From Variovorax paradoxus (GTDB lineage: Bacteria; Pseudomonadota; Gammaproteobacteria; Burkholderiales; Burkholderiaceae_C), in assembly GCF_024734665.1 (NCBI RefSeq), contig NZ_CP102931.1:1486001-1550000 (forward strand): a stretch of DNA of 64,000 nt. The letters are read 5' to 3'. Under the pieces are notes generated by a model, which saw only the letters and a program-made list of their open reading frames with translations, searched no databases and was not told where the DNA came from. Of the stretch, positions 1-64,000 are shown one piece after another. The position numbers and the translations under genes were made by a program. The first letter of the stretch is position 1. Each line of letters starts with the position of its first letter.

Positions 1-1551
1 TCCCAGGTTGGTGCCGCGCAGGCGGAAATACTGGTTGTTGCCGGCCTTCACCGTGTAGCTCACCGAGAAGTAGCCGTCGGCGTCGAGCTTCCAGTCGTTG
101 CGGGTAAAGCGCTTGAGCACGCGCGTCGACGGGTTGGTGTCGCGCGCGTAGCCCGGCGTGCCCGCCAGCTCGGGGCCGGTCACGTCGCCGGCGATCAGGT
201 CGATGTGGTCGACCACCGGCTTCACGTTGGCGAAGTTGCCGCTGCCGAGCTGGTACTCGAAGTTGTTGCGCTCGGGGCTCTTGAAGCGGATGGTGATCTT
301 CAGGTCTTCACCTGCCTTGGCCGCCACGTCCGAGCCCATCTCGCCGGCGCCCTTGGCGCTTTGCACCTTGAAGTCGAGCGCGTTGATCAGGCCGCCGTTC
401 ACCGCGAAGAGCTTGCCCGAGCGCAGGGCCGAGAGCAGCGACTTCGGGTCCTTGACATCGCCCCACAGGTGGTTCTTCGCGTATTCGCCCGGCGCGTAGC
501 CGCTGCTGTACTGGCCTTGCGAGGTAGTGAAGTGGTAGTCGGAGTCGGCCACGTTCCAGATGTGGCGGCCTTCGGACAGCAGCGCGTCCCAGGTGCCGCC
601 AAGCTTGGCGACGAGGTAATCGACGCCGCCGTAGGTGCGCGAGGGCAGGTTGGCCGGGATGTAGGCGCTGGTGTAGCCGCCACGGTCGGGCTCCATCTGG
701 TTGCCGACCATGCCTTCGAGCGAGAACACGATGTTCGGCGCGAGGTCGTTCATCTCGCGCAGCTGGGCGATGGTGTACTTGCCGGAGTTGCGCGAAGGAT
801 GGTTGATCTGCAGGTAGCTGGTGTCGGGGTAGTTCTTCTTGAGCCAGGCGATTGCCGCGAGCGTCTCGGCGTGCGTGTCGTAGTTGACGCCGGCCTTCGG
901 GCCCCAGGCGGTGACGTCGCCGGCCGGGAAGAGCGCGGCGGCGCGGTTGGTGAAGAGGTATTCGAACTGGCTCGCGGCCTTGAGCGCTGCGTCCGACATG
1001 GGGTTGTCGGTCAGGATGCCGACGTTGCCGTGGTCATGCGAGGGCATGTCCCATTCGAAGGACGCGAAGATCGTCTTGTCGGCGTACTTGCCACCGGCCT
1101 GCAGCGCCTTGATGCGCGGCACCTGGTACTTGGCCATGCCTTCCGAGAACGGAATCTGCGCCGGCAGCTTGGTGCCGTTGTTGTCATAGGAAGACAGGCG
1201 CAGGTGGTCGGACAGCGCCGCCCAGTCGAGCCCGAACTGGTCGAAGGCCTTGGCCAGCACCTGGTCGAGCGTGGAAATCTGCTGCGTGTCGTCCGACTGC
1301 ATCGTGTGGATGTGCATGTCGCCAACGGTCCAGCGGCCGGGCGGTGCGGACGGGCCTGGATCGGCTGCGGGAGCGGGGGCGGGCACGGGCGCGACGGCTG
1401 CCGGGGTGCTGGGCGTCACGGGGAAGAAGGCCGGGCCGCTGGAGTCTCCGCCGCCACAGCCGGCCAGCATGAGCGTGCCGATGGCGAGGGTGGAAAACAG
1501 CGTGCGGCGGAACGGGAGAGGCGTCGAGAGGGCGGTCGGAAGAATGAACAT
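1..1551 (-). CDS. PHP-domain metallohydrolase-like lipoprotein (3' end outside window)
   Basis: The N-terminus is a lipoprotein signal: a hydrophobic stretch ending in the lipobox LAGC (about residues 29-32), then a Gly/Ser/Pro/Ala-rich linker of about 45 residues. The following domain has PHP-type metal motifs: DMHIHTMQSDD, LSDHLRL, INHPSRN and a later VADSDYHF. PHP domains are metal-dependent phosphoesterases or hydrolases, and CehA/McbA-type members hydrolyse esters. The protein is probably anchored in the outer membrane facing the periplasm. Start ATG at 1549-1551. The frame stays open to base 1, so the C-terminus is missing. It is divergent from the GGDEF-EAL gene. The substrate is unknown. 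Confidence 0.75.
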   Translation of the reverse strand, partial: MFILPTALSTPLPFRRTLFSTLAIGTLMLAGCGGGDSSGPAFFPVTPSTPAAVAPVPAPAPAADPGPSAPPGRWTVGDMHIHTMQSDDTQQISTLDQVLAKAFDQFGLDWAALSDHLRLSSYDNNGTKLPAQIPFSEGMAKYQVPRIKALQAGGKYADKTIFASFEWDMPSHDHGNVGILTDNPMSDAALKAASQFEYLFTNRAAALFPAGDVTAWGPKAGVNYDTHAETLAAIAWLKKNYPDTSYLQINHPSRNSGKYTIAQLREMNDLAPNIVFSLEGMVGNQMEPDRGGYTSAYIPANLPSRTYGGVDYLVAKLGGTWDALLSEGRHIWNVADSDYHFTTSQGQYSSGYAPGEYAKNHLWGDVKDPKSLLSALRSGKLFAVNGGLINALDFKVQSAKGAGEMGSDVAAKAGEDLKITIRFKSPERNNFEYQLGSGNFANVKPVVDHIDLIAGDVTGPELAGTPGYARDTNPSTRVLKRFTRNDWKLDADGYFSVSYTVKAGNNQYFRLRGTNLG

Positions 1552-1718
1552 GGCGGTCTGAAAAAAGTGACGCGCACCTGAAGTGCGCGTGTCGAAGGAA
1601 GTCGCCGAGTCTCGAATGGCGCCATGACGCTTCGATGAAAGCAGAACGAAAGTTCGTTGTTTTCGCGCCCGCAACCGGGCCGCTGGAGGGCTTGCCCTCT
1701 ATAAACTGTGCCCCTTCC

Positions 1719-3749
1719 ATGATCCCCAGCGCGCCCGTCCCCCTGCCCACCGCATCCATCGACGATGAAGTGCTGTCGCGCATGGTGCGCACCGATCAGC
1801 TCGTGACGGTGCGCCGCAGCGTTCTCTCGGCCATTCCGATCAGCGTGCTGCTGAGCTTCACTGCGGCGCTGGTCGCCCTCAATGCCGGCCGCGCGTTCGA
1901 AGGGATGAGCTGGCTGCTGCTGTCGCTCATGGTGAACGGACTGCGCAGCTACATCTGCCGCTGGCCGTTCGCGCCGTCGCCCGGCGCCGAGCCCGGCAGT
2001 GACGTCCTGACCTCGCCAAATGGTCGCCCGGTCGAATGGCACCTGCGCATCGCTGCGGTCATGGCTGCGGTGTCGGGATGTGTGTGGGCCCTCATTCCGT
2101 TTCTGTGCGACGGCTACTCATCGCCGCATGCGGTGTTCTATCTCACGGTGGTGTGCGGCATCTGCGCGGGGGCTGTCACCTATGGCATTGCCTATGCGCT
2201 CGTTCCCGTCAGCTTCATCACGCCGGCGCTGCTGTCGGTGGTGGGTTGCCTTGTTTATGCAGGCGGCTTCGACAACCTGAGCCTGGCGGCGATGGTGCTG
2301 CTGTACCTCGCGGCACTGGTGCGCGGTGCGCTGCAGAGCGACAGGACCTTTCGCGAAGGAAGCCGCCTGCGCAACGAAGCCACAGCCATGGCCGCGCAGC
2401 TGCGGCTGGTGCACGCGCTGTCGCTGGACGCCACGCAGCAGTTGGCCTTCCGGGCCTCGCACGATTCGCTCACGGGCCTGCTCAACCGCGAAGGCTTCAC
2501 CGAGGCGGCGACGCTGCACATCGCCGCACCCGGCGGCCGCCAGCACGGCCTGCTGCTGCTGGACCTCGACGGCTTCAAGGCGGTGAACGACGCCTTCGGC
2601 CACAAGGTCGGCGACCGCGTGCTGCAGGACGTGGCACGCTGGCTGCAGCGGGAGACCGCCGACATGCAGGCCGTGCTCGGCCGCTGGGGCGGCGACGAAT
2701 TCGCGGTGCTCTACAGCCTGCAGGACGAGCGGCAGGCACCTACGGCCATCGCGCAGGCGCTGATCCGTTCGATCTCATTCGCCACGGCGCACTACGGCGG
2801 CCACCTGGGCGTGAGCATCGGCATCTCCGTCTCGGGCGATGCCGAGATCGCCGACATGATCAGCTTTGCCGACGAGGCCGTCTACGAGGCCAAGCGCACC
2901 GGGCGCAACCGCTACCAGGTCTTCGACAAGGCGCTCAACCAGCGGCTGGCCACGCGCCGGGACGTGGAGCGCGACCTGCTCCATGCCATCGAGGCGCGCG
3001 ACATCGGCGTGTGGTACCAGCCGATCATGAACAGCGACGGCCGGGAAGTTCACAGCCTCGAGGCATTGATGCGCTGGAACCATCCGCGCCACGGCCACAT
3101 TGCCCCCGAAGAGGTGATCTACGCTGCAGCGAGCACCGGCGTGGCCGAGCCGCTGCTGCGGCATCTGGTCGACGAGGTCTGCCTGGGCATGCGCCAGTTC
3201 GAGGCCGCAGGCTCCAGCCTGGCCGCCGTGCCGGTTGCCATCAATGTCTCGCCGCGCGAGATGGCGCAGCTGGCGGTCGACGACATCGTGCTCGGCATGC
3301 TGAAGACGCGCGGCGTGGCACCGCGCCGGCTGCAGATCGAGATCACGGAAGAGGTGGCGCTCGACACCCATGCCACGCGCAGCCGGCTGAGCGCGCTGTC
3401 GGCCGCGGGCGTGGCAATCGTGGTCGACGACTTCGGCGTGGGTTATTCGTCGCTGGCGTCGCTGCGCAGCGAGTACGTGCGGCAGGTGAAGATCGACCGC
3501 AGCTTCATCCTCGACCTGTCGTCCTCGCCGGGCAACGTGGTGCTGGTGGACGCCATCGTCCAGCTCGGCCGCTCGCTGAACATCCAGGTGGTTGCCGAAG
3601 GCGTGGAAACGCAGGACGAGCTGGATGCCCTGCACGCGATGGGCTGCCGGCTGGTGCAGGGCTATCACCTGGCGCGGCCCGCGCCGCTGCCCGATGTGAT
3701 GGCGTGGGCCGCGGCGCGCTCGGCGCCCGTGGCCGTCAAGGTCGTCTGA
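1719..3749 (+). CDS. membrane GGDEF-EAL protein (diguanylate cyclase/phosphodiesterase)
   Basis: About 676 residues. The first 200 or so contain several hydrophobic segments, giving a membrane-bound sensor region without a recognisable PAS domain. The GGDEF domain carries an intact RWGGDEF signature near residue 322. The EAL domain carries LEALMRWNHP near residue 446, DDFGVGYSS and QGYHLARP. Both catalytic signatures look intact, so c-di-GMP synthesis, hydrolysis or both are possible. I prefer the ATG at 1719, because the 28 codons upstream in the same frame (from 1635) look non-coding. It is transcribed alone, divergent from the lipoprotein gene. Confidence 0.88.
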   Translation: MIPSAPVPLPTASIDDEVLSRMVRTDQLVTVRRSVLSAIPISVLLSFTAALVALNAGRAFEGMSWLLLSLMVNGLRSYICRWPFAPSPGAEPGSDVLTSPNGRPVEWHLRIAAVMAAVSGCVWALIPFLCDGYSSPHAVFYLTVVCGICAGAVTYGIAYALVPVSFITPALLSVVGCLVYAGGFDNLSLAAMVLLYLAALVRGALQSDRTFREGSRLRNEATAMAAQLRLVHALSLDATQQLAFRASHDSLTGLLNREGFTEAATLHIAAPGGRQHGLLLLDLDGFKAVNDAFGHKVGDRVLQDVARWLQRETADMQAVLGRWGGDEFAVLYSLQDERQAPTAIAQALIRSISFATAHYGGHLGVSIGISVSGDAEIADMISFADEAVYEAKRTGRNRYQVFDKALNQRLATRRDVERDLLHAIEARDIGVWYQPIMNSDGREVHSLEALMRWNHPRHGHIAPEEVIYAAASTGVAEPLLRHLVDEVCLGMRQFEAAGSSLAAVPVAINVSPREMAQLAVDDIVLGMLKTRGVAPRRLQIEITEEVALDTHATRSRLSALSAAGVAIVVDDFGVGYSSLASLRSEYVRQVKIDRSFILDLSSSPGNVVLVDAIVQLGRSLNIQVVAEGVETQDELDALHAMGCRLVQGYHLARPAPLPDVMAWAAARSAPVAVKVV

Positions 3750-3775
3750 GCCGGCTGCGCTACCGCGCAGCCCAA

Positions 3776-5002
3776 TCAGGCCAGCAGGTCGCTGAGCGTG
3801 CGCGCGATCACCTTGGTGGCGCGGCGCAGGTCTTCGAGCACCACGCGCTCGTCGCTGCGCTTGGCGTGCGATTCGAGCACCGTGCGCGGGCCGGCGCCGT
3901 AGATCACGCCTGGAATGCCGGCTTCGACGTACAGGCGCACATCGGTGTACAGCGGCGTGCCCATGGCCTTGATGGGCTCACCGAACAGTTCGCCGCCGTG
4001 CTTCTGGATCGCATCGACCAGCGGCTTGTTGCCGGCCAGCGGCTTCATCGAATTGGCGAGCAGCAGGCGCTTGATTTCGACGGTGATGCCCGCGCTCTCG
4101 GCGGCGGCATCGGCAATCACCTTGCGGATCGCGGCTTCGACCTCGACCGGGTTCTCTTCGGGGATCATGCGGCGGTCGAGCTTGAACACGACCTTGCCGG
4201 GCACCACGTTGGTGTTGGTGCCGCCCTCGATGCGGCCGACGTTGAGGTACGGGTGCGTGATGCCCTCGACCTTCGACGTGACCTGCTGGTAGAGCGTGTT
4301 CTGCGCATACAGCGCGTTGAGGATCTTCACGGCGCCTTGCAGAGCGTCGATGCCGGTGGCCGGCACGGCGGCGTGGGCCATCTTGCCGTGCACCGTCACT
4401 TCCATCTGCAGGCAGCCGTTGTGCGCGGTGACCACTTCGTAGCTGAAGCCGGCCGCGATCATCAGGTCGGGCTTGGTCAGGCCCCTCTCCAGCAGCCAGC
4501 CCGGGCCGAGGATGCCGCCGAACTCTTCGTCGTAGGTGAAGTGCAGCTCGACGCTGCCCTTGGTGGGCTTGGCCACCGCTTCGAGCGCGCGCAGTGCGAA
4601 GGTGAAGCTGGCGAAGTCGCTCTTGCTGACGGCAGCGGCACGGCCGTAGAGGCTGCCATCGACGATTTCGCCGCCATACGGGTCGTGTGTCCAGCCTTCG
4701 CCCGGGGGCACCACGTCGCCGTGGGCATTGAGCGCGACCGTCAGGCCTTCGTTGCCGTACTTGCGGCGCACGATCAGGTTGGTGATCGATTCGAGGCCGT
4801 AGTCCTTCACTTCCTGCGCGGGCACGGCGTGCTTCTCGGCATCGAGGCCGAAGTCTTTCAGCAGCTCGGCTGTGCGCTCGGCGTGCGGCGCGTTGTTGCC
4901 CGGTGGCGTGTCTGTGGGCACCTGCACCAGTTGCTGCAGGAATTGCACTTCCTCGTCGAAGTGGGCGTCGATCCAGGCGTCGAGCTTGGCGTAGTCGGTC
5001 AT
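3776..5002 (-). CDS. M20-family peptidase/amidohydrolase
   Basis: 408 residues, the usual length for ArgE/DapE/CPG2-type M20 hydrolases. Visible family motifs are NAHGDVVPPGEGW (metal His and Asp), YDEEFGG (the Glu-Glu pair with the catalytic base) and HGKMAHAAVP in the dimerisation lid. These are zinc enzymes that cleave amide bonds. It lies 17 bp downstream of the OHCU decarboxylase/allantoate hydrolase gene on the same strand, so it is probably the last gene of the ureide operon. Its substrate might be a ureido or carbamoyl intermediate, but that is inferred from position only. Confidence 0.85.
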   Translation of the reverse strand: MTDYAKLDAWIDAHFDEEVQFLQQLVQVPTDTPPGNNAPHAERTAELLKDFGLDAEKHAVPAQEVKDYGLESITNLIVRRKYGNEGLTVALNAHGDVVPPGEGWTHDPYGGEIVDGSLYGRAAAVSKSDFASFTFALRALEAVAKPTKGSVELHFTYDEEFGGILGPGWLLERGLTKPDLMIAAGFSYEVVTAHNGCLQMEVTVHGKMAHAAVPATGIDALQGAVKILNALYAQNTLYQQVTSKVEGITHPYLNVGRIEGGTNTNVVPGKVVFKLDRRMIPEENPVEVEAAIRKVIADAAAESAGITVEIKRLLLANSMKPLAGNKPLVDAIQKHGGELFGEPIKAMGTPLYTDVRLYVEAGIPGVIYGAGPRTVLESHAKRSDERVVLEDLRRATKVIARTLSDLLA

Positions 5003-5019
5003 GGTTGTTCTTCTGTGAA

Positions 5020-6798
5020 TCAGTGGGCTTGTTCGGCGGCGAGGTTTTCCAGAAGCAGTTGGAAGGCCTGCACTGCGAGCTGGATGTCGTCGTTGGTGCT
5101 CGATTCGAGCGGGTTGTGGCTGATGCCCGAGTTGATGCCGCGCACGAACAGCATGGCCTGCGGCATCACCTCGTGCAGCTTCATCGCGTCGTGGCCGGCG
5201 CCGCTGGGCATGCGGAAGAGCGGAATGCCCAGCGCATCGACGGCCTTTTCCCAACGCTGCTGCCAGGCGGGCGCGCTGGGCGCGGCGGAGGCGCGCATGG
5301 TTTCTTCGAGCTCGTAGCGCACGCCGCGGCGCTCGCAGATGTCTTTCAGCGCGTTGACCACGTCGGTGGCCAGCGCGTCGCGCTGCGCGTTGTTGGGCGC
5401 GCGCAGGTCGAGGCTGAACTTGCAGCGGCCCGGCACCACGTTGATCGAGCCGCTGGGCACTTCGAGCATGCCGACGGTGCCGACCGAGTCGCCGTCTTTT
5501 GCGGCGCGCTGCTCGGTGTAGAGGATCAGCTCGGCCACGGCGGCCGCGGCGTCGCGGCGGCGGTCCATGGGCGTGGTGCCGGCGTGACTGGCCATGCCGA
5601 TCACTTCGCCCACGTAGCGCACGCTGCCGTTGATGGAGGTGACGATGCCCAGCGGCAGGTCGAGCTCGGTGAGCACCGGGCCCTGTTCGATGTGCACTTC
5701 GACGAAGCCGAGGTAGCGTGCCGGGTCGCGTTGGATCTTCGGGATGTCTTCCTGCTTCAGGCCTGCGTGCTGCATGGCCTCGCGCATGGTGACGCCGTCG
5801 GCGTCCTTCTGGTCGAGCCAGCGCTGGTCGAAGTGGCCGATGAGCGCGCCCGAGCCGAGGAAGGTCGCCTTGTAGCGCTGACCTTCTTCCTCGGCGAAGC
5901 CCACCACCTCGAAGGCGAAGGGCAGGCGCTTGTTCTGCCGCTTGAGTTCGCGCACGCAGGCCATCGGCACGAAGATGCCCAGGCGGCCGTCGTACTTGCC
6001 GCCGTTGCGCACGGTGTCGTAGTGCGAGCCGGTGAGCAGGGTCTTGGCGCCGGGTGTCGAGCCTTCGTAGCGGCCGACCACGTTGCCGACCGCGTCGATG
6101 TGCACCGAGTCGAAGCCCACGTCGCGCATCAGCGCGCTGATCTGCGCGGCGCAGGCGCGGTGCGCATCGGTCAGGTAGGTGACGGTGAGCTGGCCCTTCT
6201 CGGCATAGCCCGGGTCGGTGTGTACCGAGAGCTGCTCCTGCCAGTCCCACACGTCGTTGCCGAGCGTGACGTCGGCGGCGAACTTGTCGTCGAGGCGAAT
6301 CTCCGCGATGCGATGGATGTTGCGCAGCGCCTCGCCGAGTTCGAAGTCGGGGTGGTTGTACAGCCGGCGCGCGAAGGTGTCGATGATCTCGCGCTTGGGC
6401 AGCCCCGTGCCGCGCGGGCCGCGCACCGCGAGGATGAACGGGAAGCCGAACTTCGCGTTGTAGTCGGCGTTGAGCTGCTGGATCTTTGCGAACTCCTCGG
6501 GCGTGCAGTCGGTCAGGCCGGCCTTGCTCTGCTCGTTGGTCGATTCGGCCGTCAGCGTCTTGCTGACCATGGCCTTGCCGGCGAGTTCGGGGTGGGCGCG
6601 GATCAGGCCGATCTGCTCGTCGGCCGACGAAGCGGCCAGCGCCTGCACGAGCGCATGCTTGAGATGCGCGAGCGAGCGGAACGGGCGTGCGGCCAGGGCG
6701 CGCTGAGGGATCCAGGGCGAGTGCTCATAGATGCCGTCGAGCAGCGCGACGGCTGCGGCCGGCACCGCGGCGTTGAGTTGGGCGATGGTGAGGCTCAT
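5020..6798 (-). CDS. fused OHCU decarboxylase (UraD) and allantoate amidohydrolase-type hydrolase
   Basis: 592 residues with two enzymes in one chain. Residues 1 to about 170 match OHCU decarboxylase: IRAHPELAGKAM, STNEQSKAGL, YNAKFGFPFILAVRG. That enzyme turns OHCU into S-allantoin. From about residue 180 comes a Zn-dependent M20-like hydrolase of the allantoate amidohydrolase/N-carbamoyl amidohydrolase group: GSHYDTVRNGGKYDGRLG, FAEEEGQRYKATFLGS, VEVHIEQGP, ASHAGTTPMDRR, SGAGHDAM. It would attack allantoate or a related ureide. Start ATG 6796-6798 overlaps the puuE stop by four bases (ATGA), indicating translational coupling. A longer in-frame start at 6882 lies inside puuE and is unlikely. 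Confidence 0.88.
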   Translation of the reverse strand: MSLTIAQLNAAVPAAAVALLDGIYEHSPWIPQRALAARPFRSLAHLKHALVQALAASSADEQIGLIRAHPELAGKAMVSKTLTAESTNEQSKAGLTDCTPEEFAKIQQLNADYNAKFGFPFILAVRGPRGTGLPKREIIDTFARRLYNHPDFELGEALRNIHRIAEIRLDDKFAADVTLGNDVWDWQEQLSVHTDPGYAEKGQLTVTYLTDAHRACAAQISALMRDVGFDSVHIDAVGNVVGRYEGSTPGAKTLLTGSHYDTVRNGGKYDGRLGIFVPMACVRELKRQNKRLPFAFEVVGFAEEEGQRYKATFLGSGALIGHFDQRWLDQKDADGVTMREAMQHAGLKQEDIPKIQRDPARYLGFVEVHIEQGPVLTELDLPLGIVTSINGSVRYVGEVIGMASHAGTTPMDRRRDAAAAVAELILYTEQRAAKDGDSVGTVGMLEVPSGSINVVPGRCKFSLDLRAPNNAQRDALATDVVNALKDICERRGVRYELEETMRASAAPSAPAWQQRWEKAVDALGIPLFRMPSGAGHDAMKLHEVMPQAMLFVRGINSGISHNPLESSTNDDIQLAVQAFQLLLENLAAEQAH

Positions 6799-7769
6799 GA
6801 TGCGGCTCCGGCAATAGCTCCGGTTTCGAAGGGGTGCGCCTGCTTCCAGTGGCGCGCGATGTCGAGGCGCCGGCAGACCCACACGCGGTCGTGTTGTGCG
6901 ATGTGATCGAGAAAACGCTGCAGCGCCGTGATGCGGCCCGGCCGCCCGAGCAGGCGGCAGTGCATGCCGATGCTCATCATCTTCGGGCTGTTGTCGCCGT
7001 TCGGGTCGCCTTCGGCATACAGCGCGTCGAAGGTGTCTTTCATGTACTGGAAGAATGGGTCGGCGTGCGAGTAGCCCTGCGGCAGCGCGAAGCGCATGTC
7101 GTTGCAGTCGAGTGTGTAGGGCACGATGAGCTGAGGCACCACGGTGCCGTCGGTCTTTTGCACCTTCATCCAGAAGGGCAGGTCGTCGCCGTAGTAGTCG
7201 CTGTCGTATTCGAAGCCGCCGTAGTCGGCCACGAGGCGGCGCGTGCGCGGGCTGTCGCGGCCGGTGTACCAGCCCAGGGCACGTTCGCCGGTGAGCTTTT
7301 CAATCGCTTCCATGCCCAGGCGCATGTGTTCGCGCTCGGTGGCTTCGTCGAGGTTCTGGTAGTGGATCCAGCGCCAGCCGTGGCAGGCGATCTCGTGGCC
7401 CAGCTCCTTGAAGGCGGCGGTCAGCTCGGGGTAGCGCTCAAGCGCCATGCCCACGCCGAACACGGTGAGCGGCAGGCCGCGCTTTTCAAACTCGCGAAGG
7501 ATGCGCCATACGCCGGCACGCGAGCCGTACTCGTAGATGCCTTCCATGCTGATGTGCCGGTCGGGAAAGCTCGCCGGGTTGAACATCTCGGAGAGGAACT
7601 GCTCGGAGCCCGCGTCGCCGTGCAGCGTGGCGTTCTCGCCGCCTTCTTCGTAGTTGAGGACGAACTGCACCGCGACGCGCGCACCGCCCGGCCATTGGGC
7701 GTGGGGCGGGTTGCGGCCGTAGCCGACGAGGTCGCGCGGGTAGGGCAGGGTGGTGTCGTAGACGGTCAT
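6795..7769 (-). CDS. puuE: allantoinase of the polysaccharide-deacetylase-like type (PuuE)
   Basis: 324 residues, full length for cofactor-independent allantoinase PuuE, which opens allantoin to allantoate. Supporting segments are YPRDLVGYG near the N-terminus, VQFVLNYEEGGENATLHGD, EYGSRAGVWRILREF, HEIACHGWRWIHYQ, GWYTGRDSPRTRRL and the C-terminal MMSIGMHCRLLGRPGR. The order gntR-puuE-uraD/allantoate hydrolase-M20 on one strand, with a 4-bp overlap to the next gene, fits a ureide operon. Confidence 0.92.
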   Translation of the reverse strand: MTVYDTTLPYPRDLVGYGRNPPHAQWPGGARVAVQFVLNYEEGGENATLHGDAGSEQFLSEMFNPASFPDRHISMEGIYEYGSRAGVWRILREFEKRGLPLTVFGVGMALERYPELTAAFKELGHEIACHGWRWIHYQNLDEATEREHMRLGMEAIEKLTGERALGWYTGRDSPRTRRLVADYGGFEYDSDYYGDDLPFWMKVQKTDGTVVPQLIVPYTLDCNDMRFALPQGYSHADPFFQYMKDTFDALYAEGDPNGDNSPKMMSIGMHCRLLGRPGRITALQRFLDHIAQHDRVWVCRRLDIARHWKQAHPFETGAIAGAAS

Positions 7770-7777
7770 GGTTTGGA

Positions 7778-8452
7778 TCAGGACAGCGCGAGGGAGATGT
7801 CGTTGGTGGGCACCTTGCGGTCGAACGTGAGATTGGCCTCGACGTGCTCCAGGTGTTCGGTCATGAGGCGAACGGCGCGCTCTTCGTCGCGCGCGGCCAG
7901 CGCCTTCACGATGTCGGCGTGCTCGTCGTTGGAGTGCTCGGCCGCGCTGGCGCTCTGGTACATCAGCGTGATGAGGGCGCAGCGCGAGATGAGTTCGCCC
8001 AGGATCTGCGCCAGCACCTGGTTGCCCATGAGCTCGGCCATGCGCACGTGGAAATCGCCGAGCAGCTCGGTGCGGCCCGAGATGTCTTCGCCGGACACGG
8101 CGGATTTTTCGAGCGCAACGTGCTCCTTCAGCGCCTTGATCTTGGCGGGCGTGACGGTGCGCACGAACTCGCGCGTCATCTCGGCTTCGAGCATGCGGCG
8201 CACGGCGAACACCTGCTTGGCTTCGTCGACGGCCGGTGCGGCCACGAAGGCGCCGCGTGCGGGTTCAAGGCGTATGAGCTTGTTCTGCGACAGCTGGAAC
8301 AGCGCCTGGCGCACCAGCGTGCGCGAGACGCCGAAATGATCGGCCAGCTTTTGCTCGGCCAGCTTGGTGCCGGGCTGAAGCCGGTGCTCGACGATGGCCT
8401 TCGTGAGGGCATCGACGATCGAACGGGTGGTGGAGGACTCCATGTTTTTCAT
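7778..8452 (-). CDS. GntR/FCD-family transcriptional regulator of the ureide cluster
   Basis: About 224 residues. The N-terminal winged helix reads IVEHRLQPGTKLAEQKLA then FGVSRTLVRQAL. The C-terminal half is helical and FCD-like, with a GDFHVRMAELMGN segment. FCD regulators usually respond to small organic acids or ureides. The start could be ATG 8452 or ATG 8443, and neither has a strong Shine-Dalgarno. It heads the minus-strand ureide genes and faces uraH. The TGTATACA site begins 18 bp upstream of its start, so autoregulation is likely. Confidence 0.85.
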   Translation of the reverse strand: MKNMESSTTRSIVDALTKAIVEHRLQPGTKLAEQKLADHFGVSRTLVRQALFQLSQNKLIRLEPARGAFVAAPAVDEAKQVFAVRRMLEAEMTREFVRTVTPAKIKALKEHVALEKSAVSGEDISGRTELLGDFHVRMAELMGNQVLAQILGELISRCALITLMYQSASAAEHSNDEHADIVKALAARDEERAVRLMTEHLEHVEANLTFDRKVPTNDISLALS

Positions 8453-8470
8453 GATAGACCCAAAGCCGGT

Positions 8471-8492
8471 AACTGTATACACTTTTGTCCAC
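8471..8492. promoter_or_regulatory. predicted GntR operator in the gntR-uraH intergenic region
   Basis: AACTGTATACACTTT followed by GTCCAC, with the perfect 8-bp palindrome TGTATACA at 8474-8481. The same 15-mer followed by GTCCAC recurs at 10295-10317 in front of puuD. It sits between two divergent genes of the same pathway. Assignment to the neighbouring GntR protein is inference. Confidence 0.6.
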
Positions 8493-8526
8493 CGGAATTT
8501 CCCGCACCCATTTCAAGGAGCGCCCC

Positions 8527-8877
8527 ATGGGCCTGAGCACTCACGTACTGGACACGATGCATGGCGGCCCCGCAGCCGGCATGGAGGTCGCGCTGTACAC
8601 CACCGACGGCGACGCCGCGACGCTGGTGAAGCGCTTCACGCTGAATTCGGACGGCCGCAGCGACGGACCGCTGTACGACAACAACTCACTGAAGGCCGGC
8701 ACCTACCGGCTGGTGTTCGACGTGGCGGGTTACTTCAAGGCCCGCGGCGTCAAGCTGCCGGAGCCGAACTTCCTGAACAAGGTGTCGCTGGACTTCGGCG
8801 TGGCGCACACCGACCAGCACTACCACGTGCCCCTGCTCGTCAGTCCGTGGAGCTACTCCACGTACCGGGGCTCCTGA
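8527..8877 (+). CDS. uraH: 5-hydroxyisourate hydrolase (transthyretin-related)
   Basis: 116 residues, the normal size. It begins MGLSTHVLDTMHGGPAAGM and ends with the family signature YRGS. It hydrolyses 5-hydroxyisourate to OHCU, the step between PuuD and UraD. ATG 8527 is preceded by AAGGAG at 8515-8520 with ideal spacing, which decides against the upstream in-frame start at 8485. It is divergent from gntR, with the predicted operator about 35 bp upstream. Confidence 0.94.
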   Translation: MGLSTHVLDTMHGGPAAGMEVALYTTDGDAATLVKRFTLNSDGRSDGPLYDNNSLKAGTYRLVFDVAGYFKARGVKLPEPNFLNKVSLDFGVAHTDQHYHVPLLVSPWSYSTYRGS

Positions 8878-8879
8878 GG

Positions 8880-9377
8880 TCAGTCCCCTTGTTGCTGTCC
8901 CTCTGTCAGGGTGTCGAGCTGGAAGCGCCCGCTCTTGTCCCACAGCCAGGTGTCGGTCCACGTGACCGCGCCGAGACGGGTGGCGGCGGGGAAGGGCGCG
9001 GCCTGCAGAACGGCACGCTCGATCTCGGCGATCACTTCGGGCGCATGCTGGGGAGCGCGCAACCAGTGCATCGAGACCACCTTGCCGCCCGCATCCAGGT
9101 TCACCTGCAGCGTGCCGACCGCATAGAGCATGGGCGGCAGCTGCCCGCCGTAGATGCGCGAGCGGTTGATCTCGTAGATATGGCGCGCTGCATCGCGGCG
9201 GTAGTCGCGCGCCGTGGCGGCGTTCGAGGCGCGGGGCACCCGGCCGGATGCGCTGGAAGGGGAGGCACTGCTCAACTGGCCGGGCACGGCGCCAGGGCTG
9301 CCGCAGCCGGCCAGCCAGAGGGCGGAAAGAACGGAAGCGGCAAGTGCAAGGCGGCGGGGCGTAAGCTGGCGATTCAT
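8880..9377 (-). CDS. putative lipoprotein with TonB-C-like domain
   Basis: 165 residues from ATG 9377. The signal ends in the lipobox LAGC, followed by a Ser/Pro-rich linker. The C-terminal part (GTLQVNLDAGGKVVSMHWLR, then APFPAA) resembles the small alpha/beta fold of TonB C-terminal domains, but the N-terminal membrane anchor and Pro-rich spacer of a true TonB are lacking. It faces uraH tail to tail with 2 bp between. The role is unknown, and it is probably unrelated to purine breakdown. An alternative start lies at 9404. Confidence 0.6.
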   Translation of the reverse strand: MNRQLTPRRLALAASVLSALWLAGCGSPGAVPGQLSSASPSSASGRVPRASNAATARDYRRDAARHIYEINRSRIYGGQLPPMLYAVGTLQVNLDAGGKVVSMHWLRAPQHAPEVIAEIERAVLQAAPFPAATRLGAVTWTDTWLWDKSGRFQLDTLTEGQQQGD

Positions 9378-9433
9378 CGCCGGGTTTATACCGTGAGTCT
9401 TCATGGGCCAGGCAACCGAAGGTATCGACAACG

Positions 9434-10243
9434 ATGAGCGGTGCGGTCGATCAACTGCTGGCACGTCTTCGTCACGAAGACGCGGTGCTGGTGCGCGTCG
9501 AATCGACGCAGGGCTCGGCGCCGCGCGAGGCCGGCACCTGGATGGCGGTGTGGGCCGATGCGCTCACGGCCACCATCGGCGGCGGGCAACTCGAATTCCA
9601 GGCCACGAAAGAAGCACGCGAAATGCTGGCGGGCACACGCGCGCCCTTCGATGGCATTCAGCGCTACCCGCTGGGCCCGAGCCTGGGACAGTGCTGCGGC
9701 GGCGTGATGTTCCTGTCGTACGAGCACGTCACCGCCGCCGATGCGCCAAGGCTGCAGCGCGAACTGGTCGCGCAACTCAAGCCCGTGGCGCTGTTCGGCG
9801 GCGGCCACGTGGGCGCGGCACTGGCGCGGCTGCTGGCCGCGTTGCCGTTCGCGGTGCGCTGGATCGACAGCCGCGACGGCGTCTTCCCCGACGAATTGCC
9901 CGCGCAGATCGACACCGAACATTCAGAACCCGTGCAGGACGCCGTGGCCGCGCTGGCGCCGGGCAGCCGCGTGCTCATCATGAGCTTCAGCCATGCCGAA
10001 GACCTGGACATCGTCATCGCCTGCCTGAAGCGCCTGCGCGAGCGCAACGACCTGCCTTACGTCGGCCTGATCGGCAGCAAGACCAAGTGGGCCACCTTCA
10101 GCCACCGGCTCGAGGCGCGGGGCTTCACGGCCGACGAACTGGCCCGCATCACCTGCCCGATCGGCGTGCCCGGCATCACGGGCAAGGAGCCCGAGGTGAT
10201 CGCTGTGGCGGTGGCGGCACAGTTGTTGCAATCGCTGGGCTGA
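9434..10243 (+). CDS. xdhC: xanthine dehydrogenase accessory protein XdhC
   Basis: 269 residues. The N-terminal XdhC domain has STQGSAPREAGTWM, GGGQLEF and LGQCCGG, with the conserved Cys pair. The C-terminal Rossmann domain has LFGGGHVGAAL. XdhC binds molybdenum cofactor, promotes its sulfuration and inserts it into xanthine dehydrogenase. The XdhA and XdhB subunits are not adjacent but lie about 30 kb away in this window (39994-44057). The gene is 56 bp from the divergent lipoprotein gene and followed by puuD. Confidence 0.92.
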   Translation: MSGAVDQLLARLRHEDAVLVRVESTQGSAPREAGTWMAVWADALTATIGGGQLEFQATKEAREMLAGTRAPFDGIQRYPLGPSLGQCCGGVMFLSYEHVTAADAPRLQRELVAQLKPVALFGGGHVGAALARLLAALPFAVRWIDSRDGVFPDELPAQIDTEHSEPVQDAVAALAPGSRVLIMSFSHAEDLDIVIACLKRLRERNDLPYVGLIGSKTKWATFSHRLEARGFTADELARITCPIGVPGITGKEPEVIAVAVAAQLLQSLG

Positions 10244-10294
10244 ACAGGGTTTTCCCGGCGATCACGCCTTAAAAAACAGCCCCGTCCTTGCCAA

Positions 10295-10317
10295 AACTGT
10301 ATACACTTTCGGTCCAC
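10295..10317. promoter_or_regulatory. predicted GntR operator upstream of puuD
   Basis: AACTGTATACACTTT then CGGTCCAC, with the palindrome TGTATACA at 10298-10305. It is a near-perfect copy of the site at 8471-8492. It lies 142 bp before the puuD start. A shared repressor for both promoters is inferred. Confidence 0.6.
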
Positions 10318-10459
10318 AACAAGCCGCAGCGGAGCGAGGCCCATTTCTTCATGGAGCCTGCGTTCGCGGCACTTTCTCTGCTTACAGCGCCCGCGGTGGT
10401 GAGCAGGCTGAAACCCCTCCTTGGTGCCCCCACGCGCCAACTGGGTTGAGAGAGAGCAC

Positions 10460-11665
10460 ATGGAAAGCTATTACCTCGACTGGGCCAACCTGCTGCTGCG
10501 CTGGGTCCACGTCATCACCGCCATCGCCTGGATCGGCGCCTCCTTCTACTTCGTGATGCTGGACAACAGCCTCGAGAAGCCGCAGGACCAGGAATCGCTC
10601 GACAAGGGCGTGGGCGGCGAACAATGGGCCGTGCACGGCGGCGGCTTCTACAACATGCAGAAGTACGCGCTGGCGCCCAAGAAGCTGCCGGACCACCTGC
10701 ACTGGTCTTACTGGGAGAGCTATTCGACCTGGATCACGGGTTTCACGCTCTTCACCATGTCGTACCTGTGGAACGCGAGCACGTACCTCATCGACAAGTC
10801 GAAGATGGACTGGCAGCCCGGTGCGGCCATTGCCGTGGCGCTGGCCTTCTTCGTGGTGTTCTGGATGGTGTACGACGGCATCTGCCAGATCTTCGGCCGG
10901 CGCAAGCACGGCGACACCATCGTCGGCGTGCTGATCGCCATCTTCATCGCCTTCGCGACCTGGCTGGCCTGCCAGTGGTTCGCGGGCCGCGCGGCCTTCT
11001 TGCTCGTGGGCGCCATGATGGCCACGACCATGAGCGGCAACGTGTTCTTCTGGATCATTCCCGGCCAGCGCAAGAACGTGGCGGCGCTGCGCGAGGGCAA
11101 GCCGGTGGACCCGGTGCATGGCCAGCGCGGCAAGCAGCGCAGCGTGCACAACACCTACTTCACGCTGCCGGTGCTGTTCGCGATGCTGAGCAACCACTAC
11201 AGCTTTACCTACACGCACAAGTACAACTGGATCGTGCTGCTGCTGATCATGCTCGGCGGCGCGGCGATTCGTCAGTTCTTCGTGGTGCGGCATCGCTTCA
11301 AGCTGGGCAATGCGGGCAACCCGCTGCCTTACGCGCTGGTCGGCATCGTGGTGCTGGGCCTGACGATCGTCTGGATGAAACCTGAACCCGTGGCCGCGCC
11401 CGCGGTGGCTGCCGCCGCGCCCGCCGTGCCGTTCAAGGACGTGCAGAAGGTGCTCGAACAGCGCTGCTTCATGTGCCACGGCGCGGCCGTTCAGATGAAG
11501 AACGTGCGCGTCGATTCGCCGGAGCAAGTGGCCGCGCATTCACAGGCGATCTACCAGCAGGTGGTGGTCACGAAGATCATGCCGATGAACAACGCGACCG
11601 GCATCACCGACGAAGAGCGGGCCCTCATCAGCCGCTGGTTCCAGGGCGGCGCAAAGACAAACTAG
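10460..11665 (+). CDS. puuD: membrane urate hydroxylase PuuD with C-terminal cytochrome c domain
   Basis: 401 residues from ATG 10460, preceded by a GAGAGAG ribosome binding site. The N-terminal 310 or so residues form a multi-spanning membrane domain starting with WANLLLRWVHVITAIAWIG, typical of the DUF989/PuuD urate oxidase. After an Ala/Pro linker comes a cytochrome c domain with the haem motif CFMCH (about residue 337). It oxidises urate to 5-hydroxyisourate and passes electrons to the respiratory chain rather than to oxygen. Its product feeds UraH. The predicted GntR operator is upstream. Confidence 0.93.
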   Translation: MESYYLDWANLLLRWVHVITAIAWIGASFYFVMLDNSLEKPQDQESLDKGVGGEQWAVHGGGFYNMQKYALAPKKLPDHLHWSYWESYSTWITGFTLFTMSYLWNASTYLIDKSKMDWQPGAAIAVALAFFVVFWMVYDGICQIFGRRKHGDTIVGVLIAIFIAFATWLACQWFAGRAAFLLVGAMMATTMSGNVFFWIIPGQRKNVAALREGKPVDPVHGQRGKQRSVHNTYFTLPVLFAMLSNHYSFTYTHKYNWIVLLLIMLGGAAIRQFFVVRHRFKLGNAGNPLPYALVGIVVLGLTIVWMKPEPVAAPAVAAAAPAVPFKDVQKVLEQRCFMCHGAAVQMKNVRVDSPEQVAAHSQAIYQQVVVTKIMPMNNATGITDEERALISRWFQGGAKTN

Positions 11666-11742
11666 ACAGACAGAAGTTGACCGGCGGCAAGAGGGCGGGT
11701 CACGGTCCGCAGCACAATCGCCGGATTGGAGACAAAGCAGCA

Positions 11743-13083
11743 ATGACCGCATCGAACCCCGCCTTCGGCCCCGCTCCCGATCCGCGCGAAGCCCCGCGCG
11801 CATTCCTCGAACACCTCTACCGCGTGGCGGTGGACCGCGCGCTGCCGCTGTCCACGCTGGGCGCCCATCTGCCGCCGCCGCCCAAGGGCCGTACGCTGGT
11901 GCTGGGCGCAGGCAAGGCCGGCGGCTCGATGGTGCAGGCGCTCGAGGCCCTGTGGCCGGCCGATGCGCCGCTGTCGGGGCTGGTCGTCACGCGTTACGAC
12001 CACATTCCGCCGCGGCCCGAAGGCGTGCCGCAGCGCATCGAGATCGTCGAGGCCGCACACCCCGTGCCCGACGCCGCAGGCCAGCAGGCCGCCGAGCGCA
12101 TCCTCGCGCTGACGCAAGGCCTCACGGCCGACGACCTCGTGCTGTGCCTGATTTCCGGTGGTGGCTCGTCACTGCTGGTGCTGCCGGCCGAAGGCCTGAC
12201 GCTGGCCGACAAGCAGCGCATCAACAAGCAACTGCTCGAAAGCGGTGCAGGCATCGGCGAGATGAACTGCGTGCGCAAGCATCTGTCGCGCATCAAGGGC
12301 GGCCGGCTGGCAGCAGCATGCGCGCCGGCCCGCGTGGTGACGCTGACGATCAGCGACGTGCCCGGCGATGACGCGGCCGTCATCGCCAGCGGCCCGACGG
12401 TGCCCGACGCCACCACCTGCGCCGATGCGCTTGCCATCCTCGACCGCTACGGCATCGAAGTACCCGCCCCGGTGCGCGCGCAGCTCGAAAGCGGCGAACT
12501 CGAAACGCCCAAGCCGCACGACGCCGTGTTCAAGGGCCACGAGACGCACATGATCGCCACGCCGCAGCAGTCGCTCGAAGCCGCGGCCAGGGCGGCGCGC
12601 GAGGCTGGCATCGAGGCGCACATCCTCAGTGACGAAATGGAAGGCGAATCGCGCGAAGTCGGCAAGGTGCACGCCGCGCTCGCGCGTGCCGTGGCGCACC
12701 GCGGCGAGCCGTTCGCGCGGCCCTGCGTAATTCTTTCGGGTGGCGAGACCACGGTGACCATCCGCCCCCGCCAGCCGGGCCAGGCCAAGGGCCGCGGCGG
12801 CCGGGCCGGCGAGTTCTGCATGGGGCTGGCCGGTGCGCTCATGGGCCAGCCACAGGTGTGGGCGCTCGCCGCCGACACCGACGGCATCGACGGTGTGGAA
12901 GACAACGCGGGCGCCTTCGTCACGCCCGACACGCTGGCGCGCGCCACCGCTGCCGGGAAGAAGCTGTCGGACCATCTCGATCGCAATGACGCCTATGGCT
13001 ACTTCGACGCCATCGGCGACCTGTTCGTGACCGGCCCGACCCACACCAACGTCAACGACTTCCGCGCGCTGCTGGTGTTGTAA
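11743..13083 (+). CDS. glycerate 2-kinase (MOFRL/TtuD type)
   Basis: 446 residues. Diagnostic segments are VLGAGKAGGSM, the glycine-rich LISGGGSSLLVLP, MNCVRKHLSRIKGGRLA, TISDVPGDD, ILSGGETTVT and ADTDGIDGVEDNAGA, all typical of TtuD/GckA glycerate kinase. It phosphorylates D-glycerate to 2-phosphoglycerate. Glyoxylate from ureide breakdown is usually assimilated via tartronate semialdehyde and glycerate, so its place 77 bp behind puuD fits that route. The intermediate enzymes are absent here. Confidence 0.92.
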   Translation: MTASNPAFGPAPDPREAPRAFLEHLYRVAVDRALPLSTLGAHLPPPPKGRTLVLGAGKAGGSMVQALEALWPADAPLSGLVVTRYDHIPPRPEGVPQRIEIVEAAHPVPDAAGQQAAERILALTQGLTADDLVLCLISGGGSSLLVLPAEGLTLADKQRINKQLLESGAGIGEMNCVRKHLSRIKGGRLAAACAPARVVTLTISDVPGDDAAVIASGPTVPDATTCADALAILDRYGIEVPAPVRAQLESGELETPKPHDAVFKGHETHMIATPQQSLEAAARAAREAGIEAHILSDEMEGESREVGKVHAALARAVAHRGEPFARPCVILSGGETTVTIRPRQPGQAKGRGGRAGEFCMGLAGALMGQPQVWALAADTDGIDGVEDNAGAFVTPDTLARATAAGKKLSDHLDRNDAYGYFDAIGDLFVTGPTHTNVNDFRALLVL

Positions 13084-13089
13084 GGAGCT

Positions 13090-13677
13090 TTACTCCTTCA
13101 GCACCATGTCGATGCACATCACCGCTGCCACGATCAGCAGGCGGCGGGCGTCGTTGGCCGGTACGCCCGGGTCGATCGACAGCATGTAGTTGTCGGCCGT
13201 GGTGAAGAGCTCCTTGCCCAGCCCCGCCCATTTTTTGGACACGGCGGCGAACTCGGTGCTGCCCTGCACGAAGCGGAAGTCCCAGCTGGTCCACTTGCCC
13301 TTGAGAGTGCAGGCGATCTGCTCCTGAGCGTCGAGCACGTCGAACTTGCCGCCGATGGAAAAGAGCTTCTGCCTGAACGAACCGACGACCTGATCGTTGC
13401 CGTCCAGCACCTGCACCTTCGACAGGAAGATGGACACGCCTCGCTTGACCGACAGCACCTTCTGCCCTTCGGGCGTCGATACCACCACGTCGAAAGGCGT
13501 GAAGCGCTTGTAGTCGGTGAAGCGCAGCAGCTTGCTGAAGAAGCCGAGGTTCGGCTCGCGGCACTCCAGAATTTTCTGTTGCGAATTCGGGTCGAAGATG
13601 TCGTAGTTGTTGGCCGCCTTGAAGATGCCGACGTGTTCCTTGATGAAAAACAGGTTGTTGCGCAGCGCTGCGTGCAT
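13090..13677 (-). CDS. phospholipid scramblase/LURP-one-related family protein
   Basis: 195 residues. The sequence is built of short beta strands: FFIKEHVGIFKAANNYDIFD, ILECREPNLG, VVVSTPEGQKVLSVKRG, VLDGNDQVVGSF, FDVLDAQEQIACTLKGKW. It resembles the Tubby-like fold of scramblase/LOR proteins. No signal peptide is visible. Bacterial members have no settled function. It is convergent with glycerate kinase, with 6 bp between the stops. Confidence 0.7.
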   Translation of the reverse strand: MHAALRNNLFFIKEHVGIFKAANNYDIFDPNSQQKILECREPNLGFFSKLLRFTDYKRFTPFDVVVSTPEGQKVLSVKRGVSIFLSKVQVLDGNDQVVGSFRQKLFSIGGKFDVLDAQEQIACTLKGKWTSWDFRFVQGSTEFAAVSKKWAGLGKELFTTADNYMLSIDPGVPANDARRLLIVAAVMCIDMVLKE

Positions 13678-13927
13678 GGATTTCCCTCGTCCTCTGTGTG
13701 TTTGTGTGACGGGGATTATGTTCGGCGCGCATGACGGCCCCGTTCCCCGCCCATTCCTCGCCCGTGCCCGCTGGCGGGCGAGGTTTGTGAACTCGGGTTA
13801 ATCTATGCCCCCGGCGGCCTGTGGCTGCCGTTGAAGCCGGCGCATCCTTTCGGGTGCAGAGCCGCACAGCACCTCCAGAATTCCCCATTCTTCTTTTCAT
13901 CATCCAGTCCCCGAAGGAAAGTTCGCC

Positions 13928-15370
13928 ATGACCGCCACCTACACCGACACCCGCCTGCTGATCGACAATGAATGGGTCGACGCCACCGGCGGCAAGACAC
14001 TGGACGTCGTGAACCCCGCCACCGGCAAGGCCATCGGCAAGGTGGCGCACGCCAGCATTGCCGACCTCGACCGCGCCCTGGCCGCCGCACAGCGCGGCTT
14101 CGAAACCTGGCGCAACACCCCCGCCAACGAGCGCGCTGCCGTCATGCGCCGCGCCGCCGGCCTGATCCGCGAACGCGCCCCCGAAATCGCCAAGCTGCTG
14201 ACGCAAGAGCAGGGCAAGCCGCTGGCCGAAGCCAAGGGCGAAACGCTGGCTGCCGCCGACATCATCGAATGGTTCGCCGACGAAGGCCGCCGCGTCTACG
14301 GCCGCATCGTGCCCTCGCGCAACCTGGCTGCGCAGCAGCTCGTGCTGAAGGAGCCGCTCGGCCCGGTCGCTGCCTTCACGCCGTGGAACTTCCCGATCAA
14401 CCAGATCGTGCGCAAGCTCGGCGCGGCATTGGCCACCGGCTGCTCGTTCCTGGTGAAGGCCCCTGAAGAAACCCCGGCATCGCCCGCCGCGCTGCTGCAG
14501 GCTTTTGTCGACGCAGGCATTCCGCCCGGCACCGTGGGCCTGGTGTTCGGCAACCCCGCTGAAATCTCGAACTACCTGATCGCCCACCCGATCATCCGCA
14601 AGGTCACCTTCACGGGCTCGACCCCGGTCGGCAAGCAACTGGCCGCACTGGCCGGTTCGCACATGAAGCGCGTGACGATGGAACTGGGTGGTCACGCTCC
14701 GGTGATCGTGGCCGAAGACGCTGACGTGGCGCTGGCCGTCAAGGCCGCTGGCGCGGCCAAGTTCCGCAACGCGGGCCAGGTCTGCATCTCGCCGACCCGC
14801 TTCCTGGTGCACAACAGCCTGCGCGAAGAATTCGCCCGCACGCTGGTCAAGTACACCGAAGGCCTGAAGCTCGGCGACGGCCTCGCCGAAGGCACCACCA
14901 TCGGCCCGCTCGCCAACGCACGCCGCCTCACCGCCATGGCCCATGTGCTGGAAGACGCGCGCAAGAAGGGCGCCACGGTGGCTGCCGGCGGCGAACGCGT
15001 GGGCGACACCGGCAACTTCTTCGCCCCGACCGTGCTGACCGACGTGCCGCTGGACGCCGACGTGTTCAACAACGAACCCTTTGGCCCCATCGCCGCCATC
15101 CGCGGCTTCGACAAGCTCGAAGAAGCGATCGCCGAAGCCAACCGCCTGCCCTTCGGCCTGGCCGGTTACGCCTTCACCAAGTCGATCAAGAACGCGCACC
15201 TGCTGAGCCAGAAGCTCGAACTCGGCATGCTGTGGATCAACCAGCCCGCCACGCCGTCGCCCGAAATGCCGTTCGGCGGTGTGAAGGATTCGGGCTACGG
15301 TTCGGAAGGCGGCCCGGAGGCACTCGAGGCTTACCTGAACACCAAGGCTGTTTCGATCCTCGGCGTTTGA
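13928..15370 (+). CDS. NAD(P)-dependent succinate-semialdehyde dehydrogenase-type ALDH
   Basis: 480 residues, full length for aldehyde dehydrogenases. Motifs are [10 protein letters not shown] (cofactor site), [19 protein letters not shown] (general base Glu), [11 protein letters not shown] (catalytic Cys), NNEPFGP and [12 protein letters not shown]. The GabD-like features point to succinate semialdehyde or 2-oxoglutarate semialdehyde as substrate, which cannot be settled here. The start follows the ribosome binding site GAAGGAAAG. It stands alone between the scramblase-like gene and convergent mgtC. Confidence 0.88.
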
Positions 15371-15377
15371 TCGGCTC

Positions 15378-16094
15378 TTAGTCTTCGGCAGAGGCGTTCC
15401 AGAACGCCTGCTGCACGCCGTCGAGCGCTTCAAGCTCGGCAATCACCCGGTCGAGCTCCAGCGGCTCGACTGCGGTGGCGTACAGCGTCGCCTCGATTTC
15501 CGTGTCGGCTGGCCCGAAGGCGTGCTGGTCGACATCGCGCACCGGGTAGTTCGCGGCTTCCAGGAGCAGCAGCAACTGGTCCATTACCTCGGGCCGCGCC
15601 GCGCGCGAGCAGATCACGCGCACTGCATAGGTCGCCTCGCTCGATTCTTCGCTGATCGGGCGGCGGTTGATCCGGTTGACCACCGGCCGCAGCAGCGTGT
15701 TGCTGGCCAGCACGAACAGCGCGGCGATCATCGCCTCGCCCAGCAGATCGGCGCCCGCGCAGGCGCCCACCGCCGCCGACCCCCACAGCGTAGCCGCCGT
15801 GTTCAGGCCCGTGATGTTGGCGCCTTCCTTCATGATCGCGCCCGCGCCCAGGAAGCCGATGCCCGAGACCACGTAAGCCACCACGTGCACCGCCCCGTCC
15901 TGGCCATGCAGGCGGTTGGCCATGTCGACGAACACCGCCGCACCCACGGCCACCAGCGTGTTGGTGCGCAGGCCTGCGGTGCGCTGCCGTATCTGGCGCT
16001 CCAGGCCGATCAGCGAGCCGAGGACGAACGCGGCTGCCACGCTGATGAAGGTGTCGAGCAGCGAGAGCAGGTTGATGTTCTGGATGGCTTGCAT
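15378..16094 (-). CDS. mgtC: MgtC/SapB-family membrane protein
   Basis: 238 residues. Four to five hydrophobic segments lie in the first 140, with the signature VLGSLIGLERQIRQRTAGLRT, GIGFLGAGAIMKEG and GLNTAATLWGSAAVGACAG. The C-terminal soluble domain of about 90 residues is ACT-like. MgtC proteins limit F-type ATPase activity or act in Mg2+ starvation. It lies 120 bp downstream of mgtA on the same strand, as in mgtCB operons, so co-regulation by magnesium is likely. Confidence 0.88.
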   Translation of the reverse strand: MQAIQNINLLSLLDTFISVAAAFVLGSLIGLERQIRQRTAGLRTNTLVAVGAAVFVDMANRLHGQDGAVHVVAYVVSGIGFLGAGAIMKEGANITGLNTAATLWGSAAVGACAGADLLGEAMIAALFVLASNTLLRPVVNRINRRPISEESSEATYAVRVICSRAARPEVMDQLLLLLEAANYPVRDVDQHAFGPADTEIEATLYATAVEPLELDRVIAELEALDGVQQAFWNASAED

Positions 16095-16214
16095 CGAAAA
16101 GTTCTTTCTTGTCGGTAGGCCCCCGCATCGGGAGCCAAGGCATATTTGACGTCGCCAGGATGAAACCTTGTTGGCGAGTTGTTCAGAGCACTTGTTGATC
16201 GGCGAGCACTCATC

Positions 16215-18983
<2,769 letters not shown>

Positions 18984-18985
18984 TT

Positions 18986-19026
18986 GGTTCTCCTTCGGGG
19001 CGGCCGCCGCCCGCCCAGGGAGAACC
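18986..19026 (-). promoter_or_regulatory. hairpin sequestering the mgtA Shine-Dalgarno
   Basis: On the minus strand GGTTCTCC (19026-19019) pairs perfectly with GGAGAACC (18993-18986), which contains the mgtA ribosome binding site. Nested inside, 18998-19003 (gggcgg) pairs with 19007-19012 (ccgccc) around a 3-base loop. The hairpin starts 8 bases after the stop codon of the 37-codon leader ORF, so a ribosome finishing that ORF could open it. The structure is visible; the regulatory role is inferred. Confidence 0.65.
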
Positions 19027-19034
19027 TCCAGGCA

Positions 19035-19148
19035 TCAATCAGCCAGGAGCAACCCTTTGCGAAGCGCGGCGGCGGGCCGCGTTGTTGTTGGTGCAATCGA
19101 TCGAAGCGAAGGGGGCGCGCTACGGCGCAAATGAGAGGCTGGGTCCAT
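19035..19148 (-). CDS. 37-residue mgtA leader peptide candidate
   Basis: A short ORF starting MDPASHLRR and ending 51 bp before mgtA. It contains five prolines (positions 3, 12, 13, 20, 25). A purine-rich GGGAGCAC precedes the ATG. The enterobacterial mgtA leader peptide MgtL is also short, begins with Met-acidic-Pro and is proline-rich; it tunes mgtA expression to Mg2+. No sequence homology is claimed. Its translation may control the hairpin that hides the mgtA ribosome binding site. Confidence 0.4.
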   Translation of the reverse strand: MDPASHLRRSAPPSLRSIAPTTTRPAAALRKGLLLAD

Positions 19149-19198
19149 CGTGTGCTCCCGGGTTGCTTGCAGGTTGAAAGAGGGGCTCGGAGCGCGGC

Positions 19199-19402
19199 TC
19201 AGCGGCGAGGCGCGCAGGCCGGCTGGAGCACCAGGAAGCTGCGGATGCGGCGCGTTGTCCAGAGCGCCGCGGCCTGGTCGAGCGAGGCATCGACGACGGG
19301 CGCGGCGTCCGCTGCCGCAGGGTCGCGGGCAGGCACGTGCGCCGACGGGCGAACGCGCTGCTGCTGTTCGTGCGGCTGACGACGAAGATGAAAGTGACGC
19401 AT
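19199..19402 (-). CDS. 67-residue small ORF in the mgtA leader
   Basis: ATG 19400-19402 is preceded by a strong GAAGGAG with 7-base spacing, the best evidence that it is translated. The peptide begins MRHFHLRRQPHEQQQRV, is rich in Arg, Pro and Ala, and ends CAPRR. No family is recognised. It lies about 215 bp upstream of mgtA on the same strand and before the 37-codon leader ORF, so it may be part of the same transcript. A 6-bp inverted repeat (ctgact/agtcag, 19451-19467) lies about 50 bp further upstream. Confidence 0.45.
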   Translation of the reverse strand: MRHFHLRRQPHEQQQRVRPSAHVPARDPAAADAAPVVDASLDQAAALWTTRRIRSFLVLQPACAPRR

Positions 19403-19842
19403 GACAAGGCTCCTTCGCGATGAAGGGCCTCGTGCACGGACGCACGCAAGCTGACTGAAAAAGTCAGCGACGAAACGACGGGAATCGGGAGGAGGGGAAC
19501 CGCTTGCCGATGAAGCAAGAGGGTCACGCTGTGTGCACACCGGCACGCAGCGCGCAAGAAGCCTGCGCTAGAGAGCCGGGTGTGTCACGCCTGCCGAGGC
19601 ACGCGTCTTGTCACTGATCCAACTGGCACTGTCCACGCACGGGGCTCCGAAATGAAGATGCAGGATTGTTGCACTGCGGCACGAACAGCGTCAACCCTTT
19701 TGGCCATGTCCCCCGATGCCAGCATGGTGGTTATCGCCTCACTGTTGCGGTTACGCCTTGGCTCGATTTCGGCCCCGGGGCCATGCCGATGCTGAGGGCT
19801 GGTGTGTATGCTCCGCCCGCCCAAACAACCTGAGCCCTGAAA
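19403..19842. other. non-coding interval between mgtA leader and small lipoprotein gene
   Basis: 440 bp without a convincing gene on either strand. It must hold the promoters for the mgtA transcript (leftward) and the lipoprotein gene (rightward). The only structure I can point to is the inverted repeat at 19451-19467. Short open frames here lack ribosome binding sites. Confidence 0.5.
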
Positions 19843-20283
19843 ATGCGCTTCGCCTTTGCCTCGTTGACTCTTCTTGCCATGCTCGGGGGCTGTGCCCCGA
19901 CACAGCCCGTCAAGAATTTTGAGTTCCCTCCGACCCAGTCGAAAGCGAGGATCAAGTTCTATGACGACGCCAACCGAATCTCGGCGACCTTGTCTGTGTC
20001 CGACAGATGCGGAGAGGAGGGCGACGCCAGAACCTGGCGTTGGCTTGAGATTCCGGCCGGTGTAAGGGTCTACGTCGGGCACAAGAACAACACCGGCTAC
20101 ACAGGCAGCACCTGCAGTTTCTTCTATTCGTTCATTCCGAAGGAGGGGGCTTCGTACATCTCGGACCTCAAGGAGAAAGTCTTCTATTGCACTTATGACC
20201 TCTACGAGCAGCCGGCCGAGAACGGTGAGAAGCTGTCGATTCCAACCAAAGAGCCTGGCGGATGCCGTTGGAGTGCGAAGTGA
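19843..20283 (+). CDS. small putative lipoprotein, unknown function
   Basis: 146 residues. The signal peptide MRFAFASLTLLAMLGGC gives a lipobox LGGC with Cys 17. The mature part has several Cys residues (DRCGEEGD, GSTCSFFYSF, VFYCTYDL, GGCRW), so disulphides in the periplasm are possible. Base composition is visibly less GC-rich than the neighbours, which may indicate acquisition. No family is recognised. Confidence 0.65.
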   Translation: MRFAFASLTLLAMLGGCAPTQPVKNFEFPPTQSKARIKFYDDANRISATLSVSDRCGEEGDARTWRWLEIPAGVRVYVGHKNNTGYTGSTCSFFYSFIPKEGASYISDLKEKVFYCTYDLYEQPAENGEKLSIPTKEPGGCRWSAK

Positions 20284-20719
20284 TCTCCTCATGCGTCTGG
20301 TAGAGCTGGCCGGTCTTGAGCTACGCGACCTGGCTTCGCTTCACAGAACACTCCCGCGGACTTCATGCCGAATTCACTTCGCTTGAGCACACTGGCTTCG
20401 ACAGCAGACGGCGCTGGTAGAGGCGAGGGAGGAATAAAACCGCTCAGGGAAGTGCCTCGATGCCGGCTGTTGTCACCTTTCACGGTCTGTAGGACCATCA
20501 GACCAAAGCGTCCACACGTAAAAAAGCCCGCTCGAGGCGGGCTTTGGGAATGTGGTCGTGAACTCTTACGCGGTCCACGCTACGGCAAATTCTTTTGCAT
20601 GAAGTCATTTTTGTTTTTTTCGTCGTAGTGACTTCGACGCGCTGGTGTGAGATTCAGCTTGCCTGGCCAGGCAACGCTCAGGATCATTGAGCGAGGCCGT
20701 ATTGTAGCCTCTGTCGCAT
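20284..20719. other. intergenic interval with terminator and possible gene remnant
   Basis: 436 bp without an intact gene. It holds the hairpin at 20519-20545. On the minus strand, 12 sense codons (20602-20569) with a plausible tail KEFAVAWTA end in TAA at 20566-20568, about 20 bases before that hairpin. Upstream of them the frame is closed by a stop. The rest shows lower GC and nothing else recognisable. Confidence 0.4.
20519..20545 (-). terminator. Rho-independent terminator
   Basis: The stem AAAGCCCGC / GCGGGCTTT with loop TCGA-like bases (20523-20545) is preceded on the plus strand by A residues, giving GGGCTTTTTT on the minus strand. The U-tract is better for minus-strand transcription, although no intact minus-strand gene ends here. 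It could also work weakly for the lipoprotein gene. Confidence 0.65.
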
Positions 20720-21217
20720 ATGAAGAAATTGGCAATCCTGTTTATTTGCACCGGCAACATCTGCCGCTCGCCAACGGCCCATGCATTGCTCATGCACAAG
20801 GCCCGCATCGCAGGCATGGCGGTCGATGTCGACAGCGCTGCCATCTCCGACGAGGAGCGCGGCAACCCGCCCGATCCACGCTCCGTGGCCGAGGCCAAAC
20901 GCCGTGGCATCGAGATGCACGCCCATTCCGCGCGGCAGGTCCGCAAGGCCGACTTCGAACGTTTCGACCTGATCGTCGGCATGACTGCCCAGCACTGCGC
21001 CGCGCTGCGCCGGCTCGCGCCCGCAGGCACGGCCCACAAGGTGCACCTGTTCACCGAATTCGCCGAGGGTGTCGAAGGCGATGTGCCCGACCCCTGGTAT
21101 GGCGGGCATCAGGCTTTTGTCGAAGTCTTCGACCTGATCGATCTTGGCGTCGACGGCCTGCTGACGAGGCTGGCCGCGCTTGCTACCAGCGCACCCGCAC
21201 ACCCAGCGACGCGTTGA
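20720..21217 (+). CDS. low-molecular-weight protein tyrosine phosphatase
   Basis: 165 residues. The P-loop near the N-terminus is FICTGNICRSPTAHAL, matching C-x5-R-S, and the acid loop is VPDPWYGG. Together they define the LMW-PTP/arsenate reductase-like fold. In bacteria such enzymes dephosphorylate tyrosine kinases or other substrates in the cytoplasm. No partner kinase of the BY type is nearby. The last 35 bp overlap the 3' end of the convergent autotransporter gene. Confidence 0.9.
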   Translation: MKKLAILFICTGNICRSPTAHALLMHKARIAGMAVDVDSAAISDEERGNPPDPRSVAEAKRRGIEMHAHSARQVRKADFERFDLIVGMTAQHCAALRRLAPAGTAHKVHLFTEFAEGVEGDVPDPWYGGHQAFVEVFDLIDLGVDGLLTRLAALATSAPAHPATR

Positions 21218-24200
21218 TCGAGCTCTTCAAGCGCGCCGCGCCGCCCGAGGCCCACAGCTTGCCGAGCTCCCCGTAGAGCGAGGCGCGCTCGCCGAGAGCG
21301 AGCGTCACGCCACCGGCCACTTCGGTGCTGGTCGAACCCGTTTCGCTGCGGATGGCCGTACCGCCGCCGAAGTTCAGGAACTGCGTCACGTCGGCACCGC
21401 CGGAGGCGTGGAACACGTTGATGCGCCCATAGGGCTGCAGCGTCCCGGTGCCGGTGGCGATCTCGCCCTTGATGCGCACGCCTGCGCGCACGATGAGGCC
21501 GTCATGCGGGTCCTGTGTCACCGCGGCGCCGGAGATGCCCGTGTCGTCCATGCGCAGGCGCTGGTGAATGAGCTGCAGCTGCGGTTCCACGATCCAGCCG
21601 CTGCCGATGCCGAAGGCCTTGCCCACCTCGATGGAGATCAGCAGGCTCTTGCCCTTGCCCGAGCTGCCGAAGGTCGCGAACGGCTGCACGTTGTAGCGGT
21701 GCTGGCCGGCCTGCAGCACGGCATCGGCGTACCAGCCCTCGTCGCCGTGCCAGGTGGCGTAGGCGCCGAGGTAGCGGCTGCGCAGGTCGTTGGAACCCAC
21801 GTCCAGCCCCTGGATGCCGCGCGCGAAGCCGTTCACGCGGATGTTGCCTTCGAGCTGGCCGACGTAGACGCCCACGTTCCAGCGGGTGTCGGCCCACAGG
21901 TCGGTACCGGCCTGGAAGCCGTGGAGGCGACCCTTGCTCTGCGCGTTCGCGGTGCCGCGCTGGCTCGCGTCGATGTCGGTGCTGATCAGGCGGCCCCAGG
22001 CGCGGCGACCGCGAGCGCTGGCGCCGTCGGTGGCCAGCCGCGTGTCGTCGCCGCCGCGCAGGTGCAGGTTGCCCAGCATCTCGAGGTTGCCTTGGCGCAG
22101 CTGTTGCGCCAGCGCGGCATACAGCGGCACTTCGATGCGGTAGGTAGGCAACCCGCCGATCCCGCCCGGCCCGCCCGGTGTTCCAGGAAGGCCACCGGTG
22201 GTGGAGCGCAGGTACCAGTTCTCGCCGCTGCCGCTGGCATCCGCCGGGTACAGCCGGTACTCGTAGGCGCCAGCGTCCACGTGGCCGCCGGCCAGCGAGA
22301 AGGCGTCCCTGGTGGTCTGCGCGGTGGTGGTCGCGCCGTTCAGGGCGCTGATCACCTCGATGCCGTTGCCCGTCGTCAGCGCGCCCAGTCCGCCGAGGTT
22401 GATGATCTGCACCGTGGTGCGCCCGCTCGCGGTCGCGCCGGCGCCGTCGAGCACCAGGCGGTCCGAGGGGCCGGTGGCATTGAGCACCGCGCCCAGTTGC
22501 AGGATGCCGTTGTTGCCCGTGTAGGGCCCGGTGACGGTGAGCGTGGTGCCCGGCGCGGCGCCGGCCAGCGAGACCGTGCCGCTGTTGGCCAGCGAGGCCA
22601 CCGTCTGGCTGAAGCCGGCCAGATCGAGCGTCGCACCCGCGGACACGCTGGTGGCGGAGGCAGCGCTCAATGCATTGGTCGCGCCCGCGCGCAGCGTGCC
22701 CGCGTCCACCTGCGTTGCACCGGTGTAGGTGTTGGCGGTGCCGGCCAGCGTCAGCGTGCCGCTGCCCTCCTTGACGAGCGCGCCGCTGCCGCTGACGGCG
22801 CCCGTGAGCGTGCCGTTGAAGGCACCGGTGTCGACCACCGCGCCGCCGCCGCCGGCGCCGAGCGTCACGTTGTTGGCGACCGTCAGGCCATCGGCCGCAA
22901 GACCGAGCGTGGTGCCGCCAGACATCGCCAGCGCGCCCGTGCCCAGTGCCGCATTGGCGCCCACGTCGATGCGGCCCTGTGTGAGCGATGTGCCGCCCGC
23001 ATAGCTGTTCGCGCCGGTCAGCGTGAAGGTGCCCGTGCCTTGCTTGACCAGGTCGCCGCTGCCGCTGAGCGTGCCGCCGAAGGTGGTGCTGGTGTTGTCG
23101 CCGCCGGTCGTGAGCGTTGCGCTGCCGAGCTGGAGTTCGCCGCCGGCCGTGCCGCCGCCGGACAGCGAGCCGATGGTCTGGTTGAAACCGTTCAGGTCCA
23201 GCGTTGCGCCCGCCGTGTTGGCCAGTGCGATCGGCGCGGTGGGATTCAGCAGGTCCGGCGCGCCGAAGCGCAGCGTGCCGGCCGCGACGGTGGTGGCGCC
23301 CGTGAGGGTGCTGGTGCCTGCGAGCGTCAGCGTGCCTGCGCCCGACTTGACCAGGCCGCCGCTGCCGCCGAGCGCGCCGCTGGCGGTGAAGTCCAGACCC
23401 GGATCGACGATCTCGATGCCGCCGCCCGCCGCGCCGATGTCCAGGTTGCGCGCGGTACCGGTGAACGCGGTGCCTGTCACCTGCAGGCGCCCGCCGTCCA
23501 GCGTCACATTGCCGGCGGCCGCGCCGAGGTTCACATCGGCGGAAACGGACAGCGTGCCGCCTTGCACCGCGGTGCCGCCGGTGTAGGTGTTGGTGCCGCC
23601 GAGAACCAGCGTGCCGTCGCCGGTCTTGGCGATGCCGGCCGTGCCCGCGACCGTGTTGTTCAGCGTGGCGGTGAAGCCGGCCGAGCCCGCGCCGCCGTCG
23701 CCGACGCGGATCTCCGCCTTCGCGCCGCCCCCTGCGCCCAGCAGCGTCAGCGCGTCGCCGGTCAGCGTGTAGCCGTTGCTCGCGAACTGCAGGCCGGTGG
23801 CCTGCACCGCGCCGCCGGTGTTGTCCACCGTCACGGTGCCCGGCGCGCCGGTGAAGATCGCGAAGCCCGGCTGCGGCTGCATCGGCAGCGAGATGTTGCC
23901 CACCGCATCGGTCCACACCGGCGAGGTGGTCGACCAAGTGCCGGTGCCGCCGCCCGACTGCGTCGGGCTGGCCAGGCCATTGGCATTCCAGAAGTCCAGC
24001 GTCATGCCCGTGCTGTTGACGAGCGTGAAGCGCTTGTCGGCGCTGAGGTTTTGCAGGACCAACGTGGCGCCGCCGGGTACACCGCCCAGCGTCAGCGTGC
24101 CGCCGCCCGTGAGCGCGCCGCCGTAGTCCACGAGCCGGTACACACCGGGGCCGAAGCCGCCGGTGTCCGTCACATTGATGGTGGTGTTGCCCGCGATGAG

Positions 24201-27200
24201 GAGGTTGCCGCCCACGCTCACGCTGTCGCTCTGGCCGGGCGTGGCGAAGTTGGCGCCTGGCGTGCCGAACTGGTAGTCGAACACGCTGCCGTTGGCAAGC
24301 GACAGGCTGCCGCCGATGGTGAGCATGCCCATCGCGCCGGGGGTGCCCGGTGCCAGCACGGCAGTGTTGTTGAGCGTGACATCGCCACCGATGCGGCCAT
24401 TGCCCGACAGCGTGGAGCCGTTCTGCATCGTGACCGCGCCGCTCCCGGTGGCGCTGCCGGTCGCATTGCCCACCTGCAGCGTGCCGCTGGCAACCACGGT
24501 CGGCCCCGAGTAGTTGTTGGCGCCGTTCAGCGCCAGCGTGCCGGTGCTGCCCATCGAGATTCCCCCGGCGCCGCTGACCGTGCCGCCGAGCGTGATGTTC
24601 CTGGCGCCCGCGACACCCAGGTTGCCGTTGAGCGCGACGTCGTTCGCCAGCGCCACGTCGGTGCTGGCGCTGAGCATCGCGGTGCTGGCCACCGTCAGCG
24701 CGCCGGTACCCAGGGCTGCGTTGTTGCCGACGCTGAGCGTGCCCGCCTGCAGGGTGACGCCGCCGCCGAAATTGTTGGCGTTGTTGAGTGCCAGCGTGCC
24801 GGTGCCGTTCTTGATGAGCGAGCCGGCGCCGCTCACCGTGCCGTCGAGCGTGAGGTCTGCTGCGCCGCCCACCGTGAGCCCCGCGCCTGCTCCGAGCGTG
24901 ACGGCGTTGGTCAGCGCGAGTGCACCGCCCGTGCTCGACAGCGTGGCGTTGCCCGTCACGCCGAGCGTGCCGGTGCCCAGCGAGGTGCTGGTGCCCAGCG
25001 CGAGCTGGCCGCCGGCCAGCGTCACGCCGCCGCCGAAGTTATTGGCGCCGCCTAGCGTGACGGCGGCAGCGCCGTTGACCGCGAGCGCGCCCGCACCGCC
25101 GATGACGCCGCCCAGCATGAGCGCATTCGCGCCACCCAGGCCCAGCGTGGCGCCGCCGTTCAGCGTGACGTTGTTGCCCAGGGTAATGCCGGGTACGCCC
25201 GCGCTCAGGTTCGCGCTGCCGCTGACACCGAGCCCACCCGTGCCCAGCGCGAGGTTGTTGCCCACGCTGAGCGTGCCGCTGGCCAGGTTGACGCCGCCCA
25301 GAAGGCCGACGTTGGCGCCATTGAGGGCCAGCGTCGCCGTGCCGTTATAGCCCAGCGTGCCGATGCCCGACACCAGCCCGCCGAGGGCGATGTTGTTGGC
25401 GCCGCCCACGGTCAGGCCCGCGTTGAGAACGACCGCGTTGCCCACGCTCACGTTCGCACTCGCATCGAGCGTGGCGGCGCCGTTGACCGTCAGCGCGCCC
25501 AGGCCCAGCGACGTGTTCGTGCCGATGCCCAGGCTGCCGGCCTGCAGGTTCACGCCGCCGGAGAAAGTGCTCGCGCCGCCCAGCGAGAGCTTGGCGGCGC
25601 CGGTCTTGATGAGGCCGCCGAGGCCGCCGAGGGCGCCGTTGAGCGCCAGGTCGCTGCCGCTGCCGATGGTCAGGCCGGCATTGAGGTTGAAGTTGTTGAC
25701 AAGGCTCACGGCCGCGCCGGCCGTGAGCGAGCCGGCACCGCTGACCGTGACCGCCCCCGTGCCCAGCGCGAGGTTGTTGCCGACGGTGAGCGCGCCGCCG
25801 CCCAGGTTGAAGCCGCCGGCGAAGTTGTTCGCGCCGTTGAGCGTGAGTCCCGGCGCGCCGGCCAGGCTCATGCCGCCCGCGCCACTGATCGTGCCGTTGA
25901 GCGTCAGCGCACCGCCTCCGCCACCCGCGCCGAAGTTCAGTGTGTTGTTGAGCACGACAGCGTTGCCGATCGTCACGCCGGCCGCACCGGTCAGCGAACC
26001 GGCGCCGTTGACGGTCAGCGCGCCCGAGCCGAGCACGGAACTGTTGCCCAGATCGATCGAGCCGGCCTGCAGCACGGTGCCGCCGCCGTAGTTGTTGCTG
26101 CCCGTCAGCGCCAGGGCGCCGCTGTTGAGCGTCAGGCTGCCGGCACCGGCAATGTTGCCGCCCAGAGTCAGGGTGCCCGCGCCGTTGAGCGACAGGGCGC
26201 CATTGAGCTGCACCGGGTTGGTGAGCGTGCCCGTGAAGGCGGTGTTCAGCGTGGCCGGACCGCCGACCTGGAACAGGCCGGTGCCGAGCGAGCTGGCCGA
26301 GCCCAGCGTGAGCCCGCCCGCATTGAGCGCCAGCCCGCCGCTGAAGTTGTTGCTGCCGGACAGCGTCAGGGTGCCGGCCCCGTTCTTGATCAGCCCGCCC
26401 GCGCCGCTGATCGTGCCGCCGAGCGTCAGGCCGTTGGCGCCCTGCACGATCAGGTCGCCTGTCAGGTTGACGTTCTGCGCCAGCGCCAGGCCCGGAAGCG
26501 ACGCCTCGATGGCGCCGCCGTTGGCCGTCAGCGCGCCGGTGCCGAAAGCCAGCGGGTTGTCGAAGACCGAGAGACCGCCGTTGAGCGTGGTGGCGCCGCT
26601 CACCACCGCGCCGGTGAGCGTCCACGTGCCGCTGTTGACGGTCAGGTTCTCGAAGTTGAGGTACTGCAGGCCCGAGATGTTGCCGGTGCCGCCCGTGCCG
26701 GAGCCGGGCCCGGCGATGGTGTTCTGCAGCACGAGCGTGTCGCTTCCGCCGACGCCCGCATCGACCGTGCCCGTGGCGGCGAATGTGAGCAGGCCCGGTG
26801 GGAGGGTGAGCGTGGGAATGGTCACGGCAGGCAGCGGTATCAGTGGATTGCCGATCGACGACCCGGTCACCGCCACGAAGGTGTCGTTGCTGACTGTGGT
26901 GCCCAGCGAGACGCTGCCGTTGATGGTGCCCGCGTTGACGAAGGTGTTGCCGCCGGCGGTGGGGCTCTCGAAAGCCACGCGGCCCGTGATCGTTCCGGTG
27001 TTCGTGAAGTTGACGTTGCCGCCGCCGTAGACGGCAACCGCGATCGAGTTGACCGGATCGAAAGCGCCCAGCACGCTCACGCCGATCGAGCCGCTGTTGT
27101 TGAACGTCGTGGTTCCGGCGTTGGCGATGACCGCCGCCGTGCCGAGCAGGCCGAAGGTGCCGTCGAAGGTGCCTTCGAGCAAGCCCGAGTTGTTCACCGT

Positions 27201-27674
27201 GACGTTGCTGCTGGTGGGCGCGATCAGGTTGCCGATGGTCAGGGCCCGGGCGAGCACGAGGGACCCCGCCGCATTCGCATCGATGGCGCCCAGGTTGTTG
27301 AGCGTGATGTTGTTGCCCCCAAGGGCCATCGCGGTGCCGCCGGGCAGCGTGCTCATGATGCCGCCCGCCTGCACCGTCACGGCGAGGCCGTTCGCGTTGC
27401 TGAGAAAACTGTTCGGGTTCGGCGGCAGCGTGATCGGCACGCCGGTGCAGCTCACCGTGTCGTTGTCGATGGGAGCTGCGGGTGCGCATGCCGCCGCCGC
27501 TTCGCCGCTGTGAAACTGCAGCGCCGCCAGCACCGCGAGGGTAGGGAGCACGCTGTGGCATACAGCACCGGTGCTGCCTCTTGTCCTTCCTGAACCACTG
27601 CGCTTCGTCAGTTCCGATGCGACCCGGAATTCCCCCGACCGACGATCAAAGATGACACGGTAGACATGGTTCAC
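21183..27674 (-). CDS. large autotransporter with passenger-associated repeats
   Basis: 2163 residues. The N-terminus is an extended signal peptide: the basic MNHVYRVIFDRRSGEFR followed by a hydrophobic core ending near AAAAC. The passenger is a Gly/Ala/Asn/Thr-rich beta-helix built from about a dozen units with the pattern GAGG-L-K-G-GTLTL-G-NNF-GG, the passenger-associated-transport repeat. The last 300 or so residues form the autotransporter beta-barrel, with RRAWGRLIST and a C-terminal VRVRW ending in an aromatic residue. It is a type Va surface protein, possibly adhesive. The reverse strand is open over long stretches because of the repeats, and that is not coding. Confidence 0.93.
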   Translation of the reverse strand: MNHVYRVIFDRRSGEFRVASELTKRSGSGRTRGSTGAVCHSVLPTLAVLAALQFHSGEAAAACAPAAPIDNDTVSCTGVPITLPPNPNSFLSNANGLAVTVQAGGIMSTLPGGTAMALGGNNITLNNLGAIDANAAGSLVLARALTIGNLIAPTSSNVTVNNSGLLEGTFDGTFGLLGTAAVIANAGTTTFNNSGSIGVSVLGAFDPVNSIAVAVYGGGNVNFTNTGTITGRVAFESPTAGGNTFVNAGTINGSVSLGTTVSNDTFVAVTGSSIGNPLIPLPAVTIPTLTLPPGLLTFAATGTVDAGVGGSDTLVLQNTIAGPGSGTGGTGNISGLQYLNFENLTVNSGTWTLTGAVVSGATTLNGGLSVFDNPLAFGTGALTANGGAIEASLPGLALAQNVNLTGDLIVQGANGLTLGGTISGAGGLIKNGAGTLTLSGSNNFSGGLALNAGGLTLGSASSLGTGLFQVGGPATLNTAFTGTLTNPVQLNGALSLNGAGTLTLGGNIAGAGSLTLNSGALALTGSNNYGGGTVLQAGSIDLGNSSVLGSGALTVNGAGSLTGAAGVTIGNAVVLNNTLNFGAGGGGGALTLNGTISGAGGMSLAGAPGLTLNGANNFAGGFNLGGGALTVGNNLALGTGAVTVSGAGSLTAGAAVSLVNNFNLNAGLTIGSGSDLALNGALGGLGGLIKTGAAKLSLGGASTFSGGVNLQAGSLGIGTNTSLGLGALTVNGAATLDASANVSVGNAVVLNAGLTVGGANNIALGGLVSGIGTLGYNGTATLALNGANVGLLGGVNLASGTLSVGNNLALGTGGLGVSGSANLSAGVPGITLGNNVTLNGGATLGLGGANALMLGGVIGGAGALAVNGAAAVTLGGANNFGGGVTLAGGQLALGTSTSLGTGTLGVTGNATLSSTGGALALTNAVTLGAGAGLTVGGAADLTLDGTVSGAGSLIKNGTGTLALNNANNFGGGVTLQAGTLSVGNNAALGTGALTVASTAMLSASTDVALANDVALNGNLGVAGARNITLGGTVSGAGGISMGSTGTLALNGANNYSGPTVVASGTLQVGNATGSATGSGAVTMQNGSTLSGNGRIGGDVTLNNTAVLAPGTPGAMGMLTIGGSLSLANGSVFDYQFGTPGANFATPGQSDSVSVGGNLLIAGNTTINVTDTGGFGPGVYRLVDYGGALTGGGTLTLGGVPGGATLVLQNLSADKRFTLVNSTGMTLDFWNANGLASPTQSGGGTGTWSTTSPVWTDAVGNISLPMQPQPGFAIFTGAPGTVTVDNTGGAVQATGLQFASNGYTLTGDALTLLGAGGGAKAEIRVGDGGAGSAGFTATLNNTVAGTAGIAKTGDGTLVLGGTNTYTGGTAVQGGTLSVSADVNLGAAAGNVTLDGGRLQVTGTAFTGTARNLDIGAAGGGIEIVDPGLDFTASGALGGSGGLVKSGAGTLTLAGTSTLTGATTVAAGTLRFGAPDLLNPTAPIALANTAGATLDLNGFNQTIGSLSGGGTAGGELQLGSATLTTGGDNTSTTFGGTLSGSGDLVKQGTGTFTLTGANSYAGGTSLTQGRIDVGANAALGTGALAMSGGTTLGLAADGLTVANNVTLGAGGGGAVVDTGAFNGTLTGAVSGSGALVKEGSGTLTLAGTANTYTGATQVDAGTLRAGATNALSAASATSVSAGATLDLAGFSQTVASLANSGTVSLAGAAPGTTLTVTGPYTGNNGILQLGAVLNATGPSDRLVLDGAGATASGRTTVQIINLGGLGALTTGNGIEVISALNGATTTAQTTRDAFSLAGGHVDAGAYEYRLYPADASGSGENWYLRSTTGGLPGTPGGPGGIGGLPTYRIEVPLYAALAQQLRQGNLEMLGNLHLRGGDDTRLATDGASARGRRAWGRLISTDIDASQRGTANAQSKGRLHGFQAGTDLWADTRWNVGVYVGQLEGNIRVNGFARGIQGLDVGSNDLRSRYLGAYATWHGDEGWYADAVLQAGQHRYNVQPFATFGSSGKGKSLLISIEVGKAFGIGSGWIVEPQLQLIHQRLRMDDTGISGAAVTQDPHDGLIVRAGVRIKGEIATGTGTLQPYGRINVFHASGGADVTQFLNFGGGTAIRSETGSTSTEVAGGVTLALGERASLYGELGKLWASGGAARLKSSINASLGVRVRW

Positions 27675-27810
27675 GGCTCGCCTCCAGCCTTGTAATGGCT
27701 GCGATTATTTGTATCGAGGCGTGTGAAATGAAAGGGTACTGAAAGGCTTCACGGAGCGCGAAGCCGCGACGAATGAGGTCCAAGGAATTAAGCGGCGTCG
27801 CTGGCCGGCG

Positions 27811-28233
27811 CTATGCGCAGAGTGCGCGAATGTCCGGCGGAATCGGCACCGCGCGGATGCCGCCGCCCTCGCGTTTCGCGGCGAAGATCCGCACCTCTTC
27901 GCATTCGAGGATCAGGTCATCCCCGCGCGTCACGCGGTACGTTTGCACAAAACTCTTCTCGCGCCACTCGGTGATGCGCACCGCAATCTGCAGCGTATCC
28001 CCATAGCTCGCGGCCTTCACGAAGCGCGTGTGCGTGTCGACCAGCGGCGTGCCGATCACACCCAGCGTTTCGGTCGTTTCCTCCCAGCGCGGCACGCCGC
28101 ACTCGGCAAAGAAGTGCCGGGAGGCCGCATCGATCCAGCGGAAGAAGTTGGGGAACCAGACGATGCCGGCCGGGTCGCAATCGCCGAATTCGACGCGTGC
28201 GGTGTAGACGATTTCTTTGTTGATGCTGCTCAT
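27811..28233 (-). CDS. acyl-CoA thioesterase of the 4-hydroxybenzoyl-CoA type
   Basis: 140 residues, hot-dog fold. The conserved N-terminal segment VEFGDCDPAGIVWFPNFFRW carries the catalytic Asp of YbgC/4-HBT enzymes. The ATG overlaps the DctM stop by one base (TGATG), so it is the last gene of the TRAP operon. It may hydrolyse an aryl- or acyl-CoA formed by the upstream oxidoreductase; this is inferred from the operon. Confidence 0.88.
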   Translation of the reverse strand: MSSINKEIVYTARVEFGDCDPAGIVWFPNFFRWIDAASRHFFAECGVPRWEETTETLGVIGTPLVDTHTRFVKAASYGDTLQIAVRITEWREKSFVQTYRVTRGDDLILECEEVRIFAAKREGGGIRAVPIPPDIRALCA

Positions 28234-29534
28234 CAGCCCATTCTCGTCGGCAGCCACAGGGCAATGATGGGGAAGGCGATCAGGATCACCAGCCGCACGA
28301 TGTCGGTCACGATGAACGGCAGCACGCCCTTGAAGATGGTGGTGAAGCTCACGTCCTTCACCACGCTCTTGATGACGAACACGTTCATCCCCACCGGTGG
28401 GTGGATGAGCCCCAACTCCACCGTCATCACGATGATCACGCCGAACCAGATGGGGTCGAAGCCCAGGTGCACGATCACCGGGTAGATGATGGGCACGGTC
28501 AGGATGATCATCGCCATCGCGTCCATCAGGCAGCCCAGCACCAAGTACATGAGCATGATGAGCGCGAGCACGCCGTAGCGGCCGATGCCTAGGCCGGTGA
28601 GAAATTCGGTGAGCTTCTGCGGGCTTTGCGTGATGGTGAGGAAGTACCCGAACAGCAGCGCGCCGATCAGCACCGTGAACACCGCCGCAGCCGTGCGCGT
28701 GGCCGACAGCAGTGCCTCGCGGATCTTCGGGCCGTCGAGCTTGCGCCGCACCAGACCGAGGATGAACGCGCCGCTCGCGCCCACGCCGCCTGCCTCTGTC
28801 GGCGTGAAGAAGCCGCCGTAGAGCCCGCCGATCACGAACACGAACAGCACCAGCGGCGCCCACACGTTCTTCAAATCCTTCAGGCGCTCCGACCACGGCT
28901 TGATCTCGCCGCCTGGCAGCCAGTCGGGCCGCAGCTTCACGATGATCGCGATGGTCAGCACGTACATCGCCATCGCGAGGATGCCGGGCACGATGCCTGC
29001 CATGAAGAGCTTGCCGATGTCCTGCTGCGTGAGGATGGCGTACACCGCCAGCACGGTCGAGGGCGGCAATATCGCGCCCAGCGTGCCGCCCGCAGCGATC
29101 ACGCCGGTGGAAAACGACTGCGGGTAGTTGAAGCGCCGCATCTCCGGATACGCCACCGCCGAGAACGTAGCGGCCGTGGCCACCGACGAACCGCAGATCG
29201 CCGCGAAGCCGCCGCACGCCACCACCGTGGCCACGCCGAGGCCGCCGCGAAGGTGGCCGATCATCGAGTTCGCGGCCTTGAAGAGCTCACGGCTCACGCC
29301 CGACACCGACACCAGCGCGCCCATCAGCATGAACATCGGGATCACGCCGAAGGTGTAGTCGGTCACCGTGCGCATGGAGGTCTGGCCCACCAGCTTCAGC
29401 GCGGGACCGGGCCCGACGAGGTAGCTGTAGCCCACCACGCCGACCAGCCCCATCGCCATGCCGACCGGCACGCGCAACAACATCAAAACGAAGAGGGCGA
29501 CAAAGCCCAGGATGGCAACTGCATCGGGGCTCAT
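28233..29534 (-). CDS. TRAP transporter large permease subunit (DctM)
   Basis: 433 residues, about 12 membrane segments. DctM motifs are LLRVPVGMAMGLVG, GVIPMFMLMGAL, CGSSVATAATFSAVAYPEM, GGTLGAILPPSTVL, TPTEAGGVGA and the C-terminal ELGLIHPPVGMNVFV. It is the ion-coupled channel subunit working with DctQ and DctP. It overlaps dctQ by 4 bp and the thioesterase gene by 1 bp. Confidence 0.94.
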   Translation of the reverse strand: MSPDAVAILGFVALFVLMLLRVPVGMAMGLVGVVGYSYLVGPGPALKLVGQTSMRTVTDYTFGVIPMFMLMGALVSVSGVSRELFKAANSMIGHLRGGLGVATVVACGGFAAICGSSVATAATFSAVAYPEMRRFNYPQSFSTGVIAAGGTLGAILPPSTVLAVYAILTQQDIGKLFMAGIVPGILAMAMYVLTIAIIVKLRPDWLPGGEIKPWSERLKDLKNVWAPLVLFVFVIGGLYGGFFTPTEAGGVGASGAFILGLVRRKLDGPKIREALLSATRTAAAVFTVLIGALLFGYFLTITQSPQKLTEFLTGLGIGRYGVLALIMLMYLVLGCLMDAMAMIILTVPIIYPVIVHLGFDPIWFGVIIVMTVELGLIHPPVGMNVFVIKSVVKDVSFTTIFKGVLPFIVTDIVRLVILIAFPIIALWLPTRMG

Positions 29535-30055
29535 TCATCAGCCTTCTGTTCGGGGTGGATTTCTTCGAGCTGCTCGGGATGGAAGATCAGCCTGTAGGTG
29601 CGGATGGCGATCAGCAGCACCGCGCACACGTCGCCGGCCCAGGCCACCGCATAGAAGGGCCAGGTCGGAATGTTGAGGTCGTAGGTCTGCACGTTGTCGA
29701 CATACGTGCCGCGCACCTTGTCGAACAGCATGGCGGTCTGCACCGCCACCACGAACAACAGTACCAGCGTGGCGAATACGTCGATCACGCGCTTCATGCG
29801 CGGACCCGCCGCCGTCCACACGAGGTCGACCGTGATATGGCCACCGCGGTAGCTGGTGGCCGCAATGCCCCAGAAGATCAGGATGCCCAGCAGCATGCGG
29901 CCGAAGTCGTATGCGTCGGGGATCGAGGTGTCGAAGAACTTGCGCAGCACCACGGCCACGAAGATGTTGAGCGCGACGATCCCCACGAAGATGGCGGCGA
30001 GCCATTCGATCGTGTTGATCGCGCGGTCCATGTAGCTGGCGGACCGTGTAGCCAT
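29531..30055 (-). CDS. TRAP transporter small permease subunit (DctQ)
   Basis: 174 residues with four hydrophobic segments. It contains the DctQ-type segments FFDTSIPDAYDFGRMLLGILIFWGIA and GGHITVDLVW. It forms the membrane complex with DctM, overlapping it by ATGA. An alternative Met eight codons in (MDRAINTIEW) is possible. The upstream dctP stop is 3 bp away. Confidence 0.9.
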   Translation of the reverse strand: MATRSASYMDRAINTIEWLAAIFVGIVALNIFVAVVLRKFFDTSIPDAYDFGRMLLGILIFWGIAATSYRGGHITVDLVWTAAGPRMKRVIDVFATLVLLFVVAVQTAMLFDKVRGTYVDNVQTYDLNIPTWPFYAVAWAGDVCAVLLIAIRTYRLIFHPEQLEEIHPEQKADE

Positions 30056-30058
30056 TGC

Positions 30059-31141
30059 TCAGAGCGCCGATTTGTATTTGACGAGACTGGCCTTCAGTGC
30101 ATCCATGATGGCCTTCGGGTCTTCGCCCACCTTCTTCACGCTCTCGGCCCATTGCGCCTCCGAAGGCGCTGCCGCCTTGCGCCATGCATCGAGCTGCTCG
30201 GGCGTGAGCTTGTAGATCTCATGGCCCGACAGCGCCGCCATCTTGGCGTGCCCCGCAAACTCGAAGTCGGCCCACGGGCCGGCCACCTTCTGCGCCCATT
30301 CGCTGGTGCAGTGGTCGTCGATCACCTTCTTCTGCGCGGTGGACATGGCGTCGTACTTGCCCTTGTTCATCACCCACACGAAGGGCGTGACGTAGAGCGG
30401 TGCGTCCATGTGGTACTTCACCACCTTGTCGATGCCGAACAGGCCGATCGATCCCCACGGGAAGGTGATGGCGTCGGCCACGCCGCGCTCCAGCATGTCG
30501 CGCGACTCGGGCGCGGAGGCCTGCACATTGGTGCCGCCCAGAGAGGTGATGAGCTGGCCCACGGTGCTGGTGGCCGGGCGCACCTTCATGCCCTTGACGT
30601 CGGTGGGAACGGTGATCTTCTTGCGCGAGTGGAAGGTGCCCGGGTCATGCACGAACGCGAAGCAGTACTTCACGTCCTTCATTTCCTTTGCCGCGTAGTT
30701 GCGATACCAGGCGTCGATGGCCGCCGAGCCCTCCTTGCCGTTGGCGAACAGGAAGGGCAGCGAGGCGCCGGCCATCACCGGGAAGCGGCCCGGCTGGTAG
30801 CCGGGGTTCACGTACGAGAAGTCGGCGATGCCGTCGCGCGCCATGTCGTAGTGGTCGAAGGCCTTGCCGAGCTGTTCCGACGGAAACAGGATGGCGGTGA
30901 TGGTGCCGCCCGATTCCTTCTTGATGTCGTCGGCCCAGGCCTGCAGCGCGGGGTTGAGCGGGTGCTGCGCGGGCACCCAGCTCGACAGTTTGAGCTGCAC
31001 GGGCTTGTCCTGCGCCTGCACGGCGGGCGTGCCCGCGACGAGCGCGGCGCAGGCTGCGAGCAGGGCAAGGGGCTGGATGCGGCGAGCGACGCGTTGCGGG
31101 CGTGGTGTGCCGAGGCGGCGGGGGCGGTGCGTGGTTTGCAT
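30059..31141 (-). CDS. TRAP transporter periplasmic solute-binding protein (DctP)
   Basis: 360 residues. The basic N-terminus and hydrophobic core end in VQAQ, a signal peptide for periplasmic export. The mature part has the DctP fold with LKLSSWVPAQHPLNPALQAWADDI, GIADFSYVNPGYQPGRFPV, GMKVRPAT (containing the ligand-carboxylate Arg) and ITFPWGS. The cargo is a carboxylate. The neighbours suggest an aromatic 2-oxo or 2-hydroxy acid, but that is inference. Confidence 0.92.
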   Translation of the reverse strand: MQTTHRPRRLGTPRPQRVARRIQPLALLAACAALVAGTPAVQAQDKPVQLKLSSWVPAQHPLNPALQAWADDIKKESGGTITAILFPSEQLGKAFDHYDMARDGIADFSYVNPGYQPGRFPVMAGASLPFLFANGKEGSAAIDAWYRNYAAKEMKDVKYCFAFVHDPGTFHSRKKITVPTDVKGMKVRPATSTVGQLITSLGGTNVQASAPESRDMLERGVADAITFPWGSIGLFGIDKVVKYHMDAPLYVTPFVWVMNKGKYDAMSTAQKKVIDDHCTSEWAQKVAGPWADFEFAGHAKMAALSGHEIYKLTPEQLDAWRKAAAPSEAQWAESVKKVGEDPKAIMDALKASLVKYKSAL

Positions 31142-31189
31142 GGTCTCCTTCGTTATGGGTAGCGTGTGAAATCGTCGAGTCCGGTGAGC

Positions 31190-32434
31190 CTAGGCAGGCG
31201 CACGCGCTGGGTAAATGGAGGGTTTCCCGCGCGTGCTTTCCGGAGGTCGTTGCGCGAGGCCGTTCTGTTCGTCGAGCGAACGCGGTGCGCGCAGGTCGAC
31301 ATGGCGTGGCCCGAGCTCTCGTGCATGCGCTGCGCCGAGCAGCGTCATCGTGCGTTCGGTTTCCTGTGCCAGCAGTTGCAGGACCGACAGCGCGCCTCGC
31401 TCGCCGTCGCAGGCCAGTCCGTAGACGGGTGCGCGGCCGACGAGGACCGCGCGTGCGCCCAGCGCGAGCGCCTTCACGACATCGCTGCCGCGCCGGATGC
31501 CTCCATCCATGAGCACGGGGATGCGTCCGCCGACCGCATCAGCAATCGCAGGCAGCGCCGCGATGCTGGCCGGTGCCGCATCGAGCTGGCGTCCACCGTG
31601 GTTCGAGACCACGATGCCGTCCGCGCCATGCCTCACCGCGCGCCGCGCATCTTCCGCGCCGAGCAGGCCCTTCACCAGCAGCGGGCCGTCCCAGAGCTTG
31701 CGCAGCCAAGCGAGGCTTTCCCATGTCAGCGTGCGGTCCATGCTGCGCGAGAGCAGCGCGGCCTGTGTCTGCGCGGAGACCGGGGCGTCGTCGTCCTCAT
31801 CAGGCAGCAGGTTCGCGAACTGCGGCATGCCGCCGCGCGCCAGTCGCAGCAGCCACGCGGGGTGCCGCGCCATGTCGAATACCGTGCCGGGCGTGAGGCG
31901 CATCGGCACGCGAAAGCCATGGCGCAGATCGCGTTCGCGCAAGCCGCCGACGGGCACGTCCACAGTCAGCACCAGCGCCTCGAAGTTGGCGGCTCGCGCG
32001 CGGCGCACGATGCGCTCGGCGATGGCGCGCTCGCCCATCACGTAGAGCTGCATCCACAGCGTGGCGTCGGGGGCGGCGGTGCGAACGTCTTCGATGCGGG
32101 TGTTCGATGCGGTCGAGAGGATGAAGGGCACGCGCGCGGCCTGCGCGGCGCTGGCCAGCAAGGCATCGGCGCGTGGGCGCACGAGGCCGGCCAGCCCGAT
32201 GGGCGCGACCGCGAAAGGCGCGCGCCAGCGTCGGTCGAAGAGTTCGATGCCGATGTCCATCGCGTGGGTGTCGCGCAGGCACTCCGGAATCAGCGGCAAT
32301 GCTTCGAGCGCGTCGCGGTTGCGCCGCAGGCAACGTTCGTCCTCCGCGCCGCCGTCGACATAGTCGAACACCAGTCGCGGCAGCACGCGCCGTGCGCGGC
32401 AGCGGTAGTCCTCGACGTTGAGCAGCAGCGTCAT
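31190..32434 (-). CDS. FMN-dependent alpha-hydroxy-acid dehydrogenase
   Basis: 414 residues, a TIM-barrel flavoprotein of the L-lactate/(S)-mandelate dehydrogenase family. Motifs are VFDYVDGGAEDE, PFAVAPIGLAGL, LVKGLLGAEDARRAV (flavin Lys), VVSNHGGRQLD (catalytic His) and VLMDGGIRRGSDV. It oxidises a 2-hydroxy acid to the 2-oxo acid. It lies directly downstream of the indolepyruvate oxidoreductase genes, so an aryl-2-hydroxy acid such as phenyllactate or mandelate is a reasonable guess. Confidence 0.9.
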   Translation of the reverse strand: MTLLLNVEDYRCRARRVLPRLVFDYVDGGAEDERCLRRNRDALEALPLIPECLRDTHAMDIGIELFDRRWRAPFAVAPIGLAGLVRPRADALLASAAQAARVPFILSTASNTRIEDVRTAAPDATLWMQLYVMGERAIAERIVRRARAANFEALVLTVDVPVGGLRERDLRHGFRVPMRLTPGTVFDMARHPAWLLRLARGGMPQFANLLPDEDDDAPVSAQTQAALLSRSMDRTLTWESLAWLRKLWDGPLLVKGLLGAEDARRAVRHGADGIVVSNHGGRQLDAAPASIAALPAIADAVGGRIPVLMDGGIRRGSDVVKALALGARAVLVGRAPVYGLACDGERGALSVLQLLAQETERTMTLLGAAHARELGPRHVDLRAPRSLDEQNGLAQRPPESTRGKPSIYPARAPA

Positions 32435-32451
32435 CGTGGGCGCCTTCCGTC

Positions 32452-34068
32452 TCAGGCGCCGCCGGTCGGCTTGCGCTTCATCCAGCGGATGGGCTGGGCC
32501 TTGATGGGGCGTGCGGGCGCGCCATGTTCGACCAGCGCGGCATCGAGCGCCTTGCCCGCGTCGTCAGCCAGCGCGGCCGTGCGCGCGGCGGCCACGGCCA
32601 GTGCCCGCTCGGCCGGCGTCACGCCAGGCTGTGCGGCGAGGTGGTCGGTCACGTGCAGCAGGTTGTCCTTGCCGCGTTCGTTGGTGCTGCCGTAGCCCTT
32701 GATGAGCCGCCCGCACAGCGCGAGTTCATGGCCCAGTGCCCAGGCTTCGCGTGTGCCGGTTTCCACGGCGGCGAGCCAGCGTTCGATGAGAGCCTGTTCC
32801 TCGGCGAAGCGGCTGCCACGGCGGCGCAGCCAGCGCAGCGAGGCCAGCAGCCGCAGCGAGGCCATGCCGAACACCGAATGGCTGCCCACCTTCAGCGGCA
32901 GCGCCCACGGCGCGAGGCCGCGCGCCTGCCTGCCCCGGTCCCAAGCCGTCACGCGGCGCGAGAGCGAAGGAGGCAGCAGTGCAGCGAACTCGGCGGCGCC
33001 GGGCTTGAAGTGGTCGTAGACCTTCACGATGTCTTCATCGCCGGCCCGCACCTCCTGGCGCACCCGTTGTGCGCGGCTCGCGCGGCCCTTGAGCGCGGCC
33101 ACGCGCACGATGTCGTCGAAGGCCATCCACAGCGCGAGCCAGCGCGCGGCCTCGCGAGTGATGGCAAAGCCATGCGCACCGGCCGGATCGGCGGCGCGCT
33201 CGGCGTTGAGCACACGGCCCAGGCGTTCGGTGTAGAGCGCGGCGTAGGCGGCGTCCTGGTAGTCGAGCACACGAGCGTGGCCGAGCGTGAGCATGTCGTG
33301 CACGGCCGGCGGAAAGCGCCGCGCGAGGTCGGCGGGCAGGGCGCTGGCTGGTGGCGGTGCGTCGTTCGTGTCGCCGGCCAGCACGCTGCTGACGAAGGCG
33401 GCCTGTGCGCGCGGGGCGCTCACCGCATCGAAGGCTGCTGCAAAGCCGCGCAGGCTGGCGGCAGCCATCTTGCCGATCTTGTCGGGCGCACCGGCATCGC
33501 CGCCGCGCACCACGTGCTCGTAGGCGTCGCGCGGGAACGGAAACATCCCGCTGCCCGCGATGGCACCCAGCATCACCGCGCTGACCACCGTGCCGCTGTC
33601 GCGCGCGATGGCGTTCATGTCGAACACATGGTGCTCGCGGCTGAAGGCCTTCACCACGTCGAGCAACCGCTGCGCGTCGGCACGGCCGTCGCCTGGCTCC
33701 ATGCGCTCGGCCGTCGTGAAGATGCGCGCCGACGAGCTGATGACCAGCGTGCGCAGCGGTGCGCTCATGCCGTTGCCGATCTGCCGCGCGGTTTCCAGCA
33801 GTTCCGACGAGACGATCGCGTCGAGCGCGCCCGGCACCGGGCTCAGGCTGAACACGGGGCGCTTGCCGCCGAGCTGCGCGAGCGGCACGGGGAACACTTC
33901 GAGGTAGTAGGTGGTGGCGCCCGTGCGCTGGGCAACACCGGGAATCGACGTGCTCTGTGCCGCGTAGCCGGCGTGGCGTGCGATGTCGACCAGCCATTCG
34001 GTCAGCACGCCGCCGCCTTCGCCGCCGAGGGCGCAGACGAGCAGGGTGAGGGGGCGGTTCTGTTCCAT
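32452..34068 (-). CDS. indolepyruvate ferredoxin oxidoreductase, beta-type subunit
   Basis: About 538 residues. The N-terminal third is the gamma/beta domain of 2-oxoacid:ferredoxin oxidoreductases: LLVCALGGEGGGVLTEWLVDIARHAG and STSIPGVAQRTGATTYY. The long C-terminal part (DUF6537-like, helical) is typical of the extended aerobic type. With the alpha subunit it decarboxylates arylpyruvates to aryl-acetyl-CoA. ATG 34068 has a GGAG upstream; a GTG at 34083 overlapping the previous stop is an alternative. The stop is 17 bp from the next gene. Confidence 0.9.
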   Translation of the reverse strand: MEQNRPLTLLVCALGGEGGGVLTEWLVDIARHAGYAAQSTSIPGVAQRTGATTYYLEVFPVPLAQLGGKRPVFSLSPVPGALDAIVSSELLETARQIGNGMSAPLRTLVISSSARIFTTAERMEPGDGRADAQRLLDVVKAFSREHHVFDMNAIARDSGTVVSAVMLGAIAGSGMFPFPRDAYEHVVRGGDAGAPDKIGKMAAASLRGFAAAFDAVSAPRAQAAFVSSVLAGDTNDAPPPASALPADLARRFPPAVHDMLTLGHARVLDYQDAAYAALYTERLGRVLNAERAADPAGAHGFAITREAARWLALWMAFDDIVRVAALKGRASRAQRVRQEVRAGDEDIVKVYDHFKPGAAEFAALLPPSLSRRVTAWDRGRQARGLAPWALPLKVGSHSVFGMASLRLLASLRWLRRRGSRFAEEQALIERWLAAVETGTREAWALGHELALCGRLIKGYGSTNERGKDNLLHVTDHLAAQPGVTPAERALAVAAARTAALADDAGKALDAALVEHGAPARPIKAQPIRWMKRKPTGGA

Positions 34069-34079
34069 GCCTTCGCTCC

Positions 34080-36239
34080 TCACGCCGGTTGCAATGCGCG
34101 AACTACCGCGCCGCGCAGCCCATGCAGCAGTCGCTCATGCCACTTCGGGTTCTGCACCACCTCGGCCCGGTAGAAGCTCGGGCACAGCGTGGCCGCGTGC
34201 GCGTTCGCGCCGCACAGCCCGCAGCCCACGCAGCCGTCGATCACGGTGGCGACTGGGTCCACCTTCAGCGGATCGGGGTTGTCCTTGAGCGTGAGCGTCG
34301 GGCAGCCCGACAGGCGGATGCATGCGTGGTCGCCATTGCACACGTCCTCATCGACGCCGTACTTCACGCGCACCACGCGCTCGCCCTTCTTCAGCAGCCC
34401 GGCAATCCACGGCTTGATACGGCGCTGGCGCTCCAGCTGGCATTCGCCCTCGGCGATCACCACCTTCAGGCCGTTGAAATCGCTGGTGAGCGCCTCTGTC
34501 AGCGTCTTGCGCATGCGCTCCACGTCGTAGGTGGTCACGGTGCGCATCCATTTCACGCCCAGGCCCTTGAGCGTGTCCTCGATGGTCTGGTTCTTGTCGA
34601 CCAGGCTCTGCTGCTTGTCGACGGCACGCTCCTTGATCTCGTCGTCGGGCGTCGAGATGATGTCCTGCGTGCCGGTGGCCGATGTGTAGCCGTTCTTGAA
34701 GATCAGCAGCACTGCGTCGTCGTCGTTGAAGAGCGCGCTCTGCACGCCGGTCAGCAGGCCGTTGTGCCAGAAGCCGCCGTCGCCCATGATCGACAGCGTG
34801 CGGCGGTTCATCATCGGCGCCACGCCCGCGCGGCTCGCCAGGCTCATGCCGTAGCCCAGGATCGAGTGGCCCATCGAGAACGGCTCGAAGGTGCCGAAGG
34901 CATGGCAGCCGATGTCGGCTGCGATGTGCACCGGGCCGGTTTGCTGCTGCGCGAGCTTCAGCGCCGAGAACACCGGCCGTTCGGGGCAGCCGATGCAGAA
35001 GCTCGGCGGCCGGTTGGGCAGCGGCGCGCTCAGGCTGCGCGCAACGGCTTCGCGGCGCTCGCGGTTGCCGGCCAACCAGGCCTGCGCCGAAGACAGAGCC
35101 TCGCCTGCCTCGATGTACTTCGCGGCAAAGGTGCCGATGCCGCCCGACAGCACCTCGACGCCGTACTCGCCCGCTGCTGGCAGCATGTCCTTGCCGTGCA
35201 GCGGCGTCTGGATGTCGCGCCGGCGCAGCAGCGTGGCGATGTCCTGCTCGATGTACTCGGGCTGGCCTTCTTCCACCACCAGCACCGCGCGCTTGCCCAC
35301 GCAGAAGTCGGCGACCTGTTCGGGCACCAGCGGGTAGGTCACGTTGAGCACGAGGATCGGGATGTCCGTTTCGCCGAAGGCATCGGCCAGCCCTTGCTGT
35401 TGCAGGCTGCGGATCAGCGCGTTGTAGAGCCCGCCCTGCACCACGATGCCAAGGTCGGCGTGGCGCTGGCCCGGTATCAGCTCGTTGAGGCCGTGCTCCA
35501 CGATGTAGCGCCGCGCTGCCGGAATGCGCTCGTCGCCCTTGAGCTTCTCGTGCCGGAAGGTGACGGGCGGATGTGCGAGCCGCATGTAGTCGAAGCCCGC
35601 CGGCTCGGTCATCAGCGCGCGGGTCGAAATGGCGGGCGCCATGTTGTCCTTGCATTCGAAGCTGCCGCGCACGTGGCAGGTGCGGATGCGCAGCTCCATC
35701 AGGCAGGGCATGTTCGAACTTTCGGAGAGGCGAAAGCCTTCTTCGACCATGCGCACCATCACACCGAGATCGGGCCGCGGGTCGAGCAGGCACATGCTCG
35801 ACTTGAGCGCGTAGGCATGCGTGCGCTCCTGGATCACGCTGGCGCCTTCGCCGTAGTCTTCGCCCACCACGATCAGCACGCCGCCGGTCACGCCCGGGGA
35901 GGACAGGTTCGACAGCGCATCGGCCGCCACGTTGGTGCCGACGATGGACTTCCACGTGACCGCGCCGCGCAGCGGATAGTGGATGGACGCGCCGAGCATC
36001 GCTGCGGCCGAGGCCTCGTTGGAGCAGGCCTCGACGTGTACGCCCAACTCGTCCATGTAGGCCTTGCCCTGGACCATCACGTCGAGCAGGTGCGACACGG
36101 GCGCCCCCTGGTAGCCGCCGACGTAGGCCACGCCCGACTGCAGCAGGCCCTTGGTGATCGCGAGGATGCCCTCGCCGTGAAAGGTGTCGCCTGCGCCGAG
36201 GCGCAGCATTTCCACTTCCTTGCTGAATGAGACTTCCAA
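34080..36239 (-). CDS. indolepyruvate ferredoxin oxidoreductase, alpha-type subunit
   Basis: About 719 residues. The N-terminal pyrimidine domain is GGYQGAPVSHLLDVM and VHVEACSNEASAAAMLGAS. The TPP site is FCIGCPERPVFSAL, then IMGDGGFWHNGLL. The C-terminus has two cysteine clusters for Fe-S centres (CNGDHACIRLSGCP and CVGCGLCG). It is the catalytic subunit converting arylpyruvate, CoA and an electron acceptor into aryl-acetyl-CoA. The start is uncertain: TTG 36239 behind GGAG fits best, and ATG 36209, ATG 36302 and GTG 36317 are possible. Confidence 0.92.
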   Translation of the reverse strand: MEVSFSKEVEMLRLGAGDTFHGEGILAITKGLLQSGVAYVGGYQGAPVSHLLDVMVQGKAYMDELGVHVEACSNEASAAAMLGASIHYPLRGAVTWKSIVGTNVAADALSNLSSPGVTGGVLIVVGEDYGEGASVIQERTHAYALKSSMCLLDPRPDLGVMVRMVEEGFRLSESSNMPCLMELRIRTCHVRGSFECKDNMAPAISTRALMTEPAGFDYMRLAHPPVTFRHEKLKGDERIPAARRYIVEHGLNELIPGQRHADLGIVVQGGLYNALIRSLQQQGLADAFGETDIPILVLNVTYPLVPEQVADFCVGKRAVLVVEEGQPEYIEQDIATLLRRRDIQTPLHGKDMLPAAGEYGVEVLSGGIGTFAAKYIEAGEALSSAQAWLAGNRERREAVARSLSAPLPNRPPSFCIGCPERPVFSALKLAQQQTGPVHIAADIGCHAFGTFEPFSMGHSILGYGMSLASRAGVAPMMNRRTLSIMGDGGFWHNGLLTGVQSALFNDDDAVLLIFKNGYTSATGTQDIISTPDDEIKERAVDKQQSLVDKNQTIEDTLKGLGVKWMRTVTTYDVERMRKTLTEALTSDFNGLKVVIAEGECQLERQRRIKPWIAGLLKKGERVVRVKYGVDEDVCNGDHACIRLSGCPTLTLKDNPDPLKVDPVATVIDGCVGCGLCGANAHAATLCPSFYRAEVVQNPKWHERLLHGLRGAVVRALQPA

Positions 36240-36332
36240 GAGATTCGGCTCCGATGTTCGTTGGGGGGAGGGTTCGGGGTGCGCAGTGCCGGCACCGTGC
36301 ATCCGCCGGTGCTGCACGCCGGAAGAGGGCGT

Positions 36333-36977
36333 TTATTTGGGAGGCGGCTTGGGCGCCGTGCCGGGAAAGCGCGCCACGTAGTAGGCGAGGGTGTCCAGGT
36401 CCTCCGGCGGGACGCGACCCACGGCCTCGCCCATGGCCTGGGTGTAGCCCGGGCGCTTGCCTGTGCGAAAGCCTTGCAGGGAGAGCTGCAGGTAGTCCTC
36501 ATGCTGCTGTGTGATGCGCGGTACCTGCTGGCCGCCGCTCAGGTCGGCGCCGTGGCAGAGCAGGCAGCGATGTTCCTGGGCCAGCGCCTGGCCGCGCGCC
36601 ATGCGCGCCGCGTCGGCCGGCGCGGCAGGCGGCGGGGGCGGCACCGCGGGCAGGGTGGCGATGAAATCGGAGAAGCCGCGCAGGTCCTCGTCCTTCATGG
36701 TCTTCGCCACCGCCGTCATCGCGGGGTTGTCGCGCCGGCCTTCACGGAAGAGATACAGCTGCGTGATCGCGTAGAACGAATGCTGCCCCGCGAGCACCGG
36801 CGTGCCTGCCATGTCGCTGCGGCCGTTGGCGCCGTGGCATGAGGCGCAGAGCTCGGCGTAGCGCTGGGCGTAGCCGCCCTTTGCCGCCTGCGTGCCCTGT
36901 GCACCGGCCGACGATGCTGCCGCCGCCATGATCATTGCCGCCATCGCGTGTCGAAAGAGAAGGCCCGCTGGTGTCAT
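36333..36977 (-). CDS. dihaem cytochrome c (c4-like)
   Basis: 214 residues with a signal peptide ending near SSAGAQG. Two haem sites, CASCHG and CLLCHG, each lie in a half-domain with the second-half pattern (GQALAQEHRC) of c4-type cytochromes. It is periplasmic. The ATG overlaps the stop of the PQQ dehydrogenase gene (ATGA), so it is almost certainly the electron acceptor of that dehydrogenase. Confidence 0.9.
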   Translation of the reverse strand: MTPAGLLFRHAMAAMIMAAAASSAGAQGTQAAKGGYAQRYAELCASCHGANGRSDMAGTPVLAGQHSFYAITQLYLFREGRRDNPAMTAVAKTMKDEDLRGFSDFIATLPAVPPPPPAAPADAARMARGQALAQEHRCLLCHGADLSGGQQVPRITQQHEDYLQLSLQGFRTGKRPGYTQAMGEAVGRVPPEDLDTLAYYVARFPGTAPKPPPK

Positions 36978-38188
36978 CGGCCGCCGTAGCTGATGCGGTA
37001 GATCGCGCCGGCGTGGTCGTCGCTCACGAGCATCGAGCCGTCCTTCAGCACCAGAAAGTCCACCGGCCGGCCGAGGTAGGTGTTGTTCTCGACGAAGCCG
37101 GTCATGAAGGGCTCGACCTTCGCGCCGCCCTTGCCGTCGGGCCAGGCGACCGCGATGTCGGCGTACTTGACGGTGCGGTTCCACGGGCCGTGGCGTGCGA
37201 TGAACATGGCGCCGCGGTACTTGGCCGGGAACATCGTGCCTTTGTAGAAGGTGAGGCCCAGCGCGGCGGCGTGCGGGCCGAGCAGCGCGGCGGGCTTCAC
37301 GTAGTCGTTGCAGCTCTTGCCCCAGCCGAATTCGGAGTCGGCGATGTTGCCCTGGTGGCAGTACGGGTAGCCGAAGTGCTGGTCGGGCTTGGTCACCACG
37401 TTCAGCTCGTCGTTAGGCAGGTCTTCGCTGAGCCAGTCGCGGCCGTTGTCGGTGAACCAGAGGTTGCCGGTCTTGGGATCGAAGTCGAAGCCCACCGTGT
37501 TGCGCACGCCGCGCGCCACGGTCTCGATGCCGCTGCCGTCGGGGTTCATGCGGAAGATGCGCGCATGCGCGTCGTCGGGCTCGCACAGGTTGCAGGGCGC
37601 GCCGACCGCGTAGTAGAGCTTGCCGTCGTGCATGCGCAGGTAGCGCCAGCTGTGGTCCTGCCCGCCGGGCAGCTTGTCGTTGAGCACCACGGGCGTGCCG
37701 GGGTTGTCGAGCTTGTCCTCGATGCCGTCGTAGCGAACGATCTGCTTGTGGGTCGCGAGGTAGAGCGCTCCTTTGTAGAACTCGATGCCGGTGGCGAACT
37801 CGGTCTTGTCGATGATGGTCTTGGGCTTGCGGTCGCCCTTCTCGGCAATTGCATAGACCTTGTTGCCCACGAAGAGCGTGCTCACGAACACCGTGCCCTT
37901 GGCGCCCTGGCGCAGCTCGCGCGCGTCGAGCACGCCCGAGGCCCAGGTCTCGACCTTGAAGCCGGGCGGCAGCTTGAACTTGGCCGTGGGCAACTGGTCG
38001 GCCGCGGTCGGAATCGGGAAGGAAGGCACCGGTGCCATGCGCGTGGCGGCTTCGTTCTTCGGCCTGCCCTTGGCCCAGCCAGGCTCTTCGGTGGGCGGCT
38101 GCTGGGCCCATGCGGTAACGGCTGCGCAGAGAAGGGCGGCGAGCGCCGCATGCGCGCGGAACGCGCTGAATGCACGAATCGGGGCCAT
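36974..38188 (-). CDS. PQQ-type sugar (sorbosone/glucose) dehydrogenase
   Basis: 404 residues from ATG 38188, which follows AAGGAGA. The signal peptide ends at TAWAQQ. The beta-propeller features match the soluble glucose/L-sorbosone dehydrogenase family: LPPGFKVETWASGV, GGQDHSWRYL, ARGVRNTVGFDFDP, WFTDNGRDWLSEDLPNDELN, FGYPYCH and RPVDFLVLKDGSMLVSDD. It is a periplasmic oxidation of a sugar or aldehyde, passing electrons to the co-encoded cytochrome. The true substrate is unknown. Confidence 0.88.
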   Translation of the reverse strand: MAPIRAFSAFRAHAALAALLCAAVTAWAQQPPTEEPGWAKGRPKNEAATRMAPVPSFPIPTAADQLPTAKFKLPPGFKVETWASGVLDARELRQGAKGTVFVSTLFVGNKVYAIAEKGDRKPKTIIDKTEFATGIEFYKGALYLATHKQIVRYDGIEDKLDNPGTPVVLNDKLPGGQDHSWRYLRMHDGKLYYAVGAPCNLCEPDDAHARIFRMNPDGSGIETVARGVRNTVGFDFDPKTGNLWFTDNGRDWLSEDLPNDELNVVTKPDQHFGYPYCHQGNIADSEFGWGKSCNDYVKPAALLGPHAAALGLTFYKGTMFPAKYRGAMFIARHGPWNRTVKYADIAVAWPDGKGGAKVEPFMTGFVENNTYLGRPVDFLVLKDGSMLVSDDHAGAIYRISYGGR

Positions 38189-38300
38189 GTCTTGTCTCCT
38201 TCTTGTCGTGGGGCTGTCCGGCCGCGGGGCGATCCGGACAACGCCCGCCAGTGTGCGTGGCGCTGCTGCAGCGTTCAATAAAATAATCGAGCTAAGTAAT

Positions 38301-39215
38301 ATGAATGGCATGCATATGGAAACGCTCGACCTCAACCTGCTGCGGCTGTTCGACGCGGTCTATCGCGAACGCAGCGTGAGCCGCGCCGCCGAATCGCTGG
38401 GCCTCACTCAGCCGGCGGCCAGCCATGGCCTGGGCCGCCTGCGGCTGCTGCTTGCCGATGCGCTCTTCACCCGCGCGCCCGGCGGCGTGGCGCCGACACC
38501 GCGCGCCGACCGGCTGGCGGTGGCCGTGCAGGCGGCGCTGAGCGTGCTGGAAGAGGCGCTGCACGAGTCCGACCACTTCGAACCGCTGGTGTCGCGCAAG
38601 ACCTTCCGCATTCACATGAGCGACATCGGCGAGGGGCGCTTCCTGCCGGCGCTGATGGCGCGGCTGCGCGAGTTGTCGCCGGGGGTGAGGGTCGAGACCA
38701 TGCCGCTGGCGCCGGGCGACATTGCCACCGGCCTTGATGGCGGCAAGGTCGATTTCGCCTTCGGCTTTCTGCCGCGCGTGAAGGACACCCAGAGCACACA
38801 GCTGCTGAAGGACCGCTACATCGTGCTGCTGCGTAAGGACCATCCTTTCGTGAAGCGGCGGCGTAGTGGGCAGGCGCTGCTTGAAGCCCTGCAAGAGCTC
38901 GAGTACGTGGCGGTGCGCACGCATGCGGACACGCTGCGCATCCTGCAGTTGCTGAACCTCGAAGATCGGCTGCGGCTGACTACCGAGCACTTCATGGTGC
39001 TGCCGGCTATCGTGCGTGCTACTGACCTTGCGGTTGTGATGCCGCGGAACATTGCGCGTGGTTTTGCTGAGGAGGGGGGTTATGCGATCGTTGAGCCGCC
39101 GTTTCCATTGCGTGATTTCACGGTGTCGCTGCATTGGAGTAAGCGGTTTGAGGCTGATCCGGGGAATCGGTGGTTGCGGGGGGTTATTACTGAGTTGTTC
39201 TCTGAGCGGGTTTGA
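38301..39215 (+). CDS. LysR-family transcriptional regulator
   Basis: 304 residues. The N-terminal helix-turn-helix is LLRLFDAVYRERSVSRAAESLGLTQPAASHGLGRL. The effector domain begins TFRIHMSDIGEGRFLP, as in the PcpR/NahR-like group. Three in-frame ATGs (38301, 38310, 38316) make the exact start uncertain. It is divergent from the PQQ dehydrogenase gene at 112 bp, so it probably controls that gene and perhaps the long minus-strand operon behind it. Near its 3' end the DNA is noticeably richer in T. Confidence 0.9.
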   Translation: MNGMHMETLDLNLLRLFDAVYRERSVSRAAESLGLTQPAASHGLGRLRLLLADALFTRAPGGVAPTPRADRLAVAVQAALSVLEEALHESDHFEPLVSRKTFRIHMSDIGEGRFLPALMARLRELSPGVRVETMPLAPGDIATGLDGGKVDFAFGFLPRVKDTQSTQLLKDRYIVLLRKDHPFVKRRRSGQALLEALQELEYVAVRTHADTLRILQLLNLEDRLRLTTEHFMVLPAIVRATDLAVVMPRNIARGFAEEGGYAIVEPPFPLRDFTVSLHWSKRFEADPGNRWLRGVITELFSERV

Positions 39216-39231
39216 CTGCTGAGTTTGGTTT

Positions 39232-39815
39232 GCTTCCCGGGGCCGGGACTCGCCCCGGCGGGCGACCTACTTTTCTTTGCTTCGCCAAAGAAAAGTAGGC
39301 AAAAGAAAGGCGACCCCACTGTCTGCGACCCCTTCGCTGTGCGAAGGGGCAACCTGCGGTGCTCGCGTTTCGCGGGGTCTCGCCCAAACTCGCTTCGCTC
39401 AGACAAGGGCGAGCCCTGATCCGCGAAACGCTGCGCTCCTCGGCGCAGCCAGAGGGGCTTGGAGACAACTCGGGCCTTTGCTTCGCTCGGCCACCATGCC
39501 ACCGCAGGCGCTGCGCGCCTGCGGTGGTTGGTATTGGCTGTTGGTATTGGATGTTCGGCCGAGCGAAGCGATGGCCTGCTGGGTTCCCCAATCCCTTCTG
39601 GCTGCGCCGAGGAGCGCAGACGTAGGAGGGATCAGGGCCGCAGCTGTTTGAGCGAAGCGAGTTCTGCGGACCCCCTCCGGAGTTGAGCACCGCAGGTTGC
39701 CCGTAGCGAAGCGAAGGGACGCAGACAGTAGGGTCGCCTTTTCTGTGCTTACTTTCTTTTGGCGAAGCAAAAGAAAGTGAGTCGGCCGCCGGGCCGAGAC
39801 CCGGCCTCCGCCCTC
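39232..39815. repeat. large imperfect inverted repeat, possible non-autonomous element
   Basis: An intergenic stretch whose left half (about 39240-39480) recurs, diverged and inverted, in the right half (about 39560-39800). Matching blocks include GACCCCACTGTCTGCG against CGCAGACAGTAGGGTC, GGGCAACCTGCGGTGCTC against GAGCACCGCAGGTTGCCC, CTCGCTTCGCTCA against TGAGCGAAGCGAG, and GCGCTCCTCGGCGCAGCCAGA against its complement. The centre carries a perfect local palindrome around 39498-39526. Both ends carry AAAGAAA/TTTCTTT hairpins with a TTCGCC/GGCGAA core. No ORF encodes a transposase. Confidence 0.75.
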
Positions 39816-39993
39816 AGCAAAGAGCACAAAAACAAAAATTGGCCCAGGAATTGCAGCGCCTGCACAAGGGTTTCCCCGTACATGGCATACCGCCCCCCAC
39901 ATACGCGTTATGGGCCCCTCCATATGCAAGACCCCGAACAAGCCGCTAACGTCCATGACTGACCCACAACGGGTCCCCCACGAGCCCAAAAGC

Positions 39994-41595
<1,602 letters not shown>

Positions 41596-41597
41596 CC

Positions 41598-44057
41598 ATG
41601 AACAAGCCCATCGACGCCCGCCTGCTGCAGCCCTCCGAGGCCTTTGCCGACTACCTGACCAACACCGCCGCCCGCATCGACGTGGGCGCCGAAGCGCTGG
41701 CGCACGAGCGCGGCATGCGCGTGGGCATCAGCCGGCCGCACGAATCGGCGCACCTGCACGTTGCCGGTGAGGCGACCTACATCGACGACATTCCCGAACT
41801 CACCGGCACGCTGCATTGCGCGCTGGGCCTGTCGCCGGCCGCGAATGGTCGCGTCACGGCGCTGTCGCTCGACGCCATTCGCGCCATGCCGGGCGTGGTC
41901 GCGGTCATCACGGCCGACGACATTCCGGGCACCAACGACTGCGGCTCGATCATTCACGACGACCCGATCCTGCTGCCCGTGAACGACGGCGGCGAGATCC
42001 GCTACCTCGGCCAGCCGGTGTTCGCCGTGATCGCCGAAACGCGTGCCGACGCGCGCCGCGCCGCCGCGAAGGCCAAGGACGCGCTGACCATCGAGGCCCA
42101 GCCGCCCGTGATCACGCCGCAGGCCGCGCACGAACGCGGCCAGTACGTGGTGCCGCCGATGCACATCGTGCGCAGCGGCGGTGCCGCCAACGAAGGCGAC
42201 GAGGCTGCAGTGCGCACTGCCATTGCCAACGCGCCGCATCGCCACAAGGCCACGCTCGACGTGGGCGGGCAGGAACAGTTCTACCTCGAAGGCCAGATCA
42301 GCTACGCCATTCCGAAGGAAGGCGGTGCGTTGCACATCCACTGCTCCACGCAGCACCCGAGCGAGATGCAGCACCTGGTGGCACATGCAATGCACCTGCA
42401 GTCGAACGAAGTGCATGTGGAGTGCCGGCGCATGGGCGGCGGCTTCGGCGGCAAGGAGTCGCAGTCGGCGCTGTTCGCCTGCGTGGCCGCCATCGCGGCG
42501 CGGCAGCTGCAGCGCCCGGTCAAGCTGCGGCTCGACCGCGACGACGACTTCATGGTCACGGGCCGGCGTCACTGCTTCTGGTACGAGTACGAAGTCGGCT
42601 ACGACGACGAAGGCCGCATCCTCGGCGCAGAGATCACGATGGTCTCGCGCGCCGGTCACTCGGCCGACCTCTCGGGCCCGGTGATGACGCGCGCGCTGTG
42701 CCACTTCGACAACGCCTACTGGCTGCCCAACGTGGCCATGCACGGCTTCTCGGGCAAGACGAACACGCAGAGCAACACGGCCTTCCGCGGCTTCGGCGGC
42801 CCGCAGGGCGCGATTGCCATCGAGAACATCATGGACTCGGTGGCCCGCGAACTGAAGCGCGACCCGCTCGACGTGCGGCGCGTCAACTTCTATGGCAAGG
42901 CAGAGAACAACGTCACGCCGTACCGCCAGACCGTGACCGACAACATCGTCCACGAACTCGTGGCCGAGCTGGAAGCCAGCAGCGACTACCGCGCGCGGCG
43001 CGAAGACATCGGGGCCTTCAACAAGAAGAGCACTGTGCTCAAGCGCGGCCTGGCGCTGGCACCGCTGAAGTTCGGCATCTCGTTCAACGTGAAGCACTTC
43101 AACCAGGCCGGCGCGCTGGTACACGTGTACACCGACGGCTCGATCCTCGTGAACCACGGCGGAACCGAGATGGGGCAGGGCCTCAACACCAAGGTGGCGC
43201 AGGTGGTGGCGCACGAGCTGGGCGTGAGCTTCGAGCGCGTGCGCGTCACCGCGACCGACACGACCAAGGTGGCCAACACCTCGGCCACGGCCGCGTCGAC
43301 CGGCGCCGACCTGAACGGCAAGGCCGCGCAGGACGCGGCCCGCCAGATCCGCGAGCGCCTGGCCGAGAGCGCGTCCGAGCGCCATGGCGGGAAGGCCAGC
43401 GAAGTGCGCTTTGCCAACGACAAGGTCGAGGTCAACGGCCGCACGCTGGCCTTCAGCACCGTGGTGGGCGAGGCGTATCTCGACCGCAAGCAGCTGTGGT
43501 CCGATGGCTTCTACGCCACGCCCGGCCTGAGCTGGGACAAGGACAAGATGCAGGGCCGTCCGTTCTACTACTACGCCTACGGCGCGGCGGTGAGCGAGGT
43601 GATCGTCGACACGCTCACCGGCGAATGGAAGTTGTTGCGCGCCGACATCCTCCACGACGCGGGCAAGTCGCTGAACCCGGCTGTGGACATCGGCCAGGTC
43701 GAGGGCGCCTTCATCCAGGGCATGGGCTGGCTCACCACCGAAGAGCTGGTGTGGCATCCGCAAAGCGGCAAGCTCACCACGCACGCGCCCAGCACCTACA
43801 AGATTCCGACCGCCAACGACTGCCCGCCCGTGTTCAACGTGCGCCTGTTCGAAGGCCAGAACTTCGAAGACTCCATTCACCGCAGCAAGGCCGTGGGCGA
43901 GCCGCCGCTCTTGCTGCCGTTCTCGGTGTTCTTCGCGATCCGCGATGCGGTGTCGGCCGCGGGCGACCACAGGGTCGATCCGCCGCTGAAGGCGCCGGCC
44001 ACGAGCGAGTCGATTCTTCGCGCCATTACGGTGGTGCAGACAGCATCGGCCGAATGA
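41598..44057 (+). CDS. xdhB: xanthine dehydrogenase large molybdopterin subunit
   Basis: 819 residues, full length. Molybdenum-cofactor features are GGQEQFYLEGQ, GGGFGGKE, NTAFRGFGGPQG, GTEMGQGLNTK and the C-terminal KAVGEPPLLLPF with the catalytic Glu. It oxidises hypoxanthine and xanthine to urate. The ribosome binding site CAGGAG overlaps the end of xdhA. XdhC, needed for cofactor loading, is encoded at 9434-10243. Confidence 0.95.
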   Translation: MNKPIDARLLQPSEAFADYLTNTAARIDVGAEALAHERGMRVGISRPHESAHLHVAGEATYIDDIPELTGTLHCALGLSPAANGRVTALSLDAIRAMPGVVAVITADDIPGTNDCGSIIHDDPILLPVNDGGEIRYLGQPVFAVIAETRADARRAAAKAKDALTIEAQPPVITPQAAHERGQYVVPPMHIVRSGGAANEGDEAAVRTAIANAPHRHKATLDVGGQEQFYLEGQISYAIPKEGGALHIHCSTQHPSEMQHLVAHAMHLQSNEVHVECRRMGGGFGGKESQSALFACVAAIAARQLQRPVKLRLDRDDDFMVTGRRHCFWYEYEVGYDDEGRILGAEITMVSRAGHSADLSGPVMTRALCHFDNAYWLPNVAMHGFSGKTNTQSNTAFRGFGGPQGAIAIENIMDSVARELKRDPLDVRRVNFYGKAENNVTPYRQTVTDNIVHELVAELEASSDYRARREDIGAFNKKSTVLKRGLALAPLKFGISFNVKHFNQAGALVHVYTDGSILVNHGGTEMGQGLNTKVAQVVAHELGVSFERVRVTATDTTKVANTSATAASTGADLNGKAAQDAARQIRERLAESASERHGGKASEVRFANDKVEVNGRTLAFSTVVGEAYLDRKQLWSDGFYATPGLSWDKDKMQGRPFYYYAYGAAVSEVIVDTLTGEWKLLRADILHDAGKSLNPAVDIGQVEGAFIQGMGWLTTEELVWHPQSGKLTTHAPSTYKIPTANDCPPVFNVRLFEGQNFEDSIHRSKAVGEPPLLLPFSVFFAIRDAVSAAGDHRVDPPLKAPATSESILRAITVVQTASAE

Positions 44058-44160
44058 CAGCGGGCCGTGCTCGCACGGTCCGAGCTTCACTTCCACACCC
44101 GGTTTCGCCAAATGCTGCGCTGTATAACTGTTCGCACAGACAAGAAAGGTGTGAACAGCC

Positions 44161-45162
44161 ATGAGAGACCAGGCGCTTTTCGACAAGATCGATCTTCACC
44201 TCATCAGGGTGCTTCACACCGTGCTGACCGACCGCAGCGTCTCGCGCGCAGCCATCCGCCTGGGCATGTACCAGCCGGCCGTTTCGGCCGCGCTGAAGCG
44301 CCTGCGCGAGCTGTCGGGCGACCCGCTCCTGGTGCGCTCGGGCTCGGGCATGGTGCCGACCGACGCGGGGCTGCGCATGATCGAGCCGGCTGCGAGCATT
44401 CTTCGCGCGGCCGAGATGCTGTTCTCGGATGCGCGGGGCTTCGAGCCGCAGTCGGCGGCCACCACCTTCCGCATTGCGGCCAGCGACTACATGGACCCGC
44501 TGTTCCTGCCCATGCTGGTGGCGCAGGTCAAGCGCGACGCGCCGCTGTGCCAGATCGAGATCCACGCGCTCTCGCCCGATTCGGACTACCACGGCCACCT
44601 GGCACTCGGCCAGGTCGACCTGGTGATCGGCAACTGGCTCAAGCCACCGGAAGACCTGCATATGGCGCGGCTCTTCGGCGACGAGGTGGTGTCGCTGGTC
44701 AACAAGGATCATCCGGCGGTGCGCCGCGGCTGGGACCTGGAGACCTGGCTCACTGCAGAGCACATCGCGCCCACGCCCATGCACCCGGGCGGGCGCGGCA
44801 TCATCGACCAGATGCTCGACGAGCTGGGGCGGCAGCGCAACATCACGGCGCGCTGCGCGCACTTCAGCCTCATTCCGGACATGGTGGCTTCGAGCCTGCT
44901 GGTGCTGACCACCGGGCGCCAGTACTGCGAGCGCTTCGCCTCGCGGCTGCCGCTGAAGATTCTCGATTGCCCCGTGGCGCTGCCGCGCCTCATGTACTAC
45001 CAGCTCTGGCACGAACGCACCCATTCGTCGAGCTCTGCGCGCTGGCTGCGCGAATGCATCAAGGACGTGGCGGCTTCGCTGCGGCCCCCGGCTTCCGCCA
45101 TACCCGGTGTATCTGGCGCCGTAACGCGCCCGCCCGCCGCCCCTGAAACCCCGGATCCCTGA
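44161..45162 (+). CDS. LysR-family regulator within the purine locus
   Basis: 333 residues. The helix-turn-helix is VLHTVLTDRSVSRAAIRLGMYQPAVSAALKRL. The effector domain begins TTFRIAASDYMDP. The C-terminal 25 residues are Pro/Ala-rich and look disordered. It is preceded by GAAAGG. Its place between xdhB and the purine permease on the same strand suggests it controls purine uptake or oxidation; the target and ligand are inferred. Confidence 0.9.
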   Translation: MRDQALFDKIDLHLIRVLHTVLTDRSVSRAAIRLGMYQPAVSAALKRLRELSGDPLLVRSGSGMVPTDAGLRMIEPAASILRAAEMLFSDARGFEPQSAATTFRIAASDYMDPLFLPMLVAQVKRDAPLCQIEIHALSPDSDYHGHLALGQVDLVIGNWLKPPEDLHMARLFGDEVVSLVNKDHPAVRRGWDLETWLTAEHIAPTPMHPGGRGIIDQMLDELGRQRNITARCAHFSLIPDMVASSLLVLTTGRQYCERFASRLPLKILDCPVALPRLMYYQLWHERTHSSSSARWLRECIKDVAASLRPPASAIPGVSGAVTRPPAAPETPDP

Positions 45163-45238
45163 GAAAACCCCGTTCGCGCCGGCGTCGTGAGTGGGGGAAC
45201 GATGAAAACCGCCACTACAACAGCTGGAGACAAGCGAA

Positions 45239-46639
45239 ATGAGTACGTTGGAACAGGCGCCGAAAGGCGCCGAGCCCCGCATCCCGGGGCATGTCGAGTC
45301 CGCGCGTCCGCGTGCGGCTGTGGGCAGCGCAAGCGGCTCGGGTCTGCTTGAACGCATGTTCAAGCTCAGTGCGCATAACACCACGGTGCGCACCGAAGTC
45401 ATCGCGGGGCTCACCACCTTCCTGACGATGGCCTACATCATCTTCGTGAACCCGTCGATCCTCGGGGACGCGGGCATGCCGAAGGGCGCGGTCTTCGTGG
45501 CCACCTGCCTCATTGCGGCGCTGGGCACGCTCATCATGGGCCTGTACGCCAACTACCCGATTGCCATGGCGCCGGGCATGGGCCTGAACGCCTACTTCGC
45601 CTACGTGGTGGTGCTGGGCATGGGCTACACGTGGCAGGTTGCGCTGGGCGCGGTGTTCATCTCGGGCTGCCTGTTCCTGATCGTCACGGTCACGGGGTTG
45701 CGGGAGCTTTTCATACAGGGCATACCGCAGTCGTTGCGAACTGCGATCACCGTGGGCATCGGCATGTTCCTGGCGCTCATCGCGCTGAAGAGCGCTGGCG
45801 TGGTGGCCGCATCGCCCGCCACTTTCGTCACGCTGGGCGACCTGCACTCGGCGCCGGTGGTGCTGGCGACGCTGGGCTTTCTCATCATCGTGGCGCTCGA
45901 CAAGCTCAAGGTGCGCGGCGCGATCCTGATCGGCATCGTCACGGTGACGGTGCTGTCGTTCTTCTTCGGCGGCAACAAGTTCCACGGTGTGTTCGATGCG
46001 CCGCCGTCCATCGCGCCCACCTTCATGCAGCTCGACATCCTGGGCGCGCTCAAGGGCGGCATCCTGAACGTGGTGTTGGTGTTCTTCCTGGTCGAGATGT
46101 TCGACGCCACGGGCACGCTGATGGGCGTGGCCAAGCGCGCCGGTCTGCTGGTGCCGGGCAAGATGGAGCGCATGAACAAGGCGCTGCTGGCCGACAGCGG
46201 CGCGATCTTCGCGGGCTCGCTGCTCGGCACGTCGAGCACCACGGCTTACGTGGAAAGTGCAGCGGGCGTGCAAGCAGGCGGACGCACCGGCCTCACGGCC
46301 GTGGTGGTGGCGCTGCTGTTCCTGGCCTGCCTGATGATCTCGCCGCTGGCGGGCTCGGTGCCGGCCTATGCCACCGCGCCGGCGCTGCTCTTCGTGGGCT
46401 GCCTGATGCTGCGCGACCTGGTCGAGCTCGACTGGGAAGACACCACCGAGGTGATCCCGGCCGCAGTGACCGCGCTGACCATGCCCTTCACCTACTCGAT
46501 CGCCAACGGCCTGGCCTTCGGCTTCATCACGTACGCCGTGCTGAAGCTCTGCACCGGCCGGGCACGGGAAGTGCATGCGATGGTCTGGGTCATCGCCGCC
46601 GTGTTCCTCTTCAAGTTCGCCTATATCGGCGGGCATTGA
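45239..46639 (+). CDS. NCS2/AzgA-type purine permease (hypoxanthine/adenine/guanine)
   Basis: 466 residues with 12 or more membrane segments. Segments of the AzgA-type COG2252 permeases are TEVIAGLTTFLTMAYIIFVNP, MAPGMGLNAYFAYVV, FLVEMFDATGTLMGVA and SLLGTSSTTAYVESAAGV. It imports purine bases with protons, supplying xanthine dehydrogenase. The 76-bp upstream interval can form a GC-rich hairpin, but I see no recognisable riboswitch. Confidence 0.92.
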   Translation: MSTLEQAPKGAEPRIPGHVESARPRAAVGSASGSGLLERMFKLSAHNTTVRTEVIAGLTTFLTMAYIIFVNPSILGDAGMPKGAVFVATCLIAALGTLIMGLYANYPIAMAPGMGLNAYFAYVVVLGMGYTWQVALGAVFISGCLFLIVTVTGLRELFIQGIPQSLRTAITVGIGMFLALIALKSAGVVAASPATFVTLGDLHSAPVVLATLGFLIIVALDKLKVRGAILIGIVTVTVLSFFFGGNKFHGVFDAPPSIAPTFMQLDILGALKGGILNVVLVFFLVEMFDATGTLMGVAKRAGLLVPGKMERMNKALLADSGAIFAGSLLGTSSTTAYVESAAGVQAGGRTGLTAVVVALLFLACLMISPLAGSVPAYATAPALLFVGCLMLRDLVELDWEDTTEVIPAAVTALTMPFTYSIANGLAFGFITYAVLKLCTGRAREVHAMVWVIAAVFLFKFAYIGGH

Positions 46640-46754
46640 AGCAATGAACTGAGCGAAGCGCCGTCGGGCGCCGATGGTCGCGGGAGCACGCTATTAAACT
46701 GATAGCTGTTCCCGCTTTGTTGCAGTTGAACGAGACAAATCCACGAAACCCGGC

Positions 46755-48296
46755 ATGACAACCCCCAGACTCCAGCTCGCGAACATCACCAAGCGGTATC
46801 CCGCGGTGGTGGCGAACAGCGACATCTCCCTGGCCGTGCAGCCCGGCGAAATCCACGCCGTGCTCGGCGAGAACGGCGCCGGCAAGTCGACCCTGATGAA
46901 GATCATCTACGGGTCGGTCAAGCCCGACGAGGGCACCGTGATGTTCGACGGCCATGCCGTCAACCTGCGCAACCCGCAGCAGGCGAGGGCGCTGGGCATC
47001 AGCATGGTGTTCCAGCACTTCAGCCTGTTCGACACGCTCACCGTGGCCGAGAACGTCTGGCTGGGGCTCGACAAGTCGCTGCAACTGGCCGAGGTTGCGC
47101 GCAGCATCACCGCCAAGGCGAGCGAATACGGCCTCGACATCGACCCCTCGCGGCCGGTGCACACGCTGTCGGTGGGCGAGATGCAGCGGGTGGAAATCAT
47201 CCGCGCGTTGCTCACCAACCCCAAGCTGCTGATCCTCGACGAGCCGACCTCGGTGCTCACGCCGCAGGCGGTCATCAAGCTCTTCCATGTGCTGAACAAG
47301 CTGGCTTCGGAAGGCTGCAGCATCCTCTACATCAGCCACAAGCTGCACGAGATCCAGGAGCTGTGCAGCGCCTGCACCGTGCTGCGCGGTGGCAAGGTAA
47401 CGGGCGTGTGCAATCCGCAGAACGAGAGCACCCAGTCGCTGTCGCGGCTGATGATCGGCAGCGAGCCGCCGCCGTTGCAGCACCGGCCGGTGCATGCGGG
47501 CGCAGTGGCGTTGTGCGTCGACGGGCTGTCGCTGGCGCGCGAAGACCAGTTCGGCATGGACCTCGAGGGCATCTCGTTCGAGGTTCGCGCGGGCGAGGTC
47601 GTCGGTATTGCGGGCGTCTCGGGCAACGGCCAGCGCGAACTGCTCTACACGCTCTCGGGTGAAGATGTGCGCGCCGAGGCCTCGATGGTCCGGGTGTTCG
47701 ACAAGCCGGCCGGCCGGCTGCGCCCGCGCTCTCGCCGCGCACTGGGCTTGCACTTCGTGCCCGAAGAGCGGCTGGGCCGCGGCGCGGTGCCGACGCTGGG
47801 GCTTGCGCACAACCTGCTGCTCACGCGCAGCGATGCAGTGGGCCGGGGCGGGTGGATCCGCACAGGCGCGCTCGAGCGCCAGGCCAAGGCCATCATCGAG
47901 CGCTTCAAGGTCAAGGCCGGCGGGCCGCGCGCAGCGGCGCGTTCGCTCTCCGGCGGCAACTTGCAGAAGTTCATCGTCGGCCGCGAGATCGACGCCAACC
48001 CGAAGCTCTTCATCGTTTCGCAGCCGACCTGGGGGGTGGACGTGGGCGCGGCTGCGCTGATCCACGCCGAGATTCTTGCGCTGCGCGATGCGGGCTGTGC
48101 CGTGCTGGTCATCAGCGAGGAGCTCGACGAGCTGTTCAACATCTGCGACCGGCTGCACGTGATTGCAAAGGGGCGGCTGTCGCCCTCCATCGACCGCGCG
48201 GCCGCCACGCTGCCGCAGATCGGCGAATGGATGAGCGGCTTGTGGCAGACCTCCGGCAACAATGTCGGCCAGAAGGCGGAGGCCGCCCATGCTTAA
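46755..48296 (+). CDS. nucleoside ABC transporter ATP-binding protein (two ATPase domains)
   Basis: 513 residues with two nucleotide-binding domains. Domain 1 has GENGAGKSTLMKI, the signature LSVGEMQRVEI and LLILDEPTSVLTP. Domain 2 has GVSGNGQRELL in place of a full Walker A and LSGGNLQKFIVGREI. This is the architecture of BmpA-linked nucleoside importers (NupA/YufO-like). It starts an operon with two permeases and a BMP lipoprotein, and its end overlaps the next gene by 8 bp. Confidence 0.93.
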   Translation: MTTPRLQLANITKRYPAVVANSDISLAVQPGEIHAVLGENGAGKSTLMKIIYGSVKPDEGTVMFDGHAVNLRNPQQARALGISMVFQHFSLFDTLTVAENVWLGLDKSLQLAEVARSITAKASEYGLDIDPSRPVHTLSVGEMQRVEIIRALLTNPKLLILDEPTSVLTPQAVIKLFHVLNKLASEGCSILYISHKLHEIQELCSACTVLRGGKVTGVCNPQNESTQSLSRLMIGSEPPPLQHRPVHAGAVALCVDGLSLAREDQFGMDLEGISFEVRAGEVVGIAGVSGNGQRELLYTLSGEDVRAEASMVRVFDKPAGRLRPRSRRALGLHFVPEERLGRGAVPTLGLAHNLLLTRSDAVGRGGWIRTGALERQAKAIIERFKVKAGGPRAAARSLSGGNLQKFIVGREIDANPKLFIVSQPTWGVDVGAAALIHAEILALRDAGCAVLVISEELDELFNICDRLHVIAKGRLSPSIDRAAATLPQIGEWMSGLWQTSGNNVGQKAEAAHA

Positions 48297-49434
48297 GCTC
48301 GAACCCCGCCCGGAGCTGTCGCGCTTCTGGAGCTATGCCTCGCCGATCCTGGCGCTGCTGATTACCGTGCTGATCGGCGTGGCGCTGTTCGCCGCGCTCG
48401 GCAAGGACCCGGTCAAGGGCTTGCTGGTGTTCTTCTATGAACCCATCAAGAGCGGCTACGCCATCGGCGAGCTGATGGTGAAGGCGACACCGCTGCTCAT
48501 CATCGCGCTGGGGCTGGCCGTGTGCTTCCGCTCGAACGTGTGGAACATCGGCGCCGAAGGGCAGTTCGTGTTCGGCGCCATTGCGGCGGGCGGCGTGGCG
48601 CTGCTGGCCGACAAGACCACGGGGCAGTGGATCGTCGCGGCCATCCTGCTGGCCGGCATCCTTGGCGGCATGGTGTGGGCGGGCATCGTCGCGTTCCTGC
48701 GCGACAAGTACAACGCCAACGAAATCCTGGTGAGCCTGATGCTGGTCTACGTGGCCACGCTGTTGCTGGGCTACATGGTCTATGGTCCATGGAAAGACCC
48801 GAACGGCTACAACTTCCCGCAGACCAAGACCTTCGAGGCGGTCACGCAGATTCCGCGCCTGTTCAAGGGCTCGCGCGTGAGCATCGGGCTGGTCATCGCG
48901 CTGGCGGGGGCGGGGGCGCTGTGGGTGTTCCTGTTCCGCACGCGTGCGGGCTTCGCGCAGCAGGTTGGCGGGCTGGCACCAGCGGCCTCGCGCTATGCGG
49001 GCTTCTCGGCGCGGCGCGCGGTGTGGATCGCGCTGCTGACTTCGGGCGGCGCGGCCGGCCTGGCCGGTGCGCTCGAAGTGGCCGGGCCGCTTGGCCAGCT
49101 TACGCCCTATGTGCCGGCAGGCTATGGCTTCGCAGCCATCATCGTTGCCTTCGTCGGACGGCTGCATCCGGTGGGCATGATCTTCTCGGCCATCCTGATG
49201 AGCATGTTCTACATCGGCGGCGAGCTTGCGCAGTCGCGGCTGGGCCTGCCGAAGTCGCTGACCGGTGTGTTCCAGGGGCTGCTGCTGTTCACGCTGCTGG
49301 CTTGCGACACCCTCATTGCGTACCGGATCCGGCGCAAGGCCGCAGCTAAAGCCGCCACCATGACCACCGCTTCGCTGCAAGCGAGCACGCCGATCACCGC
49401 ACCCGTCGCGCGTGCCACCGAAGGGAGCCACTGA
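48289..49434 (+). CDS. nucleoside ABC transporter permease 1
   Basis: 381 residues, about ten membrane segments. The BPD_transp_2 segments are ATPLLIIALGLAVCFRSNVWNIGAEGQ (in part), NEILVSLMLVYVA and the C-terminal GYGFAAIIVAFVGRLHPVG. ATG 48289 follows GGAGG at 48277-48281 and overlaps the ATPase stop; the in-frame ATG at 48262 is less likely. It pairs with the next permease. Confidence 0.92.
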   Translation: MLKLEPRPELSRFWSYASPILALLITVLIGVALFAALGKDPVKGLLVFFYEPIKSGYAIGELMVKATPLLIIALGLAVCFRSNVWNIGAEGQFVFGAIAAGGVALLADKTTGQWIVAAILLAGILGGMVWAGIVAFLRDKYNANEILVSLMLVYVATLLLGYMVYGPWKDPNGYNFPQTKTFEAVTQIPRLFKGSRVSIGLVIALAGAGALWVFLFRTRAGFAQQVGGLAPAASRYAGFSARRAVWIALLTSGGAAGLAGALEVAGPLGQLTPYVPAGYGFAAIIVAFVGRLHPVGMIFSAILMSMFYIGGELAQSRLGLPKSLTGVFQGLLLFTLLACDTLIAYRIRRKAAAKAATMTTASLQASTPITAPVARATEGSH

Positions 49435-49436
49435 AC

Positions 49437-50357
49437 ATGGAAAGCTACGCACTCCTGCTCGGCTCCACGCTGAGCGCGGGCACCGTGCTCGCCATCGCGG
49501 CGCTGGGCCTGCTCATCAACGAGAAGGCCGGCATCGTCAACCTCGGCGCCGAGGGAATGATGCTGTGCGCCGCCATCGCCGGCTTTGCCACTGTCGTCAC
49601 CACGCACAACCCCTGGCTGGGCTTTCTCGCCGGCATGGCAGCAGGCGCCTTGCTCGCGGCATTCTTCGGTGTGCTGGTGATCTGGCTCAACACCAACCAG
49701 TACGCAACGGGCCTGGCGCTGAGCCTGTTCGGCGTGGGCTTCTCGGCCTTTGCCGGCATCAACTTCGTGCAGGCCAAGCTGCCCGAAAGCACGTCGTACG
49801 CGATCCCGGTGTTGAGCGACATTCCGCTCGTCGGCCCCGCGCTTTTCCGCCATCACCCAATGGTGTATTTCGCGGTGGTGCTGACCCTGGCGCTGATCTG
49901 GTTCCTGTACCGCACGCGCGCCGGCCTGGTGCTGCGCTCAGTCGGTGAATCGCCCGAGTCGGCGCATGCGCTGGGTTATCCGGTGCGGCGCATCCGCTTC
50001 ATGGCGGTGATCGCGGGCGGCTCGCTGTGCGGGCTGGCGGGCGCGTACCTGTCGACCGTGTACACGCCGCTGTGGGTCGAGGGCATGGTGGCCGGCCGCG
50101 GCTGGATCGCGCTGGCGCTCACCACCTTCGCCACCTGGCGGCCGGTGCGCGTGCTGCTGGGGGCCTACCTGTTCGGCGGCGTGTCGATGCTGGGCTTTCA
50201 TTTGCAGAGCAGCGGCGTCGACGTGCCCTCGCAGTTCCTCAGCATGCTGCAGTACATCGCGCCCATCGTTGTGCTGGCGCTGATCTCGCGCAACCCGGCC
50301 TTCATCCGCGCCAACATGCCGGCTTCCATCGGGAAACCGTTCTACCCCGGCTCATAA
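49437..50357 (+). CDS. nucleoside ABC transporter permease 2
   Basis: 306 residues with eight to nine membrane segments. It shows the second BPD_transp_2 permease pattern: LGLLINEKAGIVNLGAEGMM, NQYATGLALSLFGVGFSAF, VRRIRFMAVIAGGSLCGLAGAYLS and GRGWIALALTTFATW. The ATG lies 2 bp after the stop of permease 1. It forms the transmembrane channel with that subunit. Confidence 0.93.
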   Translation: MESYALLLGSTLSAGTVLAIAALGLLINEKAGIVNLGAEGMMLCAAIAGFATVVTTHNPWLGFLAGMAAGALLAAFFGVLVIWLNTNQYATGLALSLFGVGFSAFAGINFVQAKLPESTSYAIPVLSDIPLVGPALFRHHPMVYFAVVLTLALIWFLYRTRAGLVLRSVGESPESAHALGYPVRRIRFMAVIAGGSLCGLAGAYLSTVYTPLWVEGMVAGRGWIALALTTFATWRPVRVLLGAYLFGGVSMLGFHLQSSGVDVPSQFLSMLQYIAPIVVLALISRNPAFIRANMPASIGKPFYPGS

Positions 50358-50404
50358 TCGCGATTCGTTTTTCCGCCAACCTGTCCTTTTGAGGATTTCC
50401 GACA

Positions 50405-51577
50405 ATGAATGATCTGAACAAGCGCTCCCTGCTCAAGCTGGCCGCTCTCACTGCGGTTGCTTCGGCGGCCCTGATCGGCTGCGGCAAGAAAGAAGAAGCG
50501 GCAGCACCGGCCGCGGCGCCCGCGCCGGCCCCGGCACCTGCTGCGGCCGCTCCGGCACCGGCAGCGCCGCTGAACATCGCATTCGCCTATGTCGGACCGG
50601 TGGGCGACGGCGGCTGGACCTTCGCACACGACAACGCCCGCAAGGCGCTCGAGAAGGAATTCGGCGACAAGATCAAGACCACCTTCGTCGAAAGCGTGCC
50701 CGAGGGCGCCGACGCAGAGCGCGTGTTCCGCGACATGGTCGGCCAGGGCAACAAGCTGATCTTCGGCACCACCTTCGGCTACATGGAACCCATGCTCAAG
50801 GTCGCGGCCGACAGCAAGGAAGTGAAGTTCGAGCACGCCACCGGCTACAAGACCTCGGACAACATGCGCACCTACGACAGCCGCACGTACGAGGGCGCGT
50901 ACATGGCCGGCGTCATTGCCGGCGCCATGACCAAGAGCAACACGCTGGGCGTGGTCGGCTCGGTGCCTATTCCCGAAGTGCTGCGCAACATCAACAGCTT
51001 CACGCTGGGCGCGCAGTCGGTCAACCCGAAGATCACGACCAAGGTCGTGTGGGTGAACGAGTGGTTCAGCCCGCCCAAGGAAACCGAAGCCGCCACCGCC
51101 CTCATCAACGGCGGCGCCGACGTGCTGTTCCAGAACACCGACTCGCCCGCCGTGCTCAAGACCGCGCAGGAAAAGGGCAAGCGCGCCTTCGGCTGGGATT
51201 CGGACATGACCGCCTACGGTCCCAAGGCCCACCTGGCCTCGGCCACCATCAACTGGGCCCCGTACTACATCAAGGCGACCCAGGAAGCGCTGGACGGCAA
51301 GTGGGCCACTGGCCAGGCCTGGTGGGGCGTGAAGGAAGGCGCCATCGACATCGTGTCGATCGCCGAGGACGTGCCGGCCGAAACCAAGGCCAAGGTCGAG
51401 GCGGTGAAGAAGGGCCTGAAGGACGGCAGCTTCGTGATCTGGAAGGGCCCGATCCTCGGCCAGGACGGCAAGGAAGTGGTCGCCAAGGACGCTGTGGCCG
51501 ACGACAAGTTCTTGTCGGGCGTGAACTTCTACGTCAAGGGCGTCGAAGGCAAGGTGCCGGGCGGCGACAAGAAATAA
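50405..51577 (+). CDS. BMP-family nucleoside-binding lipoprotein
   Basis: 390 residues. The signal peptide ends at ALIGC (lipobox, Cys about residue 22), followed by a low-complexity Ala/Pro linker. The mature BMP/PnrA-like domain has YVGPVGDGGWTFAHDNAR, GTTFGYMEP, SRTYEGAYMAGVIAGAMTK, VLFQNTDSPAVL and FGWDSDMTAYGP. It captures a purine nucleoside or related ligand for the ABC transporter encoded upstream. Unusually for the order, the binding protein comes last, 47 bp behind permease 2. The terminator at 51727 follows. Confidence 0.94.
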   Translation: MNDLNKRSLLKLAALTAVASAALIGCGKKEEAAAPAAAPAPAPAPAAAAPAPAAPLNIAFAYVGPVGDGGWTFAHDNARKALEKEFGDKIKTTFVESVPEGADAERVFRDMVGQGNKLIFGTTFGYMEPMLKVAADSKEVKFEHATGYKTSDNMRTYDSRTYEGAYMAGVIAGAMTKSNTLGVVGSVPIPEVLRNINSFTLGAQSVNPKITTKVVWVNEWFSPPKETEAATALINGGADVLFQNTDSPAVLKTAQEKGKRAFGWDSDMTAYGPKAHLASATINWAPYYIKATQEALDGKWATGQAWWGVKEGAIDIVSIAEDVPAETKAKVEAVKKGLKDGSFVIWKGPILGQDGKEVVAKDAVADDKFLSGVNFYVKGVEGKVPGGDKK

Positions 51578-51578
51578 G

Positions 51579-51690
51579 CTCGCCCCCAGGCTTCGCGCAC
51601 TTCGTGTCGCTACGCCAACCCCCTACCGGGGGCGACACCTGAGGCCCGGCGGAGCCGGTTCCTCGGTGTGCGCGAATCGGCCACGTTCGC
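51579..51690. repeat. short intergenic repeat of Comamonadaceae type
   Basis: A GC-rich, palindromic stretch with CGCCCCC (51582-51588) and CCGGGGGCG-like complementary blocks (51625-51635), then GGCCCGGCGGAGCC. The style resembles dispersed intergenic elements known from this family. Copy number cannot be seen in one window. Confidence 0.4.
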
Positions 51691-51726
51691 GAGCGAGGGC
51701 GCTTATACATTCAAAAGTTCTAACCT

Positions 51727-51755
51727 CCCGCGCGTTGCGCGGGTTTTCTTTTTTG
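51727..51755 (+). terminator. Rho-independent terminator after the nucleoside transporter
   Basis: The perfect 7-bp stem CCCGCGC (51727-51733) / GCGCGGG (51737-51743) with a 3-base loop is followed by TTTTCTTTTTT. It closes the ABC transporter operon and separates it from the TOMM cluster. Confidence 0.85.
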
Positions 51756-51766
51756 GGGCGACCCAG

Positions 51767-51793
51767 TTGAAAAGTCCTCGCGTCCGCTACAGT
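51767..51793 (+). promoter_or_regulatory. candidate promoter of the TOMM cluster
   Basis: TTGAAA (51767-51772) and TACAGT (51788-51793) resemble -35 and -10 boxes, but the 15-bp spacer is short. It lies just behind the terminator and before the kinase gene, which needs its own promoter. Weak evidence. Confidence 0.3.
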
Positions 51794-51891
51794 AACAATT
51801 AGTGTCTAATTCGCGTTCCTGCCGCAGCGCAGATCGCGGCCGCAGCACGCTCCGGAGGACTCTCAACGCGATCCATCACGACGAGACTGAA

Positions 51892-54800
51892 ATGCAGGAT
51901 GCCGTCACCAACCCCACGCACGCAGTGTCGCAATCATCATTGCCGAATCCGTTGGAGATTCCGGGCTACGAGTTGCTGGAGGAGCTAGGCGCCGGCGGCT
52001 ATGGCACCGTGTATCGCGCGCTGCAGAAGAACACGGGCACCGTGGTCGCAATCAAGGTCGTGAAGCTGCAGGTCGGCAGCCAGCGCGTTGCACGTTTTCA
52101 CCGCGAGACGAAGCTCTGCGCCTCGCTGCACCATCCGCACATCGTCCAGTTGCTCGACAAGGGTGAGCAGGGCCCATGCGTCTATGGCGTCTTCGAGTAC
52201 GTGCCGGGCGAAACGCTCACCAGCCTGATCCGGCGCAAGGGCGCGCTGACTGCCACCGAGACCGCTCATCTGATGGCGGAAGTGCTGGACGCGCTGGACT
52301 GCGCGCACAGCGCGGGCATCGTGCACCGCGACCTGAAGCCCGACAACGTGATGGTCACCTTCACCGGCGCCGTCCCGCATGCGAAGGTGCTCGACTTCGG
52401 CATCAGCACCGTCATTCCCTCGAACAGGGGCGCCGAGTTTCCTACGCTCACGATGACCGACGAGTCTCTGGGCACGCCGGCCTACAGCGCGCCTGAGCAA
52501 CTGCGCGGCGAGCCGCCCGGCGTCAAGTCAGATATCTACGCTTGGGGCCTGATGTTCATCGAGTGCCTGACGGGCGTGCCCGCCATTCGCGGCGCATCGG
52601 CGGCAGAAATTCTTCACCAGCAACTGAGCCCGCAAGAGGTGCCTCTGCCGGCGGAAATCGCCAGCCATCCGGTGGCCTCCGTGCTGCGCCAGGCATTGCG
52701 CAAGAAGGCGGCCGACCGCAGCGATTCAGCAGCCACGCTGCTGGCCGAACTCGGGCGCCTGCGGCTTGACGATCTGGTGGGCGTGCTGCGATCGGCGAAG
52801 CAGGCGCAAGACGAAGCTCTCAGTCACACCGTGGTCACCACGCGCGGCTTTTCCGAAAAGCGGCAGCTCACCGTGCTGTGCTGCAGCGTCTCCGTCTGGC
52901 CGGACGCCGGCGCGGACGAAGAGGGCATCGACGACGCCTTGCCCTCCGACATCGAAAACCTGGAGCTGCTGCAGCGCAACGAGCTCACCCTGTTCGCGGA
53001 GACCGCCACGCGGCGCGGCGGATTGCTGGCCGGCACGCTGGGCGACCGGATGATCGTGCTCTTCGGCTATCCGCACGCCAGCGACACCGATGCGCGGCAG
53101 GCCGGCATGACGGCGCTGGAGCTGATCGAGCTGAGCCGCCAGCGCTCGGCTGCCATCGAGCAGGCGCACGGCGTGCACCTGGGCATTCGCATGGGCATGC
53201 ACACCGGCATGGCGGTGGTGGCCGCCGGAGAAATTCCGTCGGGCCATGCCGTCAACGTTGCGGTGCGGCTCGAGGGCGTGGCCGATACCGGCACGCTGCT
53301 GGCAAGCGAAAGCAGCTACCGGCTGCTGGGCCGCCATGCGCGCTTCGACAAGGCCGGCAACGTGACCCTGCCGGGGCAGTCCGGCGGCATCCAGACCTAT
53401 CGCCTGGGCGGTGAACAGCAGGCGCCAGCGCCGCATGGATCCGTGGAGCAGGCACTGCACAACGCGTGCATCGGACGCGAGGCAGAACTGCAACAGCTGC
53501 GCGCCGCATGGGCGCAGGCCCGCCAAGGCCACGGCGGCGCGGTGTGGGTCCGGGGCGAGCCCGGCATCGGCAAGTCTTGTCTCGCCGACGTGCTGCGCGA
53601 GCAGGTGGCGCAAGAAGGCTGGCAGACCGTCAGCGCGCAGTGCCAGCCCGAAAACCAGAACAACGCGCTGACACCGTTCCTGACGCTGCTGCGCCAGCGC
53701 CTCGAAGCCGCACCGGATGCAGCCACGCCCGACGCCCGGCGCGAGCGGCTGCGCGAGGCCCTGCAGGCCGCCGGCTGCGACGCCGAAGCGGTGCTGCCGA
53801 TCTTCTGCGCTTGGCTGTCTCTCCCACTGGGCGATCGCGCACCCAGCCAGGTGTCTCCCGCGATGCAGAAGGGATTGCTGCTGCAGTCGACCGCACAGTG
53901 GCTGCTGCACATGGCCGAGGCGGCGCCGCTGCTGCTCCTGCTCGAAGACGTGCACTGGGCCGACCCCACGAGCATCGAGTTCGTCGAGCAGCTGGTTGCC
54001 CAGCTGCCGCAGCAGCGCGTGCTGCTGGTGCTGACCGCGCGGCCCGAATGGGTGAAGCCGACGGCGCTGCAGGCCGAGTGCATCGAGGTGCGTCGGCTCG
54101 AAGACGCGCAGGCCGCCGAACTGGCCCGGCAGGCGCTGGCGCCAAGAGTCGCCGCGCAGCAGGTGATCGACAACGTGGTCGCGCGCACCGACGGCGTGCC
54201 GCTGTTCATCCAGGAAATGGCGCGCATGCTGCTCGACGCCTACCTGGTGGAACAAGAGGGCGTCTGGGTCTTCAAGGACACGGCCCAGCCGGCTGCCATT
54301 CCGGTCACGCTGCGCGACTCTCTGGTCAGCCGCTTCGACCGGCTGGGCTCCGTCAAGGGCCTGCTGCAACTGGCAGCCACCATTGGGCGGCAGTTCGATG
54401 CCGAATTGCTGTGCGCCTGTTCGGGCAAGTCGCCCGAAGCGATGGACAAGGACATGGCCGTGCTGCTCGACGCGGGGCTCGTGGCCCCGGCCGGACTGCC
54501 GGGCGCTTTCATCTTCCGCCACGCGCTGATTCGCGACACCGCCTACGAATGCATGCTCGACGCGCAGCGCCGGCAGCAGCACCGCAACGTCGCGCAGACG
54601 CTGCTGAGCAGCCAGCCGCAGCGCGTGGCGAGCGAGCCGGGCAGCGTGGCCCAGCACTGGGCCGATGCGGGCGAGCACGCGGAGGCCGTTGCGCTGGCCG
54701 TGCGGCAGCTGCTCATTACCCAGCACCGCTCGCTGAACGACGAAACCATCGCCTATGCCCAGCACATCGACGGCTGGATGGCGCACCTGGACAGCGCCGC

Positions 54801-55938
54801 GCAGCGCGAGGCGCGGCTCGACGTGAACAGCTACGTCACGCAGGCCATGATGAACAAGTACGGCTGGGCGCATGCGCAGGTGGTGGACCGCATCGCCCTG
54901 TCGCAGGAGCTGCTCTCCGACGACGTGGCGCGCGAGAAGCAGGTGCAGCACCTGTGGACGCTGATCACCTTCCACCACGTCGCGAGCAACCGCGCCGAGG
55001 TGCAGCAGCTGAGCAACCGGCTGCTCGACCACGCCACCCAGCAGCAGGACGAGGGCGTGTTCGTCGCGGCGCAAACGTACCTCGGGCTCGCGCACTATTC
55101 AGACGGCTATTTCGAGCGCGCCGAGCAATCGCTGACGGACGGCATCGAGCGCTACAGCCCCGAGGCGCACGCGCACCATGCCGCCTACTTCGGCTTCGAC
55201 ACCCGCGTGTGGGCGACCACGGGGCGCGCGCTGGTGCGCTGGTTCGCGGGCCACGACGCGGCCGCGCGCGCCGACGCCACGAACGCCGTGCGCTGGGCGC
55301 GCGAGATGTCGCACATTCCGTCGCTGAGCATGGCCCTGCTGTACCAGAGCCTGGGCCATCAGGGCCGCAACGACAAGGCGCGGGCGCTGGTGAGCACGGG
55401 CGAGCTGCTCGGCATCACCGAGCGCTATGGCCTGCCGGCGTTCCAGGGCTACGCGGCAATCATTCGCTGCTGGGCCACCGGCGACGTCGACAACATCGCG
55501 CAGGCCGACGGCTGGGTGCAGGCGCTGTGGGGCATGGGCTGCCGCTATTGCCAGACCTACTACCGCGCCTTTGCCGCCGACACGCTGGCCGTCAATGGTC
55601 GCTGGGGCGAGGCGCTGGAGCGGGTCGACGAGTGCCTGCGCCTGGCGGACGAGCTCAAGGAAGGGCTCTACAGGTCCGAGCTCCATCTGCAGAAGGCCCG
55701 CTACCTGCAGGCCTCGGGCGGCGAACACGACGCAGTGGCCGAGTGCTTCTCGCAGGCCGCCAACGTGGCGCGCGAGGGTGCGAAGTACAGAACCGAATAC
55801 GAGGCCCTGGTGGCGTTGCAGGCACTGGCACCCGCCGGGCACGACGTGGCTGGACGCCTCAAGGAGCTGGCCGACCTGCGGCCGGAACTGCCGTCGCGCA
55901 TGCCCGTGCATGCGCCTGTTTCTCGAACCATGTCTTGA
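51892..55938 (+). CDS. TOMM-system Ser/Thr kinase-cyclase-AAA-TPR fusion protein
   Basis: About 1348 residues. The order is: a Ser/Thr kinase with all key motifs (GAGGYGTVYRA near 33, Lys 55 in VAIKVVK, HRDLKPDN near 145, DFGIS near 168, APEQ); a class III nucleotide cyclase domain (about 324-505); an AAA-type ATPase with GREAELQQL, GEPGIGKS (about 555) and LLLLLEDVHWADP (about 681); then a long helical TPR-like part. This matches the TOMM kinase/cyclase family placed beside BMA_0021-type precursors. In the cyclase the first metal Asp is replaced (CCSVSV). GTG 51802 is an alternative start. The precursor gene follows after 18 bp. Confidence 0.9.
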   Translation: MQDAVTNPTHAVSQSSLPNPLEIPGYELLEELGAGGYGTVYRALQKNTGTVVAIKVVKLQVGSQRVARFHRETKLCASLHHPHIVQLLDKGEQGPCVYGVFEYVPGETLTSLIRRKGALTATETAHLMAEVLDALDCAHSAGIVHRDLKPDNVMVTFTGAVPHAKVLDFGISTVIPSNRGAEFPTLTMTDESLGTPAYSAPEQLRGEPPGVKSDIYAWGLMFIECLTGVPAIRGASAAEILHQQLSPQEVPLPAEIASHPVASVLRQALRKKAADRSDSAATLLAELGRLRLDDLVGVLRSAKQAQDEALSHTVVTTRGFSEKRQLTVLCCSVSVWPDAGADEEGIDDALPSDIENLELLQRNELTLFAETATRRGGLLAGTLGDRMIVLFGYPHASDTDARQAGMTALELIELSRQRSAAIEQAHGVHLGIRMGMHTGMAVVAAGEIPSGHAVNVAVRLEGVADTGTLLASESSYRLLGRHARFDKAGNVTLPGQSGGIQTYRLGGEQQAPAPHGSVEQALHNACIGREAELQQLRAAWAQARQGHGGAVWVRGEPGIGKSCLADVLREQVAQEGWQTVSAQCQPENQNNALTPFLTLLRQRLEAAPDAATPDARRERLREALQAAGCDAEAVLPIFCAWLSLPLGDRAPSQVSPAMQKGLLLQSTAQWLLHMAEAAPLLLLLEDVHWADPTSIEFVEQLVAQLPQQRVLLVLTARPEWVKPTALQAECIEVRRLEDAQAAELARQALAPRVAAQQVIDNVVARTDGVPLFIQEMARMLLDAYLVEQEGVWVFKDTAQPAAIPVTLRDSLVSRFDRLGSVKGLLQLAATIGRQFDAELLCACSGKSPEAMDKDMAVLLDAGLVAPAGLPGAFIFRHALIRDTAYECMLDAQRRQQHRNVAQTLLSSQPQRVASEPGSVAQHWADAGEHAEAVALAVRQLLITQHRSLNDETIAYAQHIDGWMAHLDSAAQREARLDVNSYVTQAMMNKYGWAHAQVVDRIALSQELLSDDVAREKQVQHLWTLITFHHVASNRAEVQQLSNRLLDHATQQQDEGVFVAAQTYLGLAHYSDGYFERAEQSLTDGIERYSPEAHAHHAAYFGFDTRVWATTGRALVRWFAGHDAAARADATNAVRWAREMSHIPSLSMALLYQSLGHQGRNDKARALVSTGELLGITERYGLPAFQGYAAIIRCWATGDVDNIAQADGWVQALWGMGCRYCQTYYRAFAADTLAVNGRWGEALERVDECLRLADELKEGLYRSELHLQKARYLQASGGEHDAVAECFSQAANVAREGAKYRTEYEALVALQALAPAGHDVAGRLKELADLRPELPSRMPVHAPVSRTMS

Positions 55939-55956
55939 ACCAAGGATGAAGTCACC

Positions 55957-56748
55957 ATGACCTTTCAAAGCCAAGCTGCCGAACCGTTGCTCGAATTCCG
56001 TCTTGCCTACCTGCGTGGCATTGCCAAATCGTGGCAGGACGATGCCTACCGCCGCGAACTGCTCGACTCGCAGGACATCCAGCCCATGCTGCACCGCGAC
56101 TTCGGCTTGCCGACGCTGTGGCCGCAACTCGACGTGAGGCTTTTCCAGAGCCCCAATCCGGACATGCGCGCCGAATGGAAGCCGGTGCTGACCTCCGGCT
56201 GGGTCGGCCCCGACGACTCCTTCGTCATCGTGCTGCCGCAGGCGCCGTCGTCGCATGCCACGGAGGCCCTGGCCGCCTACTACCAGCTGTTCCCGAACTT
56301 CATGGGCTCCGCTGCTGCCTTCGAAGCACCCGTGCCGCCCCCCGGCATCGTGGGTGGCGCACTGCCCACCGGCCTCGGCATTCCCGGCGGCGGCGATGGT
56401 TCGCTGCTGGCGTTCGGCGGCGTGGTGCTGCGCGCGATTGCGCTCGCATGGCAGTCGCCGGAGTTCCTTTTCGACCTGACGCGCGACCCCGATACCGACA
56501 AGGCGCCCGTGCTGAGCCAATGGCTGGGCTACAACAACCCGTTCAACTTCAAGATCCTGTTCACGACCAATTCCGCCTTCACGTGGGATGCGGCAAAGGG
56601 CGAATGGAATCTGAAGAACGCCGACGGCTCGCTGATCAAGAACGGCATCCTCCTCAACTACCCGACCGCACCGGTGGAAGTGGACATGCGGCCGATCGCG
56701 CTCACCTCGTACAACAACACGGGCGACGCCTATCCCTTCACCTGCTGA
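55957..56748 (+). CDS. TOMM precursor with duplicated nitrile-hydratase-like leader
   Basis: 263 residues. Two related segments, about residues 11-64 (LLEFRLAYLRGIAKSWQ) and 150-202 (LLAFGGVVLRAIALAWQ), look like tandem NHLP-type leader domains. Each is followed by a beta-rich part (VIVLPQAP and ILLNYPTAP). A Gly/Pro-rich linker (PPPGIVGGALP, GIPGGGDGS) joins them. The C-terminal 30 residues are poor in charged residues and end in YPFTC, with a single terminal Cys plus Ser/Thr as possible cyclisation sites. It matches the BMA_0021/BMA_0022 precursor type. AAGGA precedes ATG 55957. It sits between the kinase and the modifying enzymes. Confidence 0.82.
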   Translation: MTFQSQAAEPLLEFRLAYLRGIAKSWQDDAYRRELLDSQDIQPMLHRDFGLPTLWPQLDVRLFQSPNPDMRAEWKPVLTSGWVGPDDSFVIVLPQAPSSHATEALAAYYQLFPNFMGSAAAFEAPVPPPGIVGGALPTGLGIPGGGDGSLLAFGGVVLRAIALAWQSPEFLFDLTRDPDTDKAPVLSQWLGYNNPFNFKILFTTNSAFTWDAAKGEWNLKNADGSLIKNGILLNYPTAPVEVDMRPIALTSYNNTGDAYPFTC

Positions 56749-56842
56749 GTCCGCTGCCGAACAGGGGCAGGCCACGGGCGCGCTGCAAGGCGCCTCGGCC
56801 ACGCTCCTGCTGACGCTGGCCGCGCGTGCCGACTCCGGCAGC

Positions 56843-57595
56843 GTGGCCGATGCGTCGGTGTTTTCCGATCCCGAGGCGCGACGCATCGCGGCGTCGCTGC
56901 CCTTCGATCTGTCGGCCTATGCGACGGACGCGGCATTCGTCAGGAGTGTGGTCCTGCGTGCCGCACTGTTCGACCGCTATGCGGCCGAGTTCCTCGCGGC
57001 CCATCCGACCGGCCTGTGCATCACGTTGGGCGCGGGGCTGTGCACCCGGCGCAGCCGCCTCGGAGCCGCCGTGACTGCGGATTCCCGTTGGCTGAACGTC
57101 GATCTGCCCGAGGCCATCAGCCTGCGGGCGCAACACATTGCACGCCATGAGGGCGAGAGCGATCTCGCATGCTCGGTGCTCGACGACGCGTGGTTCGACG
57201 CCGCCGGGCTGCCCGGCGAGCGGCCCGTGCTCGCGATGCTGGAAGGCGTCTGCCCCTACCTGCCGCAGGCGCCGCTGGAGGCGCTTCTGCGCCGGTTGGC
57301 CGGGCGCTTCGAACACAGCGCGACGCCATGTGTCGTCGTGCTCGACCACGTGCATCCGATGTTCGCGCGCATGCCCATGGAAGTGGGCGGCATGCGGTTG
57401 CCAGTGGTGTCGGGCTTCGAGGATGGCGCCCGCATCGCAGGCCTGCATCCGTCGATGCGGGTGCTGTCCGAAGACCATATCTACGCGCAATTCTCGGAAC
57501 AGCATCGGCTGTTCGAGGCGGCGTTCCGGGCCACGACAGGCGCTTGGCCCTATGGCGTCGTGCGCCTCGCGCTGGGCCTGAAAGACGATGAGTAG
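56843..57595 (+). CDS. class I SAM-dependent methyltransferase (leucine carboxyl methyltransferase-like)
   Basis: 250 residues from the only standard start in frame, GTG 56843. Motifs of the PpmA/LCMT-like family are VFSDPEARRI, CITLGAGLCTR (SAM loop), NVDLPEAI and LEGVCPYLP. It may methylate the modified peptide or a carboxylate. The true N-terminus is probably longer: in-frame codons upstream encode ALQGASATLLLTLAARA, a conserved part of the family, yet no ATG/GTG/TTG exists back to at least 56702. A rare start codon, a frameshift with the precursor gene or a sequence error are possible. It overlaps the YcaO gene by 8 bp. Confidence 0.82.
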   Translation: MADASVFSDPEARRIAASLPFDLSAYATDAAFVRSVVLRAALFDRYAAEFLAAHPTGLCITLGAGLCTRRSRLGAAVTADSRWLNVDLPEAISLRAQHIARHEGESDLACSVLDDAWFDAAGLPGERPVLAMLEGVCPYLPQAPLEALLRRLAGRFEHSATPCVVVLDHVHPMFARMPMEVGGMRLPVVSGFEDGARIAGLHPSMRVLSEDHIYAQFSEQHRLFEAAFRATTGAWPYGVVRLALGLKDDE

Positions 57596-59747
57596 CGCTG
57601 CGGCGGCGCCGGATTTCTTCGGCGAGGTTTTTCGTTGGCACGACAAGTACCTGCCGCCGGTGGTGTTGCAGGACCGCCTGCTGCTGCCCAGCGAGAACGA
57701 CTTGCTGGTGCTCGGCTCGCCGGGCGTCATGGCCGTCGAACGCGTGCTGCGCGAGGGCGTCAGCCTCGCCACGTATTGCCGGAACGAAGGCGCGGCCGCG
57801 CTGCTCGCGCAGATGCTGCATGCGCTCGAAGCATTGACGCGCCAGGGGCTCGTGCGACCTGTTGCGATGGACGGCGGCGAGCCGTACCTCGTGCCTGATT
57901 TTTCTGCGGTGCATGTGCGCACGGCCCTCTCCGCACATGTGGATGTCATCGCGCTGTCGAACGCCATGCGCGACGACGTGGCAAGCGGCTGGGCGCAGGC
58001 GTTCGCCGACACCAGCCTCGCCCTCGTTTTTTGCGACGACTACCTCGACCCCCGGCTCGGCACCATCGATGCGCAGCAGCGCGCCTCGGGGCGTCCCTGG
58101 CTGCTGGTCAAGCCCACCGGCGAACAGGCCATGGTCGGCCCATTCTTCAGGCTGGGCGCGGCAACGGTCGGCCCCTGCTGGCATTGCCTCGCGCACCGCT
58201 GGCTCAGGAACCGGCCGGCGCGCGCCTGGTGGCAGGCGCGGCATGGCATCCCGGGCAGCGGCCTGCCGGTGCGGGCAGGCGACCGGCTCGTCGCCGAACG
58301 CCTCGACCAGTTGCTGCCCATCGCGCGGCAAATCGCCACGCACGCGGACGCGCAGGTGCGCACGCTTGATTCGCCGCAGCCGCATTCCGTCGCTGCCCGC
58401 CCCCAGTGCCCGCACTGCGGAACGCCGGGGCTCGTGGCGCAGCGGCAACGCGAGCGCATCACGCTGGCGCCAGGTCTGCCCATTGGCCGGCGCGATGGCG
58501 GCTGGCGCACGGTGCCGGCCTCGGCCACGGTGGAGCGGCTGGCGCCACACGTCAGCCCGCTGTGCGGCGTGATCGCGCAGATCGCGCCGCTGAACGCCGA
58601 GTCCGAGGGCGCGCTGACGGTCTATCGCAGCGAAATCTTCAGGACGCCGCCGCCCGGCGACGATCTTTTGCCCGGCGCGCTGACCCAGATCTGCCTCGGC
58701 AAGGGCATGTCGATGGACCAGTCCCGCGCCAGCGCGCTGTGCGAGGCGGTCGAACGCTATGCCGCCTTCCATCAGGGCGACGAAGCCTCGGTCGTGGCCT
58801 TCGCCGACGACCTCGATGCGCGCTGCATCCAGCCGCAGGCGCTGGCGCTCTTCAGCGACCGGCAACGCGAGCGATTCGACACGGCGCACAAGCCCCCGCA
58901 TGCCGTGGCGTCGTCCGTGTCGTCCGGCCCCGCGTGGTGGACGCCTGCCTGGTCGCTCACGGCCGATGAACGCTGTTACCTGCCGCTGGCCTTCTGCTTC
59001 GCCCATGCGCCGGCGCAAAGCCAGCGCCACGTCAGCTGGACATCGAACGGCTGCGCTGCTGGAAACACGCGCGAGGAAGCCATCCTGCAGGGCTTTCTCG
59101 AACTGGTGGAGCGCGATGCCGCCGCCATCTGGTGGTACGGCGAAGTTCCCAGGCCGGCCATCGACCTTGGCGGCCTGTCCGACGAAATCCGCCAGCGCGT
59201 CGAGCGCACCTGCGGCCCGCAATGGGAGCGCTGGGTGCTCGACATCACCCACGATTTCGGCATTCCGGTGGCGGTTGCCATCGGCCGGCATCTGCAAACG
59301 GGCGCGTGGGCCATCGGCTTCGGCTGCAGCCCCGATCGCGCGCTGGCCTGCGAGCGCGCGCTCACCGAAATGAGCCAGCTGATCGCGGCGGGCAAGACCT
59401 TCGCGATGCAGCGTGCCGCCGGGGAAGCCAGGGAAGAAGGCCCGCCGCGCTTTCTCATGCCGTCGGGCGCGGGCAACGTCGCGCCGACGCCGGCCGCGCG
59501 CACGGACATCGCCGAGGAGATCCGGCGCTGCGTTGCCATTGCCGCCGCGCTCGGCCTGGAAACCATCGTCCTGGACCACACGCGCCCCGACATTCCCCTG
59601 CACACTGTGAAGGTGGTCGTGCCGGGGCTGTGCCACATCTGGCCTGAGCTGGGCAATCCGCGTCTGTACCGCGTTCCAGTCGCCATGGGATGGCGCGACA
59701 CTCCGGTGTGCGAAAGCGACCTGAATCCGCAGGCGCTGTACGTCTGA
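57588..59747 (+). CDS. fused TOMM cyclodehydratase (E1-like C domain plus YcaO D domain)
   Basis: 719 residues. The N-terminal C domain is E1-like and has the structural-zinc pairs GPCWHCLAHRW (about 195-200) and CPHCG (274-277). The C-terminal YcaO domain has the ATP-binding segments KGMSMDQSRASALCEAVERYA (in part, about 371) and NGCAAGNTREEAILQGFLELVERD (about 486). Such C-D fusions bind the leader and turn Cys, Ser or Thr of the core peptide into azolines using ATP. The C-terminus is NPQALYV, not the PxPxP tail seen in many TOMM YcaO proteins. Start ATG 57588 overlaps the methyltransferase end. No FMN dehydrogenase that would form azoles is present. Confidence 0.92.
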   Translation: MSSAAAAPDFFGEVFRWHDKYLPPVVLQDRLLLPSENDLLVLGSPGVMAVERVLREGVSLATYCRNEGAAALLAQMLHALEALTRQGLVRPVAMDGGEPYLVPDFSAVHVRTALSAHVDVIALSNAMRDDVASGWAQAFADTSLALVFCDDYLDPRLGTIDAQQRASGRPWLLVKPTGEQAMVGPFFRLGAATVGPCWHCLAHRWLRNRPARAWWQARHGIPGSGLPVRAGDRLVAERLDQLLPIARQIATHADAQVRTLDSPQPHSVAARPQCPHCGTPGLVAQRQRERITLAPGLPIGRRDGGWRTVPASATVERLAPHVSPLCGVIAQIAPLNAESEGALTVYRSEIFRTPPPGDDLLPGALTQICLGKGMSMDQSRASALCEAVERYAAFHQGDEASVVAFADDLDARCIQPQALALFSDRQRERFDTAHKPPHAVASSVSSGPAWWTPAWSLTADERCYLPLAFCFAHAPAQSQRHVSWTSNGCAAGNTREEAILQGFLELVERDAAAIWWYGEVPRPAIDLGGLSDEIRQRVERTCGPQWERWVLDITHDFGIPVAVAIGRHLQTGAWAIGFGCSPDRALACERALTEMSQLIAAGKTFAMQRAAGEAREEGPPRFLMPSGAGNVAPTPAARTDIAEEIRRCVAIAAALGLETIVLDHTRPDIPLHTVKVVVPGLCHIWPELGNPRLYRVPVAMGWRDTPVCESDLNPQALYV

Positions 59748-59786
59748 TACGGTCCGATTTCAAGAGAAGGAGAAAAGGGAAAGCCG

Positions 59787-60731
59787 ATGGCCATTTTCAG
59801 GAACAAGCTCGACGAGCGCGCCATCATGCTGCGACCCGTGCACGCCTTCGGCCGCCGCGCCTCGGCGTGCCAGACGGTGCTGAAGGCGCCGGATGTGTCG
59901 CAGGTCCATGCGATGGTGCGGTGGAACAGGCACACCTGGGAAATCGTCGACCAGAGCCGCAATGGCACCACCGTGAACGGCGAACGCCTGCCCAGCGGCC
60001 GCTGGACTGCCTTGCCCGTGGGCGCCGAAGTCCGCATGGGCGTAGGCGATGAAACGGCCTGGACCGTGGTCGACCTGGCACCGCCGGTCACCTGCCTTTT
60101 CCCGGTCGATGGAAGCAGTGCCCCGCTGGCGCTGGGCCTGCGCGAAAACCTGCTGCCGGACGAGCACCAGCCCGAAGTGAACGTGTATTTCCAGGACGGC
60201 AGATGGATGCTCGAGCACATCGACGGCATCGAGCCCCTGAGCGACGGCGCCATGGTCCGCACCGCGGTTCGCACCTGGGAGTTCGTGCTGTGCGACGACC
60301 TCGCGTTCACTTCCGAGAACCCGATCACGCCGTCGGCGCCGGGCTCTGCATCGGCGGATGTCGCGCTGCACTTCAACGTCAGCCAGAACGAGGAGCACAC
60401 GAGCCTGAGCCTGGTTGCGGAGGGCAAGTCGGTGTCGCTCGGCGAACGCATCCATCACTACACCCTCGTCACGCTCGCGCGCGTGCGCCAGAAAGACGCG
60501 CAAAGAGGAATCGCGCCGCAGAGCCAGGGCTGGATCGGGCTGGACGAACTGTCGCGCATGCTGGGCGTGGAGCCCTCGTACGTGAACATCCAGATCTTTC
60601 GCGCCAAGCACCAGATCCTCAATGCATTGCCGCCCCATCTGGCCGAGCCGCCGCTGGTCGAGCGGCGTCGCGGGACCGTGCGGCTGGGCAACTATCCCTT
60701 CGAGATCCAGGGCGGTGCACAACCTGTGTAA
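59787..60731 (+). CDS. FHA-domain protein with C-terminal winged-helix domain
   Basis: 314 residues. The N-terminal FHA fold keeps the phosphothreonine-binding residues: FGRRAS, the VSQVHA Ser/His pair and SRNGTTVNG. A middle beta-rich part follows. The C-terminal 90 residues (GWIGLDELSRMLGVEPSYVN, then an IFRAK helix and LVERRRGTVRLG wing) look like a DNA-binding or protein-binding winged helix. The Ser/Thr kinase of the same operon is the obvious partner. AAGGGAAAG precedes the ATG, 39 bp behind the YcaO gene. Confidence 0.82.
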   Translation: MAIFRNKLDERAIMLRPVHAFGRRASACQTVLKAPDVSQVHAMVRWNRHTWEIVDQSRNGTTVNGERLPSGRWTALPVGAEVRMGVGDETAWTVVDLAPPVTCLFPVDGSSAPLALGLRENLLPDEHQPEVNVYFQDGRWMLEHIDGIEPLSDGAMVRTAVRTWEFVLCDDLAFTSENPITPSAPGSASADVALHFNVSQNEEHTSLSLVAEGKSVSLGERIHHYTLVTLARVRQKDAQRGIAPQSQGWIGLDELSRMLGVEPSYVNIQIFRAKHQILNALPPHLAEPPLVERRRGTVRLGNYPFEIQGGAQPV

Positions 60732-60835
60732 TCGTCTGTAATTCCATTCGATCCCTGCGCTCCCTAGAGTGACGTCAAGTTCGGTGCCGCCGTCGCGGCA
60801 TGAACTGGCTGATCAACCACTTCCGGGAAGTTGTC

Positions 60836-61492
60836 ATGGGAATGATCTATTCCGTCACGGTCAACAACCATGCGAGCCATTCGGCTTATTTCATGGTGTT
60901 CCAGAACGACCCGACGCAATGGGCGCCGAATGCCCTGTCGCTGGCCTGGTTCGCCAAGTTCTCGAACCCGAGCCCGACTTCGCGCGTCAAGTTCCAGTGG
61001 AGCATCGACACCGGCTTCTCCTGGGCCGAAACGGGCGAGCTGCAGCCCGGCATCCAGTTCATCGCCACTGAAACCTACGACCCCAGCGGCCTGAACAACA
61101 AGATCACGCTGGACTACAACGGCGCCTACCGGTTCGTGAACCCCACCCAGGGGCCCGACCAATCCCGCTTCTATCTCGCCGAATCGCCCAACATCCCGCT
61201 CAGGTCCGCGGCCGCCGTGGGCGTGACCATGGGGGGCAGCACGGTGTATGCGGCGCAGGCGCGCCCCAATCAGAACCTGGCCTTCTCGCCGCGTCCCAAG
61301 TACTTCATCGCCTACGGTGACTACGAGGAAGGCGGCGTGATCGACGTCAGCACGGTCAACAACCCGCTGGAGCTGCCATTCCCGGCGGGCGTCTACGCGT
61401 TGACCACCACGCTGAACGCAGACGGTACCTGGGACCAGCCGGAGAGCCTGGCCCATTCGAACGCGAGCCGCCTGCGACTGCTCGCGGCCTGA
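60836..61492 (+). CDS. RhiA-like protein
   Basis: 218 residues from ATG 60836, preceded by GGGAAG with 5-base spacing; the in-frame ATG 60800 is less likely. The sequence is beta-rich with the pattern MIYSVTVNNHASHSAYFMVF, LSLAWFAKFSNPSPTSRVKF, WSIDTGFSWAETGELQPGI and PFPAGVYALTTTLN, which I recognise as the RhiA type, known as an abundant rhizosphere-induced protein of Rhizobium. The biochemical role is unknown. It lacks a signal peptide. It follows the FHA gene after 104 bp. Confidence 0.6.
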   Translation: MGMIYSVTVNNHASHSAYFMVFQNDPTQWAPNALSLAWFAKFSNPSPTSRVKFQWSIDTGFSWAETGELQPGIQFIATETYDPSGLNNKITLDYNGAYRFVNPTQGPDQSRFYLAESPNIPLRSAAAVGVTMGGSTVYAAQARPNQNLAFSPRPKYFIAYGDYEEGGVIDVSTVNNPLELPFPAGVYALTTTLNADGTWDQPESLAHSNASRLRLLAA

Positions 61493-61540
61493 ACTTCCAA
61501 GCCTGTCACACAACGTGCGCCTCCGCCGAGGATGACGACC

Positions 61541-61639
61541 ATGAGAAAGCCACGCCATGTTGCAATACCCCATGCCGCTGAGGCAGCCATCACCGCTGAA
61601 GTTCCGGAGTCCGGCGATGCACTCGCAAACCGCCGTTGA
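61541..61639 (+). CDS. 32-residue small ORF
   Basis: ATG 61541 has GAGG at 61528-61531 with suitable spacing. The peptide begins MRKPRHVAIPHAAEAAI and ends ALANRR. It overlaps, in another frame, the start of the longer ORF at 61557. Its stop at 61637-61639 lies just before an internal ATG (61650) of that ORF, as in translational coupling. Coding status is uncertain and no Cys is present. Confidence 0.25.
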   Translation: MRKPRHVAIPHAAEAAITAEVPESGDALANRR

Positions 61640-61985
61640 AAGAGTCGCCATGCGGCGCGTGTTCCTGGTGCCCCCAGGTGCCCGCCCGGAGGATCCCGGC
61701 GTGGACTGCCTGCCCATGGACGAAGAGGTCTGGGAGCGCGGCTACACGCTCGTGATCGACGAAGTCAAGCGCGGCCTGCTGCAGGACTTCTGGAAGAACT
61801 ACTACGGCGCCTCCGCCGAAATGGCGATGTCCGGCGACCGGCTGATGGAGTTTCGCAAGGACATCATGGCGATCACGCCGGACTGCCTGAGCGAGCCGAC
61901 CGTGTTCCGCTTTCTCGTGCAGCTGACCCGCATGTGCGTTCGGGCGTACAGCGTGCAGGGTAGCCTGCAGGTCGTCGCTGACTGA
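61557..61985 (+). CDS. small conserved-looking protein of unknown function at the cluster end
   Basis: Up to 142 residues. The N-terminal 31 residues are rich in Pro/Ser/Arg and may not be translated; ATG 61650 (MRRVFLVPPGARPED, 111 residues) is an equally good start. The rest is mostly helical and acidic-amphipathic: EEVWERGYTLVIDEVKRG, EFRKDIMAITPDC, FRFLVQLTRMCVRAY. No signal peptide or known motif. Same direction as the TOMM genes, 64 bp behind the RhiA-like gene, so it may belong to the cluster. Confidence 0.55.
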   Translation: MLQYPMPLRQPSPLKFRSPAMHSQTAVERVAMRRVFLVPPGARPEDPGVDCLPMDEEVWERGYTLVIDEVKRGLLQDFWKNYYGASAEMAMSGDRLMEFRKDIMAITPDCLSEPTVFRFLVQLTRMCVRAYSVQGSLQVVAD

Positions 61986-61995
61986 CTAGGATTGA

Positions 61996-62388
61996 CTAGG
62001 ATTGCGCCGCCTGGAGCTGCGCGGCCATCTTCTGGTGAATCAGGTTCACCGCCTTCAGGGGACGCAGCATCACCTTGAACTCGGTGATCCTGCCTGCGTC
62101 GTTCCACTTCATCATGTCGACGCCGTTGATCTGGATGCCGTCCAGCTCCAGCGCGAATTCGAGCACGGCGTCGTTCGCCGACCGCAGCTCGCGCACATAG
62201 CGAAAGCTCTCGTTGAAGAAGACCTGGAACGCCGCGGCCAGGTACTTCTGCGTGATGGCTTTCCCGACCTGGGGCTTGTGCACCACCGGCGAGTGGAAGA
62301 CGGCCTCGTCGTCGAGCAGGGCGTCGAGCCCCGCCACGTCGCGTTCCTTGACGAGCCGGTGCCAGGTGGCGAGGGTGTCGATGGCCAT
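61996..62388 (-). CDS. NTF2/SnoaL-like family protein
   Basis: 130 residues. The pattern is that of a cone-shaped NTF2-like fold: LATWHRLVKERDVAGLDALLDDEAVFHSPV at the N-terminus (in part), then FRYVRELRSANDAVLEF, ELDGIQINGVDMMKWND and GRITEFKVMLRP. Such proteins are small ligand-binding or isomerase/hydrolase-like proteins; the function cannot be predicted. ATG 62388 follows CAGGAGAACC. Opposite in direction to the TOMM genes, so it marks the cluster boundary. Confidence 0.85.
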   Translation of the reverse strand: MAIDTLATWHRLVKERDVAGLDALLDDEAVFHSPVVHKPQVGKAITQKYLAAAFQVFFNESFRYVRELRSANDAVLEFALELDGIQINGVDMMKWNDAGRITEFKVMLRPLKAVNLIHQKMAAQLQAAQS

Positions 62389-62483
62389 GGTTCTCCTGAG
62401 GCTGTGAGTGAAGATGCCCGGCATTTGACGCACCCGCGTGCGACATGGCAAGGCTTCCCCCGCGCCTTGGCGACTCGGCTCCC

Positions 62484-64000
62484 TCAGACGGCAGACGCCG
62501 CGGCAGCCCTCGTACCGCGACGGTCGAAGACCGGCGGCGTCTTGACGATCGAAGTCAGCGCGGGTTCGGCCATGCGCAACGAGGCCAGGTCGGGCCGGGG
62601 GCGGCGCAGCTGCGCGTGGGCCGAGAAGGCTTCTTCCATCGCCCGCGCGGCGCCCAGCACCTGGTGGTCGGCGCGAAAGCCGCCCACCACCTGCAACCCG
62701 AAGGGCATGCCCGCGTGGTCGAGCCCGCAGGGCAGCGAGATGGCCGGGTGCGTGGTCAGCGTGACCACGTAGGTCAGCGCCAGCCAGCGGTAGTAGTTGG
62801 CCTGCTGCTCGCCGTTGATGTGGCCGGCATACAGCTGCGTCCACGGAAAGGGCGACACCGGCGTGGTTGGCGACAGCACCAGGTCGTAGTCGGCGAAGGT
62901 CGTCTGAAAGCGCTTGATGAGCCGCGTCTGCTCGGCCTGCGCCCAGGCGCTGTCGAGCAGGCTCATGCGCGCGCCCATCTCGTAGTTCGCGCGCGGGTTG
63001 GGCCCCAGGCTGGCGGGGTCGCGTTCGTAGGCCGCCTGCATGCCCGCCACGAAGGCTTCGGCACGCAGCACGTCGAAGCAGCGGTGCGCCTCGCCCATGT
63101 CGAACTCGACCTTGTCGCAGCGGCGGAACAGGTGCCGCATGGCTTCGATCTTCTGCCGGAAGGTGGCGCGGATGCCGTCGTCCACGGCGCAGGTGCCGAA
63201 GTCTTCGGTCCACGCCACGCGCAGGCCGGCCAGGTCAACCTGCGCGGGCGCCAGAAAAGACATCGGGTCGAGCGGATAGCTCAGCGGGTCGCCCGCGTGC
63301 ATGCCGGCGGACGCCGCCATCTGCAGGCAGGCGTCTTCCACGGTCCGGCCCATGGGGCCGACGACCGAAATGGGCGTCCAGCCCAATGGCTTGCGCACGC
63401 TGGGCACGATGCCCGGCGACGGCCGGAAGCCCACCACGCCGCACTTGGCCGCCGGAATGCGCAGCGACCCGCCGGTGTCGGAGCCGGTGCATACGGGCAG
63501 CATGTCGCAGGCCAGCGCGGCCGCCGAGCCGCCCGAGGAGCCGCCGGCATTCAGGTTCGGGTTGAAGGGGTTGCCCGTGGCGCCCCACACGTCGTTGCGC
63601 GAGTTGGCGCCCGCGCCCATCTCGGGCACGTTGGTCTTGCCCGCCACGATGGCGCCCGCGCGGCGCAGGCGGGCCACCAGCTCGATGTCTTCCGTGGGCA
63701 CGTGGTCGCGGTAGATCGGCGAGCCCCAGGTCGTGAGCAGGCCTTCGGTGGGCTCCAGGTCTTTCACGCCCAGCGGAAGGCCGTGCAGCAGCCCGAGCGT
63801 GTCGCCGCGCATCACGGCGCTTTCGGCCACCATGGCTTCGTTGCGCGCACGCTCGAAACAGGTTGCGGTCACCGCGTTGACGAAGGGGTTCACGCGCTCG
63901 ATGCGCGCGATGCATGCTTCAAGGAGCTCGACGGGCGAGATGGCCTTGCTGCCGATGAGGTGGCGCAGTTCGACGGCGGATTTTTCGACGAGCTCCGTGC
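62484..64000 (-). CDS. amidase signature family protein (5' end outside window)
   Basis: At least 505 residues; the frame is open to base 64000. The catalytic triad is visible: Lys in GLPLGVKDLE, the cis-Ser in NAGGSSGGSAAALA and the nucleophile Ser in TGSDTGGSLRIPAAKCG. The N-terminal part has the family pattern ISPVELLEACIARIERVNP. These enzymes hydrolyse amides; the substrate is not evident. The gene lies 95 bp upstream of the NTF2-like gene on the same strand. Confidence 0.9.
   Translation of the reverse strand, partial: TELVEKSAVELRHLIGSKAISPVELLEACIARIERVNPFVNAVTATCFERARNEAMVAESAVMRGDTLGLLHGLPLGVKDLEPTEGLLTTWGSPIYRDHVPTEDIELVARLRRAGAIVAGKTNVPEMGAGANSRNDVWGATGNPFNPNLNAGGSSGGSAAALACDMLPVCTGSDTGGSLRIPAAKCGVVGFRPSPGIVPSVRKPLGWTPISVVGPMGRTVEDACLQMAASAGMHAGDPLSYPLDPMSFLAPAQVDLAGLRVAWTEDFGTCAVDDGIRATFRQKIEAMRHLFRRCDKVEFDMGEAHRCFDVLRAEAFVAGMQAAYERDPASLGPNPRANYEMGARMSLLDSAWAQAEQTRLIKRFQTTFADYDLVLSPTTPVSPFPWTQLYAGHINGEQQANYYRWLALTYVVTLTTHPAISLPCGLDHAGMPFGLQVVGGFRADHQVLGAARAMEEAFSAHAQLRRPRPDLASLRMAEPALTSIVKTPPVFDRRGTRAAAASAV

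Follow-up and report, generated by a model that had tools for sequence, protein, structure and literature searches.

Why should the genes of a TOMM cluster stand in one operon with a Ser/Thr protein kinase and an FHA protein, and what would such an operon make? The question is raised by a locus of Variovorax paradoxus that lies within a stretch of 64,000 nucleotides (contig NZ_CP102931.1, positions 1,486,001 to 1,550,000; hereafter the window). We propose, with a probability of roughly 0.55, that it is a RiPP (TOMM) operon of the NHLP-Burk type, which would be under its own phospho-signalling control and in which a YcaO protein would make an azoline.

Gene content and borders of the operon

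The ORF list of the window contains seven plus-strand ORFs within 51802-61985 (Table 1), in the order kinase fusion, precursor, methyltransferase, RRE-YcaO, FHA protein, RhiA-like protein and an ORF of 142 aa. The gaps between them are short throughout; the kinase gene is the first of the operon and is separated from the precursor gene by 18 bases. Family-model scores from a profile search place the operon in the NHLP-Burk kind of TOMM cluster, and the first five genes were confirmed by family models and the sixth by tblastn. A preliminary description of the locus had listed six genes, lying on one strand and almost free of gaps. These six genes and their arrangement were found as described, and the seventh ORF, unnamed there, has to be added. 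It had no Pfam or NCBIfam match and occurs in most Variovorax and Delftia clusters examined.

Table 1. Positions in the window of the genes, domains and other features of the operon.
Feature	Position	Strand	Remarks
Terminator-like hairpin and T run	51727..51743	+	upstream border
Kinase/pseudo-cyclase/AAA/repeat-region protein	51892..55938	+	TIGR03903; alternative start GTG 51802
Pkinase domain	51967-52722	+	profile match
Cyclase-like domain	about 52849-53406	+	profile match
AAA_16 domain	about 53467-54030	+	profile match
Precursor	55957..56748	+	two nitrile-hydratase-like domains and a C-terminal tail, probably flexible
Precursor domains	about 55984-56316 and 56395-56712	+	TIGR03795 twice in one ORF
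Precursor C-terminal tail	56713-56745	+	NNTGDAYPFTC
PF04072 methyltransferase	56732..57595	+	candidate start ATC 56732, within the tail of the precursor; GTG 56843 is the first canonical start
RRE/E1-like and YcaO cyclodehydratase	57588..59747	+	TIGR03882, TIGR03604, PF02624
FHA protein	59787..60731	+	PF00498; FHA domain 59847-60041
RhiA-like protein	60800..61492	+	matches to orthologues often start around residue 8-13
142-aa ORF of unknown family	61557..61985	+	tblastn match in 19 of 25 loci

The borders that had been assigned to the operon, a terminator before it and a gene on the opposite strand behind it, hold to a different degree. The next gene on the 3' side encodes a SnoaL-like protein and indeed lies on the minus strand. 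A terminator-like hairpin precedes the operon, but since nine such sites were found in the region where shuffled sequences gave an expectation of 5.3, the match alone is weak evidence. Upstream, an ABC transport set adjoins the operon. The same ABC genes flank the cluster in 10 other loci and the SnoaL-like gene does so in 8 loci, 7 of them shared. Neither flank was found in the stretch examined of the remaining loci, except in L067, where the substrate-binding protein of the upstream ABC set has a match of 53%.

The RRE-YcaO protein scored 79.6 bits with TIGR03882 (cut-off 36.9) and 224 bits with TIGR03604 (cut-off 219), and no other gene of the one-contig genome (7.29 Mb) matches PF02624, in agreement with the fused E1-like/YcaO cyclodehydratase named before. 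Its closest solved chains by sequence are LynD, TruD and MusD, over both the RRE and the catalytic parts, and the similarity to LynD extends to residue 715 of 719. The kinase and cyclodehydratase families had been called established TOMM markers, and the combination of such a kinase with TOMM genes is indeed published (PMC2887384). For the sixth protein, kinship to rhizobial RhiA had been claimed, which tblastn supports: 46 plasmid records matched, 40 of them from Rhizobium, and among the 15 rows listed 8 were annotated as 'protein rhiA', with 32-39% identity in the 14 rows from outside Variovorax.

Kinase and FHA protein and their company across genomes

The kinase fusion scored 1336 bits with TIGR03903 (cut-off 705.75). 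The glycine loop, VA(I/V)K, HRDLKP, DFG and APE are kept in the 10 rows printed of the alignment, and the Ser/Thr kinase looks intact. The Walker motifs of the AAA domain are kept as well. The domain between them is homologous to class III nucleotide cyclases by profile match. At the positions that we take to be those of the catalytic motifs, however, 9 of the 10 rows shown have Ser or Gly in place of the first metal-binding Asp, the second Asp is lost in 2 of 10 and the Asn of VNxAxRL varies; with the catalytic residues not conserved, an active cyclase is disfavoured. The protein had been described as a kinase-cyclase-AAA-TPR fusion, of which the kinase, the AAA domain and the homology to cyclases stand, while the cyclase residues are not conserved and no TPR model matched the protein at E 0.001. 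The PADLOC matches of the protein cover its kinase part and appear nonspecific.

In the FHA domain, GR, SxxH and RNGT are invariant in 8 of 8 rows, and in a wider alignment of 52 proteins the motif residues reach at least 90%, with Arg23 and Asn59 not fully invariant. These are the residues that we take to bind phosphothreonine, and the site appears intact in the alignments. The C-terminal half of the protein had no Pfam family match at E 10. It ends with a conserved helix and a basic, hairpin-like sequence (NIQIFRARxQ ... LVERRRGxVRFG in the 52-row alignment), which by eye only resembles winged helices. The FHA part of the proposed FHA-winged-helix protein is thus confirmed and the winged helix is unproven; a DNA-binding C-terminal half is possible.

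The co-occurrence of these two genes with the biosynthetic genes was compared between genomes, as the preliminary description had proposed. In a sample of 100 genomes from the genus, the precursor was found above its cut-off in 22 and the kinase in 21; an FHA orthologue and the RhiA-like gene were each present in 21. Kinase, FHA protein and RhiA-like protein occurred in the same 21 genomes, all of which have the precursor. In a sample from the order (n = 399), precursor and kinase above cut-off and the FHA orthologue were found in the same 4 genomes. Five further genomes of this sample had precursor-like matches below cut-off: in the stretch examined, four of them (G115, G203, G400 and G159) had none of the cluster genes and the fifth (G363) had YcaO only. 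Fisher p was about 1e-20 for the genus and 1e-9 for the order, with phylogeny ignored. In the phylum sample, 22 of 299 genomes matched the kinase model at 1e-100. Two of these passed the cut-off, both with a TOMM cluster, and the other 20 matches begin at profile position 256 at least, so that most of the kinase part is missing from them. Since scoring in the genome searches was confined to the few top-ranking first-look candidates of each genome (2 to 5 for the kinase in the genus, kinase and FHA in the order and the kinase in the phylum), distant copies could have been missed.

The gene order differs between lineages. In Variovorax and Delftia clusters the FHA gene directly follows YcaO. Four Burkholderia-type plasmid records, which were reached via the FHA protein, carry FHA, kinase, two separate precursors and YcaO, in that order, and the FHA gene directly precedes the kinase gene; one of the four (L094) has its kinase matches split over two reading frames. 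For another, from Paraburkholderia, the public annotation names the genes in the same way and places FHA beside the kinase. In L069, a further locus of this type, the FHA stop and the kinase start overlap as TGATG. The FHA gene stays with the kinase gene and the linkage therefore holds despite the different order. Together, these data strongly support a link between kinase, FHA protein, precursor and YcaO, and chance adjacency of kinase, FHA protein and precursor is rejected by their co-occurrence.

The methyltransferase is missing from the Burkholderia-type clusters examined. Pseudoalteromonas has an FHA protein of 30% identity, and in the record examined, one of two, no cluster genes were found within about 12 kb of it.

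What the FHA protein would do in its operon can be read in more than one way. Instead of regulating transcription, it could serve as a scaffold that brings YcaO, methyltransferase or precursor to the kinase once this is phosphorylated, and maturation would then be controlled post-translationally. Its gene adjoins either YcaO or the kinase gene and its C-terminal half matches no DNA-binding family, as such a reading would have it, but the end of the protein looks like a winged helix by eye and the orphan relative in Pseudoalteromonas lacks biosynthetic genes nearby. We consider a scaffold possible, though somewhat doubtful.

It had also been asked if precursor and YcaO always co-occur with the kinase and FHA genes. 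In the genus and order samples, kinase and FHA protein were always accompanied by the precursor, but the reverse is not always so: genome G062 encodes a precursor (59% identity), methyltransferase and YcaO, and kinase, FHA protein and RhiA-like protein are absent from it together. Because this genome keeps the biosynthetic trio without them, maturation may not need the kinase or FHA protein. This could place both on the receptor or effector side, where they would sense the modified protein or make use of it instead of controlling its making. The single-strand operon with its short gaps, kinase gene first and only 18 bases before the precursor, fits control of production too, and we regard a purely downstream role as a tentative alternative to such control.

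The precursor tail and the start of the methyltransferase gene

The precursor scored 166 bits with TIGR03795 against a cut-off of 41, which bears out the nitrile-hydratase-like precursor of the preliminary description, and the model matches two copies within one ORF. The two domains align with each other in hhalign (98.8%), and judged by these comparisons the precursor contains the nitrile-hydratase-like domain twice, as an internal duplication. The structure model has a pLDDT of 87.3 and gave no Foldseek match at E 0.001. The tail is modelled at low confidence, which fits a flexible substrate tail, and it is probably flexible. The protein of 263 aa contains one Cys, at its C-terminus.

The tail, with the consensus YNNTGxxYPF(T/S)C, has the lowest entropy of all precursor segments and is near-invariant among 83 relatives, down to 35% identity (83 of 89 proteins; those below 240 aa or without the tail were left out). 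Because the candidate search favours relatives that share short words, this conservation may be somewhat overstated. The C-terminus is YPFTC, as in the window, in 24 of 25 loci, the nearest of which are from Variovorax and then Delftia; the remaining locus has FTCC. In all, the precursor ends in Cys-Cys in five loci (L069 and L091-L094).

The modified precursor could still be a conventional secreted TOMM bacteriocin with kinase and FHA protein as ordinary production switches, as the naming of the family by NCBI and Haft et al. suggests (PMC2887384). NHLP cores are described as hypervariable, however (PMC4603692), and the invariance of the tail disfavours a strain-variable bacteriocin core. Furthermore, none of 16 genomes matched the NHLM exporter model TIGR03796 above its cut-off; all 16 matched only below it, as did all 14 control genomes, and a dedicated NHLM exporter was rejected. 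A recognised protease gene was not found in the operon either, and without both the release of a peptide is left unexplained. We therefore hold the bacteriocin reading to be unlikely.

The methyltransferase named before belongs to the leucine carboxyl methyltransferase family PF04072 (46.3 bits, cut-off 22.3), but the start at GTG 56843 is probably wrong. A block in the methyltransferase frame, LQGATATLLLTLAARA, lies upstream of this first canonical start and is conserved as protein: pairwise differences among 25 rows number 178, 0 and 1463 at codon positions 1, 2 and 3. This conserved coding block disfavours GTG 56843 as the start. A longer N-terminus increases the coverage of the profile but hardly its scores, which gain about 1 bit. 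Relative to the precursor stop, 23 of 25 loci have the methyltransferase in the +1 frame (25 of 27 rows in a later table). The linker of 5 to 16 codons between that stop and the block stays open and in frame in every one of the 25 rows. The linker itself has no clear codon-position bias (140, 161 and 176 differences). L043 and L068 are the same Delftia contig, so that the 27 rows of the Tyr259 table below are 26 distinct ones and the 25 rows of the block and linker counts are 24; the block and linker counts leave out L059, L069 and L070.

Where translation would begin is less uniform. In 8 of the 25 rows in the +1 frame, the window included, no ATG, GTG or TTG was found upstream of the block across the open frame. 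The other 17 have some such codon; examples are an ATG at -128 in L066 and L067, a GTG at -20, at -23 or in the linker, and a TTG at -50. The distant L070 has a comparable block with its own ATG in front of it. Among near-starts, the 23 loci in the +1 frame share only an ATC at -14, which the TAT codon of Tyr259 forms together with CC. Of 27 rows (a table without L069), 25 encode this Tyr by TAT, and nearly all other Tyr codons of the precursor gene are TAC. Alternative starts are available in the two exceptions, GTG at -23 in the Delftia locus L042 and TTG in L059, where the separately started methyltransferase goes with TAC. TAT is also kept in rows with GTG at -20 or -23, and its rarity ranks third among 131 invariant columns, behind Gln188 CAA and Ala164 GCA (a ranking without L059, L069, L070 and the Delftia rows). 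For both reasons TAT at Tyr259 supports an AUC start and does not prove it, and we rejected it as unique proof. Nor need AUC be the start in all rows, since 17 of 25 have canonical starts upstream.

The same frame relation would also permit a fusion of precursor and methyltransferase, made by +1 frameshifting at TGC TGA, or else a remote upstream start. The open linkers behind the precursor stop and the upstream canonical codons, such as the ATG at -128, are compatible with this. The 8 rows that lack any canonical start, the TAT that creates ATC against the TAC preference elsewhere and the TAC of L059 argue against it, and in a fusion the terminal Cys would come to lie within the chain. We consider both routes improbable. 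The methyltransferase coding region appears to begin in or at the precursor tail, with AUC as the best candidate start. Such a start would tie the dose of methyltransferase to translation of the precursor, and a change of TAT to TAC at Tyr259 leaves the precursor protein unchanged, which allows a clean genetic test. The methyltransferase is present in 24 of 25 loci, all with a precursor that ends in one Cys, and was not found in the five Cys-Cys loci, L069 and the four Burkholderia-type loci L091-L094.

Proposed mechanism and relation to known systems

In the proposed pathway, YcaO would dehydrate the last Cys onto the carbonyl of Thr to form a thiazoline, and perhaps also Thr to form a methyloxazoline. 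The methyltransferase may methylate the product, perhaps at its C-terminal carboxylate. From the invariant tail, the expected mass change at the final Thr and Cys is -18 Da (or -36 Da), to which +14 Da may be added. The kinase would be switched by a signal that acts on the AAA/repeat region, and the FHA protein would bind phosphothreonine on the kinase or a partner and, once bound, change transcription or enzyme activity. Phosphorylation would in this way control the product. Since the product would have one fixed structure, a signal, a metal-binding or a cofactor-like group is more likely than a variable bacteriocin. A more specific proposal is that no peptide is released and that the azoline (perhaps as methyl ester) stays anchored at the C-terminus of the precursor as the working form, an intracellular sensor of redox state, metal or metabolite or a signal that is read by kinase and FHA protein, with the methyltransferase started at AUC in the invariant tail. 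This whole set of assumptions is speculative and, taken together, rather doubtful. If the phospho-signalling reading is true, a RiPP pathway with a fixed, invariant product would be under dedicated eukaryotic-type phospho-signalling in soil and plant bacteria, and the near-constant company of kinase and FHA genes makes this control testable.

In pairs of the PknH-EmbR type, a Ser/Thr kinase has a partner that carries an FHA domain and a putative DNA-binding part. The pair proposed here differs from these in that the C-terminal half of the FHA protein has so far matched no known family and that the pair is linked to a RiPP operon. For the candidate AUC start there are precedents in Streptomyces, where infC starts at ATC and sigR at GTC (PMC5472188). 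These noncanonical starts are likewise conserved, other than ATG, GTG or TTG, and mis-called by annotation; unlike them, the candidate here would lie inside the upstream gene and is predicted from sequence.

The cyanobactin heterocyclases LynD, TruD and MusD are the closest solved relatives of the RRE and YcaO parts, but the substrate here is a folded protein of 263 aa with one Cys and the operon has no recognised protease. A LynD-like YcaO that acts on an NHLP leader was demonstrated for MprC (PMC12455567). The MprC/MprE system shares this type of YcaO and a structured nitrile-hydratase-like leader with the present operon; it differs in that the MprE leaders are 81 residues long and come with ten different substrate peptides, and in its MprD oxidase (PMC12455567); no recognised dehydrogenase gene was found here.

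Lastly, Haft et al. (2010; PMC2887384) described the precursor family in tandem and fused forms, the terminal Cys, the RRE-YcaO fusion and the accompanying kinase. Beyond that, our literature search found NHLP-Burk named in a tree legend (PMC4513790) and, as the only experimental record on an NHLP-Burk product, an entry in a proteomics table, where a two-chain TOMM protein of Burkholderia thailandensis was up in stationary phase (log2 2.21; PMC12322963). No paper retrieved by that search linked an FHA protein or a methyltransferase to the family. The operon has the precursor family, the terminal Cys, the RRE-YcaO fusion and the large Ser/Thr kinase in common with the published NHLP-Burk clusters, and its fused precursor pair is as in those of Delftia and Acidovorax (PMC2887384). 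It differs from them in its invariant tail and in the methyltransferase coding region that abuts or overlaps the precursor, and the FHA protein, the PF04072 methyltransferase and the RhiA-like gene are not mentioned in that paper's passages on NHLP-Burk (PMC2887384). The kind of cluster has thus been known since 2010; new here are a putative FHA signalling partner that the papers found do not describe, the fixed tail and the unusual, probable overlap of the methyltransferase and precursor genes.

Precursor and methyltransferase genes

The precursor gene (55957-56748) encodes Gln188 by CAA in 21 of 21 aligned Variovorax rows and Ala164 by GCA in 16 of the 21, both counter to strong codon bias. 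The coding region of the methyltransferase reaches the end of the precursor gene, upstream of its own first canonical start, for which an AUC start and a +1 frameshift are the candidate explanations.

Variation in cluster content

Within the set of clusters examined, only the Variovorax members yielded the RhiA-like gene; it was not found in those of Delftia, the Burkholderia-type L069 and L091-L094 or the distant L070. In several loci it lies about 1 kb from the gene for the 142-aa protein, which matched no Pfam or NCBIfam family. The trio in G062, a genus-sample genome, lacks kinase, FHA and RhiA genes and adjoins ORFs assigned by eye as MFS-transporter-like and flavin-monooxygenase-like.

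Coordinates of the features discussed
Feature	Location	Strand	Organism
Methyltransferase coding upstream of first canonical start	56732-56843	+	
RhiA-like gene	60800-61492	+	
142-aa protein, conserved, operon end	61557-61985	+	
Minimal trio precursor-methyltransferase-YcaO	L059 (G062) 9823-13708		
Kinase matches in two reading frames	L094 11056-15041		Burkholderia cenocepacia
Orphan FHA protein	L090 11965-12921		Pseudoalteromonas

Kinase and FHA relatives

The kinase matches in L094 are split between two reading frames, which means either a broken gene or a sequence error. No TOMM genes were found within about 12 kb of the FHA protein in one Pseudoalteromonas record; this protein shares 30% identity with the window FHA protein across almost the full length.
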